Below are positions 1 to 64,000 of a stretch of DNA of 64,000 nucleotides, one piece after another. The stretch spans positions 3,185,001 through 3,249,000 of the forward strand of contig JAQPZY010001549.1 of the NCBI GenBank assembly GCA_029931535.1, written 5' to 3'. Under the pieces are notes generated by a model. The model did not search any database. It saw only the letters and a program-made list of their open reading frames with translations, and was not told the DNA's origin. Source of the DNA: Margaritifera margaritifera (taxonomy: Eukaryota; Mollusca; Bivalvia; Unionida; Margaritiferidae). The position numbers and the translations under genes were made by a program. Every line of letters begins with the position of its first letter. Position 1 is the stretch's first letter.

Positions 1-320
1 TAGAGATGCACGCACAGTCTTTCTCTCTCTTTCTATCGATCTAATGTTTTTTTTGTGTTATTTTGTTTTAGAGTAGAGATGCACGCACAATCTTTCTCTC
101 TCTTTCTATCGATCTAATGGTTTTTTTTGTGTTATTTTGTTTTAGAGTAGAGATGCACGCACAATCTTTCTCTCTCTTTCTATCGAACTAATGTTTTTTT
201 TTTGTGTTATTTTGTTTTAGAGTAGAGATGCACGCACAATCTTTCTCTCTCTTTCTATCGAACTAATGGTTTTTTTGTGTTATTTTGTTTTAGAGTAGAG
301 ATGCACGCACGCACGCACTC
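1..320. repeat. Minisatellite, about 74-bp period
   Basis: Four copies of a 73-75 bp unit begin at 1, 74, 148 and 223, each opening with TAGAGATGCACGCAC. A partial fifth copy starts at 296 and ends in a short CACG run. The copies differ mainly in poly-T length. The first base of the window is a unit start, so the array may extend to the left. Confidence 0.9.
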
Positions 321-579
321 TTGAATTTGAAAAAAATAATGAATATGTTCTTTCTTTCTATCGATCTGAAAAAAAAAAACCTTACCATGTTTTCCTTCAC
401 GTCGGAAATTCTAATATATATATAAAAACCACGTCTTCACCGGTTAAAAAGGAGAAGGAGAAGGAGGATTCCAATAAAAGAACATTGGAATCCTAAAGCG
501 AACCATCCTCCCTTTATCCTAAACTCAAACAACTCCTACCACATTAAAAACCCCCGCCACGTTAAAAAACTCCTGTTTT

Positions 580-772
580 CCCTGTAGAGACCCTTCGCCA
601 TCTTTTTTCCCTGTAGAGACCCTCCGCCGCCATTTTTCCCTGTAGAGGCCCACCACCATCTTTTTTCCCTGTAGAGGCCCACCGCCATCTTTTTTCCCTG
701 TAGAGGCCCACCGCCGCCATTTTTTCCCTGAAGAGGCCCTCCGCCATCTTTTTTCCCTGTAGAGGCCCCTTT
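580..772. repeat. Minisatellite, 29-30 bp period
   Basis: Seven copies of a unit containing CCCTGTAGAGGCCCACC begin near 580, 609, 638, 668, 697, 726 and 755. The repeat keeps both strands open for 60-100 codons, which explains the apparent glycine-rich frames here. It sits where the missing 5' half of the neighbouring LTR would be expected. Confidence 0.9.
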
Positions 773-796
773 TTCCCTATTTACCCCCCCTATACT

Positions 797-1125
797 ACTT
801 GTGAATTTGTTCAAAGATATTTTGGAGTACTTCATTTTGGCACATCAGCACATTAGAGACTACTGAAGCATCTGGACATTAAAGACCATTGGCACATCAA
901 CACATTCAAGGATACAGCCATTCATTCGGAACATTCTATATTTAGGACTTATAATTAGGACACTTAGAATTATAGGATTATTTTGGATTTTAATTCACAT
1001 TACTGTAAGTGTCTTTTGAATTTTCACTTTAGTTGCCTAGAAATAAATTGTTTGTTGATTTTTACTTGATTTGTTGGTTTCACTTTCTTTCTGTTACATT
1101 TTTCTTAGACTATAGAGTCGTAACA
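797..1125 (+). repeat. Partial 5' LTR of element 1
   Basis: From about 797 the sequence matches the last 330 bases or so of the 3' LTR (from about 6183), including the shared TTCAAAGATATTTTGGAGTA, and it ends in CGTAACA. The first 250 bp or so of the LTR are missing and are replaced by unrelated sequence containing the 29-30 bp minisatellite. Confidence 0.85.
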
Positions 1126-1130
1126 GAAAT

Positions 1131-1148
1131 TGGGGGCTCGTCAAGGAT
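1131..1148 (+). other. Primer-binding site resembling tRNA-Pro type
   Basis: TGGGGGCTCGTCAAGGAT lies 5 bases after the LTR end. It differs at two positions from the tRNA-Pro primer-binding site known in retroviruses. The second element has TGGCGGCTCGTCCGGATG in the same place (15891-15908). Both position and sequence support priming of minus-strand DNA synthesis by a proline tRNA. Confidence 0.75.
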
Positions 1149-1359
1149 AGATCTAAATTTCTTTAAATCATATTATAGATATTAAAGTTATTTTTGAAAT
1201 TCATATTGATTTTGTCTCGGAAATTTTGTTGTCTTTGGCAAAGATTTTAATTTGAGTACTTTTTTTTAGTGAAACCAACAAGCATTCACAATAGCATATA
1301 ATGTTCAGAATTTCATTTCAAATCCGACTCAGGAGGGGTTAAGGAGGGGTTAGAGTGTA

Positions 1360-1588
1360 TGAGAAAGGACGAGTTGCTCGAACTTGCCAGAAAGTACAGT
1401 CTGTCTGAGTCGAAATCATCACTGACAAAACAGGAGATAAAGATTATTTTATTCAATATTTAGTAGGATTTGGAATTTAGGATAGTAGTGTTTTAAGTTT
1501 AAAGAGAAAGCCTGTATCTGGTTCTGACAAGAAATTAAGAGAATTAGAGTTAAAGAACCAGATGGATTTAGAATTAGCAAAGCTTCAG

Positions 1589-1631
<43 letters not shown>

Positions 1632-2560
1632 GATGCAGAGAGAGAAAGAGGAGAGAGAGATGCAGAGGTAGATAGACGAAAGGGAAATGCAATTTTATTT
1701 AAGAGAATTAGAACTGGCAAACAGAGCACCACCACCTCCCTTTACACACAAGTTCAGCTTATGATGTTGCCAGATATATTAGGTTAGTACCCCCTTTTCA
1801 GGAAAAAGATGTAGATAAATACTTTCTTCACTTTGAGAAAATTGCTGAAAACTTAAAATGGCCCAGAGAGCATTGGACTTTGTTAATACAAAGTGTACTT
1901 ATTGGCAAAGCTCGTGAAGTCTACACTTCACTGTCAGTACAACAACGCACTGATTATGATGTGGTTAAGGAGTACATCTTGAAAGCTTATGAGTTGGTAC
2001 CTGAGGCATATCGACAAAGGTTTAGGAATTGTAGGAAAGAAACTGGACAAACTTATGTCGAATTTGCATAGGAAAAAGAACAACAATTTGAAAGGTGGTG
2101 CTCAGCCAAGAAAGTTGATCAAGATTATGATAACCTCAGACAGCTCTTATTAATTGAAGAGTTCAAGAGGTGCATCCATGGTAATGTTAAGACCTATCTT
2201 GACGAGCAGAAAGTGGAACCTTTGGAAAATGCTGCTCGTATGGCTGATGATTATTCCTTGACGCACAAAATTTCATATGGCAAAAAGTCTTCCTCTCAGC
2301 AGTTTTCTGGTAAAAAAACCCATTTCAATCTCGTATAAGTACTTCCAAATTTCATAACAGCACAACTGTTAGGAATCAAACATCTGCTAAGACTGATCAG
2401 AAATCTGTATCTCTTCCTACGTGCACTTATTGTAAAATGAAAGGGCACGTCGTTTCTGATTTCTTCAAGTTGAAAAATAAGCAACAGAGTAAAGACAGAG
2501 CTTTTCCGAATGCTCTTATTTCAAAGAGGTCAAGGTCACGGTCTTGTATTTAAAGCAATA
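1360..2560 (+). pseudogene. Gag pseudogene, SCAN-like, with zinc knuckle remnant
   Basis: The frame opens near 1360 with MRKDELLELARKYSLSESKS, a short N-terminal helical segment that element 2 also has. A Glu/Arg-rich stretch then coincides with a (GA)n expansion at about 1590-1627. From about 1795 to 2330 there is a helical Gag core with VPEAYRQRFRNCRKETGQTY, typical of SCAN-like Gag. The zinc knuckle near 2422-2470 reads C-x2-C-x4-H, but the fourth ligand is phenylalanine instead of cysteine. Several stops (for example just after the 2071 region) and frameshifts interrupt the frame. Confidence 0.85.
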
Positions 2561-2598
2561 CATTTTTTGAGTCAAACAAACCCCAGTTTGATTATATT

Positions 2599-3006
2599 TT
2601 GGAGACTTATGAACCATTCATGTCAGAAGGTTCTATATCACTTTTTGGTGATTCTGCCAAGCCTATCCCAATTAAATTATTAAGGGACACAGGAGCTTCT
2701 CAGAGTCTTTTATTATCAGGTACTTTGCCTTTGTCTGAGGAGTCTTCTTCAAGTGAAAGTGTTCTTTTTCAGGGAGTAGAGTGCGGCTTTGTAAATGTTC
2801 CCCTTCATTGCGTCAATTTGGCATCAGATTTAGTTTCCAGACCTGTGACTGTTGGGGCAGTGACTTCTTTACCCGTAGAGGGTGTTCATTTATTACTAGG
2901 CAATGACCTAGCCGGAGATAAGGTTGTGGTCAATCCACTTGTAACTGACAAGCCTTGTTTGGATCAGAAAGTTGATCATGTCGAAATTGAAATCCCTGAT
3001 TTGTAA
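2599..3006 (+). pseudogene. Retroelement aspartic protease region
   Basis: This open stretch of about 135 codons carries IKLLRDTGASQSLLL, in which DTGA is the retropepsin catalytic motif, followed by a hydrophobic segment ending in LLLGNDLAGDKVV. In the element it would release Gag and Pol products. The same region is open for about 143 codons in element 2 (17297-17728), so it is one of the better-kept parts of both copies. It lies directly ahead of integrase, not RT. Confidence 0.85.
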
Positions 3007-3030
3007 CCTGCTTGTGCAGTTACCAGAGCT

Positions 3031-3414
3031 ATGGCAAAAAGAGCCCTTGAGAGTGATGTTGATCAGGATATTATTTCTTTAGCTGACACATGTATTAGTC
3101 AGTCTTTTGATGAGGTCACTTTTTCCACAGGTATTGATCAATCAAACGGTATTGATCACAGTGATTCTCTTTTGACAACTCATTCTCTTTATTCTAATCA
3201 GGGTGACAAACGACAATCACTTGTCGTTGAACAGGAACAAGATCCCGAGATATTCTGTTTGTTTCAGAGGGTTATTAGTGAAACTGAAGCCACACAAGTT
3301 CCAGTGTGTTACTTTGTGAAAAATGGGGTCCTTATGAGACTATGGAGACTACCTGAGGTACCCGATGGTGACGAGTGTTCAGTGAGATATCAAATTGTTG
3401 TTGCTAAAAAATGA
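3031..3414 (+). pseudogene. Protease-integrase linker of element 1
   Basis: About 127 open codons follow a stop at the protease end. The first half is acidic and Ser/Thr-rich. The second half (CYFVKNGVLMRLWR) resembles the N-terminal lead-in of Ty3/Gypsy integrases. The frame is lost just before the zinc-binding cysteines of integrase, at about 3415. It is part of the polyprotein, not a separate gene. Confidence 0.6.
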
Positions 3415-4300
3415 TGTTTCTAAATACTGCAGATCTTGTCACACTTGTCAAATGGTAGGAAAACCCAATCAGAAGATACCTAAGGCTCATCTGCAACCTA
3501 CTGTATTCCTGCATTTGATGAACCATTTGGTGGAATAATGGTAGACTGTGTCGGTCCTTTACCTAAGACCAAGTCAGGCAACCAATACTTGTTGACCATC
3601 ATGTGTGCATCTACAAGATTTCAAGAGGCAATTCCTCTGAGAAATATAAATTTTATGTCTGGAATTTTCCAATAAGTTATGTATGAATTAGTCATCCAAC
3701 AGTTTAAATGTTCTGCCTATCACCCTGAAAGTCAAGGTGCTTTGGAAAGATTTCATCAAACTTTGAAGAATATGATTCAATCATATTGCTTTGATACAGG
3801 AAAGGACTGGGATGAGGGTGTTCATTTGTTGTTGTTTGCTGTTAGGGAATCAGTTCAAGAGTCATTGGGTTTTAGTCCCTTTGAACTGGCTTTTGGACAT
3901 ACTGTCCATGGACCAGTGAAATTATTGAAAGAGAAACTTCTTTCAAATGAAGATTAAAAGATTAATCTTCTTGACTATGTCTCAGATTTCAAATATAAGT
4001 TGTCAAAGGCCTGTGAAGTCGCAAGAACTAATCTTCACACTACCCAGTCAAAAATGAAATTAAGGTACGACAGAAATACACAGGAAAGGAGTTTTAAACC
4101 TGGTGATAAAGTTCTAGCTCTCTTTCTCATACCTCAAAATCCGCTTCAGGCTTAATTTTATGGTCCTTGTACCGTTGAAAAGAACGTAAATTACTTAAAT
4201 TATATCATTAACACCCCTGGGAGATGGAAACAGATACAAATTTGTCATATAAATATGATAAAGGAATATTTTGACAGAGACAGCCCAGCTAATTATTCAG
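3407..4300 (+). pseudogene. Integrase pseudogene, catalytic core internally deleted
   Basis: The cysteine half of the HHCC zinc domain survives as CRSCHTCQMVGK near 3427. The first catalytic aspartate lies in MVDCVGPLP near 3540, and the glutamate in SQGALERFHQTLK near 3735. Compared with element 2, about 100 bases are missing near 3650, and with them the middle catalytic aspartate. The C-terminal part to about 4290 keeps a recognisable RSFKPGDKVLA block in broken frames. Integrase inserts the cDNA into the genome; this copy cannot. Confidence 0.85.
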
Positions 4301-4486
4301 TTAATTTAGTTGTACCTGTCCCACACAGTGAAGATATCAACAATGGAATACAATCAGACTATAGTGACTCTGGTATAACCAATGTTCGGAATTCATAAAT
4401 ATTGAACAATCTGGACCAAAAACTGTCACATATACAACAACAGGAAAGAAAATGAACTAAAACAGCTATTACATGACTATGAACAC

Positions 4487-5789
4487 TTGTTTCCTGATCC
4501 CACACGAACAAGTAAAATCTATCATGATGTTGACATTGTAGATTCTGCACCTGTGAAACAGCATCGTTATAGGATGAATCCTCTCAAACAGAACTATCTG
4601 AAGAAAAAAAGTCAGTATTCACTGGAGAATGATTTTATAGAACCATGTAAAAGTAACTGGAGTTCACCATGTATTCTTGTTCCTAAGCCAGATAATACAT
4701 TCCGCATGTGTACTGACTATAGAAAAGTCAACAGTGTCACCAAAACGGATTCATTTCCAATCCCAAGAATGGAAGATTGCATTGATAAAATTGGAAATGC
4801 GAAATATGTCACCAAGTTTGACCTTTTAAAAAGATTCTGGCAAATTCCACCGATGGAAAGGGCAAAAGAAATTTCAGCATTTGTAACTCCAGATAGACTT
4901 AATCAATATAAAGTCATGCTGTTTGGAATGAAAAATTCTCCTGCAACGTGTCAACGTCTGATTAACATGATAACATCTGGTCTTGATAATAGTGACGTGT
5001 ATGTCGATGACATCACTTTCTACAACAACACCTGGGAAGATCACTTGGAAACCATTTGGAAATTCTTTGATCGACTCTGATGATTAATTTGAGCAAAAGT
5101 GAGTTTTGCCATGCTTGTGTCACATTTGTAGGACATATTGTGGGACAAGGTCAAGTTAAACCTATAGAAGCTAAGGTCAAAGCTATCTCTGAATTTCCGG
5201 TACCAATTGGTAAAAAGCAACTGATGCGATTTTTAGGTATGGTTGGATATTATCGGAAATTTTGTTCAAATTTGTCCATAATTGCTGAACCTTCAACAGG
5301 TTTACTGGGTAAGAAAACCAAATTTAATTGGGCTGACAAGTGTCAGGAATCTTTTGACAAGTTAAAGGCCATGCTTAAGAATGCACCAGTGCTTTCTACA
5401 CCAAATTTCAGTCAACCATTTAAATTATCTGTTGATGCAAGTGATGTAGGGGTCAGTGGAGTATTGATTCAGGAAGACAAAAGTGGTGTGAATCACCCTG
5501 TGTGTTATTTTTCTAAAAAACTTAACAAACACCAGAAAAATTAATCCACAATTGAGAAGGAATGTTTGGCTTTGATATTGGCTTTACAGCATTGTGAAGT
5601 GTATGTTACCTCAGCTCTTCCTCCAATTATTGTGTACAGTGATTACAATCCCCTTACTTTCATCAAAAAAATGAAAGATAAAGATCGGAGATTGTTGAGA
5701 TGGAGTTTAATATTGCAGGAATAGAACATTTACATCAGACACATCAGGGGAAAAGACAATGTGATTGCAGATGCACTCTCACATGCTTA
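4487..5789 (+). pseudogene. Reverse transcriptase and RNase H pseudogene
   Basis: The RT frame (4487-5080) has KFDLLKRFWQIP, FGMKNSPATCQR and the catalytic YVDD box in DVYVDDITFY. At 5077-5085 a short deletion shifts the frame; the thumb and connection continue at 5080-5544 with INLSKSEFCHACVTFVGH. RNase H begins at LSVDASDVGVSGVLI. It is cut by an in-frame TAA at about 5542 where a tyrosine codon is expected, then continues through IEKECLALILAL to a C-terminal GKDNVIADALSHA and a stop near 5789. Being downstream of integrase, this domain sits at the 3' end of the element. Confidence 0.9.
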
Positions 5790-5918
5790 GATATGTTATA
5801 TTGCTTGATATAATTAAGTTCAGTATCATAAAACATCTTCTAATGTAATTTTGGTTATTAGAGTATTAGATGCATATTCTAAAGAAAGCTTTATTGCGTA
5901 AATCTTTCTTTTTCTTTA

Positions 5919-6507
5919 CGAGGGGAGGTGTTATGTATGATGTTTATATAATATTATAAATATTTTAGGAAATTATAAATGTTTCTTGACTTCAATATAT
6001 CTTTATATATACCATGTTTAGTGGACAGTTTTTCAGTTTCGACCTTACCATCAGTCTTTTAAAGAGCCATTACAGCTGTGGAAAATCATTCCAAATTCTT
6101 AGAGAGGAATTATTTAAAATATTCATTGGATTATAAAAGTGCTCATAGACTTTTGGATTTTGGATTGATGATTTTGGGATTTATGTGAACTTATTCAAAG
6201 ATATTTTGGAGTACTTCATTTTGGCATATCAGAATATTAAGACTACTGACACATCTGGACATTATAGATCATTGGCACATCAACACATTCAAGGATACAG
6301 CCATTCATTCGTAACATTCAACATTTAGGACTTGTAATTAGGACTTTTAGAATTATTGGATTATTTGGAGTTTAATTCACATTACTGTAAGTGTCTTTTG
6401 AATTTTCACTTTAACTGCCTAGAAATAAATTGCTTGTTGATTATTACTTGATTTGCTGGTTTCAATTTGTTTTTGTTACATTTTTCTTAGACCATAGAGT
6501 CATAACA
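5919..6507 (+). repeat. Polypurine tract and 3' LTR of element 1
   Basis: The tract CGAGGGGAGG is followed at 5929 by TGTTATG, and the LTR ends at 6507 with CATAACA, giving a perfect 7-base terminal inverted repeat and a 579-bp LTR. The same purine tract precedes the 3' LTR of element 2 at 19330-19338. The target duplication cannot be tested because the 5' end of the element is missing. Confidence 0.85.
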
Positions 6508-6602
6508 CTGTTTAATACTTTTTTTGATCAGTATTTAAATGCAAACAATGTTAGTGAGATCATCTTACAATCAATTTGCTCAACTGTTTGAATACCTTTC
6601 TG

Positions 6603-6706
<104 letters not shown>

Positions 6707-6709
6707 AAG

Positions 6710-7119
6710 CTGATGATAAGAAACAACAAACACTAAAATACATCTACATAACCAAGTTTAATTGAATTAGTAAATTTATTAAAAATCAATAAATGGTACC
6801 ATTAATAGTATTTATTTAACTTAATGTTGTTAACATTACAAACATAAGGCATGTATGCGCATGAGAACAAGTTATTTATTGTTCTATTCCCTTTTGCACA
6901 ATACATACATTTATATATTTTTAACTAGATAAATTACGCATTCACGTTTTCTTTTGCTTAAATGTAAATGAACTCTTTATATACTGTCTATATCAAAGTA
7001 TAGTGGGCCAAAATGACCCGCAAATGCAGAATGAATCAACCCGATTGAAATAGTGTGCCAAAACCACCCAGCCGAATTGACCTGGGATGAACTGGTTTTG
7101 GGCCGAAATGACTATAAGC
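6710..7119. other. No gene recognised
   Basis: AT-rich sequence. Near 7000-7105 short motifs such as GGGCCAAAATGACC and GGGCCGAAATGAC recur in direct orientation, suggesting an old minor repeat. No coding support. Confidence 0.6.
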
Positions 7120-7622
7120 CCTTATTCTCACTCCGTCACAAATTTCTCACTTAATGGGGTTTGTCCAGTATGCACTCTAGTGCGCACTAAGCCTGAGGAA
7201 CCGAACATTTCATTTTGGGTCGGGTGGGGGTGGGGGTTCTTTTGAACTAAGATATTCTCTTTCTTTAATGTCAACAAATAGTTTTCAGCTATAACCATGG
7301 ATGTAATAGATTCTTTTTTTTTAACAAAATAGAGGAAGAAAGTAATGGTAGGTTCCTATTCATGACATACTTTACATTTAAATGGATTTTCTCCAGTATC
7401 TATTCTCATGTGCACCTTCAAACATTCACTGTCTAAATATTTGCTCCCATACTTTACACTTATATGTTGTTGTTTTTTTTATCCAGTATGTATCTTCACT
7501 AACAGCTTCAGAGATCAACTCCTTTTAAATATTTCATCATAAACTTCACATTTTAATGTTTTTTCTCCAGTATGTTTCCTCATGTGCAACGTCAAACTTC
7601 CACTCCCGCTAAACAGTTGATT
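7120..7622 (-). pseudogene. Decayed C-terminal fingers of zinc-finger locus A
   Basis: Downstream of the stop of the 16-finger frame, the minus strand still decodes as zinc-finger sequence. The same frame gives FSGSGSLTLHMRKHTGEK, then a finger with further stops, and a last remnant near 7380-7440. Beyond that, 7120-7340 matches 23884-24100 of locus B, including a G-rich run and CAATGTAATAGATTC, so the paralogy extends outside the coding part. Confidence 0.8.
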
Positions 7623-8993
7623 TCATATGTCACACTTCAATGCTTTTTCGCCAGTATGTATCCTCATGTGCTTCTTCAAGTTTCCGCCCACACGAAATAT
7701 TTTATCACAAACTTCACACTTATATGGTTTTTCTCCAGTGTGTATCATAGTGTGATTTTTCAGATGTCCACTTACACGAAACATTTCATTACAAACTTCA
7801 CACTTGAATGGTTTGTCTCCAGTATGTATCATCAGGTGCACCTTCAGAGGTTCACTGCTACTAAACATTTTATAACAAACTTCACATTTAAATGGCTTTT
7901 CTCCAGTATGTATCCTCATGTGCACCTTCAGAGACTTCCTCTGTGTTAAGCTTTTATCACATACTTCGCACTTAAATGGTTTTTCTCCAGTATGTATCCT
8001 CATGTGCTTTTTCAGATTTCCATTCAGGCTAAACATTTTAGCACAAACTTCACACCTGTAGGTTTTCTCACCAGTGTGTATCATCATATGCACCCTCAAA
8101 CCTCCACTTCTACTAAACATTGCACTACACACTTCACATTTGAATGGTTTTTCTCTAGTATGTGTGCTCGAATGCAATTTCAGACTTCCACTCCTACTAA
8201 ACATTTCATTACAAACTTCACACTTAAATGGTTTTTCTCCTGTATGTATCGTCATGTGCTCTTTGAGATGTCCACTCCTCCTAAACATTTCCGCACAAAC
8301 TTCACATTTAAATGGCTTTTCTCCGGTATGTATCCTCCTGTGTATCTTCAAACATTCGCTCTGTCTAAACCTTTTATCACATACTTCACATTTAAATGGT
8401 TTTTCTCCAGTATGTATCGTCATATGCTTATTCAAATGACCAATCAAACCAAACATCTGCTCACATAGTTCACACTTAAATGGTTTTACACCAGTACGTA
8501 TCCTTATGTTCTTTTTCAGATGAAACAGTTCATCAGAATTTTCACACTTAAATAATTTTTCTCCAGAATGTAACGTCATGTGCATCTTCAGCGGTCCACT
8601 CCTACTAAACATTTCATCACAAACTTCGCATTTAAATGGCTTTTCTCCAGTATGTATCCTCATGTGTACCTTCAGGCATTCACTCTGTCTAAACCTTTTA
8701 TCACATACTTCACAATTAAATGGTTTTTCTCCAGAATGTATCCTCGTGTGCTTCTTTAGATGTCCACTCTCACGAAACATTTCATTACATACTTCACACT
8801 TAAATGGTTTTTCTCCAGTATGCATCCTCATGTGCCTCTTCTGACTTCCACTTTGACTAAACATTTCATCACATACTTCACACTTAAATGGTTTTTCTCC
8901 AGTATGTATCCTCATATGTATCTTGAGACAGCCACGCACTTTAAACATTGCATTACAAACTTCACACTTAAATTGTTTTTCTTCTGTATGCAT
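7623..8993 (-). CDS. C2H2 zinc-finger array, 16 fingers, probably a gene fragment (locus A)
   Basis: The 457-residue open frame is made of tandem C2H2 fingers joined by HTGEKPFKC linkers. I count 16, with typical cores such as CEVCDKRFRQSECLKVH. Fifteen keep both cysteines and both histidines. The sixth is decayed: one cysteine is serine (CENSDE), the finger is shortened, and its final histidine is arginine. Such arrays bind DNA in a sequence-specific way in the nucleus. The frame opens inside a linker (MHTEEKQF), with no N-terminal effector domain or upstream exon that I can see. It ends at TGA exactly where the second cysteine of finger 17 should be, and recognisable fingers continue beyond. 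I therefore think this is a truncated or pseudogenised copy, though a shortened functional protein cannot be excluded. Confidence 0.75.
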   Translation of the reverse strand: MHTEEKQFKCEVCNAMFKVRGCLKIHMRIHTGEKPFKCEVCDEMFSQSGSQKRHMRMHTGEKPFKCEVCNEMFRESGHLKKHTRIHSGEKPFNCEVCDKRFRQSECLKVHMRIHTGEKPFKCEVCDEMFSRSGPLKMHMTLHSGEKLFKCENSDELFHLKKNIRIRTGVKPFKCELCEQMFGLIGHLNKHMTIHTGEKPFKCEVCDKRFRQSECLKIHRRIHTGEKPFKCEVCAEMFRRSGHLKEHMTIHTGEKPFKCEVCNEMFSRSGSLKLHSSTHTREKPFKCEVCSAMFSRSGGLRVHMMIHTGEKTYRCEVCAKMFSLNGNLKKHMRIHTGEKPFKCEVCDKSLTQRKSLKVHMRIHTGEKPFKCEVCYKMFSSSEPLKVHLMIHTGDKPFKCEVCNEMFRVSGHLKNHTMIHTGEKPYKCEVCDKIFRVGGNLKKHMRIHTGEKALKCDI

Positions 8994-8999
8994 CCTCAA

Positions 9000-9390
9000 T
9001 ACAGCGCGCTTATATAATTTAAACGGGGTTAAGAAACGGAATACGGAACTCAGCGTATTATGGAACGGAAAACGGAACGAAACGGATATTATAGCTCATC
9101 ATTATTGTAAATATATGTAACGCAAGCACCGTCTACCTTTCATACTATATTTACCATGATTTTTCGTAACATACCCGACACGGGCGCCCTTGTGTGAATA
9201 GTTTACTAGCATGTCCGACATAAATGGTGAAGTGTAGAGATTTTATAATAACATTAATATTGAATAAGTAAAAACAAGATGAATATACTAATCAACGTAA
9301 AATGACCATTAAAATTAAAAATAATTTTACAGGTTGTTTTTTTAAATTTTTTTTCGTAATTATTATAAATCTTGAAATCAGAGTTCAAAC
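9000..9390. other. No gene recognised
   Basis: This interval follows the 5' edge of zinc-finger locus A. Near 9050-9090 there is a short degenerate run of GGAACGGAAAACGGAACG-like words. The remainder is AT-rich with no supported coding frame. Confidence 0.55.
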
Positions 9391-10048
9391 TATAGTATTC
9401 GTACACCCTCCCCCCCCACACACACACACACAGACAGATTTTAAAAACAAGAAACATCAAGAATATAAACAAAAATGCAAAAAACTTAGTCATTTCATTC
9501 ATCAATTTTTTATTTCTAACTTGATTGTCGCCAGGAGGTCCCAAACACTCAACTTGATTTTCTTTAGTAACACGGTCGCCATATTTGCATGGGCGAGTCT
9601 ATGTTTTTAAGCAACAGATCTTAAGTAGTTCACTATCTTTGATAATCTCAATAATTCCGTAAATTTAGGAGTTACATCTCTTTGAACAGATGTATACAAG
9701 AGTTCATCCTTTGTATTTGTTCAATTTTGTTTTAGAAATATTAAAACTAGACATTGGAAATTTTGGACGCAGACGACACAGTTTTTACTGAAATGGAATT
9801 TCTAAAAACCAGAAAAGGTCAGTGAGCCGTCTGTCTGCTTGTTTACATAGAGAGCTTGCGTTTAGTTTGAAACACCAATAACTTGACCGTGTTTGGAACC
9901 CCCTGGCGACAATCAGGTCAGAAATTATATGTTGATGAATGAAAGGACTAAGTTTTATGCATTTTTCATATCCTTGATGCGTTTCATTTTTAAAATCGAG
10001 GGTGGGTGGGTGGTTTACAAACAAACGGGATGGTGTGCGAATACTATA
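9391..10048. mobile_element. Inverted-repeat element, unclassified
   Basis: The arm at about 9391-9557 and the arm at about 9882-10048 are reverse complements over about 165 bases. Shared words include CCTGGCGACAATCA, TTGATGAATGAAA and GACTAAGTTTT, and the outer ends read TATAGTATTCG and CGAATACTATA. The centre is about 325 bp. The left arm also carries a C-run and (CA)n. There is no coding capacity; the shape suggests a fold-back or MITE-like element, or two inverted copies of one repeat. Confidence 0.7.
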
Positions 10049-10659
10049 GGCTTATGTGACAAACTTAAGATGAGAAAATCAAATTTGTATTATCATTGGT
10101 AAGGCATAATTAGCTCTTGGGAAAAATTTAATTGTTTCTATTGGCTACTTGGAAACGAGACAGACAAACAAATAAAAACAAACCTACTGACAGACACGCT
10201 GTATTGTATCTACTTCGAATCGTAATGTTTGTTATCGCGTCCAGTTTTGACAAGTCGCTCTTGGCGTCTCTATTTTTGTGTACGGTTTAGTACATTAACA
10301 ACTAGAAATCTGGTTTTTAATATATCAAACCGTAGACTTGATTACAGAAGATACAAAGAGTAACTTTACGAAACCGGAAACGATACCAAACATCTGGATA
10401 CGGAGTAGATACAATACATTGAGACATCTTGAGGCAGAAACAGAAATGGGATTTAATAATATGCCTATTTTGTAAAAGAAGTTGTATAAAAAAATTCACA
10501 TTGATTTTTAAAACAAGATTAGACATTATTAATTGTTAACTGTTTTCGTGATCAAATTTTGTAAGAACTTTAAGGAATCATATCAATTTGGAGAAAAAAG
10601 AAGTTTTTGAATACAAGCTAAAAGAGCGGTTTTCAGAGAATTCGTTTATGTAAATTACA

Positions 10660-10705
10660 CATTTCCAATGTGAGAGAATCTCAAAGGCTATGAACATTGG
10701 AAATG
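10660..10705. other. Perfect 12-bp hairpin
   Basis: CATTTCCAATGT at 10660-10671 is the exact reverse complement of ACATTGGAAATG at 10694-10705. The 22-base loop itself contains GAGA...TCTC. No terminal repeats or coding context explain it. Confidence 0.7.
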
Positions 10706-10821
10706 CAAAGGAGAGTAATTTTATTGTACTAGCTAATATTTGTTCTTATCTTTAATTCAGATTTTTAAAAGTACAACATATATGGTTAATCGAAACCACG
10801 TTTAAAATGACAGACTGTGGT

Positions 10822-11112
10822 CAGTGGCGGCGAGGGTTCGAGGCGCCCTAGGGCAATGTTCTTTAGTGGCGTCCCTACTTGTATACAGAGGACAGTTTTT
10901 AGTTTTTATGTCAGTTGACATCTTCCCTACACCTTTGCACTCAACCCCCACCCCAATAATGTAACTTTTGTGAAGAATTGCCCTCATGACACTAAGGTGA
11001 AGGTGAAACACAATGAAAATTTCAGCTGCCAAAAAAAAGCTCCCGACTGCGCCCCCTTCCCCTGGTACCCCGTGGGGCAATTGCACCCTCAGGCCCCCCC
11101 CCCCCCCTACTG
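10822..11112. mobile_element. hAT-like MITE with 8-bp target duplication
   Basis: The element starts CAGTGGCGG and ends CCCCTACTG, so the termini are inverted CAGT-G-GG. It is flanked by ACTGTGGT (10814-10821) and ACTGTAGT (11113-11120), an 8-bp duplication with one mismatch. The CAG ends and 8-bp duplication fit the hAT superfamily. It has no transposase, and the minus-strand open frame through it is an artefact of its GC-rich ends. Confidence 0.75.
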
Positions 11113-11128
11113 ACTGTAGTAGACTTTG

Positions 11129-11132
<4 letters not shown>

Positions 11133-11195
<63 letters not shown>
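11133..11195. repeat. (GA)n microsatellite
   Basis: About 63 bases of GA repeat begin 20 bases after the end of the hAT-like MITE. Confidence 0.98.
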
Positions 11196-11198
<3 letters not shown>

Positions 11199-11199
11199 T

Positions 11200-12545
<1,346 letters not shown>

Positions 12546-13865
12546 TCTTGAATAAAACTGCTCTTCGTCTCTTCATTTATCCAAAATCCACTAAGTCTAT
12601 CCTTGTACCACTTACTTTCATCGAACTTGGAAAAAACGTATTCACATCTGTTGTTTTCCTTCTCGCATGCTTGCATCTCAAAAATCTCTGCCTACCGTTG
12701 AGAATCAACATTACTGAACATAAAAACACTTTTCTAATGAAATAATTTTCTCACTTGCTTGTTTAATGTATAGGGAGATCGTTGAGTCAAATATTCTTTC
12801 AGTGCAATGTATTTGAATTTCTGCCATAGATGATTCATATTAGTATATGCTTATAGTACCTTTGGCATCAGAGTACAAATGCCTCATAAAATTTTCTTAA
12901 ACTGTAATTTTGTAAAATATATTGCCGCATATTAAATGAGTTATATTGTGACAAATTGTACACTTTAAATAGAAGGAAGTAAATGTTTCACAGCGTAAAA
13001 ATGACATGTCAACGTCCAAAACTGACATTTATTGATTCTCAAATTTGGATGGCATAATCCTTTTGTCAAGGTTAGTTGTCTTAATGAGCGGTATACAAAA
13101 TGTTAAAGCATTACATTTCCATCTTTCATCCATCAAAATCTCATCCAGTGTTTTAAAAGTTCAACGAATTTGACAGTTGTCTTTTATGATGAAAGATCAT
13201 AATAACCAGTACAGACTTCATTCTTATTGCTCAAAGCAAACTTACGAACATCACGTCGTACGAGGAAAGGATCTGATGTGTCTTTGGTGTTGATAAATAC
13301 CGGGGTATCTCAGCCATTTTTCAGTGGCCAGATTCAATGTTTAACAACCAAGCATCATTTAAACAGATAATTTATCTTGTTTTCTGCATAGAAAATCAAA
13401 CAGAATATCAATCAGCTCAATAAGCTCTCAAGATATGTATATGCTTATAATATACGTAGTATAGTACATTTACCTTACTATAGAGAAAAATCTCATTCCG
13501 ATCTAATAGACGGAATTTACACGCTCACGTTAAAATATTGTCGTTTGTTAAAGGTTTTCTTTGTCTTGCAAGGAGACACTTAGCATACAGTGTACGTCTG
13601 ACTTTTTTTTTTTTTTTTTTTTTTTGCCCGTCATTATGAAAACTATAATTCTCCTCTTTTTTCTTATTCTTTTCTGTGACACCTTTCAGATCGTTATACG
13701 AGATCACCATTAGCTGTAACAGCAGTATTCTTGATATTGTACAATATACATCATTATTGATAATGTTATCAAATGCATGATTTATTTACGAAATTAGGTA
13801 CATACAATTTTATTTATGGTCTCTGCACACTAGAAATAAAATAGTATGTAACTTCCTTACAAGTT
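12546..13865. other. No gene recognised
   Basis: AT-rich sequence with a 23-base poly-T near 13603-13625. No open frame has protein-like composition. It borders the start of the LINE. Confidence 0.6.
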
Positions 13866-15164
13866 ATGTGTGACTCAATAAATATTGCAACATTGAATTG
13901 TCAGGGGTTGGGGCATCTCAAGAAGAAAAGAGATCTATTTCATTTTCTAAAGAATAAAAGATATTCAGTATACTTTCTTCAAGATACACACTTCATTGAA
14001 AAGGGGGGAAAATTTCATACGGACTACCTGGGGATATGAATGGTTTTATTTAAGTTTACACTCTACCACTTCACAAGGTGTAGGCATATTATTGAATAAT
14101 AATTTCCAGTTCACCTTGCATGGAATGAAAAAAGAGAATACAGGTAATAAACTTCGCATGGATATAACCATTGGAAACAATAGAATTACACTGATTAATA
14201 TTTATGGACCAAACAGAGACAGTCCTGATTTTTACCAGTCCTGATTTTTAACATAATATAGGGATCCATTTGTATATCTGGAGGAAAATAATCCAGTAAA
14301 ACAAGACAGACTGGACTTTTTCTGGTTTCAGAAAATTTATTTACAATTATTGAAAATGTAGATGCTGAACTAGGATATAGGACTGACCATTGTCTTGTAA
14401 AAATGAAGATAGCTTTCCAAAAGGAAATTAAAAGGAATACATTCTGAAAATTTACTAATTCATTATTAAAATACACAGAATATATTATAAGAGTAAAAGA
14501 AGCTACTAGTATCTTAAAAGTCAAACATCAATATTTATGTGCTGAACAATTAGATACTTTTGAGACTATACCCTTATTTTATTTTAAATGTTTAATAAAC
14601 GATGAACTTTTCTTTGGGATGTTAAGATGAACAGCGATTTCATATGCATCTCTTAAGAAAAAAAATTCAAGATCGACAGGAAAAGCAACTAATTGCATAT
14701 ATAAGCAATTTAGAAGAAAGAAACAGTGTCAGTGAAGTAACAAAACTGGAGGGAAAAGAGACAGTTAGAATATATTAGGGGAATATATAATATATATATA
14801 ATATAATAATGCTTCTATTAGAAATAAGAGGAACAGCGATTTCATATTTCTTAAGAAACAAAAAAAAAAAAAAAAAATATATATATAAAAGAATAAAATA
14901 AAAAGAAATAAAAAAACCAAAAAAAAAAAACAAACAAACAAAACACAAGATGGACAGGAAAAGCAACGAATTGCAGATATAAACAATTCAGAAGAGAGGA
15001 ACAGTGTCAGTGAGGTACCAAAATTTGAGGAAAAAAAGAAAAAGTAAGAATATATTAGGAAGAAAAAAATGAATGGAGTGAGGGTTAGGTCTAGAGCTAT
15101 ATGGATTGAAGGAGAGAAAGTGACTAAATATTTTTGTAATTTAGAAAATATAAATTATATATTG
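13866..15164 (+). pseudogene. L1/Tx1-like LINE, 5' part with endonuclease domain
   Basis: The frame opens at 13866 with MCDSINIATLNCQGLGHLKK, the start of an apurinic endonuclease-type domain. After a frameshift in a G-run near 14004 it continues with NNRITLINIYGPNRDSPDF, the conserved endonuclease core. Further stops follow. At 15090-15160 a segment reading GEKVTKYFCNLENINYI is typical of the region just before RT in L1/Tx1-type elements. The Gmr1-like element then interrupts it, and the RT resumes near 20886. The protein would nick target DNA and prime reverse transcription; this copy is dead. Confidence 0.85.
14631..15060 (+). repeat. Local tandem duplication inside the LINE
   Basis: The segment 14631-14780 (from ACAGCGATTTCATAT to TAGAATATATTAGG) recurs at 14833-15060. 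The second copy is interrupted at about 14861-14944 by an A-rich insert with poly-A, (AT)n and (CAAA)n. The copies have diverged by several substitutions. Confidence 0.8.
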
Positions 15165-16025
15165 ATATGTATATTGTTTACATATTTAACTTTTGTCATA
15201 CATATTTAACTTTGTTCTTGATTGTTGGATGTACACAAGTTGCTTACTTAAAATTCGAGGTCAGGGTTGCTTTTGTTCACAATTATACTGGTTTTTCCAC
15301 AAGAAATACTGATATTTGTCAGTTAAGCCATATGATTTTCTAGAAAATTATGTCAGGTGACCTGTGTTTATATATAGGAAGTTTGGGAAGCAGTATTTCA
15401 TTCCTATGCTAACTATCGGTCTTTAAGGAATTTTGGTTTATTAATCAGATGTTTATAGTTGTGTTGTGAAAATCAGAGCAAATTTAGAGAGAGGAGTTAT
15501 TTATTTAAAATATTCATTGCTCAGAGACTTTAGGATTTTGGGGGATTAATACACGACTTTAGGATTTTTGTGAAACTATTCAAAGACATTCTGGATTACA
15601 TCATTGTGGTACATCAGGACATTCAAGACTCATGGCACATTAATAAATTCAAGACTACTGGTACATCAGGACATTCAAGGCTACTGTAATTCATTCGGAA
15701 CATTCTATATTTTGAATGATGATTGGGACACTAAGTTATATTGGATTATTTGGATTTTAATTCACAATATTGTCTTTTTGAATTTTCATTTTAATTGTCT
15801 AGAAACGAATTGCTTGTTGACTTTACTTACATTGATGGCTTCACTTTTCTTTTGTTACATATGTTTAGGCCATAGAATCGTAAAATAAATTGGCGGCTCG
15901 TCCGGATGTGAATTTCTTTAAATTACAGTTTAAATTGACTTTGTTTTGGAATTTTCATTGTCCCCGGTAAAGATTTTTATTTCACCCATTTGAGAAATCT
16001 TGAGCAAAACCAGCAAGCATTCACA

Positions 16026-17200
16026 ATGTCATCTAAGGTGGAGAACTTTGATTCAAGTCCTACCCAGTTAGGGTATGAAAAAGGACGAGTTGGTTGAGCT
16101 TGCCAGACATTATGATCTTTATGAAGCGAAAGCGTCTTTTACAAAGCAAGAGATAAATAATATTTTAATTCCATATTTGGTGGGAAAGGAAATTTTGGAT
16201 AATAGTATTTTGGGGTTTAATTGATAAGTATGTATCTGGTTTTGATGGGAAATTAAGGGAATTACAGCTATAAAAAAACCCAGATGAAATTAGAATTAAG
16301 AAAGCTTCAGCTTCAGAAAGAAATGATGGAACTACAAATTCAGAAAAAAGAGAAGGAGAGGGAAATACAAATACAGAGATAGAAAGAGGAGAGGGAATAC
16401 AGATGCAGAGAAGAAAGGGAAATGCAATATAAATTAAATGAATTAGAACTGGCTAGTGGAGCACGACCACTACCCACCTTTACACACAAGTTCAGGTTTT
16501 GATGTTACCAGATATATTAGGTTAGTACCCCCTTTCAGGAAAAAGTAGATACATACTTTCTTCACTTTGAGAAAACTGCTATTGGCAAAGCTGGTGAAGT
16601 CTACCCTTCACTGTCAGTACAAAAAACACTAATTATGATTCGGTTAAGGAGTACATCTTGAAGGGTTATGATGTGGTACCTGAGGCATATCGACAAAAGT
16701 TTAGAAATTTTAGAAAGGAAACTGGACAAACTTGTGTCGAGTTTGCAAGGGAAAAAGAACAAATATTTGATAGGTGGTGCTCAGCCATAAAGGCTGATCA
16801 AGATTACGATAACCTCAGACAGCTCGTGTTAATTGAAGAGTTCAAGAGGTGCATCCATGGTGATTTCAAGACCTATCTTGACGAGCAGAATTTTGCAACT
16901 TTGGAAAATGCTGCTCGTATGGCTGACGAATATTCCCTGATTCACAAAATTGCATTTGTTAATAAGTCTTCCTCTCAGCAGTTTTCCGGTAAAAAAAAAA
17001 CCCATTTCAGTCTCATGCGAGTACTTCTAAATTTCAAAACAGCACAACTGCTGGAAATAAAACATCTGATAAGACTGATCAGAAATCTTTATCTCTTCCT
17101 ATGTGCACTTATTGTAAAAAGAAAGGGCACGTCATTGCTGAATGTTTCAGGTTGAACAATAAGCAGCAGAATAAAGACAGAGCTATTCTAAATGCTCTTA
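16026..17200 (+). pseudogene. Gag pseudogene of element 2, SCAN-like with intact zinc knuckle
   Basis: The likely start is ATG at 16026 (MSSKVENFDSS), followed after a frameshift by KKDELVELARHYDLYEAKAS. A Gln/Lys/Glu-rich helical stretch follows. The SCAN-like core lies at about 16658-16960 with VPEAYRQKFRNFRKETGQTC. The zinc knuckle near 17104-17145 is complete as C-x2-C-x4-H-x4-C (CTYCKKKGHVIAEC), unlike element 1. Stops occur near 16220 and 16275. In the element this would be the capsid protein that packages RNA. Confidence 0.85.
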
Positions 17201-17296
17201 TTTCAAAGAGGTCAAGGGCACGGTCTTGTATTGAAAGCAATACAATTGTTGGGTCAAACAAACCCTGATTCTATTTAGGACACTTATGATCCATTC

Positions 17297-17728
17297 ATGT
17301 CAAAAGGTTCTATATCACTTATTGGTGATTCCGCCAAGCATATCCCTATTAAAATATCAAGGGACACAGGAGCGTCTCAGAGTCTTTTGTTATCAGGTAC
17401 TTTGCCTTTGTCTGAGAAGCATTCTTCTGCTGAAAGTGTACTTATTCATGGAGTAGAGTGCGGCTATGCAAATGTTCCTCGCCATTGTATCAATTTGGCA
17501 TCAGACTTAGTTTCTGTACCTGTGGCAGTTGGGGCAGTGATGTCTTTACCTATAGAAGGTATCCATTTGTTACTAGGCAATGACCTAGCTGGAGATAAGG
17601 TCGTGGATAATCGACTTGTAACTGACAAGCCTTGTTTGGATCAAAAAGTAGATCATATTGAGATTGAAATCCCTGATTTGTATCTTGCTTGTGCAGTAAC
17701 CAGAGCTATGGCAAAAAAGAGCTCTTGA
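17297..17728 (+). pseudogene. Aspartic protease region of element 2
   Basis: The open stretch of about 143 codons carries IKISRDTGASQSLLLSG with the DTGA catalytic motif. It continues past the point where element 1 has a stop, into YLACAVTRAMAKKSS. A frameshift follows at about 17728 and the linker to integrase (17740-18050) is broken. Confidence 0.85.
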
Positions 17729-18059
17729 GAGTGATGTTGATCAGGAAATTATTCCTTTAGCTGACACATTTATGTGTCTTTTGACGAGGTCCCTTTCCCT
17801 CCTGATATTGATGAATCAAAAGGTATTGATCCCAGTGATCCTCGTTTTACAAGTCAATCTCTTTATCAGGATGACAAAAGACAATCACTCGTTGTCTTAC
17901 AGAAACAAGATCCTGAGATCTCCTGTTTTTTTTCAGAGGGCTATTAGTGAAACGAAGCCACACAAGTCCCAGTGTGTTACTTTGTGAAAAATGGGGTCCT
18001 TATGAGAAAATCGAGACCACCTGAAGTGCCCGCTTTGCCGAGTGGTCAGTGAGCTATTA

Positions 18060-19145
18060 AAACGTGGTTCCGAGGTCATATCGACAGGAAATTCTTAGTC
18101 TATCCTATGAAATTCACTTGGCTGGTCATTTGAGAGTCAATTAGACTTATCACAAGATCTTGAATCACTTTTATTGGCCGAAACTTCAAAGTGATGTTTC
18201 CCAACTCTGTAGATCTTGTCACAGTTGTCAAACGGTAGGAAAATCCAATCAGAAGATACCTAAGGCTCATCTGTAACCTCTTCCTGCTTTTCAAGAACCA
18301 GTGAGTAGAATAATGGTAGATGGTGTCGGTCCATTGCTTAAAACCAAGTCAGGCAACCAATACTTATTGACCATAATGTGGGCATCTACAAGATTTCCAG
18401 AGGCAATTCCTTTGAGAAATATTAAAACTAAAACCATTGTAAAAGCGTTGGTAAAGTTTTTTTTTTACACTTGTTGGCCTTCCCAAATCTGTCCAGTCGG
18501 ATCTAGGGTCCAATTTTATGTCTGGAATTTTCCAACAAGTTATGCATGGATTAGGCATCTAACAGTTTAAATCTTCTGCCTATCATTCTGAAAGTCAAGG
18601 AGCTTTGAAAAGATTTTATGAAACTTTGAAGAATATGATTCGGTCATATTGCTTTGATACAGGAAAGGATTGGGATGAGGGTGTTCATTTCTTGTTGTTT
18701 GCTGTTAGGAAATCAGTTCAAGAATCATTGGGTTTCAGTCCCTTTGAACTGGCTTTTGGACATACTGTCTGTGAACCATTGAAGTTTTTGAAAGAGAAAC
18801 TTCTTTCAAATGAAGATTCAAAGATTAATCTTTTTGACTACGTCTCTGATTTCAAATATAAGTTGTCAAAGGCTTGTGAAGTAGCAAGAACTAATCTTCA
18901 CTCAACTCGGTCAAAAATGATATGAAGGTATGACAGAAATACACAGGAAAGGAGTTTTAAGCCTTGTGATAAAGTTCTGGCTATCTTTCCCAAACCTCAA
19001 AATCCTCTTCGGGCTACATTTTATGGTACTTATACAGTTGAAAAGAAATTAAATGACTTAACTTATATCATTAACACTCCAGGGAGGCAGAAACAGAAAC
19101 AATTTTGTCACATAAATATGTTAAAGGAATATTTTAATCTCTGAA
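18060..19145 (+). pseudogene. Integrase pseudogene of element 2
   Basis: The HHCC zinc domain is visible across frames near 18110-18240: HLAGHLRVN, then HFYWPKLQSD, then CRSCHSCQTVGK. The first catalytic aspartate lies in MVDGVGPLL (about 18320) and the second in QSDLGSNFMSG (about 18495-18530), which element 1 lacks. The third position reads ALKRFYETLK near 18605, with lysine where glutamate is required. The C-terminal part ends near 19145 with HINMLKEYFNL. Frames shift in a poly-T near 18460. Confidence 0.85.
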
Positions 19146-19505
19146 TTCCCAGTACCTGGTAGCACTCTCAAGTATACAGAAGTACTATATTGTTTTATTT
19201 TGTGTGATTCAGCTGAGTGTCATTCATTAGACATTTTACTTTTTGATTTTAATTGTTACGGTAGTATATGCATATTTGATTAATATGTAAAAGAAAGCTA
19301 TATTGCATAAACCTTTCTATTTTCTGTATGAGGGGAGGTGTTGTGTATATTGAATCCACTGAATGCGCGTAACCTTTGTCCATGTAGTAAGTACCATTTT
19401 AAGTTTTGGTTAAGTTGTCAACAGGATGTTGACTGATATTCGAGTTCAAGGCCAGTCGTGCTGACAATTGTTCACACCAAAGTTGGGATTTTCCACAAGG
19501 ACGAC

Positions 19506-20885
19506 TGTTATAACTAGTGGTAAATGTAACAAAAGAAAAGACTCAAACAAGCTTTCCAGATTTAAAACACAAATATTTATTTTTCTAAAATATTAAAATA
19601 TTTTAACAAACAATCAAAGTGAAAGAATTAAAAATAACTTACAGTATAGAATATCCTTAAAAGTCCTAAATTGTTCTAATATTCACAAATCCGGAAGTTA
19701 ATCAACATATTCTGAACGAAGAGTATTCCGAATGAACCACCAAAGTGTTTACGTGTCAACAACAATCAGTTATATCCAAGTGTTATTAATTCCAAGTAAT
19801 CCTTGTGAATATAGAATATCACACAAGTTCTAGAGATGTTTCCGATAATTCCAATGAAGCTGTATAATTAATACATATCAGTAGTTAATCCCAAAAATGT
19901 ACTGTCTGGAAAATATTTCTGAAGTAGCAGTACTAAATCAAAAATGTACTGTATAATAATATCTCTGAAATAGAATATCACATACGAAGAACCAATTTCA
20001 TTAAAGACCTCTCAAGCTGATGAAACTATGTAGAATGCCAAACACAGCAATTAAATTTCATTTGATAGATTCTGAGCTGCGTAGAACAGAATAAGGAAAG
20101 CCAATTTAAACTGTATTGCGACTTAAAAACAATTCAATCCTTCTAGAAAACAACCTTCTCCGAACCAATCAGAAACTAGGTTATACGTGACACCGCTAAA
20201 GCACATGTGCATGACGTTATTACAAGTCAACAAAGTGTTGACTTCTTATTGAACATGGAATCCAGGTCAAAATGATAGTACATTTTAGCACACGATAGTC
20301 ACGTGACATGTCTCATGCTTCAAACGACAATACTAATTTTCCCAGGACCAATGTACTGGATCATATTGAAATTACCGTATATGTGTACTCTGCAAAACGA
20401 CACCTATTAGACTATTATACAGAGGTCATAAACTAATAAAACTATATCATTATTTTAAAGAAATGATACATAATTCCGTAACACCTTCAATACTTCTAAC
20501 ATATAAGTAATTGATTGCATAAAACAAATAATACATGATACAGTCATATATACAAAACAATTCAAACTGTAAAGTTATGCACGTGAAAGTGCACCAGCGA
20601 TCAAATTTTCCTTTCCCTAGATGTGCTTGCCAGGCACAGGGAACTCAGAAATAGCCGTAACTTTAGCTTCTATTGGTTTTATTTGTCCATGTCCCACAAC
20701 ATACCCTAAAAAGGTAACACAGGCACGACAAAAGTACGGTAACTTTTATTCAAATTAATGGTCAAATTTGCTTCGCTGAGTCTTTTGAAGAACTGCTTAA
20801 TTGTTTTCATGTGATCTTGCGACGTGTCATTGTAGATGATGACGTCATCAATGTAAGCATCACAATTGCATAATTATGGTATATC
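19506..20885 (-). mobile_element. Gmr1-like element 3, minus strand, internally deleted
   Basis: The LTR occupies 19506-20483 and reads on the minus strand from TGTTACGGAATTATGTATCA to a terminus matching GTTATAACA. Upstream of it on the minus strand, 20484-20885 encodes an RT fragment with NCDAYIDDVIIYNDTSQDH and FFKRLSEANLTINLNK. The frame then jumps to the RNase H C-terminus GKENLIAGALSRA and a stop just before the LTR. The 5' part of the element is missing at the LINE junction near 20885. The flanks of the LTR (CGAC and CCTT) do not match, so the junctions are rearranged. The solo LTR at 24417-25570 belongs to the same LTR family. Confidence 0.82.
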
Positions 20886-23310
20886 AGGGCATTCCTTAAA
20901 TGGCCCCATATCATATACAGAAGCTGCAAATGTTGTACAAAAAACGCCTAATGAAAACAGTCCAAGATCTGATGGATACACGGCAGAATTTTATAAAAAA
21001 ATTTGGACAGATATTTGACAGTTACTAGTGAGGGCCATTAACTTAGGGTATGAAATCAGAAAGAATGAATTATTATATGAATTATTATATATATCCGAAA
21101 AGGTGCATGTATTGCAAGTATGATTAAAACTGTGCCTCCTACAATTATACATAAGGACCAAACAGGGTTTCTAAAAGAATGATACACTGGAGAAAACACT
21201 AGAAATTTATATGATTTAATGTTTTACACCAAAAGGCAGAATATTCCTAGACTGCTTTTTTGATTGATTTTGAAAAAGCATTTGACTCAGTTGCATTGTC
21301 ATTTATTGATAAAGTTATGTAATTTTTAAATTTTGATGAACTGTTGATAGTTGGATACAACTTTTTATTAACAAAACATCAAATCTTCTGTAATTATTAA
21401 TGATCATGTCTCCAATTGGTTTGGTATCGAAAGAGGGTACAGGGGAATCCACTCTCCCCATATATTTGTATCCCGTGTGTAGAGATTTTAGCCCATATGA
21501 TAAGACAAAATGACAATATTAGGGGAATTAACATAGATAATATAACCTGTGTTGTTTCTCACTATGCTGACGATACATTACTTACTCTTGATGGTTCAAA
21601 GAAATCTCTAATGTTTGCTTTACATCTTTTTATTTCAATATTCCAAATTTTCTGGTCTTAGTATAAATAATGAAAATACAAAGGTAGTTTGGATTGGAAG
21701 CAGAACAGGTAGAAACAAGAAATACTGTCCAGAATATAAACTTAATTGGAGCTGTACTGAGTTTGTTGTCTTAGGTGTAAAGTTTTCAATTAACTTGGAA
21801 AATATTACAACTCTTAATTTTCCATCTAAAATTTGTGAAATTAAGAACATACTAATTCAGTGGAATAAGAGCTTTTAACTCCATTTGGAAGGATAACTGT
21901 GATAGGGAGTTTAGCTATCTCTAAAATTAATCATCTTCTATTATCATTACTGAATCCATCCAAACAGGTTCTTAGTGAACTAAATACTCTTTTTCAAGTT
22001 TGTATGTCATGAGGCAAAGGACAAAATCAAAAGAAATATATCTGTGAATGTTTATCATGAGGGGGGAATTAAATATGATTGATATATTTAAGTTTGTGAA
22101 TGCATTGAAAATAACATGGCTTAGAAGAATATTGTCTGATGAATCTATATGGAAAAGTTTGTTATAATTTTAGGTATCAAATATTGATAATTTATTTTTA
22201 TTTGGAATAGTTTTCTTAACTCAGTGAAAAAGGATCTTAATCCTTTTTGGCTAGATGTCTTTGAAGCATATTTAGAGCTAACTAGATCATTCAAAACAGT
22301 CACAGCTGAACATTTTTTAAAAACATAAATATGGTTTAATCCTTGTATTACAATAGGTAGAAAAAGTGTGTATTACAAAACATGGTTTCAGAAAGGTCTT
22401 GGATTTGTGAATGACTTTATTAATGAGGATGGTTCCTGGATAAGTTTTGATAGTTTTAAAAATATATTTTCTATTAGCATTCATTTCATTGAATTTGAAG
22501 GCATACATGCAGCTATAACATCATATAAAAATAAATTTAGTATCAATTACAATTCAAGTCTGCCACAGCCTTTTATAAATATTGCTATGTATACCATTAT
22601 AAGAAATAAAAAAAGGATGCAGAGCTATATATGAAAAACTGATTGGAAACAATGAAGTACCAAATTCTAGAAGAAAATGGAATTTTGAATTTGGCAATTT
22701 AGAAGATGATGACTGGCAGAAATTTTTCTTGTTACTATATAAAATTATAAAATGTCCGAATCTTAGATGGTTGCAGCTGAAAATATTACAAAGAATTTTG
22801 CCTGCGAATGCATTTCTCAAACCAATTAGAATTATCCCAAACAAGTTTTGCTCTCTTTGCATGTTACATGCAGAGACAATTTCTCATATCTTTTGGGATT
22901 GTCACATAACAAAGATTTTTATAAATGATATTTTACAATAAATAAAAAGTAAATGTAGTCATACAGATAATTTGTATTTCACAAACATAAATATTATCTT
23001 TGGAATTAAAGACAAAACTCAAGCTGATGATATGATAAATCTGATAATTCTATATGCAAAACAATATATTTATAAATGCAGATTTAATAGAGACAGGCCA
23101 AGTTTGTCTCAGTTCAAAAAGATTGTGGTTTTTAACTTTAATGTAGAAAAATATAGCACTTATAGAAACTGTAAATGGGAGTTTGAAAATAAGTGGTTTA
23201 TTGTACAAACAGTTAATCGAGTCATAAACTATATTCTTGGAAACGTGTGTGTATTGACATTTGTTTGTATATATCTGTGTGTATATGGGGGTGATGTGCA
23301 TATATAAATA
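20886..23310 (+). pseudogene. L1/Tx1-like LINE, RT and C-terminal part
   Basis: This is the continuation of the LINE that starts at 13866. It opens with TEAANVVQKTPNENSPRSDG and YTAEFYKKIWTDI, the entry to the RT domain. The block near 21440-21480 reads GNPLSPYICIPCVEILAHMI, followed by the catalytic YADDT box near 21562. The thumb runs to about 22100 in several frames. The C-terminal part carries a cysteine-rich motif, FCSLCMLHAETISHIFWDC, near 22843-22900, then ILYAKQYIYKCRFNRDRPS near 23050. Stops and frameshifts throughout show it is inactive. No poly-A tail or target duplication was located, so the 3' end is approximate. Confidence 0.87.
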
Positions 23311-23689
23311 TGCATATGTATGTGTATCTATGTTTTTTTTGAATGAGCATGCAGATAAATGCATAGTCCCATATTTGTTTTGTCAAAATGCTAATATTTT
23401 CCATATATATTGATATGTTATCTTTAAAATATAAACGTAAGCAATATTTCTTTAAATATTCTCCATTTTCTCTTTTCTTACTTGTACATGTAGCTTCTTT
23501 CTTTTCAACTTAAAGTGATGAAAAATACCTGTCAAGAACTATATACATTTTTGTCTTATGGTTGAAATATTGCAGCAATATATATATATATATTACATGC
23601 AGGCCGGCCTGGGGGGCCAGGCGATTTCTAGAACGGGTAGTCCTTTTCAGGTCTTTCTTTATCTTTAAATCATAACCCTCTTATAAACA

Positions 23690-24416
23690 TTTGTTTTAAT
23701 GAACTTCACATTTACATGTTTTTTTCTTCAGGATGTAACCTCATGTGCAGATTTAGACTTTTACTCTGACTAAGACCTTTTATTATATACTTTAAAGTTA
23801 GATACTGAAATTTATCACACACTTCACATTTAAATGTTTTTTTTCTCCAGTATGTATCCTTGTATGTTTGCATGTAACTTCTTATTCTCACTCAAACCAA
23901 AAATTTTGTCACAAATTTCTCACTTAATGGGTTTTGTCCAGTATGCACTTTCATGTGCACTATGTAAGGCACTGAACATTTCATTTGGGGGGTGGGGGGG
24001 ATGGGGGATTTTCTTTCAAACTCATATTTTTTTGTTTCTTTTATGTCAATAAATAGTTGTGAACTAAAACCATCAATGTAATAGATTCTTTTTTCTATAA
24101 ATCAGAGCAAGAATAGTTTTTCAAACTATTCAAAGGTTGGATATTTTTTTCAAACAAATCCCAACCCCCCCCCCCCTCGAAAATTAATTGGTAGGTTCCT
24201 AAATAATTCATGACATACTTCACATTTAAATGGCTTTGCTCCAGTGTGTATTTTCATGTGCACCTTCAATTCACTCTGTTTAAACCTTTCATCACAAACT
24301 TAACACTCAAATGGATTTTCTCAAATATGTATCATCATCTGCACCATCTGAGGTTCACTGCTACTAAACATTTTATAAGTAACTTCACATTTATATGGCT
24401 TTTCTCCAGTATGTAT
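23690..24416 (-). pseudogene. Zinc-finger locus B, 3' segment
   Basis: Decayed C2H2 fingers on the minus strand. The best is HTGEKPYKCEVTYKMFSSSE near 24330-24410, matching finger 14 of locus A but with a cysteine lost to threonine. Further remnants lie at about 24205-24320, and lower ones at 23690-23960. The non-coding stretch 23884-24100 matches 7120-7340 of locus A. The solo LTR interrupts the segment at 24417. Confidence 0.82.
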
Positions 24417-25570
24417 TGTTACGGAATTATGTATCATTTTGTTTTTAAATAATGGTATAGTTTTATGATCTCTGCATAATAGTCTAACAACTGTCGTCTT
24501 GCAGAAAGTACATATATGGTATTTCAATGTGACTCAGAACATTGGTCTTGGGAAATATTGTTGGTTGTAGCATTAGTCATATCACGTGATTTAGCTTGTG
24601 AGGGTTGAACTTCTGACCTAGATTCTATGTTCAATTAAGAAGTCAATACTTTGTTGACTGGTAAAAACATCAGGGTACAGGTACTTTAGCGGTGTCACGC
24701 ATAACCTAGTTTTTTTTTGGTTTGGAGAAGGTTGTTTTCTAGAAGGATAAATTGTTTTTAAGTCGCAATACAGTTTAAATTGGTTCTCCTTATTCTGCTC
24801 TGTGCAGTCAGAAGCTATATAATAAGATGTATTGCTGTGTTTGGGATTCTTTCATAGTTTGTTCAGCCTGAGAGGTCATAAATGAGATTGGTTCATTTTG
24901 TGTGTGGATATTCTGCTTCAGTGATTTGTTGTTGTGGGCTTAACGCCATTTTTCAGCACATGAAAGGCTATACATGGCGGCCAGTATATTTGGTGGAGGA
25001 AGAACCTGGGAAAAACCCGGGAAGAACCACCGACCCACGGGAAGCTACTGGCAAGCTTTCTCACATACCCACGTTAGCCAAGCCTGAGACTCGAACCCAC
25101 ACAGACAGAGGTGAGATGTGCAAGTGATCTGTAAATGCGAGCACATTAGACCACTCGGCCACCCAGGGCCCTGCTTCAGTGATATTATTACTATTATACA
25201 GTACATTCTGGAATCAGCTCCATGGAATTATCGGAAACATTTCTAGAACTTGTGTGATATTCCATATTCACAAGGACTATTTGGAATTAATAACACTTGG
25301 ATATAACTGATTCTTGTTAGTACATCAGTACAGTGAAGGTTTCATTCGGAACCTACTTCATTCAGAATATTTGGATTAACTTTCGAATCAGTGAACTTTA
25401 GAACAATTTAGGACTTTTAAGGATATTCTATACTGTAAGTTAGTTTTAATTCTTTCACTTTGATTGTTTGTTGAAATATTTTAATATTTTAGGACATTAT
25501 ATATTCGTATTTTAAATCTTGAAAGCTTGTTTGAGTCTTTTCTTTTGTTACACTACCCCTAGTCGTAACA
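24417..25570 (+). mobile_element. Solo LTR inserted in zinc-finger locus B
   Basis: The insert begins TGTTACGG and ends CGTAACA. It is flanked by GTAT on both sides (24413-24416 and 25571-25574), a clean 4-bp target duplication. Removing it restores the finger sequence found at 7901-7920 in locus A. It shares its sequence with the minus-strand LTR at 19506-20483. It is 1,154 bp long only because a SINE sits inside it. Confidence 0.92.
24926..25170 (-). mobile_element. tRNA-derived SINE inside the solo LTR
   Basis: Read on the minus strand, the head is tRNA-like, with a box A-type TGGCCGAGTGGTCTAA and a box B-type GGTTCGAGTCTC. A conserved body follows, ending in AATGGCGTTAAGCCC and an (ACA)n tail. 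The 13-bp CTGCTTCAGTGAT is repeated exactly at 24913-24925 and 25171-25183 as the target duplication. The box A sequence suggests a serine or leucine tRNA ancestor. The central body resembles the invertebrate Meta-type SINE domain; that assignment is from memory. Confidence 0.88.
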
Positions 25571-25912
25571 GTATCCTCATGTGTACCTTCAGAGACTTTC
25601 TCTCTGTAAAGTTTTTATCACATACTTTGCACTTAAATGGTTTTTCTCCAGTATGTATCCTCATGTACTTCTTCAGATTTCCATTCAGATTAAACATCTT
25701 ACCACAAACTTCACATTTGTAGGTTTTTTCACCATTATGTATCAACATGTGCACCCTCAAACCTGCACATCCTAATAAACATAGCATCACACACTTCACA
25801 TTTTAATGTTTTTTCTCCAGTATGCATGCTCGAATCCAATTTCTGACTACCACTCGTACTAAACATTTAATTACAAACTTCACATTTAAATGGTTTTTCT
25901 CCTGTATGTATA
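25571..25912 (-). pseudogene. Zinc-finger locus B, middle segment
   Basis: Minus-strand fingers corresponding to fingers 10-13 of locus A. KTYKCEVCGKMFNLNGNLKK and FKCKVCDKNFTERKSLKVH are well kept at about 25580-25730. Two upstream fingers near 25760-25900 are frameshifted, and one carries a stop directly after CEVCN. The segment is bounded by the solo LTR on one side and the 688-bp insertion on the other. Confidence 0.85.
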
Positions 25913-26600
<688 letters not shown>

Positions 26601-26827
26601 GTATAGTCATGTGCTCCTTGAGATGTCCACTCCTCCTGAACATTTCATCCCAAACTTCACATTTAAATGGTTTCTCTCCAGTATGTATTGTCATATGCTT
26701 CTTCAAATGTGCAATCAAACTAAACATCTGATCACATACTTAACATTTAAATGGTTTTACTCCAGTACGTATCCTTATGATCATCTTCAGCTCTCCACTC
26801 GCACGAAACATTTCATCAGAATTTTCA
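26601..26827 (-). pseudogene. Zinc-finger locus B, segment between two insertions
   Basis: On the minus strand it reads ENSDEMFRASGELK, then RIRTGVKPFKC followed by a stop, then VCDQMFSLIAHLKKHMTIH and DEMFRRSGHLKEHMTIH. This matches fingers 6, 7 and 9 of locus A in order, including the same cysteine-to-serine loss (ENSDE) and the unusual RTGVKPFKC linker. Finger 8 is absent here. Confidence 0.85.
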
Positions 26828-28962
26828 GGGTCATTAGAAACACAGAAAGATGCTCAAAAACCGACGTACACATTTACATGTCTTATGTGTATATATCGGT
26901 GTACACAATGAAATTAGGATTTATAATTATTTTAACTAAAATAAAAAGCAAATTAAACTTTGATTTAAGCGATTTTGGTACAAATTACTTACTTTCTACC
27001 TATTTCTAGCACAATTCATATAATGATGTCACTCAGTCGTACTTGATTGGACAGGTATGATAAATGGTAAATCATTCAGAACATAAAATATAAGGTTGTA
27101 TATGCAAGAGTGAGATTATGAGTGAGATTTTGACAAGCTAGAATATGTATTTACATGTTTTCAGTGTATATATCATATACCTATGTGTTTTAAAGTAAAT
27201 ACAAACTTAAAATGCGGTGGATAGAATTGTACTCGCTTTGATCCCATTTCTTATTCAAACTAAGAAAACAATTCGCTCATCGTTGTCATTCAAAAAATGC
27301 TTTCCTGAGCCATCTTTGTCTATTTGTCTATCACAAGATCCAGCTTGTTACAATATCCCTCTAAATCTCACTCTTGCATATACTATCTTATATTTTAAGT
27401 TGGTAACTAATAATAATTAAATTAAATGCTATGATTTCTTTTTAATTGTCAAAAAATATATCATTCAAAGTTAAAGTACATATAATATAATGGCGGCAAA
27501 TACTTTTGGTATTTTTCTGTGCATGTATTATGATTCGCCGTTTATCATACCTGTCCAATCAAGTACGACTGAGTGACATCATTACATGAATTGGGGTTAC
27601 TAGAAACACTGAAATACACTGAAAAACCGAAATACACCAAAATACACACCTAAATATTCATGTATTTACATGTTCTCTCTGTATATATCGGTTTTCACAC
27701 ACAAATTATTATTTGTTTTTGTTTGAAGAGTAATATAAAGCAAAATAAAATATGATTTGAGCGATTTTGATACGACTTATTTACTTTTTCCTAGTTATAG
27801 CACTCGTCAATTGGTCATACTTTATTGGACAGGTTGATCGTTCCGGAACGGAGGTGGTATGATAAACGAATGATCATTCCGGAATGGAGGTAATCTCCGG
27901 AACGGACGGTGTAAGTCGGCTTAATTCATATTGTTTCAAGTCGCTTAATTAATGTTCTAATTTACTAATATTAAATTCTGCCAAATAATGAATAATACAT
28001 GTTTTTTACAAAAATGCTTTCCTGAGTTGTCTTTGTCTATTATCATATATCATGGCTTGTTACGATCACAATATTAATCTCACTCTTGCATATATACTAT
28101 CGTATACACTTTTGGTACTTTGTTACATTTCACTTTCACTTTGTGTATGTATTTCAATTCGCCGTTTATCATATATATGTCAAATCAAGTAAAGAATAAA
28201 TTATTCATATAAATTTAAATTATTTTGCTTTTTATTATTATTCAAACATGTGACTATTCCCCATTCACATATTTCCAAGAAGAAGACTTTCTTAACACCC
28301 TTACAATCAACTGTCATATCATCAAAAGCAGTATATATAAGTACATGTTTCACTATTGCCAAATATTTGGAAACCTTTTAAACAAAAATTAAATAAAATG
28401 TTATTTATTTGTCACAACTATATCATTAAAAGTTAAAGTAAATATATAATATAATGTTGGCAAATACTTTTGATACTTCGATACTTTTCACTTTCACTCT
28501 GTGTATGTATTACTACGATTTGCCATGTATCATGTCTGTCGAATCAAGTACGACCGAGTGACATCATTACATGAATTGTGCTATAAATAGGAAAAAGTAA
28601 ATAATTCGTATCAAAATAACATAAATCATATTTTATTTTGCTTTATATTACTCTTCAAACAAAAACAAATAATAATTTGTGTGTAAACCGATATATACAG
28701 AGAGAACATGTAAATACATGTGTATTTCGGTGTGTATTTCGGTTTTTCAGTGTTTCTAGTAACCGCATGAATTGTGCTAGAAATTATTAAAAAGTAAATA
28801 ATTTGTATAAAAATCATTTAAATCAAAGTTTATTTGATGAGAATTATTATTAAAAGAAATAAAAATCATGATTTTTATTGTTTACACTGATATATACACC
28901 GATAGCATGTTAATATTTGTGTATTTCAGTTTTTGAGCATATTTCAGTATTTCTAGTAACTT
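26828..28962. mobile_element. Outer hAT-like MITE in locus B, carrying a nested copy
   Basis: The ends are imperfect inverted repeats extending about 190 bases, starting GGGTCATTAGAAAC on the left and AAGTTACTAGAAAT on the complement of the right. GAATTTTCA (26819-26827) and GAATATTCA (28963-28971) are the target duplication with one mismatch. Locus A has the undisturbed site at 8536-8544. Without the nested copy the element is about 950 bp. Sub-terminal inverted segments (27014-27070 with 27535-27592, and 27085-27115 with 27362-27395) show long inverted arms. No transposase is present. Confidence 0.85.
27594..28765. mobile_element. Inner hAT-like MITE nested in the outer one
   Basis: This 1,172-bp element begins GGGTTACTAGAAACAC and ends GTGTTTCTAGTAACCG. 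Inverted arms of about 250 bp (27594-27870 with 28500-28765) carry shared words such as TACATGTTCTCTCTGTATAT. CATGAATTG is duplicated exactly at 27585-27593 and 28766-28774. Its ends are related to those of the outer element, so one family member jumped into another. Confidence 0.88.
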
Positions 28963-29690
28963 GAATATTCACACTGAAATAATTTTTATCTAGAATGTAT
29001 TGTCATGTGCGTCTTCAGCGGTCCACTCCTACTAAATATTTTATCACAAACTGCACATTTAAATGGTTTTTCTCCAGTATGTATCCTAATGTGCAGCTTG
29101 AGGTATTCACTGTCTCTGTAACTTTTACCACATACTTCACACTTAACTGGTTTTTCTCCAGAATGTATCCACATGTGTCGTTTCAGAGACCTCTTCGCAG
29201 TAAAGCTTTTATCACATACTTCGCACTTAAATGGTTTTTCTCCAGTATGTATCCTCATATGATTCTTCAGATTTGCATTCAGATTAAACATTTTACCACA
29301 AACTTCACATCTGTTGGTTTTTTCACCAGTATGTATCCTTATGTGCTTCTTCAGATTTCCATTCCGACCAAAAATTTTACCACAAACTTCACATCTGTAT
29401 GTTTTTTCACCAGTATGTATCAGCATGTGCATCCTCAAACGCCTACTCTGGCCAAACACTGCATAACACACTCCACATTTGAATGGTTTTTCTCCAGTAT
29501 GTGTGCTCGAATGCAATTTCAGACTTCCACTCGTACTAAACATTTCATTACAAACTTCACATTTAAATGCCATTTCTCCAGTATGTATCCTCATGTGTAC
29601 ATTGCAACATTTGATGACAAAACCTTTTATCACATACTTCACATTGAAATGGTTTTTCTCCAGTATCCTCGCGGTATCACTTTCGAAGCC
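28963..29690 (-). pseudogene. Zinc-finger locus B, 5' segment with seven intact fingers
   Basis: The open stretch 28986-29642 encodes seven complete C2H2 fingers, from CEVCNEMFSTSGSLKLH to CAVCDKIFSRSGPLKTH, with standard HTGEK linkers, and a partial frameshifted finger before them. It has no ATG-led N-terminus. It stops at HSR plus a stop codon, whereas locus A reads HSGEKLFKCENSDE. The remaining finger bases run on to 28963, and beyond the MITE they resume at 26827. The last finger matches finger 5 of locus A. It is the N-terminal side of the same broken gene. Confidence 0.88.
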
Positions 29691-30129
29691 CTTAAGAAGA
29701 AATCGCGGAATAATTCGTAAACAATGTAAGTTTTATTAAAAGTTCATTTGCACTTTTTGAATGATCGTTATAAAATTACTGAAAGCCATAGCTTCGAACT
29801 ATTTATGGCCGCTGACCTTTGTTTATTTATGCGTATCCGTATCCCTTACCTTTTTTATAACGTCATCTGTTTCGGAGCGGTTCATCACAGCACCACTCGC
29901 GGCCATCGTAGACATGATAAAAGACATGTATGGCGGCACAAACTGGCAACAATAGTGAACATAACAATTGTCATATTAATATGAATCAATATTTATCTTT
30001 CTTATTGTATTTCTATCTCTTCTGCTTAGTTTTATTAACAGAAAAGAAGTAACAAACGTTGATGGATATTTTTTTAAGCTGGTTCAAAAAGAAAATGTAA
30101 CTATTAACTTCAAAATTAGGCGAAAAACA
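29691..30129. other. No gene recognised
   Basis: Two overlapping plus-strand frames of 60-80 codons exist at 29748-29984, but they have no recognisable motif and no supporting context. The remainder is AT-rich. Confidence 0.55.
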
Positions 30130-30415
30130 CAGGTGAAAACTTTCTTAAAACATCTCTACACTCTGCCATAGTTTTCCTTGGCAGTTCTGATACGTGTGAT
30201 CTGTGTCCGTCATACAACAGAAGCAGAGGCTAGGATGGATCACGCCCTTTTGCATAGATGCTGAAATGTTCCTCGAGATATTTCCTGAATACTTCACGAT
30301 TGGACCATCCAGTCTCACTAACAGTGCCAGAAACAGCCGGAATGGATGTACCTAAAGCATTCCCGGCCGATAAAACAGTCACAAGTAGTATAGGGTGGCG
30401 ATTGAGCCTCAAAGA
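30130..30415 (-). pseudogene. pogo/Tigger-type DDE transposase fragment
   Basis: The minus strand reads LLVTVLSAGNALGTSIP, then GTVSETGWSNREVFRKYLEE, an in-frame TAG, then PLLLLYDGHRSHVSELPRK. The SAGN...IPP block and the LLLDGHxSH block (second catalytic aspartate) are characteristic of DDE_1 transposases of the pogo/Tigger group. About 30-40 residues normally found between the first two blocks are missing. The N-terminal DNA-binding domains and the third acidic residue are not visible. It would have cut and joined transposon DNA; only this stub remains. Confidence 0.8.
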
Positions 30416-30462
30416 TGACAGTATGGTCTCAAGGGGAAATTAACATAGAGATAGCACTTGGG

Positions 30463-30562
30463 CCTCAAAAGTGTTTATAGCCTCAAAAGTGTTCATAGCC
30501 TCAGAAAGGTTTATAGCCTCAAAAGTGTTATAGCCTCAAAAAGGTTTATAGCCTGAAAGTGT
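30463..30562. repeat. Minisatellite, about 20-bp period
   Basis: Five to six copies of AGCCTCAAAAGTGTTTAT with small indels. A partial version of the same word, GAGCCTCAAAGATG, appears just to the left at about 30403. Confidence 0.85.
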
Positions 30563-30626
30563 TTATGGGGTAGAAGTGTTGATGGGGGCAGAAGTATTTT
30601 AGACGGACAGAAGTGACACATACATC

Positions 30627-30680
30627 TAACAAAAAAACAAACAAACAAACAAACAGACACATAGACAAACATAGACAAGT
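30627..30680. repeat. (CAAA)n-type simple repeat
   Basis: An A-run followed by CAAACAAACAAACAAACAGA and related ACATAGACAAA words. Confidence 0.85.
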
Positions 30681-30717
30681 TATTGGCAATTTGATTTATT
30701 TTCTAAAAGATGTGGGT

Positions 30718-30733
30718 GGCCCTGAAAAGGGCC
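30718..30733 (-). terminator. Histone-type 3' stem-loop, minus strand
   Basis: On the minus strand the sequence is GGCCCTTTTCAGGGCC: a perfect 6-bp stem with loop TTTC. It is preceded by AACCAAC and followed by ACCCACATC. Both the stem-loop and the flanking A/C-rich 5' side and ACCCA 3' side match the signal that ends replication-dependent metazoan histone mRNAs, which are cut without polyadenylation. It lies 78 bases past the stop of the small minus-strand frame at 30812. Confidence 0.85.
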
Positions 30734-30811
30734 GTTGGTTTTTTTGGTTAACCAAGTTAACAGATATCACACCTCTTGGAGGGTCTTCTTCTCCTTAAGC
30801 TTCAACGTACT

Positions 30812-30973
30812 TCAGGTCCGTAGAGGAGCACCCGCTTCAGACACCCTTGTCTCTCTATATAGATCCTTCCGTTCCAAAGAGCTGTATCTGTCATCTTGGT
30901 GATAGCTCATGAAGCTTTCACGTACATCGGATAGTTTGGGTTGAAAAGCATACCCGATACGATCGATGATGAT
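30812..30973 (-). CDS. Small unrecognised reading frame ending before a histone-type stem-loop
   Basis: The frame is open from 30973 to a TGA at 30812-30814. It includes an ATG at 30910 that gives a 32-residue charged peptide starting MSYHQDDRYSSLERK. In another frame, an open stretch containing GMLFNPNYPMYVKAS ends in TGA overlapping that ATG, so the correct upstream frame is uncertain. An (AT)n tract at 31019-31098 lies where the 5' half of the gene would be. I do not recognise the product and it is not a core histone. The support is positional: the stop-to-stem-loop distance is typical of histone mRNAs, and the plus-strand neighbour has the same layout. Confidence 0.45.
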   Translation of the reverse strand: MIIDRIGYAFQPKLSDVRESFMSYHQDDRYSSLERKDLYRETRVSEAGAPLRT

Positions 30974-31015
30974 TCAACATCTTGTGAACAGGTGAAGCTA
31001 TGTGACAAAAGGGCT

Positions 31016-31018
<3 letters not shown>

Positions 31019-31098
<80 letters not shown>
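31019..31098. repeat. (AT)n microsatellite
   Basis: About 80 bases of AT repeat lie between the divergent promoter region and the small minus-strand frame. It may have expanded inside the 5' part of that gene. Confidence 0.98.
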
Positions 31099-31100
<2 letters not shown>

Positions 31101-31132
31101 TAAGAGCTGATCGAAACGGATCGAAATGAAAC

Positions 31133-31262
31133 ACCAATCCAAAGGCGCGTTACAACAGGTAGGGTCTCTCTTCCAATCAGAAGAGAGCAGGGGGGTCACG
31201 TGACATTCAGTATATAGGGTTCACAAGGTTCGTATTGTTTTATCTTTTGCGGCATTTTGAGT
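31133..31262 (+). promoter_or_regulatory. Apparent Pol II promoter between divergent genes
   Basis: In order, on the plus strand: CCAAT at 31134-31138, CCAAT at 31173-31177, TCACGTGAC with a CACGTG E-box at 31197-31202, and TATATAGG at 31211-31218. The ATG of the plus-strand gene follows at 31263. Box order and spacing are those of a compact TATA promoter. Paired CCAAT boxes between divergent genes are also usual in histone gene pairs. No transcription start is directly visible. Confidence 0.6.
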
Positions 31263-31850
31263 ATGGCTGATACAACGAAGACGATGGATTGGGGTGAGCC
31301 TGCGACAGAAAGTTCTTGTGTTCGGCGAATGCAGTCGTCAGCCTTCAACCAGAAGATTTTAATTTGGATTTTGTGGACTTTCTGTCGTCGCAAGAATTTT
31401 TGCCTGAAACAACCGCTGTTGTACCACCACCATCTTTACCCGTGGTAGACGATTTTAAAAAGAGACAGAAAGAAGAATTTGAAAAATTGTTTGCAACGTC
31501 AGAGAGAAGCAGAAGAAGCATTTCTTCAGCAAGAAGAGGAAAGAAGAAAGCAAGAAGAAGAAGAGAAAAGAAGAAAGCTAGAAGAGGAGATGTGTGAAGG
31601 ACAGAAGGAAGGAAGTAGTAACAATCTCACGGTGAGTCTGTTACAAGATATTTTAGCCGAGTTAAAGAATCTGAGAGACATGTATCAGATTTCTTTAACA
31701 CAACTCAAGAGAAAGAGACCCTCACTGGCTAAACATTCTAAGCCCATCACTACTACTGAGATGCTACCACCACCACCATCACCATTGACTACTACTACCA
31801 CTACCAAAGCAGCAGCAGCAGCAGGAGGAGTAGGACTTGGTCGTGGATAG
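31263..31850 (+). pseudogene. Unrecognised gene with coiled coil, ending in a histone-type stem-loop
   Basis: The frame starts at ATG 31263 (MADTTKTMDWGEPATESS), 45 bases after the TATA box, and ends at TAG just after GGVGLGRG. From about 31316 to 31480 the protein-like reading is one frame over, an acidic stretch containing FNLDFVDFLSSQEFLPE. It then returns to the original frame with a Glu/Lys/Arg-rich coiled coil (QQEEERRKQEEEEKRRKLEE), LLQDILAELKNLRDMYQ, a basic patch (LKRKRPSLAKHSKP), and Pro-, Thr- and Ala-rich runs. Two compensating frame changes mean either small indels in a dying gene or sequence error. The product of about 195 residues is not a histone and I do not recognise it. The acidic, coiled-coil and basic layout would suit a nuclear regulatory protein, but that is a guess. 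Confidence 0.5.
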
Positions 31851-31918
31851 GGATTGAGACAGTTAAGACTCATTATGTCCAGTCCATAAGTCTGTTTAAA
31901 AAAAACCCCACCCCAAAC

Positions 31919-31934
31919 GGTCCTTTTCAGGGCC
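31919..31934 (+). terminator. Histone-type 3' stem-loop, plus strand
   Basis: GGTCCTTTTCAGGGCC forms a 6-bp stem (one G-U pair) with a TTTC loop. It is flanked by CCCCAAAC on the 5' side and ACCCAGATC on the 3' side, matching the histone mRNA end signal. About 15 bases downstream, AGAAAAGAAAACA is purine-rich like the histone downstream element that pairs with U7 snRNA. It lies 68 bases after the stop of the gene ending at 31850. Confidence 0.87.
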
Positions 31935-32137
31935 ACCCAGATCTCTAGAAAAGAAAACAATGTCATTGCCAAATCAAGTAAAACTTTAAATCGCATCATT
32001 GGATTGTGTAAGAGTGCGTCCGTGCGTCCATACTCTAAAATAAAAACCAAAAGACACTTACTTTTTTCCATTTTGGTATATTCTCTTTTTAAAAAATCAC
32101 AATGAACATTTCATAACACATCACTCAAGTTAATAGT

Positions 32138-32452
32138 TCACTGTCTGTCTCTTTTCTTAAATTTCTTCACAGGTATCAAGGGTTCTTCTTCTTCTTTACT
32201 GCCGTCCAGTCATCTTACCTTTTTACATTTCTTGACGACGGGGATGAGTCCTTCTTCATCTTATGGCGCTGAAGCTCCCTCCCTCTCTTGTTTGTTCTCT
32301 TGTTTCTTAGGACACGCTGAAGACCAATGTCCTTTTTCTTGACAATGATAACACTGGTCTACAGCCAAAATGCTTCCGCAATAAATGTTGTCAAACTTTA
32401 TTAATTCTGGGTCGCAGAGAACGAAAATGATGCTTAAAATTGTTGATTGGCT
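32138..32452 (-). pseudogene. CCHC zinc-knuckle protein remnant
   Basis: The minus-strand frame enters after a TAG at 32455, which also fits a 3' splice site. It reads VLCDPELIKFDNIYCGSILA, then CYHCQEKGHWSSAC, a perfect C-x2-C-x4-H-x4-C knuckle, then a charged tail. A TAA at 32261-32263 and a later TGA interrupt it, but the same frame continues with two similar basic blocks, LIPVVKKCKK and LIPVKKFKK, to a final TGA at 32138-32140. Zinc knuckles bind single-stranded nucleic acid. I cannot place the family; it does not resemble the Gag knuckles of the Gmr1-like elements here beyond the ligands. It lies tail-to-tail with the stem-loop gene. Confidence 0.6.
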
Positions 32453-32860
32453 CTAGTTTAAAGATATTATACTGGGTCAGTATATACGACCCTTGACTTG
32501 GGAATGGCGGAGGATAAGTGAGTTGTAAAGGGAAGGGATCTCAATTTAAACCAGAAATGACTAAAATACATCTTTGACTGGATCTATGAATAAATCTATG
32601 ACTGGGTTTGGACAGTACTTGCTTTTTAGGCAAAACAATGAATGATGCAATCTGAAGCTGGTATTGCGTCCTACATGATATAAATTGCATGATGTTATTC
32701 CTAGAAGTCATGGATGATGCAATCATAACTAAGTTTACATCACTCTGCTGAAGAAATTGCCCTATATCAGCTCTACAAATCATACAGTGTCGTGCTCTCT
32801 TATTTGTCAGTGTTTAATTTTGCAAAGGGACACATTTCTGTTTAGCCAAAGTGAGCAGAT

Positions 32861-33640
32861 ATGCCTCGTACTTGTGTGAACAATGCAGATAACTTCTGCT
32901 ATGTTTGTGGTGAAGTGACTTTTGCATCACAAAAGCGCAGTATAGCTACTATGGTTAAGAAAGCCTATCACCTTTATTGTGGCTGCAAAATTGGAGATCA
33001 GGACAAGATGTGGGCCCCACACATATGCTGCAACGCTTGTGCAACAAATCTTCGCCAGTGGTTGAACAGGAAAAGGAAATCTATGCCTTTTGCAGTGCCA
33101 ATGATTTGGAGAGAGCCAACATATCATATCAGCAATTGTTACTTCTGCATGGTGCCTCCAGTTGGAAAAGGTGTGTCAAAGAAGAAAAAGTGGACTGTGC
33201 ATTATCCAAACATTCCATCAGCTATACGCCCAGTACCCCACAGAGAAGGACTGCCGGTTTCTGATGCACCAGAATCATTCTCACTTGAGTCAAACGAGGA
33301 AGAGGAAGAGGATGAAATTTCTAGTCCTGAACCATCAATGTCACATGACCCATATCTTCTCCCATTCTCCTCCTCTGAACCACACCTCATAACACAAGGT
33401 GAACTGAATGACCTTGTCAGGGATTTGGAACTACCCAAGAGTAAGGCATAGCTCCAGACTACAGCAATGGAATCTCCTGGCAGGTGATGCTAGGTTTTCC
33501 ATGTTTCGTGACCGTCAAAAGGATCTTGTCTCATTCTTCTCCATGGAAGGTGATCTTGTTGCCTGCAACAACATCGATGGTGTGATGGCAGCCCTCAACA
33601 TCGTTCATGATCCAGATGAGTGGAGACTGTTCATTGATTG
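32861..33640 (+). pseudogene. Uncharacterised invertebrate Cys-rich protein family, frameshifted and truncated
   Basis: The frame starts at ATG 32861 with MPRTCVNNADNFCYVCGEVT and continues through CCNACATNLRQWLN, MPFAVPMIWREP and NCYFCM. The paired cysteines suggest zinc binding. A Glu/Ser-rich stretch follows. At about 33446-33452 a short deletion ends the first frame just after LELPKSKA; the reading resumes one frame over with SRLQQWNLLAGDARFSMF and runs to DPDEWRLFID near 33640. From memory this matches a large family of unnamed proteins in hydrozoans, arthropods and other invertebrates, usually several hundred residues longer. After 33640 the sequence changes to unrelated DNA. The family may travel with a mobile element, but no ends are visible here. 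Confidence 0.7.
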
Positions 33641-33658
33641 GAAGGTGTGGTTTCAGGT

Positions 33659-33802
33659 TCAATCATCTCCTCTTCGAAATCGCTGGCATGGACTTGGGCT
33701 CGCACTTAAGCTAGAGGCGTATGAGGCGGCACAGAAAGTCGACGTCGTGGCCATCTTCGTTTCTCCTTCTGTTTTCTCACTGAAATCGCGTGATCGTTTC
33801 AT
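33659..33802 (-). CDS. Small basic reading frame, left side of a divergent pair
   Basis: The frame begins at ATG 33800-33802 (MKRSRDFSEKTEGETKMATT) and stops at 33659-33661, giving 47 residues. It has a basic start and a Ser/Ala-rich middle, and ends CQRFRRGDD. The ATG lies about 45 bases from the TATA-like core at 33848-33857, read on this strand. I do not recognise it. It may have been cut off by the junction near 33640, where the Cys-rich family fragment begins. Confidence 0.35.
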   Translation of the reverse strand: MKRSRDFSEKTEGETKMATTSTFCAASYASSLSASPSPCQRFRRGDD

Positions 33803-33840
33803 CTTGATGTCTAACTTGGATCTGATTGAGTTTTACACAG

Positions 33841-33866
33841 GCTCTCTCTATATAAATAGAGAGAGC
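33841..33866. promoter_or_regulatory. Palindromic TATA element, possible bidirectional promoter
   Basis: GCTCTCTCTAT and ATAGAGAGAGC form an 11-bp perfect inverted repeat around ATAA. The centre reads TATAAATA on the plus strand and TTTATATAG on the minus strand, so a single core could serve both directions. Short open frames diverge from it, with ATGs at 33802 (minus) and 33916 (plus). Confidence 0.4.
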
Positions 33867-33915
33867 TTCCTATCCTCAGAGTAACTATTCGTTATTCAAC
33901 TTTCACGCTGATAAG

Positions 33916-33954
33916 ATGGAAGAGTCAAGACAGATGAATGCAGATGGGCAATGA
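33916..33954 (+). pseudogene. 5' stub of a gene cut by the tandem array
   Basis: ATG at 33916 starts MEESRQMNADGQ and a stop. The last codons already belong to the array, which begins at about 33944 with ATGGGCAATGAAGG. The ATG is about 60 bases downstream of TATAAATA. The visible part is too short for any family assignment; it is listed because its layout mirrors the 31263 gene. Confidence 0.3.
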
Positions 33955-34464
33955 AGGCTTGTATGCAAAATCTTGTCCGAATCTGGTCCGAAATATGGCT
34001 CAGAAAATGGAAGATTACAAATAGGTCCACTATTTTAAGTATCATGTATCAAACTCTAATACAACAAGCTCACCCGATTCCCACGTAGAATGGAGCAGGA
34101 ACATTTTGGGTGTGTTAGAACTGCTTTTCCTCCTACTACTTACGATAGTGCTTTTTCATCAGGCATTATTGACAACTTTAGCCTGAAATGGGGGTAGAAA
34201 AGACTTCCATTTCCCAGAGATTCTCGCTCTGTCCGCTGCTGAGAGGTGTGAAAGACGACGTACTTCACTTGGCTATGACAAATGGTCAGGCCGAAAAGAG
34301 TAGAAATTGGGCTAAATTTTTTTTTTTTTGAAAAACACAGGATGAATTTTGTGTGCTGGCCTCTTGTTACCTTAAGACACAACCTGTTATTACTTTTGGC
34401 TAGAATGGGAAATGTGTTCCAGGCTGAGCTCAGTATTACAGATAGATCCTAGTGTATCACATAT

Positions 34465-34720
34465 AGGGGTGAAACGATTCATCGATATATCGATGTATTG
34501 ATACTTTTGCCATATCGATATACGTATCGATACAAGAGATGAAGAATCAATACAAAACGATATCTATCCTATATAAGTTACTTTAATTGTCAGCAGTCAT
34601 GAATAAATATTTGTCGTTTGCCTTCTTATTCTTTAAACTGAGAATCGATAATGTATCGTATCGTAGGCTGTGTATCGTTAATAGTATCGATACGCGGCAC
34701 AGGTGTATGGTTTCACCCCT
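34465..34720. mobile_element. 256-bp MITE embedded in every array unit (first copy)
   Basis: The ends are AGGGGTGAAAC and GTTTCACCCCT, an 11-bp perfect inverted repeat. ATCACATAT is duplicated exactly on both sides (34456-34464 and 34721-34729). The interior is dense in ATCGAT words, including CATCGATATATCGATG. Short TIRs and an 8-9 bp duplication suggest a hAT-like element. Copies start at 34465, 35988, 37060, 38580, 40101, 41621, 43144, 44215, 45735, 47257, 48777, 50298, 51820, 52891, 54410, 55931, 57453, 58975, 60479, 61998 and 63520. The last has one changed base in its left end. Confidence 0.9.
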
Positions 34721-34729
34721 ATCACATAT

Positions 34730-35530
34730 GCTCCGGATGATGGAAGTTTACATGGGATTTCTTTTCCAGGTGTGGTTAAAAGCATCACCAGGATGATATA
34801 GCCTTGCATGCAAAATATTGTCCAGATCAGATAAAAAAAATTGGTCCGCACATTGGAAGTTTATGTTCGACTCATTTCCAGATGTGGTAAAAAAGCATTA
34901 ACCGGATGATATAGCCTTTCATGCCAAATCTTGTCCGGATCAGATAAAGAAATTGATCTGCATATGGGAAATTTACATTCGACATCTTTCTGGGTCAGGT
35001 AAAAAAGCATCGCCTTGATGATGTAGCCTTGAATGCAAAATATTGACTGGATCAGATAAAAAAATTAGTCCGCACATTGGAAGTTTACGTTCGATTTCTT
35101 TTCTAGATGTGGTAGAAAAGCATCGCCCGGATGATGTAGCCTTGCATGCAAAATCTGGTCTGGATCAGGTAAAAAAATTGGTCTGCACATTAAAAAATTA
35201 CATTCGATTTCTTTCCGGATGTGGTTAAAAAGCATCGCCCGGATGATATAGCCTTGCATGCCAAATTTTGTCCGGATCGAATAAAAAAATTGGTCTGCAC
35301 ATAGGAAGTTTACATTCGATTTCTTTTCCGGATGTGGTTGAAAGCATCGCTTCGATGATGTATCCTTGCATGCACAATTTTGTGTGGATCAGATTAAAAA
35401 AAATGGTCCGGATGATGGAAGTTTACATGCGAAACCTTTTCCAGATCTAGTTAAAAGCATCGCATGGGCAATGAAGGCTTGTATGCAAAATCTTGTCCGA
35501 ATCTTGTCCGAAATATGGCTCAGAAAATGG
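34730..35530. repeat. Run of about seven 112-113 bp monomers (first full unit)
   Basis: The consensus frame is GGAAGTTTACATTCGATTTC, then CCGGATGTGGTTAAAA, GCATCGCCCGGATGATGTAG, CCTTGCATGCAAAATCTTG and TCCGGATCAGATAAAAAAAT. Each of the seven monomers has its own diagnostic changes, such as TTATGTTCGACTC in the second and ATAGGAAG with GGTTGAAAGC in the sixth. The same order is kept in every full unit. A partial eighth ends near ATGGCTCAGAAAATGG. Confidence 0.9.
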
Positions 35531-35987
35531 AAGATTACAAATAGGTCCACTGTTTTAAGTATCATGTATCAAACTCTAATACAACAAGCTCAGCCGCCTC
35601 AAACGTAGAATGGAGCAGGAATATTTTGGGTGTGTTAGAACTACTTTTCCTCCTACTACTTACGATAGTGCTTTTTCATCTGGCATTATTGACAACTTTA
35701 GCCTGAAATGGGGGTAGAAAAAAGTTCCATTTCCGAGAGATTCTCGCTTTGTCCGCTGCTGAGAGGTGTGAAAGACGACGTACTTCACTTGGCTATGACA
35801 AATGGTCATGCCGAAAAGAGTAGAAATTGGGCTTATTTTTTTTTTTTTTTTTGTAAAACACAGGATGAATTTTGTGTGCTGGCCCCTTGTTACCTTAAGA
35901 CACAACCTGTTATTACTTTTGGCTAGAATGGGAAATGTGTTCCAGGCTGAGCTCAGTATTACAGATAGATCCTAGTGTATCACATAT

Positions 35988-37059
35988 AGGGGTGAAACGA
36001 TTCATCGATATATCGATGTATTGATACCTTTGTCATATCGATATACGTATCGATACAAGAGATGAAGAATCAATACGAAACGATATCTATCCTATATAAG
36101 TTACTTTAATTGTCAGCAGTCATGAATAAATATTTGTCGTTTGCCTTCTTATTCTTTAAACTGAGAATCGATAATGTATCGTATCGTGGGCTGTGTATCG
36201 TTAATCGCATCGATACGCGGCACAGGTGTATGGTTTCACCCCTATCACATATGCTCCGGATGATGGAAGTTTACATGGGATTACTTTTCCAGGTGTGGTT
36301 AAAAGCATCAGCAGGATGATATAGCCTTGCATGCAAAATATTGTCCAGATCGAATAAAAAAATTGGTCCGCACATAGGAATTTTATATTCGATTTCTTTT
36401 CAGGATGTGGTTGAAAGCATCGCTTCGATGATGTATCCCTGCATGCACAATTTTGTGTGGATCAGATTAAAAAATTGGTCCAGATGATGGAAGTTTACAT
36501 GCGAAACCTTTTCCAGATCTAGTTAAAAGCATCGCATGGGCAATGAAGGCTTGTATGCAAAATCTTGTCCGAATCTTGTCCGAAATATGGCTCAGAAAAT
36601 GGAAGATTACAAATAGGTCCACTGTTTTAAGTATCATGTATCAAACTCTAATACAACAAGCTCCCCCGCCTCAATCGTAGAATGGAGCAGGAACATTTTG
36701 GGTGTGTTAGAACTGCTTTTCCTGCAACTACTTACGATAGTGCTTTTTCATCTGGCATTATTGACAACTTTAGCCTGAAATGGGGGTAGAAAAAACTTCC
36801 ATTTCCGAGAGATTCTCGCTCTGTCCGCTGCTGAGAGGTGTGAAAGAAGACTTACTTCACTTGGCTATGACAAATGGTCAGGCCGAAAAGAGTAGAAATT
36901 GGGCTAAATTTTTTTTTTTTTTTTGAAAAACACAGGATGAATTTTGTGTGCTGGCCCCTTGTTACCTTAAGACACAACCTGTTATTACTTTTGGCTAGAA
37001 TGGGAAATGTGTTCCAGGCTGAGCTCAGTATTACAGATAGATCCTAGTGTATCACATAT
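35988..37059. repeat. Short array unit 1 (1,072 bp)
   Basis: After the MITE, monomer 1 runs to GTCCAGATC and then continues as monomer 6 (GAATAAAAAAATTGG...ATAGG). Monomers 2-5 are missing with the register kept. The loss of about 450 bp equals four monomers. It opens the first higher-order block. Confidence 0.92.
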
Positions 37060-40000
37060 AGGGGTGAAACGATTCATCGATATATCGATGTATTGATACT
37101 TTTGCCATATCGATATACGTATCGATACAAGAGATGAAGAATCAATACAAAACGATATCTATCCTATATAAGTTACTTTAATTGTCAGCAGTCATGAATA
37201 AATATTTGTCGTTTGCCTTCTTATTCTTTAAACTGAGAATCGATAATGTATCGTATCGTAGGCTGTGTATCGTTAATGGTATCGATATTCGGCACAGGTG
37301 TATGGTTTCACCTTTATCACATATGCTCCGGATGATGGAAGTTTACATGGGATTTCTTTTCCAGGTGTGGTTAAAAGCATCACCAGGATGATATAACCTT
37401 GCATGCAAAATATTGTCCAGATCAGATAAAAAAATTGGTCCGCATATTGGAAGTTTATGTTCGACTCATTTCCAGATGTGGTAAAAAAGCATTATCCGGA
37501 TGATATAGCCTTTCATGCCAAATCTTGTCCGGATCAGATAGAGAAATTGATCTGCATATGGGAAGTTTACAGTCGACATCTTTCCGGGTGAGGTAAAAAA
37601 GCATCGCCTTGATGATGTAACCTTGCATGCAAAATATTGACTGGATCAGATAAAAAAATTAGTCCGCACATTGGAAGTTTACGTTCGATTTCTTTTCTGG
37701 ATGTGGTAAAAAAGCATCGCCCGGATGATGTAGGCTTGCATCCAAAATCTGGTCTGGATCAGGTAAAAAAATTGGTCTGCACATTAAAAAATTACATTCG
37801 ATTTCTTTCCGGATGTGGTTAAAAATCATCGCCTGGATGATATAGCCTTGCATGCCAAATTTTGTCCGGATCGAATAAAATAATTGGTCTGCACATAGGA
37901 AGTTTACATTCGATTTCTTTTCCGGATGTGGTTGAAAGCATCGCTTCGATGATGTATCCTTGCATGCACAATTTTGTGTGGATCAGAGTAAAAAAATGAT
38001 CCGGATGATGGAAGTTTACATGCGAAACCTTTTCCAGATCTAGTTAAAAGCATCGCATGGGCAATGAAGGCTTGTATGCAAAATCTTGTCCGAATCTTGT
38101 CCGAAATATGGCTCAGAAAATGGAAGATTACAAATAGGTCCACTGTTTTAAGTATCATGTATCAAACTCTAATACAACAAACTCAGCCGCCTCAAACGTA
38201 GAATGGAGCAGGAACATTTTGGGTGTGTTAGAACTGCTTTTCCTGCTACTACTTACGATAGTGCCTTTTCATCTGGCATTATTGACAACTTTAGCCTTAA
38301 ATGAGGGTAGAAAAAACTTCCATTTCCGAGAGATTCTCGCTCTGTCCGCTGCTGGGAGGTGTGAAAGACGACGAACTTCACTTGGCTATGACAAATGGTC
38401 AGGCCGAAAAGAGTAGAAATTGGGCTTATTTTTTTTTTTTTTTTGAAAAACGTTGGATGAATTTTTTGTGCTGGCCCCTTGTTACCTAAAGACACAACCT
38501 GTTATTACTTTTGACTAGAATGGGAAATGTGTTCCAGGCTGAGCTCAGTATTACAGATAGATCCTAGTGTATCACATATAGGGGTGAAACGATTCATCGA
38601 TATATCGATGTATTGATACTTTTGTCATATCGATATACGTATCGATACAAGAGATGAAGAATCAATACAAAACGATATCTATCCTATATAAGTTACTTTA
38701 ATTGTCAGCAGTCATGAATAAATATTTGTCGTTTGCCTTCTTATTCTTTAAACTGAGAATCGATAATGTATCGTATCGTAGGCTGTGTATCGTTAATCGT
38801 ACCGATACGCGGCACAGGTGTATGGTTTCACCCCTATCACATATGCTCCGGATGATGGAAGTTTACATGGGATTTCTTTTCCAGGTGTGGTTAAAAGCAT
38901 CACCAGGATGATATAGCCTTGCATGCAAAATATTGTCCAGATCAGATAAAAAAAATTGGTCCGCACATTGGAAGTTTATGTTCGACTCATTTCCAGATGT
39001 GGTAAAAAAGCATTATCCGGATGATATAGCCTTTCATGCCAAATCTTGTCCGGATCAGATAGAGAAATTGATCTGCATATGGGAAGTTTACATTCGACAT
39101 CTTTCCGGGTGAGGTAAAAAAGCATCGCCTTGATGATGTAGCCTTGCATGCAAAATATTGACTGGATCAGATAAAAAAATTAGTCCGCACATTGGAAGTT
39201 TACATTCGATTTCTTTTCTGGATGTGGTAAAAAAGCATCGCCCGGATGATGTAGGCTTGCATCCAAAATCTGGTCTGGATCAGGTAAAAAAATTGGTCTG
39301 CACATTAAAAAATTACATTCGATTTCTTTCCGGATGTGGTTAAAAATCATCGCCTGGATGATATAGCCTTGCATGCCAAATTTTGTCCGGATCGAATAAA
39401 ATAATTGGTCTGCACATAGAAAGTTTACATTCGATTTCTTTTCCGGATGTGGTTGAAAGCATCGCTTCGATGATGTATCCTTGCATGCACAATTTTGTGT
39501 GGATCAGATTAAAAAAATGGTCCGGATGATGGAAGTTTACATGCGAAACCTTTTCCAGATCTAGTTAAAAGCATCGCATGGGCAATGAAGGCTTGTATGC
39601 AAAATCTTGTCCGAATCTTGTCCGAAATATGGCTCAGAAAATGGAAGATTACAAATAGGTCCACTGTTTTAAGTATCATGTATCAAACTCTAATACAACA
39701 AACTCAGCCGCCTCAAACGTAGAATGGAGCAGGAACATTTTGGGTGTGTTAGAACTGCTTTTCCTGCTACTACTTACGATAGTGCCTTTTCATCTGGCAT
39801 TATTGACAACTTTAGCCTTAAATGAGGGTAGAAAAAACTTCCATTTCCGAGAGATTCTCGCTCTGTCCGCTGCTGGGAGGTGTGAAAGACGACGAACTTC
39901 ACTTGGCTATGACAAATGGTCAGGCCGAAAAGAGTAGAAATTGGTCTTATTTTTTTTTTTTTTTTGAAAAACGTTGGATGAATTTTTTGTGCTGGCCCCT

Positions 40001-43000
40001 TGTTACCTAAAGACACAACCTGTTATTACTTTTGGCTAGAATGGGAAATGTGTTCCAGGCTGAGCTCAGTATTACAGATAGATCCTAGTGTATCACATAT
40101 AGGGGTGAAACGATTCATCGATATATCGATGTATTGATACTTTTGTCATATCGATATACGTATCGATACAAGAGATGAAGAATCAATACAAAACGATATC
40201 TATCCTATATAAGTTACTTTAATTGTCAGCAGTCATGAATAAATATTTGTCGTTTGCCTTCTTATTCTTTAAACTGAGAATCGATAATGTATCGTATCGT
40301 AGGCTGTGTATCGTTAATCGTACCGATACGCGGCACAGGTGTATGGTTTCACCCCTATCACATATGCTCCGGATGATGGAAGTTTACATGGGATTTCTTT
40401 TCCAGGTGTGGTTAAAAGCATCACCAGGATGATATAGCCTTGCATGCAAAATATTGTCCAGATCAGATAAAAAAAATTGGTCCGCACATTGGAAGTTTAT
40501 GTTCGACTCATTTCCAGATGTGGTAAAAAAGCATTATCCGGATGATATAGCCTTTCATGCCAAATCTTGTCCGGATCAGATAGAGAAATTGATCTGCATA
40601 TGGGAAGTTTACATTCGACATCTTTCCGGGTGAGGTAAAAAAGCATCGCCTTGATGATGTAGCCTTGCATGCAAAATATTGACTGGATCAGATAAAAAAA
40701 TTAGTCCGCAGATTGGAAGTTTACGTTCGATTTCTTTTCTGGATGTGGTAAAAAAGCATCGCCCGGATGATGTAGGCTTGCATCCAAAATCTGGTCTGGA
40801 TCAGGTAAAAAAATTGGTCTGCACATTAAAAAATTACATTCGATTTCTTTCCGGATGTGGTTAAAAATCATCGCCTGGATGATATAGCCTTGCATGCCAA
40901 ATTTTGTCCGGATCGAATAAAATAATTGGTCTGCACATAGGAAGTTTACATTCGATTTCTTTTCCGGATGTGGTTGAAAGCATCGCTTCGATGATGTATC
41001 CTTGCATGCACAATTTTGTGTGGATCAGATTAAAAAAATGGTCCGGATGATGGAAGTTTACATGCGAAACCTTTTCCAGATCTAGTTAAAAGCATCGCAT
41101 GGGCAATGAAGGCTTGTATACAAAATCTTGTCCGAATCTTGTCCGAAATATGGCTCAGAAAATGGAAGATTACAAATAGGTCCACTGTTTTAAGTATCAT
41201 GTATCAAACTCTAATACAACAAATTCAGCCGCCTCAAACGTAGAATGGAGCAGGATCATTTTGGGTGTGTTAGAACTGCTTTTCCTGCTACTACTTACGA
41301 TAGTGCCTTTTCATCTGGCATTATTGACAACTTTAGCTTTAAATGGGGGTAGAAAAAACTTCCATTTCCGAGAGATTCTCGCTCTGTCCGCTGCTGGGAG
41401 GTGTGAAAGACGACGAACTTCACTTGGCTATGACAAATGGTCAGGCCGAAAAGAGTAGAAATTGGTCTTATTTTTTTTTTTTTTTGTAAAACGTTGGATG
41501 AATTTTTTGTGCTGGCCCCTTGTTACCTAAAGACACAACCTGTTATTACTTTTGGCTAGAATGGGAAATGTGTTCCAGGCTGAGCTCAGTATTACAGATA
41601 GATCCTAGTGTATCACATATAGGGGTGAAACGATTCATTTATATATCGATGTATTGATACTTTTGTCATATCGATATACGTATCGATACAAGAGATGAAG
41701 AATCAATACAAAACGATATCTATCCTATATAAGTTACTTTAATTGTCAGCAGTCATGAATAAATATTTGTCGTTTGCCTTCTTATTCTTTAAACTGAGAA
41801 TCGATAATGTATCGTATCGTAGGCTGTGTATCGTTAATCGTACCGATACGCGGCACAGGTGTATGGTTTCACCCCTATCACATATGCTCCGGATGATGGA
41901 AGTTTACATGGGATTTCTTTTCCAGGTGTGGTTAAAAGCATCACCAGGATGATATAGCCTTGCATGCAAAATATTGTCCAGATCAGATAAAAAAAATTGG
42001 TCCGCACATTGGAAGTTTATGTTCGACTCATTTCCAGATGTGGTAAAAAAGCATTATCCGGATGATATAGCCTTTCATGCCAAATCTTGTCCGGATCAGA
42101 TAAAGAAATTGATCTGCATATGGGAAGTTTACATTCGACATCTTTCCGGGTGAGGTAAAAAAGCATCGCCTTGATGATGTAGCCTTGCATGCAAAATATT
42201 GACCGGATCAGATAAAAAAATTAGTCCGCACATTGGAAGTTTACGTTCGATTTCTTTTCTGGATGTGGTAAAAAAGCATCGCCCGGATGATGTAGCCTTG
42301 CATGCAAAATCTGGTCTGGATCAGGTAAAAAAATTGGTCCGCACATTAAAAAATTACATTCGATTTCTTTCCGGATGTGGTTAAAAGGCATCGCCCGGAT
42401 GATATAGCCTTGCATGCCAAATTTTGTCCGAATCGAATAAAAAAATTGGTCCGCACATAGGAAGTTTACATTTGATTTCTTTTCCGGATGTGGTTGAAAG
42501 CATCGCTTCGATGATGTATCCTTGCATGCACAATTTTGTGTGGATCAGATTAAAAAAATGGTCCGGATGATGGAAGTTTACATGCGAAACCTTTTCCAGA
42601 TCTAGTAAAAAGCATCGAATGGGCAATGAAGGCTTGTATGCAAAATCTTGTCCGAATCTTGTCCGAAATATGGCTCAGAAAATGGAAGATTACAAATAGG
42701 TCCACTGTTTTAAGTATCATGTATCAAACTCCAATACAACAAGCTCACCCGCCTCCCACGTATAATGGAGCTGGAACATTTTGGGTGTGTTAGAACTACT
42801 TTTCCTCCTACTACTTACGATAGTGCTTTTTCATTTTGCATTATTGACAACTTTAGCCTGAAATGGGGGTAGAAAAAAGTTCCATTTCCGAGAGATTCTC
42901 GCTTTGTCCGCTGCTGAGAGGTGTGAAAGACGACGTACTTCACTTGGCTATGACAAATGGTCATGCCGAAAAGAGTAGAAATTGGGCTTATTTTTTTTTT

Positions 43001-43143
43001 TTTTTTTTGTAAAACACAGGATGAATTTTGTGTGCTGGCCCCTTGTTACCTTAAGACACAACCTGTTATTACTTTTGGCTAGAATGGGAAATGTGTTCCA
43101 GGCTGAGCTCAGTATTACAGATAGATCCTAGTGTATCACATAT
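35988..43143. repeat. Higher-order block A, five units (7,156 bp)
   Basis: Order: short unit, a unit with the private MITE variant GATATTCGGCAC (37060), two more units (38580 and 40101), and a unit whose MITE reads CATTTATATATCG (41621). The tail of the fourth unit has GAGCAGGATCATTTT. These private variants reappear in the same order in block B. Confidence 0.88.
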
Positions 43144-44214
43144 AGGGGTGAAACGATTCATCGATATATCGATGTATTGATACTTTTGTCATATCGATAT
43201 ACGTATCGATACAAGAGATGAAGAATCAATACAAAACGATATCTATCCTATATAAGTTACTTTAATTGTCAGCAGTCATGAATAAATATTTGTCGTTTGC
43301 TTTCTTATTCTTTAAACTGAGAATCGATAATGTATCGTATCGTGGGCTGTGTATCGTTAATCGCATCGATACGCGGCACAGGTGTATGGTTTCACCCCTA
43401 TCACATATGCTCCGGATGATGGAAGTTTACATGGGATTACTTTTCCAGGTGTGGTTAAAAGCATCAGCAGGATGATATAGCCTTGCATGCAAAATATTGT
43501 CCAGATCGAATAAAAAAATTGGTCCGCACATAGGAATTTTATATTCGATTTCTTTTCAGGATGTGGTTGAAAGCATCGCTTCGATGATGTATCCCTGCAT
43601 GCACAATTTTGTGTGGATCAGATTAAAAAATTGGTCCAGATGATGGAAGTTTACATGCGAAACCTTTTCCAGATCTAGTTAAAAGCATCGCATGGGCAAT
43701 GAAGGCTTGTATGCAAAATCTTGTCCGAATCTTGTCCGAAATATGGCTCAGAAAATGGAAGATTACAAATAGGTCCACTGTTTTAAGTATCATGTATCAA
43801 ACTCTAATACAACAAGCTCCCCCGCCTCAATCGTAGAATGGAGCAGGAACATTTTGGGTGTGTTAGAACTGCTTTTCCTGCAACTACTTACGATAGTGCT
43901 TTTTCCCCTGGCATTATTGACAACTTTAGCCTAAAATGGGGGTAGAAAAAACTTCCATTTCCGAGAGATTCTCGCTCTGTCCGCTGCTGAGAGGTGTGAA
44001 AGAAGACTTACTTCACTTGGCTATGACAAATGGTCAGGCCGAAAAGAGTAGAAATTGGGCTAAATTTTTTTTTTTTTTTGAAAAAAACAGGATGAATTTT
44101 GTGTGCTGGCCCCTTGTTACCTTAAGACACAACCTGTTATTACTTTTGGCTAGAATGGGAAATGTGTTCCAGGCTGAGCTCAGTATTACAGATAGATCCT
44201 AGTGTATCACATAT
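43144..44214. repeat. Short array unit 2 (1,071 bp)
   Basis: It has the same monomer 1/6 junction as the unit at 35988, and the same linked variants such as GGAATTTTATATTCG. Its single-copy tail has TTTTTCCCCTGGC where the first short unit has TTTTTCATCTGGC. It opens the second block. Confidence 0.92.
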
Positions 44215-47200
44215 AGGGGTGAAACGATTCATCGATATATCGATGTATTGATACTTTTGCCATATCGATATACGTATCGATACAAGAGATGAAGAATCAA
44301 TACAAAACGATATCTATCCTATATAAGTTACTTTAATTGTCAGCAGTCATGAATAAATATTTGTCGTTTGCCTTCTTATTCTTTAAACTGAGAATCGATA
44401 ATGTATCGTATCGTAGGCTGTGTATCGTTAATGGTATCGATATTCGGCACAGGTGTATGGTTTCACCTTTATCACATATGCTCCGGATGATGGAAGTTTA
44501 CATGGGATTTCTTTTCCAGGTGTGGTTAAAAGCATCACCAGGATGATATAACCTTGCATGCAAAATATTGTCCAGATCAGATAAAAAAATTGGTCCGCAT
44601 ATTGGAAGTTTATGTTCGACTCATTTCCAGATGTGGTAAAAAAGCATTATCCGGATGATATAGCCTTTCATGCCAAATCTTGTCCGGATCAGATAGAGAA
44701 ATTGATCTGCATATGGGAAGTTTACATTCGACATCTTTCCGGGTGAGGTAAAAAAGCATCGCCTTGATGATGTAACCTTGCATGCAAAATATTGACTGGA
44801 TCAGATAAAAAAATTAGTCCGCACATTGGAAGTTTACATTCGATTTCTTTTCTGGATGTGGTAAAAAAGCATCGCCCGGATGATGTAGGCTTGCATCCAA
44901 AATCTGGTCTGGATCAGGTAAAAAAATTGGTCTGCACATTAAAAAATTACATTCGATTTCTTTCCGGATGTGGTTAAAAATCATCGCCTGGATGATATAG
45001 CCTTGCATGCCAAATTTTGTCCGGATCGAATAAAATAATTGGTCTGCACATAGGAAGTTTACATTCGATTTCTTTTCCGGATGTGGTTGAAAGCATCGCT
45101 TCGATGATGTATCCTTGCATGCACAATTTTGTGTGGATCAGAGTAAAAAAATGATCCGGATGATGGAAGTTTACATGCGAAACCTTTTCCAGATCTAGTT
45201 AAAAGCATCGCATGGGCAATGAAGGCTTGTATGCAAAATCTTGTCCGAATCTTGTCCGAAATATGGCTCAGAAAATGGAAGATTACAAATAGGTCCACTG
45301 TTTTAAGTATCATGTATCAAACTCTAATACAACAAACTCAGCCGCCTCAAACGTAGAATGGAGCAGGAACATTTTGGGTGTGTTAGAACTGCTTTTCCTG
45401 CTACTACTTACGATAGTGCCTTTTCATCTGGCATTATTGACAACTTTAGCCTTAAATGAGGGTAGAAAAAACTTCCATTTCCGAGAGATTCTCGCTCTGT
45501 CCGCTGCTGGAAGGTGTGAAAGACGACGAACTTCACTTGGCTATGACAAATGGTCAGGCCAAAAAGAGTAGAAATTGGGCTTATTTTTTTTTTTTTTTTG
45601 AAAAACGTTGGATGAATTTTTTGTGCTGGCCCCTTGTTACCTAAAGACACAACCTGTTATTACTTTTGGCTAGAATGGGAAATGTGTTCCAGGCTGAGCT
45701 CAGTATTACAGATAGATCCTAGTGTATCACATATAGGGGTGAAACGATTCATCGATATATCGATGTATTGATACTTTTGTCATATCGATATACGTATCGA
45801 TACAAGAGATGAAGAATCAATACAAAACGATATCTATCCTATATAAGTTACTTTAATTGTCAGCAGTCATGAATAAATATTTGTCGTTTGCCTTCTTATT
45901 CTTTAAACTGAGAATCGATAATGTATCGTATCGTAGGCTGTGTATCGTTAATCGTACCGATACGCGGCACAGGTGTATGGTTTCACCCCTATCACATATG
46001 CTCCGGATGATGGAAGTTTACATGGGATTTCTTTTCCAGGTGTGGTTAAAAGCATCACCAGGATGATATAGCCTTGCATGCAAAATATTGTCCAGATCAG
46101 ATAAAAAAAATTGGTCCGCACATTGGAAGTTTATGTTCGACTCATTTCCAGATGTGGTAAAAAAGCATTATCCGGATGATATAGCCTTTCATGCCAAATC
46201 TTGTCCGGATCAGATAGAGAAATTGATCTGCATATGGGAAGTTTACATTCGACATCTTTCCGGGTGAGGTAAAAAAGCATCGCCTTGATGATGTAGCCTT
46301 GCATGCAAAATATTGACTGGATCAGATAAAAAAATTAGTCCGCACATTGGAAGTTTACATTCGATTTCTTTTCTGGATGTGGTAAAAAAGCATCGCCCGG
46401 ATGATGTAGGCTTGCATCCAAAATCTGGTCTGGATCAGGTAAAAAAATTGGTCTGCACATTAAAAAATTACATTCGATTTCTTTCCGGATGTGGTTAAAA
46501 ATCATCGCCTGGATGATATAGCCTTGCATGCCAAATTTTGTCCGGATCGAATAAAATAATTGGTCTGCACATAGAAAGTTTACATTCGATTTCTTTTCCG
46601 GATGTGGTTGAAAGCATCGCTTCGATGATGTATCCTTGCATGCACAATTTTGTGTGGATCAGATTAAAAAAATGGTCCGGATGATGGAAGTTTACATGCG
46701 AAACCTTTTCCAGATCTAGTTAAAAGCATCGCATGGGCAATGAAGGCTTGTATGCAAAATCTTGTCCGAATCTTGTCCGAAATATGGCTCAGAAAATGGA
46801 AGATTACAAATAGGTCCACTGTTTTAAGTATCATGTATCAAACTCTAATACAACAAACTCAGCCGCCTCAAACGTAGAATGGAGCAGGAACATTTTGGGT
46901 GTGTTAGAACTGCTTTTCCTGCTACTACTTACGATAGTGCCTTTTCATCTGGCATTATTGACAACTTTAGCCTTAAATGAGGGTAGAAAAAACTTCCATT
47001 TCCGAGAGATTCTCGCTCTGTCCGCTGCTGGGAGGTGTGAAAGACGACGAACTTCACTTGGCTATGACAAATGGTCAGGCCGAAAAGAGTAGAAATTGGT
47101 CTTATTTTTTTTTTTTTTTTTGAAAAACGTTGGATGAATTTTTTGTGCTGGCCCCTTGTTACCTAAAGACACAACCTGTTATTACTTTTGGCTAGAATGG

Positions 47201-50200
47201 GAAATGTGTTCCAGGCTGAGCTCAGTATTACAGATAGATCCTAGTGTATCACATATAGGGGTGAAACGATTCATCGATATATCGATGTATTGATACTTTT
47301 GTCATATCGATATACGTATCGATACAAGAGATGAAGAATCAATACAAAACGATATCTATCCTATATAAGTTACTTTAATTGTCAGCAGTCATGAATAAAT
47401 ATTTGTCGTTTGCCTTCTTATTCTTTAAACTGAGAATCGATAATGTATCGTATCGTAGGCTGTGTATCGTTAATCGTACCGATACGCGGCACAGGTGTAT
47501 GGTTTCACCCCTATCACATATGCTCCGGATGATGGAAGTTTACATGGGATTTCTTTTCCAGGTGTGGTTAAAAGCATCACCAGGATGATATAGCCTTGCA
47601 TGCAAAATATTGTCCAGATCAGATAAAAAAAATTGGTCCGCACATTGGAAGTTTATGTTCGACTCATTTCCAGATGTGGTAAAAAAGCATTATCCGGATG
47701 ATATAGCCTTTCATGCCAAATCTTGTCCGGATCAGATAGAGAAATTGATCTGCATATGGGAAGTTTACATTCGACATCTTTCCGGGTGAGGTAAAAAAGC
47801 ATCGCCTTGATGATGTAGCCTTGCATGCAAAATATTGACTGGATCAGATAAAAAAATTAGTCCGCAGATTGGAAGTTTACGTTCGATTTCTTTTCTGGAT
47901 GTGGTAAAAAAGCATCGCCCGGATGATGTAGGCTTGCATCCAAAATCTGGTCTGGATCAGGTAAAAAAATTGGTCTGCACATTAAAAAATTACATTCGAT
48001 TTCTTTCCGGATGTGGTTAAAAATCATCGCCTGGATGATATAGCCTTGCATGCCAAATTTTGTCCGGATCGAATAAAATAATTGGTCTGCACATAGGAAG
48101 TTTACATTCGATTTCTTTTCCGGATGTGGTTGAAAGCATCGCTTCGATGATGTATCCTTGCATGCACAATTTTGTGTGGATCAGATTAAAAAAATGGTCC
48201 GGATGATGGAAGTTTACATGCGAAACCTTTTCCAGATCTAGTTAAAAGCATCGCATGGGCAATGAAGGCTTGTATACAAAATCTTGTCCGAATCTTGTCC
48301 GAAATATGGCTCAGAAAATGGAAGATTACAAATAGGTCCACTGTTTTAAGTATCATGTATCAAACTCTAATACAACAAATTCAGCCGCCTCAAACGTAGA
48401 ATGGAGCAGGATCATTTTGGGTGTGTTAGAACTGCTTTTCCTGCTACTACTTACGATAGTGCCTTTTCATCTGGCATTATTGACAACTTTAGCTTTAAAT
48501 GGGGGTAGAAAAAACTTCCATTTCCGAGAGATTCTCGCTCTGTCCGCTGCTGGGAGGTGTGAAAGACGACGAACTTCACTTGGCTATGACAAATGGTCAG
48601 GCCGAAAAGAGTAGAAATTGGTCTTATTTTTTTTTTTTTTTGTAAAACGTTGGATGAATTTTTTGTGCTGGCCCCTTGTTACCTAAAGACACAACCTGTT
48701 ATTACTTTTGGCTAGAATGGGAAATGTGTTCCAGGCTGAGCTCAGTATTACAGATAGATCCTAGTGTATCACATATAGGGGTGAAACGATTCATTTATAT
48801 ATCGATGTATTGATACTTTTGTCATATCGATATACGTATCGATACAAGAGATGAAGAATCAATACAAAACGATATCTATCCTATATAAGTTACTTTAATT
48901 GTCAGCAGTCATGAATAAATATTTGTCGTTTGCCTTCTTATTCTTTAAACTGAGAATCGATAATGTATCGTATCGTAGGCTGTGTATCGTTAATCGTACC
49001 GATACGCGGCACAGGTGTATGGTTTCACCCCTATCACATATGCTCCGGATGATGGAAGTTTACATGGGATTTCTTTTCCAGGTGTGGTTAAAAGCATCAC
49101 CAGGATGATATAGCCTTGCATGCAAAATATTGTCCAGATCAGATAAAAAAAATTGGTCCGCACATTGGAAGTTTATGTTCGACTCATTTCCAGATGTGGT
49201 AAAAAAGCATTATCCGGATGATATAGCCTTTCATGCCAAATCTTGTCCGGATCAGATAGAGAAATTGATCTGCATATGGGAAGTTTACATTCGACATCTT
49301 TCCGGGTGAGGTAAAAAAGCATCGCCTTGATGATGTAGCCTTGCATGCAAAATATTGACCGGATCAGATAAAAAAATTAGTCCGCACATTGGAAGTTTAC
49401 GTTCGATTTCTTTTCTGGATGTGGTAAAAAAGCATCGCCCGGATGATGTAGCCTTGCATGCAAAATCTGGTCTGGATCAGGTAAAAAAATTGGTCCGCAC
49501 ATTAAAAAATTACATTCGATTTCTTTCCGGATGTGGTTAAAAGGCATCGCCCGGATGATATAGCCTTGCATGCCAAATTTTGTCCGAATCGAATAAAAAA
49601 ATTGGTCCGCACATAGGAAGTTTACATTTGATTTCTTTTCCGGATGTGGTTGAAAGCATCGCTTCGATGATGTATCCTTGCATGCACAATTTTGTGTGGA
49701 TCAGATTAAAAAAATGGTCCGGATGATGGAAGTTTACATGCGAAACCTTTTCCAGATCTAGTTAAAAGCATCGCATGGGCAATGAAGGCTTGTATACAAA
49801 ATCTTGTCCGAATCTTGTCCGAAATATGGCTCAGAAAATGGAAGATTACAAATAGGTCCACTGTTTTAAGTATCATGTATCAAACTCTAATACAACAAAT
49901 TCAGCCGCCTCAAACGTAGAATGGAGCAGGATCATTTTGGGTGTGTTAGAACTGCTTTTCCTGCTACTACTTACGATAGTGCCTTTTCATCTGGCATTAT
50001 TGACAACTTTAGCCTTAAATGGGGGTAGAAAAAACTTCCATTTCCGAGAGATTCTCGCTCTGTCCGCTGCTGGGAGGTGTGAAAGACGACGAACTTCACT
50101 TGGCTATGACAAATGGTCAGGCCGAAAAGAGTAGAAATTGGTCTTATTTTTTTTTTTTTTTTGTAAAACGTTGGATGAATTTTTTGTGCTGGCCCCTTGT

Positions 50201-51819
50201 TACCTAAAGACACAACCTGTTATTACTTTTGGCTAGAATGGGAAATGTGTTCCAGGCTGAGCTCAGTATTACAGATAGATCCTAGTGTATCACATATAGG
50301 GGTGAAACGATTCATTTATATATCGATGTATTGATACTTTTGTCATATCGATATACGTATCGATACAAGAGATGAAGAATCAATACAAAACGATATCTAT
50401 CCTATATAAGTTACTTTAATTGTCAGCAGTCATGAATAAATATTTGTCGTTTGCCTTCTTATTCTTTAAACTGAGAATCGATAATGTATCGTATCGTAGG
50501 CTGTGTATCGTTAATCGTACCGATACGCGGCACAGGTGTATGGTTTCACCCCTATCACATATGCTCCGGATGATGGAAGTTTACATGGGATTTCTTTTCC
50601 AGGTGTGGTTAAAAGCATCACCAGGATGATATAGCCTTGCATGCAAAATATTGTCCAGATCAGATAAAAAAAATTGGTCCGCACATTGGAAGTTTATGTT
50701 CGACTCATTTCCAGATGTGGTAAAAAAGCATTATCCGGATGATATAGCCTTTCATGCCAAATCTTGTCCGGATCAGATAAAGAAATTGATCTGCATATGG
50801 GAAGTTTACATTCGACATCTTTCCGGGTGAGGTAAAAAAGCATCGCCTTGATGATGTAGCCTTGCATGCAAAATATTGACCGGATCAGATAAAAAAATTA
50901 GTCCGCACATTGGAAGTTTACGTTCGATTTCTTTTCTGGATGTGGTAAAAAAGCATCGCCCGGATGATGTAGCCTTGCATGCAAAATCTGGTCTGGATCA
51001 GGTAAAAAAATTGGTCCGCACATTAAAAAATTACATTCGATTTCTTTCCGGATGTGGTTAAAAGGCATCGCCCGGATGATATAGCCTTGCATGCCAAATT
51101 TTGTCCGAATCGAATAAAAAAATTGGTCCGCACATAGGAAGTTTACATTTGATTTCTTTTCCGGATGTGGTTGAAAGCATCGCTTCGATGATGTATCCTT
51201 GCATGCACAATTTTGTGTGGATCAGATTAAAAAAATGGTCCGGATGATGGAAGTTTACATGCGAAACCTTTTCCAGATCTAGTAAAAAGCATCGAATGGG
51301 CAATGAAGGCTTGTATGCAAAATCTTGTCCGAATCTTGTCCGAAATATGGCTCAGAAAATGGAAGATTACAAATAGGTCCACTGTTTTAAGTATCATGTA
51401 TCAAACTCCAATACAACAAGCTCACCCGCCTCCCACGTATAATGGAGCTGGAACATTTTGGGTGTGTTAGAACTACTTTTCCTCCTACTACTTACGATAG
51501 TGCTTTTTCATTTTGCATTATTGACAACTTTAGCCTGAAATGGGGGTAGAAAAAAGTTCCATTTCCGAGAGATTCTCGCTTTGTCCGCTGCTGAGAGGTG
51601 TGAAAGACGACGTACTTCACTTGGCTATGACAAATGGTCATGCCGAAAAGAGTAGAAATTGGGCTTATTTTTTTTTTTTTTTTTGTAAAACACAGGATGA
51701 ATTTTGTGTGCTGGCCCCTTGTTACCTTAAGACACAACCTGTTATTACTTTTGGCTAGAATGGGAAATGTGTTCCAGGCTGAGCTCAGTATTACAGATAG
51801 ATCCTAGTGTATCACATAT
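43144..51819. repeat. Higher-order block B, six units (8,676 bp)
   Basis: It repeats block A in order, including GATATTCGGCAC in its second unit. It has one extra unit at 48777-50297 that begins like A's fifth unit (CATTTATATATCG) but ends like A's fourth (GAGCAGGATCATTTT). A normal fifth-type unit follows at 50298. Blocks A and B differ by scattered single bases, so B is not a verbatim copy. Confidence 0.87.
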
Positions 51820-52890
51820 AGGGGTGAAACGATTCATCGATATATCGATGTATTGATACTTTTGTCATATCGATATACGTATCGATACAAGAGATGAAGA
51901 ATCAATACAAAACGATATCTATCCTATATAAGTTACTTTAATTGTCAGCAGTCATGAATAAATATTTGTCGTTTGCTTTCTTATTCTTTAAACTGAGAAT
52001 CGATAATGTATCGTATCGTGGGCTGTGTATCGTTAATCGCATCGATACGCGGCACAGGTGTATGGTTTCACCCCTATCACATATGCTCCGGATGATGGAA
52101 GTTTACATGGGATTACTTTTCCAGGTGTGGTTAAAAGCATCAGCAGGATGATATAGCCTTGCATGCAAAATATTGTCCAGATCGAATAAAAAAATTGGTC
52201 CGCACATAGGAATTTTATATTCGATTTCTTTTCAGGATGTGGTTGAAAGCATCGCTTCGATGATGTATCCCTGCATGCACAATTTTGTGTGGATCAGATT
52301 AAAAAATTGGTCCAGATGATGGAAGTTTACATGCGAAACCTTTTCCAGATCTAGTTAAAAGCATCGCATGGGCAATGAAGGCTTGTATGCAAAATCTTGT
52401 CCGAATCTTGTCCGAAATATGGCTCAGAAAATGGAAGATTACAAATAGGTCCACTGTTTTAAGTATCATGTATCAAACTCTAATACAACAAGCTCCCCCG
52501 CCTCAATCGTAGAATGGAGCAGGAACATTTTGGGTGTGTTAGAACTGCTTTTCCTGCAACTACTTACGATAGTGCTTTTTCCCCTGGCATTATTGACAAC
52601 TTTAGCCTGAAATGGGGGTAGAAAAAACTTCCATTTCCGAGAGATTCTCGCTCTGTCCGCTGCTGAGAGGTGTGAAAGAAGACTTACTTCACTTGGCTAT
52701 GACAAATGGTCAGGCCGAAAAGAGTAGAAATTGGGCTAAATTTTTTTTTTTTTTTGAAAAACACAGGATGAATTTTGTGTGCTGGCCCCTTGTTACCTTA
52801 AGACACAACCTGTTATTACTTTTGGCTAGAATGGGAAATGTGTTCCAGGCTGAGCTCAGTATTACAGATAGATCCTAGTGTATCACATAT
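51820..52890. repeat. Short array unit 3 (1,071 bp)
   Basis: It has the same junction again and shares the CCCCTGGC tail variant with the second short unit. It opens the third block, whose first four units follow the earlier order before diverging after 57453. Confidence 0.92.
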
Positions 52891-55800
52891 AGGGGTGAAA
52901 CGATTCATCGATATATCGATGTATTGATACTTTTGCCATATCGATATACGTATCGATACAAGAGATGAAGAATCAATACAAAACGATATCTATCCTATAT
53001 AAGTTACTTTAATTGTCAGCAGTCATGAATAAATATTTGTCGTTTGCCTTCTTATTCTTTAAACTGAGAATCGATAATGTATCGTATCGTAGGCTGTGTA
53101 TCGTTAATCGTATCGATACGCGGCACAGGTGTATGGTTTCACCTTTATCACATATGCTCCGGATGATGGAAGTTTACATGGGATTTCTTTTCCAGGTGTG
53201 GTTAAAAGCATCACCAGGATGATATAACCTTGCATGCAAAATATTGTCCAGATCAGATAAAAAAATTGGTCCGCATATTGGAAGTTTATGTTCGACTCAT
53301 TTCCAGATGTAGTAAAAAAGCATTATCCGGATGATATAGCCTTTCATGCCAAATCTTGTCCGGATCAGATAGAGTAATTGATCTGCATATGGGAAGTTTA
53401 CATTCGACATCTTTCCGGGTGAGGTAAAAAAGCATCGCCTTGATGATGTAGCCTTGCATGCAAAATATTGACTGGATCAGATAAAAAAATTAGTCCGCAC
53501 ATTGGAAGTTTACGTTCGATTTCTTTTCTGGATGTGGTAAAAAAGCATCGCCCGGATGATGTAGGCTTGCATCCAAAATCTGGTCTGGATCAGGTAAAAA
53601 AATTGGTCTGCACATTAAAAAATTACATTCGATTTCTTTCCGGATGTGGTTAAAAATCATCGCCTGGATGATATAGCCTTGCATGCCAAATTTTGTCCGG
53701 ATCGAATAAAATAATTGGTCTGCACATAGAAAGTTTACATTCGATTTCTTTTCCGGATGTGGTTGAAAGCATCGCTTCGATGATGTATCCTTGCATGCAC
53801 AATTTTGTGTGGATCAGATTAAAAAAATGGTCCGGATGATGGAAGTTTACATGCGAAACCTTTTCCAGATCTAGTTAAAAGCATCGCATGGGCAATGAAG
53901 GCTTGTATGCAAAATCTTGTCCGAATCTTGTCCGAAATATGGCTCAGAAAATGGAAGATTACAAATAGGTCCACTGTTTTAAGTATCATGTATCAAACTC
54001 TAATACAACAAACTCAGCCGCCTCAAACGTAGAATGGAGCAGGAACATTTTGGGTGTGTTAGAACTGCTTTTCCTGCTACTACTTACGATAGTGCCTTTT
54101 CATCTGGCATTATTGACAACTTTAGCCTTAAATGAGGGTAGAAAAAACTTCCATTTCCGAGAGATTCTCGCTCTGTCCGCTGCTGGGAGGTGTGAAAGAC
54201 GACGAACTTCACTTGGCTATGACAAATGGTCAGGCCGAAAAGAGTAGAAATTGGGCTTATTTTTTTTTTTTTTTGAAAAACGTTGGATGAATTTTTTGTG
54301 CTGGCCCCTTGTTACCTAAAGACACAACCTGTTATTACTTTTGGCTAGAATGGGAAATGTGTTCCAGGCTGAGCTCAGTATTACAGATAGATCCTAGTGT
54401 ATCACATATAGGGGTGAAACGATTCATCGATATATCGATGTATTGATACTTTTGTCATATCGATATACGTATCGATACAAGAGATGAAGAATCAATACAA
54501 AACGATATCTATCCTATATAAGTTACTTTAATTGTCAGCAGTCATGAATAAATATTTGTCGTTTGCCTTCTTATTCTTTAAACTGAGAATCGATAATGTA
54601 TCGTATCGTAGGCTGTGTATCGTTAATCGTACCGATACGCGGCACAGGTGTATGGTTTCACCCCTATCACATATGCTCCGGATGATGGAAGTTTACATGG
54701 GATTTCTTTTCCAGGTGTGGTTAAAAGCATCACCAGGATGATATAGCCTTGCATGCAAAATATTGTCCAGATCAGATAAAAAAAATTGGTCCGCACATTG
54801 GAAGTTTATGTTCGACTCATTTCCAGATGTGGTAAAAAAGCATTATCCGGATGATATAGCCTTTCATGCCAAATCTTGTCCGGATCAGATAGAGAAATTG
54901 ATCTGCATATGGGAAGTTTACATTCGACATCTTTCCGGGTGAGGTAAAAAAGCATCGCCTTGATGATGTAGCCTTGCATGCAAAATATTGACTGGATCAG
55001 ATAAAAAAATTAGTCCGCACATTGGAAGTTTACATTCGATTTCTTTTCTGGATGTGGTAAAAAAGCATCGCCCGGATGATGTAGCCTTGCATCCAAAATC
55101 TGGTCTGGATCAGGTAAAAAAATTGGTCTGCACATTAAAAAATTACATTCGATTTCTTTCCGGATGTGGTTAAAAATCATCGCCTGGATGATATAGCCTT
55201 GCATGCCAAATTTTGTCCGGATCGAATAAAATAATTGGTCTGCACATAGGAAGTTTACATTCGATTTCTTTTCCGGATGTGGTTGAAAGCATCGCTTCGA
55301 TGATGTATCCTTGCATGCACAATTTTGTGTGGATCAGATTAAAAAAATGGTCCGGATGATGGAAGTTTACATGCGAAACCTTTTCCAGATCTAGTTAAAA
55401 GCATCGCATGGGCAATGAAGGCTTGTATGCAAAATCTTGTCCGAATCTTGTCCGAAATATGGCTCAGAAAATGGAAGATTACAAATAGGTCCACTGTTTT
55501 AAGTATCATGTATCAAACTCTAATACAACAAACTCAGCCGACTCAAACGTAGAATGGAGCAGGAACATTTTGGGTGTGTTAGAACTGCTTTTCCTGCTAC
55601 TACTTACGATAGTGCCTTTTCATCTGGCATTATTGACAACTTTAGCCTTAAATGAGGGTAGAAAAAACTTCCATTTCCGAGAGATTCTCGCTCTGTCCGC
55701 TGCTGGGAGGTGTGAAAGACGACGAACTTCACTTGGCTATGACAAATGGTCAGGCCGAAAAGAGTAGAAATTGGTCTTATTTTTTTTTTTTTTTTGAAAA

Positions 55801-58800
55801 ACGTTGGATGAATTTTTTGTGCTGGCCCCTTGTTACCTAAAGACACAACCTGTTATTACTTTTGGCTAGAATGGGAAATGTGTTCCAGGCTGAGCTCAGT
55901 ATTACAGATAGATCCTAGTGTATCACATATAGGGGTGAAACGATTCATCGATATATCGATGTATTGATACTTTTGTCATATCGATATACGTATCGATACA
56001 AGAGATGAAGAATCAATACAAAACGATATCTATCCTATATAAGTTACTTTAATTGTCAGCAGTCATGAATAAATATTTGTCGTTTGCCTTCTTATTCTTT
56101 AAACTGAGAATCGATAATGTATCGTATCGTAGGCTGTGTATCGTTAATCGTACCGATACGCGGCACAGGTGTATGGTTTCACCCCTATCACATATGCTCC
56201 GGATGATGGAAGTTTACATGGGATTTCTTTTCCAGGTGTGGTTAAAAGCATCACCAGGATGATATAGCCTTGCATGCAAAATATTGTCCAGATCAGATAA
56301 AAAAAATTGGTCCGCACATTGGAAGTTTATGTTCGACTCATTTCCAGATGTGGTAAAAAAGCATTATCCGGATGATATAGCCTTTCATGCCAAATCGTGT
56401 CCGGATCAGATAAAGAAATTGATCTGCATATGGGAAGTTTACATTCGACATCTTTCCGGGTGAGGTAAAAAAGCATCGCCTTGATGATGTAGCCTTGCAT
56501 GCAAAATATTGACTGGATCAGATAAAAAAATTAGTCCGCAGATTGGAAGTTTACGTTCGATTTCTTTTCTGGATGTGGTAAAAAAGCATCGCCCGGATGA
56601 TGTAGGCTTGCATCCAAAATCTGGTCTGGATCAGGTAAAAAAATTGGTCTGCACATTAAAAAATTACATTCGATTTCTTTCCGGATGTGGTTAAAAAGCA
56701 TCGCCTGGATGATATAGCCTTGCATGCCAAATTTTGTCCGGATCGAATAAAATAATTGGTCTGCACATAGGAAGTTTACATTCGATTTCTTTTCCGGATG
56801 TGGTTGAAAGCATCGCTTCGATGATGTATCCTTGCATGCACAATTTTGTGTGGATCAGATTAAAAAAATGGTCCGGATGATGGAAGTTTACATGCGAAAC
56901 CTTTTCCAGATCTAGTTAAAAGCATCGCATGGGCAATGAAGGCTTGTATGCAAAATCTTGTCCGAATCTTGTCCGAAATATGGCTCAGAAAATGGAAGAT
57001 TACAAATAGGTCCACTGTTTTAAGTATCATGTATCAAACTCTAATACAACAAATTCAGCCGCCTCAAACGTAGAATGGAGCAGGATCATTTTGGGTGTGT
57101 TAGAACTGCTTTTCCTGCTACTACTTACGATAGTGCCTTTTCATCTGGCATTATTGACAACTTTAGCCTTAAATGGGGGTAGAAAAAACTTCCATTTCCG
57201 AGAGATTCTCGCTCTGTCCGCTGCTGGGAGGTGTGAAAGACGACGAACTTCACTTGGCTATGACAAATGGTCAGGCCGAAAAGAGTAGAAATTGGTCTTA
57301 TTTTTTTTTTTTTTTTTGTAAAACGTTGGATGAATTTTTTGTGCTGGCCCCTTGTTACCTAAAGACACAACCTGTTATTACTTTTGGCTAGAATGGGAAA
57401 TGTGTTCCAGGCTGAGCTCAGTATTACAGATAGATCCTAGTGTATCACATATAGGGGTGAAACGATTCATCGATATATCGATGTATTGATACTTTTGCCA
57501 TATCGATATACGTATCGATACAAGAGATGAAGAATCGATACAAAACGATATCTATCCTATATAAGTTACTTTAATCGTCAGCAGTCATGAATAAATATTT
57601 GTCGTTTGCCTTCTTATTCTTTAAACTGAGAATCGATAATGTATCGTATCGTAGGCTGTGTATCGTTAATCGTATCGATACGCGGCACAGGTGTATGGTT
57701 TCACCCCTATCACATATGCTCCGGATGATGGAAGTTTACATGGGATTTCTTTTCCAGGTGTGGTTAAAAGCATCACCAGGATGATATAGCCTTGCATGCA
57801 AAATATTGTCCAGATCAGATAAAAAAAATTGGTCCGCACATTGGAAGTTTATGTTCGACTCATTTCCAGATGTGGTAAAAAAGCATTATCCGGATGATAT
57901 AGCCTTTCATGCCAAATCTTGTCCGGATCAGATAGAGAAATTGATCTGCATATGGGAAGTTTACATTCGACATCTTTCCGGGTGAGGTAAAAAAGCATCG
58001 CCTTGATGATGTAGCCTTGCATGCAAAATATTGACCGGATCAGATAAAAAAATTAGTCCGCACATTGGAAGTTTACGTTCGATTTCTTTTCTGGATGTGG
58101 TAAAAAAGCATCGCCCGGATGATGTAGCCTTGCATCCAAAATCTGGTCTGGATCAGGTAAAAAAATTGGTCCGCACATTAAAAAATTACATTCGATTTCT
58201 TTCCGGATGTGGTTAAAAAGCATCGCCCGGATGATATAGCCTTGCATGCCAAATTTTGTCCGGATCGAATAAAATAATTGGTCTGCACATAGGAAGTTTA
58301 CATTCGATTTCTTTTCCGGATGTGGTTGAAAGCATCGCTTCGATGATGTATCCTTGCATGCACAATTTTGTGTGGATCAGATTAAAAAAATGGTCCGGAT
58401 GATGGAAGTTTACATGCGAAACCTTTTCCAGATCTAGTTAAAAGCATCGCATGGGCAATGAAGGCTTGTATGCAAAATCTTGTCCGAATCTTGTCCGAAA
58501 TATGGCTCAGAAAATGGAAGATTACAAATAGGTCCACTGTTTTAAGTATCATGTATCAAACTCTAATACAACAAACTCAGCCGCCTCAAACGTAGAATGG
58601 AGCAGGAACATTTTGGGTGTGTTAGAACTGCTTTTCCTGCTACTACTTACGATAGTGCCTTTTCATCTGGCATTATTGACAACTTTAGCCTTAAATGAGG
58701 GTAGAAAAAACTTCCATTTCCGAGAGATTCTCGCTCTGTCCGCTGCTGGGAGGTGTGAAAGACGACGAACTTCACTTGGCTATGACAAATGGTCAGGCCG

Positions 58801-61800
58801 AAAAGAGTAGAAATTGGGCTTATTTTTTTTTTTTTTTTTGAAAAACGTTGGATGAATTTTTTGTGCTGGCCCCTTGTTACCTAAAGACACAACCTGATAG
58901 TACTTTTGGCTAGAATGGGAAATGTGTTCCAGGCTGAGCTCAGTATTACAGATAGATCCTAGTGTATCACATATAGGGGTGAAACGATTCATCGATATAT
59001 CGATGTATTGATACTTTTGCCATATCGATATACGTATCGATACAAGAGATGAAGAATCGATACAAAATGATATCTATCCTATATAAGTTACTTTAATCTT
59101 CAGCAGTCATGAATAAATATTTGTCGTTTGCCTTCTTATTCTTTAAACTGAGAATCGATAATGTATCGTATCGTAGGCTGTGTATCGTTAATCGTATCGA
59201 TACGCGGCACAGGTGTATGGTTTCACCCCTATCACATATGCTCCAGATGAAGTTTACATGGGATTTCTTTTCCAGGTGTGGTTAAAAGCATCACCAGGAT
59301 GATGTTGCCTTGCATGCAAAATATTGTCCAGATCAGATAAAAAAATTGGTCCGCACATTGGAAGTTTATGTTCGACTCCTTTCCAGATGTGGTAAAAGAG
59401 CATCATCCGGATGGTATAGCCTTTCATGCAAAATCTTGTCCGGATCAGATAAAGAAATTGATCTGCTATGGGAAGTTTACATTCGACATCTTTCCGGGTG
59501 TGGTAAAAAAGCATCGCCTTGATGATGTAGCCTTGCATGCAAAATATTGACCGGATCAGATAAAAAAATTAGTCCGCACATTGGAAGTTTACGTTCGATT
59601 TCTTTTCTGGATGTGGTAAAAAAGCATCGCCCGGATGATGTAGACTTGCATCCAAAATCTGGTCTGGATCAGGTAAAAAAATTGGTCCGCACATTAAAAA
59701 ATTACATTCGATTTCTTTCCGGATGTGGTTAAAAAGCATCGCCCGGATGATATAGCCTTGCATGCCAAATTTTGTCCGGATCGAATAAAAAAATTGGTCC
59801 GCACATAGGAAGTTTACATTCGATTTCTTTTCCGGATGTGGTTGAAAGCATCGCTTCGATGATGTATCCTTGCATGCACAATTTTGTGTGGATCAGATTA
59901 AAAAATGGTCAGGATGATGGAAGTTTTCATGCGAAACCTTTTCCAGATCTAGTTAAAAGCATCGCATGGGCAATGAAGGCTTGTATGCAAAATCTTGTCC
60001 GAATCTTCTCCGAAATATGTCTCAGAAAATGGAAGATTACAAATAGGTCGACTATTTTAAGTATCATGTATCAAACTCTAATACAATTAGTCCACGTAGA
60101 ATGGAGCAGGAACATTTTTATGTGTGTTAGAACTGCTTTTCCTCCTACTACTTACGATAGTGCTCTTTCCCCTGGCATTATTGACAACTTTAGCCTGAAA
60201 TGGGGGTAGAAAAAACTTCCATTTCCGAGAGATTCTCGCTCTGTCCGCTGCTGAGAGGTGTGAAAGACGACGTACTTCACTTGGCTATGACAAAGGGTCA
60301 GGCCGAAAAGAGTAGAAATTGGGCTTATTTTTTTTTTTTTTTTGAAAAACACAGGATGAATTTTGTGTGCTGGCCCCTTGTTACCTTAAGACACAACCTG
60401 TTATTACTTTTGGCTAGAATGGGAAATGTGTTCCAGGCTGAGCTCAGTATTACAGATAGATCCTAGTGTATCACATATAGGGGTGAAACGATTCATCGAT
60501 ATATCGATGTATTGATACTTTTGCATATCGATATACGTATCGATACAAGAGGTGAAGAATCGATACAAAATGATATCTATCCTATATAAGTTACTTTAAT
60601 CTTCAGCAGTCATGAATAAATATTTGTCGTTTGCCTTCTTATTCTTTAAACTGAGAATCGATAATGTATCGTATCGTAGGCTGTGTATCGTTAATCGTAT
60701 CGATACGCGGCACAGGTGTATGGTTTCACCCCTATCACATATGCTCCGGATGATGGAAGTTTACATGGGATTTCTTTTCCAGGTGTGGTTAAAAGCATCA
60801 CCAGGATGATATAGCCTTGCATGCAAAATATTGTCCAGATCAGATAAAAAAAATTGGTCCGCACATTGGAAGTTTATGTTCGACTCATTTCCAGATGTGG
60901 TAAAAAAGCATTATCCGGATGATATAGCCTTTCATGCCAAATCTTGTCCGGATCAGATAAAGAAATTGATCTGCATATGGGAAGTTTACATTCGACATCT
61001 TTCCGGGTGAGGTAAAAAAGCATCGCCTTGATGATGTAGCCTTGCATGCAAAATATTGACCGGATCAGATAAAAAAATTAGTCCGCACATTGGAAGTTTA
61101 CGTTCGATTTCTTTTCTGGATGTGGTAAAAAAGCATCGCCCGGATGATGTAGCCTTGCATCCAAAATCTGGTCTGGATCAGGTAAAAAAATTGGTCCGCA
61201 CATTAAAAAATTACATTCGATTTCTTTCCGGATGTGGTTAAAAAGCATCGCCCGGATGATATAGCCTTGCATGCCAAATTTTGTCCGGATCGAATAAAAA
61301 AATTGGTCCGCACATAGGAAGTTTACATTCGATTTCTTTTCCGGATGTGGTTGAAAGCATCGCTTCGATGATGTATCCTTGCATGCACAATTTTGTGTGG
61401 ATCAGATTAAAAAAATGGTCCGGATGATGGAAGTTTACATGCGAAACCTTTTCCAGATCTAGTTAAAAGCATCGCATGGGCAATGAAGGCTTGTATGCAA
61501 AATCTTGTCCGAATCTTGTCCGAAATATGGCTCAGAAAATGGAAGATTACAAATAGGTCCACTATTTTAAGTATCATGTATCAAACTCTAATACAACAAG
61601 CCCACCCGCCTCCCACGTAGAATGGAGCAGGAACATTTTGGGTGTGTTAGAACTGCTTTTCCTCCTACTACTTACGATAGTCCTTTTCCCCTGGCATTAT
61701 TGAAAACTTTAGCCTGAAATGGGGGTAGAAAAAACTTCCATTTCCGAGAGATTCTCGCTCTGTCCGCTGCTGAGAGGTGTGAAAGACGACGTACTTCACT

Positions 61801-64000
61801 TGGCTATGACAAAGGGTCAGGCCGAAAAGAGTAGAAATTGGGCTTATTTTTTTTTTTTTTTTGAAAAACACAGGATGAATTTTGTGTGCTGGCCCCTTGT
61901 TACCTTAAGACACAACCTGTTATTACTTTTGGCTAGAATGGGAAATGTGTTCCAGGCTGAGCTCAGTATTACAGATAGATCCTAGTGTATCACATATAGG
62001 GGTGAAACGATTCATCGATATATCGATGTATTGATACTTTTGCCATATCGATATACGTATCGATACAAGAGATGAAGAATCGATACAAAACGATATCTAT
62101 CCTATATAAGTTACTTTAATCTTCAGCAGTCATGAATAATTATTTGTCGTTTGCATTCTTATTCTTTAAACTGAGAATCGATAATGTATCGTATCGTAGG
62201 CTGTGTATCGTTAATCGTATCGATACGCGGCACAGGTGTATGGTTTCACCCCTATCACATATGCTCCGGCCGATGGAAGTTTACGTGGGATTTCTTTTCC
62301 AGGTGTGGTTAAAAGCATCACCAGGATGACATAGCCTTGCATGCAAAATATTGTCCAGATCAGATCAAAAAAATTGGTCCGCACATTGGAAGTTTATGTT
62401 CGACTCATTTCCAGATGTAGTAAAAAAGCATCATCCGCATGATATAGCCTTTCATGCCAAATCTTGTCCGGATCAGATAAAGAAATTGATCTGCATATGG
62501 GAAGTTTACATTCGACATCTTTCCGGGTGTGGTAAAAAAGCATCGCCTTGATGATGTGGCATTGCATGCCAAATATTGACCGGATCAGATAAAAAAATTA
62601 GTCCGCACGTTGGAAGTTTACGTTCGACTTCTTTTCTGGATGTGGTAAAAAAGCATCGCCCGGATGATGTAGCCTTGCATCCAAAATCTGGTCTGGATCA
62701 GGTAAAAAAATTGGTCCGCACATTAAAAAATTACATTCGATTTCTTTCCGGATGTGGTTAAAAAGCATCGCCCGGATGATATAGCCTTGCATGCCAAATT
62801 TTATCCGGATCGAATAAAAAAATTGGTCCGCACAAAGGAAGTTTACTTTCAATTTCTTTTCCGGATGTGGTTGAAAGCATCGCTTCGATGATGTATCCTT
62901 GCATGCACAATTTTGTGTGGATCAGATTAAAGAAATGGTCCGGATGATGGAAGTTTACATGCGAAACCTTTTCCAGATCTAGTTAAAAGCATCGCATGGG
63001 CAATGAAGGCTTGTATGGAAAATCTTGTCCGAATCTTGTCCGAAATATGGCTCAGAAAATGGCAGATTACAAATAGGTCAGCTATTTTAAGTGTCATGTA
63101 TCAAACTCAAATACAACTACCCCACCCCCCTCCCACGTAGAATGGAGCAGGTACATTTTGGGTGTGTTGGAACTGCTTTTCCTCTTACTACTTACGATAG
63201 TGCTTTTTCCCCTGGCATTATTGACAACTTTAGCCTGAAATGGGGGTAGAAAAAACTTCCGTTTCCGAGAGATTCTCGCTCTGTCCGCTGCTGAGAGGTG
63301 TGAAAGACGACGTACTTCACTTGGCTATGACAAAGGGTCAGGCCGAAAAGAGTAGAAATTGGACATTTTTTTTTTTTTTTTTTTGAAAAACACAGGATGA
63401 ATTTTGGGCGCTGGCCCCTTGTTACCTTAAGTCACAACCTGTTATTACTTTTGGCTAGAATGGGAAATGTGTTCCAGGCTGAGCTCAGTATTACAGATAG
63501 ATCCTAGTGTATCACATATAGGCGTGAAACGATTCATCGATATATCGATGTATTGATACTTTTGCCATATCGATATACGTATCGATACAAGAGGTGAAGA
63601 ATCGATACAAAACGATATCTATCCTATATAAGTTACTTTAATCTTCAGCAGTCATGAATAATTATTTGTCGTTTGCATTCTTATTCTTTAAACTAAGAAT
63701 CGTTAATGTATCGTATCGTAGGCTGTGTATCGTTAATCGTATCGATACGCGGCACAGGTGTATGGTTTCACCCCTATCACATATGCTCCGGATGATGGAA
63801 GTTTACGTGGGATTTCTTTTCCAGGTGTGGTTAAAAGCATCACCAGGATGACATAGCCTTGCATGCAAAATATTGTCCAGATCAGATCAAAAAAATTGGT
63901 CCGCACATTGGAAGTTTATGTTCGACTCATTTCCAGATGTAGTAAAAAAGCATCATCCGCATGATATAGCCTTTCATGCCAAATCTTGTCCGGATCAGAT

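Follow-up and report, generated by a model that had tools for sequence, protein, structure and literature searches.

Histone-type 3′ stem-loops behind small non-histone genes of a Polinton/Maverick-type element in Margaritifera margaritifera

Organization of the locus

The window analysed here is a stretch of 64,000 nucleotides from the genome of Margaritifera margaritifera (GenBank assembly GCA_029931535.1, contig JAQPZY010001549.1, positions 3,185,001 to 3,249,000 of the forward strand). Close to its centre, two small genes, A and B, point away from a promoter-like block, and each is followed by a histone-type 3′ stem-loop (Table 1). The two hairpins, GGCCCTTTTCAGGGCC on the minus strand and GGTCCTTTTCAGGGCC on the plus strand, are present exactly as the initial annotation had described them. 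They are the only two matches to GGYYCTTTTCAGRRCC in the 64 kb when up to two mismatches are allowed, a number that was reached in 2 of 100 shuffles. The minus hairpin exceeds the gathering score of the covariance model RF00032 (E = 2.1e-8 over the whole window), while the plus hairpin falls below it (E = 9.7e-6 in a 3.5-kb search). Both hairpins are real, and both have ACCCA and then a purine-rich stretch downstream. Since the minus hairpin stretch is an 81% inverted match to the plus one over 42 nt, the two are not independent events, contrary to what had been supposed. In a 257-Gb bacterial and archaeal collection, 29 stretches match GGYYCTTTTCAGRRCCACC and are taken as chance; a search of viral contigs with GGYYCTTTTCAGRRCCACCCA gave no match.

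Neither gene is intact. Gene B has two in-frame stops and lacks a start at the usual place, and gene A runs through three frames in turn. The stop of gene A lies 68 nt before its hairpin but is premature, the frame continuing in relatives, and the stop of gene B lies 23 nt before its own. The spacing of about 70–80 bases that had been given for both does not hold for gene B. The activity that had been proposed for the pair is not supported, both genes being broken.

The fragment that carries the two genes spans about −758 to +1090 relative to gene A in blastn alignments to other copies. Its CCHC zinc-knuckle gene is also present in those copies, and the small inverted piece further along the window corresponds to about +1299 to +1593. 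Searches of the 64-kb window for the element’s polymerase, packaging ATPase and BIR genes gave no match at E 1e-6, so the window holds a broken fragment.

Elsewhere in the window, a large tandem array fills positions 34000–64000, its units being about 1.52 kb long and containing 112-bp subrepeats. An open frame at 32861–33451, probably another mobile element, has 555 relatives at E ≤ 0.001; among the matches listed, those with a name come from arthropods, vertebrates and a tunicate. Retrotransposon-like polyprotein pieces lie at 1712–5544 and 16598–18925, one of them with a weak Retrotrans_gag match below the cut-off, and long arrays of C2H2 zinc-finger repeats, named by their repeated motif, lie on the minus strand at 7623–9095 and 28986–29732.

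Table 1. Features of the locus, with positions in the window
Feature	Position	Strand	Basis
Polinton/Maverick-type element fragment (genes B, A and part of the CCHC gene)	30505..32353	plus	blastn to copies L068–L083
Histone-type 3′ stem-loop of gene B	30694..30738 (hairpin 30718–30733)	minus	RF00032, 40.3 bits, cut-off 34
Gene B, broken	30760..30978	minus	tblastn with the L080 gene B frame, 79% identity
Promoter-like block between genes A and B	31134..31217		sequence
Gene A, broken	31263..31850	plus	three different open frames in turn, premature stop at 31848–31850
Histone-type 3′ stem-loop of gene A	31914..31958 (hairpin 31919–31934)	plus	RF00032, 29.8 bits
Remnant of the element’s CCHC zinc-knuckle gene	32141..32362	minus	zf-CCHC, 26.6 bits with stops written as X, cut-off 20.8
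Small inverted piece of the same element	33639..33935	minus	blastn, up to 90% identity to copies

Copies and relatives of the small genes

The genome searched for copies was the window’s own, of 2.45 Gb. With the three open pieces of gene A joined by X as the protein query, nine proteins were found that match its full length at 44–50% identity (E 3.0e-41 to 2.8e-33), all on contigs of 925–1688 bases. Their source labels (lgn, jgi and ena) are taken to be those of read-archive and metagenome assemblies. The nine align well among themselves. One of them, P0009, extends beyond the usual end of the protein, with extra residues that would fit the translation of such a hairpin and its flank. When a single-frame piece of gene A was used as the protein query there was no match, and relatives of gene A sought in viral contigs gave none. 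The intact relative P0006 finds gene A on many contigs of the mussel genome, the best 150 of 6832 candidates being 45–57% identical to it; 66 of these 150 best-scored matches are without a stop by hand count.

Gene B encodes a basic protein of 77 residues and is present in 41 of the 43 distinct loci examined; L032 and L033 have no gene B within their 3 kb. Genome-wide, 124 of the best 150 of 5063 candidates for gene B are stop-free (hand count). A third gene, C, of about 200 residues, occurs in a second subfamily described below, and the best 150 of its 4370 candidates were retained. Its copies are mostly open. Seven of them, at different places, have the same score of 338.3 bits, which suggests that the element spread recently.

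Among stop-free copies, dN/dS is 0.34 for gene A (9 copies, 36 pairs, range 0.20–0.79) and 0.18 for gene B (11 copies, 55 pairs, range 0.07–0.54), while a shift of the frame by one base in the same alignments raises the values to 1.17 and 1.24, respectively. By this comparison, both A and B are real proteins kept by selection. A codon-position (RNY) test gave the open frames no advantage; simple repeats distort this test, and it was set aside. The predicted structure of the gene B protein is poor (pLDDT 40.6) and unusable. For gene C, four long helices are predicted with a mean pLDDT of 80.0, and this model has no match in viral and PDB fold libraries at E ≤ 0.001.

Identity of the element

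Ten-kb stretches were taken around 16 copies of gene A (L068–L083), of which 12 are also among the 30 loci used for the hairpin survey below. The longest stretch common to the copies extends between about −830 and about +5200, counted from gene A, the latter being the edge of the DNA compared, in pieces that are about 70–92% identical by blastn. The frames downstream of gene A belong to a viral-type, putatively protein-primed DNA polymerase B, with scores of 27.0 and 38.4 bits for PF03175 (DNA_pol_B_2; cut-off 25.8). The N-terminal part of the polymerase is found in 15 of the 16 loci; in the 16th, L071, a packaging ATPase follows gene A in its place. A copy of the same ATPase gene, in L088, scores 33.7 bits for PF04665 (Pox_A32; cut-off 22.8) and lies 3.5 kb beyond a polymerase copy. 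Such an ATPase is known as a Polinton gene. The end of L088 has a 92-residue frame that presumably resembles the start of a Polinton integrase; searches of this piece against Pfam, NCBIfam and PDB were without a match. Genes with a BIR (inhibitor-of-apoptosis) domain lie downstream of the polymerase in L087 (184–1231) and also in L069, L072, L076 and L082. Across the genome, 118 polymerase matches were scored out of 10,636 candidates, with open frames of up to 1406 residues, and polymerase relatives sought in viral contigs gave none. In L073, a second and more divergent polymerase B stretch is present in inverted orientation to the left of gene B (about −685 to −2333 relative to gene A), and it would belong to a neighbouring or nested element.

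A polymerase of this kind is a Polinton/Maverick gene according to the available text of PMC11071308. The window pair represents a decayed piece of an adintovirus-like DNA element of the Polinton/Maverick type. Like the Polinton/Maverick group (Polintoviricetes, including the adintoviruses), it combines a DNA polymerase B with a Pox_A32-type ATPase, each above its Pfam cut-off, and occurs at high copy number in an animal genome. It differs from that group in two respects: the small genes A to D match no family in the protein-family searches run, and the available texts of PMC11071296 and PMC11071308 mention no histone-type stem-loop in such elements. In these texts the adintovirus preprint PMC11071296 uses “histone” two times, each for a histone-like protein; the word is absent from PMC11071308, and “stem-loop” is absent from both. 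Other kinds of mobile element were considered and dropped once the polymerase B frames appeared.

Recurrence of the hairpins

Thirty gene A loci (L038–L067) were surveyed with RF00032 at E ≤ 0.01 and tallied by hand. A hairpin follows gene A in 20 and gene B in 20, with both present in 14 loci, only one in 12 and neither in four (L049, L056, L058 and L062). All 40 hairpins lie on the coding strand of the preceding gene. When the 3′ ends of the 30 gene A copies were aligned independently of the Rfam model, the six stem pairs were kept in 26, 25, 28, 29, 27 and 29 of them. This alignment is a fairer test than the set of 58 hairpins considered below, since those were chosen by the structure model and their pairing is partly by construction.

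The eight top-scoring hairpin loci of the genome, L030–L037, represent the second subfamily. They contain 16 hairpins, seven after gene C, six after gene B, two after gene A and one, in L032, after a further gene, D. The scores of the copies with RF00032 reach 45.8 bits. All eight loci are copies of the element and none has histone similarity, from which it follows that stem-loop searches in such genomes pick up transposons. The proposal of the initial annotation, that a mobile element or an integrated DNA virus has non-histone genes with histone 3′ signals, is upheld in the form of a high-copy Polinton-type element with hairpins recurring behind the same genes, and other non-histone frames do lie upstream of stem-loop matches elsewhere in the genome.

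The signal belongs to the small genes. Seven of the ten-kb loci have no hairpin at E ≤ 0.01 beyond the ends of A and B, and no locus searched has one beside its polymerase, ATPase or BIR-domain genes. In eight further sources, among them the pieces with BIR and ATPase genes, a single match reached the gathering score, a level at which weaker hairpins would not show; it lies after gene B in L069.

The promoter region recurs as well. Within 230 nt ahead of the gene A match, CCAAT is found in all 30 copies, two CCAAT boxes in 22 and TATA in 29, against shuffled expectations of 11.5, 2.3 and 5.3 of 30, and these boxes cluster near −130, −90 and −53. The window has CCAAT at 31134 and 31173, CACGTG at 31197 and TATA at 31211. 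The CCAAT and TATA boxes of the annotated promoter block have counterparts at similar positions in the copies, while CACGTG occurs in none of the 30 copies (1.4 expected) and is peculiar to the window copy.

Proposed processing of the transcripts

The hairpin is otherwise known in animals on histone messages, and the purine-rich element that follows it serves cleavage through binding of U7. SLBP, which binds the hairpin, is produced mainly in S phase. In intact copies of the element, the small genes near the polymerase (A and B, with C and D in the second subfamily) are single open frames, A and B diverging from the CCAAT/TATA block, and these genes terminate in a stem-loop of the histone type, in most cases with ACCCA and a purine-rich element after it. 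The host SLBP and U7 snRNP would cleave the transcripts past the hairpin, and the resulting mRNAs, carrying no poly(A), would accumulate in S phase because SLBP is made mainly then. Such timing may let the element use the replication environment of the host, and a nuclear DNA element that has a polymerase of its own would be well served by it. We assign a probability of about 0.8 to this reading as a whole, in which the window pair is a decayed Polinton-type fragment and the small genes of intact copies end in a histone-type signal that is processed by the host. What the DNA itself shows is the copies, the linkage to polymerase and ATPase, the purifying selection on A and B and the recurrence and sense orientation of the hairpins. 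A search for U7 RNA gave no match anywhere; it was silent throughout and is uninformative. Overall, the initial interpretation is partly supported.

It is likely, if a little less so than the reading itself, that a virus-like lineage of animal DNA transposons uses the host SLBP/U7 pathway to give the mRNAs of its small genes A, B, C and D ends that lack poly(A), with expression in S phase as a result; these would be the first such non-histone protein-coding mRNAs known in animals. Among titles and the opening lines of abstracts, a literature search turned up no description of histone-type signals in a Polinton, and priority is not certain. If the reading is true, a selfish DNA element would here have evolved to read the replication clock of its host through mRNA 3′-end processing. 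The signal would offer a virus-like element a simple means of tying gene expression to S phase, and its presence on several genes of a selfish element would show that the pathway is open to takeover by non-histone genes. The copies would also be a rich source of natural signal variants on which to test the requirements of SLBP and U7.

Alternative roles of the hairpin and relation to histone genes

The hairpin might bind SLBP for stability or translation only, with the mRNAs being cleaved and polyadenylated at ordinary sites further downstream. An AATAAA is indeed present at about 32039, downstream of the gene A hairpin in the window, and within 400 nt downstream in five of the 30 copies. It is absent from the other 25, though by a rough estimate chance alone would place only about 0.4 in 400 nt, and the purine-rich element is present in most hairpin flanks: 49 of the 58 have a purine run of at least 8 within 39 nt, compared with a mean of 2.6 and a highest value of 9 in mononucleotide shuffles. 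Ordinary polyadenylation further downstream is thus an unlikely fate for these messages.

A second alternative, in which the hairpins serve the element as DNA palindromes, for example in replication or transcription stop, instead of marking mRNA 3′ ends, is more improbable still. The hairpins are palindromic and are found in an element with its own DNA polymerase. Among the 58, however, pair 3 is C-G in 30, U-G in 22 and U-A in six; a U-G pair exists only in the sense RNA and so counts against a DNA palindrome. At pair 4, 51 hairpins have C-G, six have U-A and one is unpaired, and both pairs have changed on both sides. The uniform sense orientation of the 40 hairpins also speaks against a palindrome, as does the histone-specific flank that accompanies them together with the purine-rich element; ACCCA follows the hairpin in 45 of the 58. 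Further downstream, TTGCC is found by 45 nt past the model match in 52 of the 58.

That the hairpins are remains of a decayed divergent pair of host histone genes, with accidental frames, is largely refuted: both match the histone model and the 50 nt past both window hairpins resemble the host H4 3′ region, but histone similarity beyond chance is absent from the window region as from the eight top hairpin loci, purifying selection acts on genes A and B, which also have relatives, and the host H4 genes are intact elsewhere. For the 50 nt past the flank, 4 and 2 of 500 shuffles were as good for the two window hairpins and 130, 133 and 52 of 500 for three other hairpins; the resemblance is clear for the window pair but not for these three. 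A histone gene is a possible ancient source from which the hairpin was captured.

The searches of the window region for leftovers of true histone genes, an origin that the initial annotation had raised against its own proposal, comprised tblastn with five histone proteins, back-translated histone profile HMMs over the window and frameshift-tolerant alignment with 60 resampled controls per case, and none gave anything beyond chance. A decayed H4 seen by eye in the minus region had no support from any of the three; this region is accounted for, because gene B matches there. Judged by these comparisons, the window genes encode no histone.

The element shares with replication-dependent animal histone genes the single open frames, the CCAAT/TATA promoter, the downstream purine-rich element and a short gap between stop and stem-loop, which measures 17 nt in gene C of L030 and 23 nt in gene B of the window. 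In contrast to histone genes, its proteins are unrelated to histones, its genes are dispersed on a mobile element and not gathered in tandem histone arrays, and its flank is mostly ACCCA, where three host H4 3′ ends have ACACAAA. The adomavirus Histoid proteins, as presented in the available text of PMC11071296, likewise link a virus-like animal DNA element to histone biology, but there it is the protein that resembles histones, whereas here it is the mRNA 3′ signal only.

The search for host H4 found 27 matches; 16 lie on three contigs, arranged as tandem arrays with a unit length of about 8 kb. At three H4 3′ ends, hairpins of 34.4–36.1 bits are followed by ACACAAA. The host-type H4 hairpin pattern occurs 49 times in the genome, 38 times on the three H4-array contigs, and the reversed control pattern occurs 0 times.
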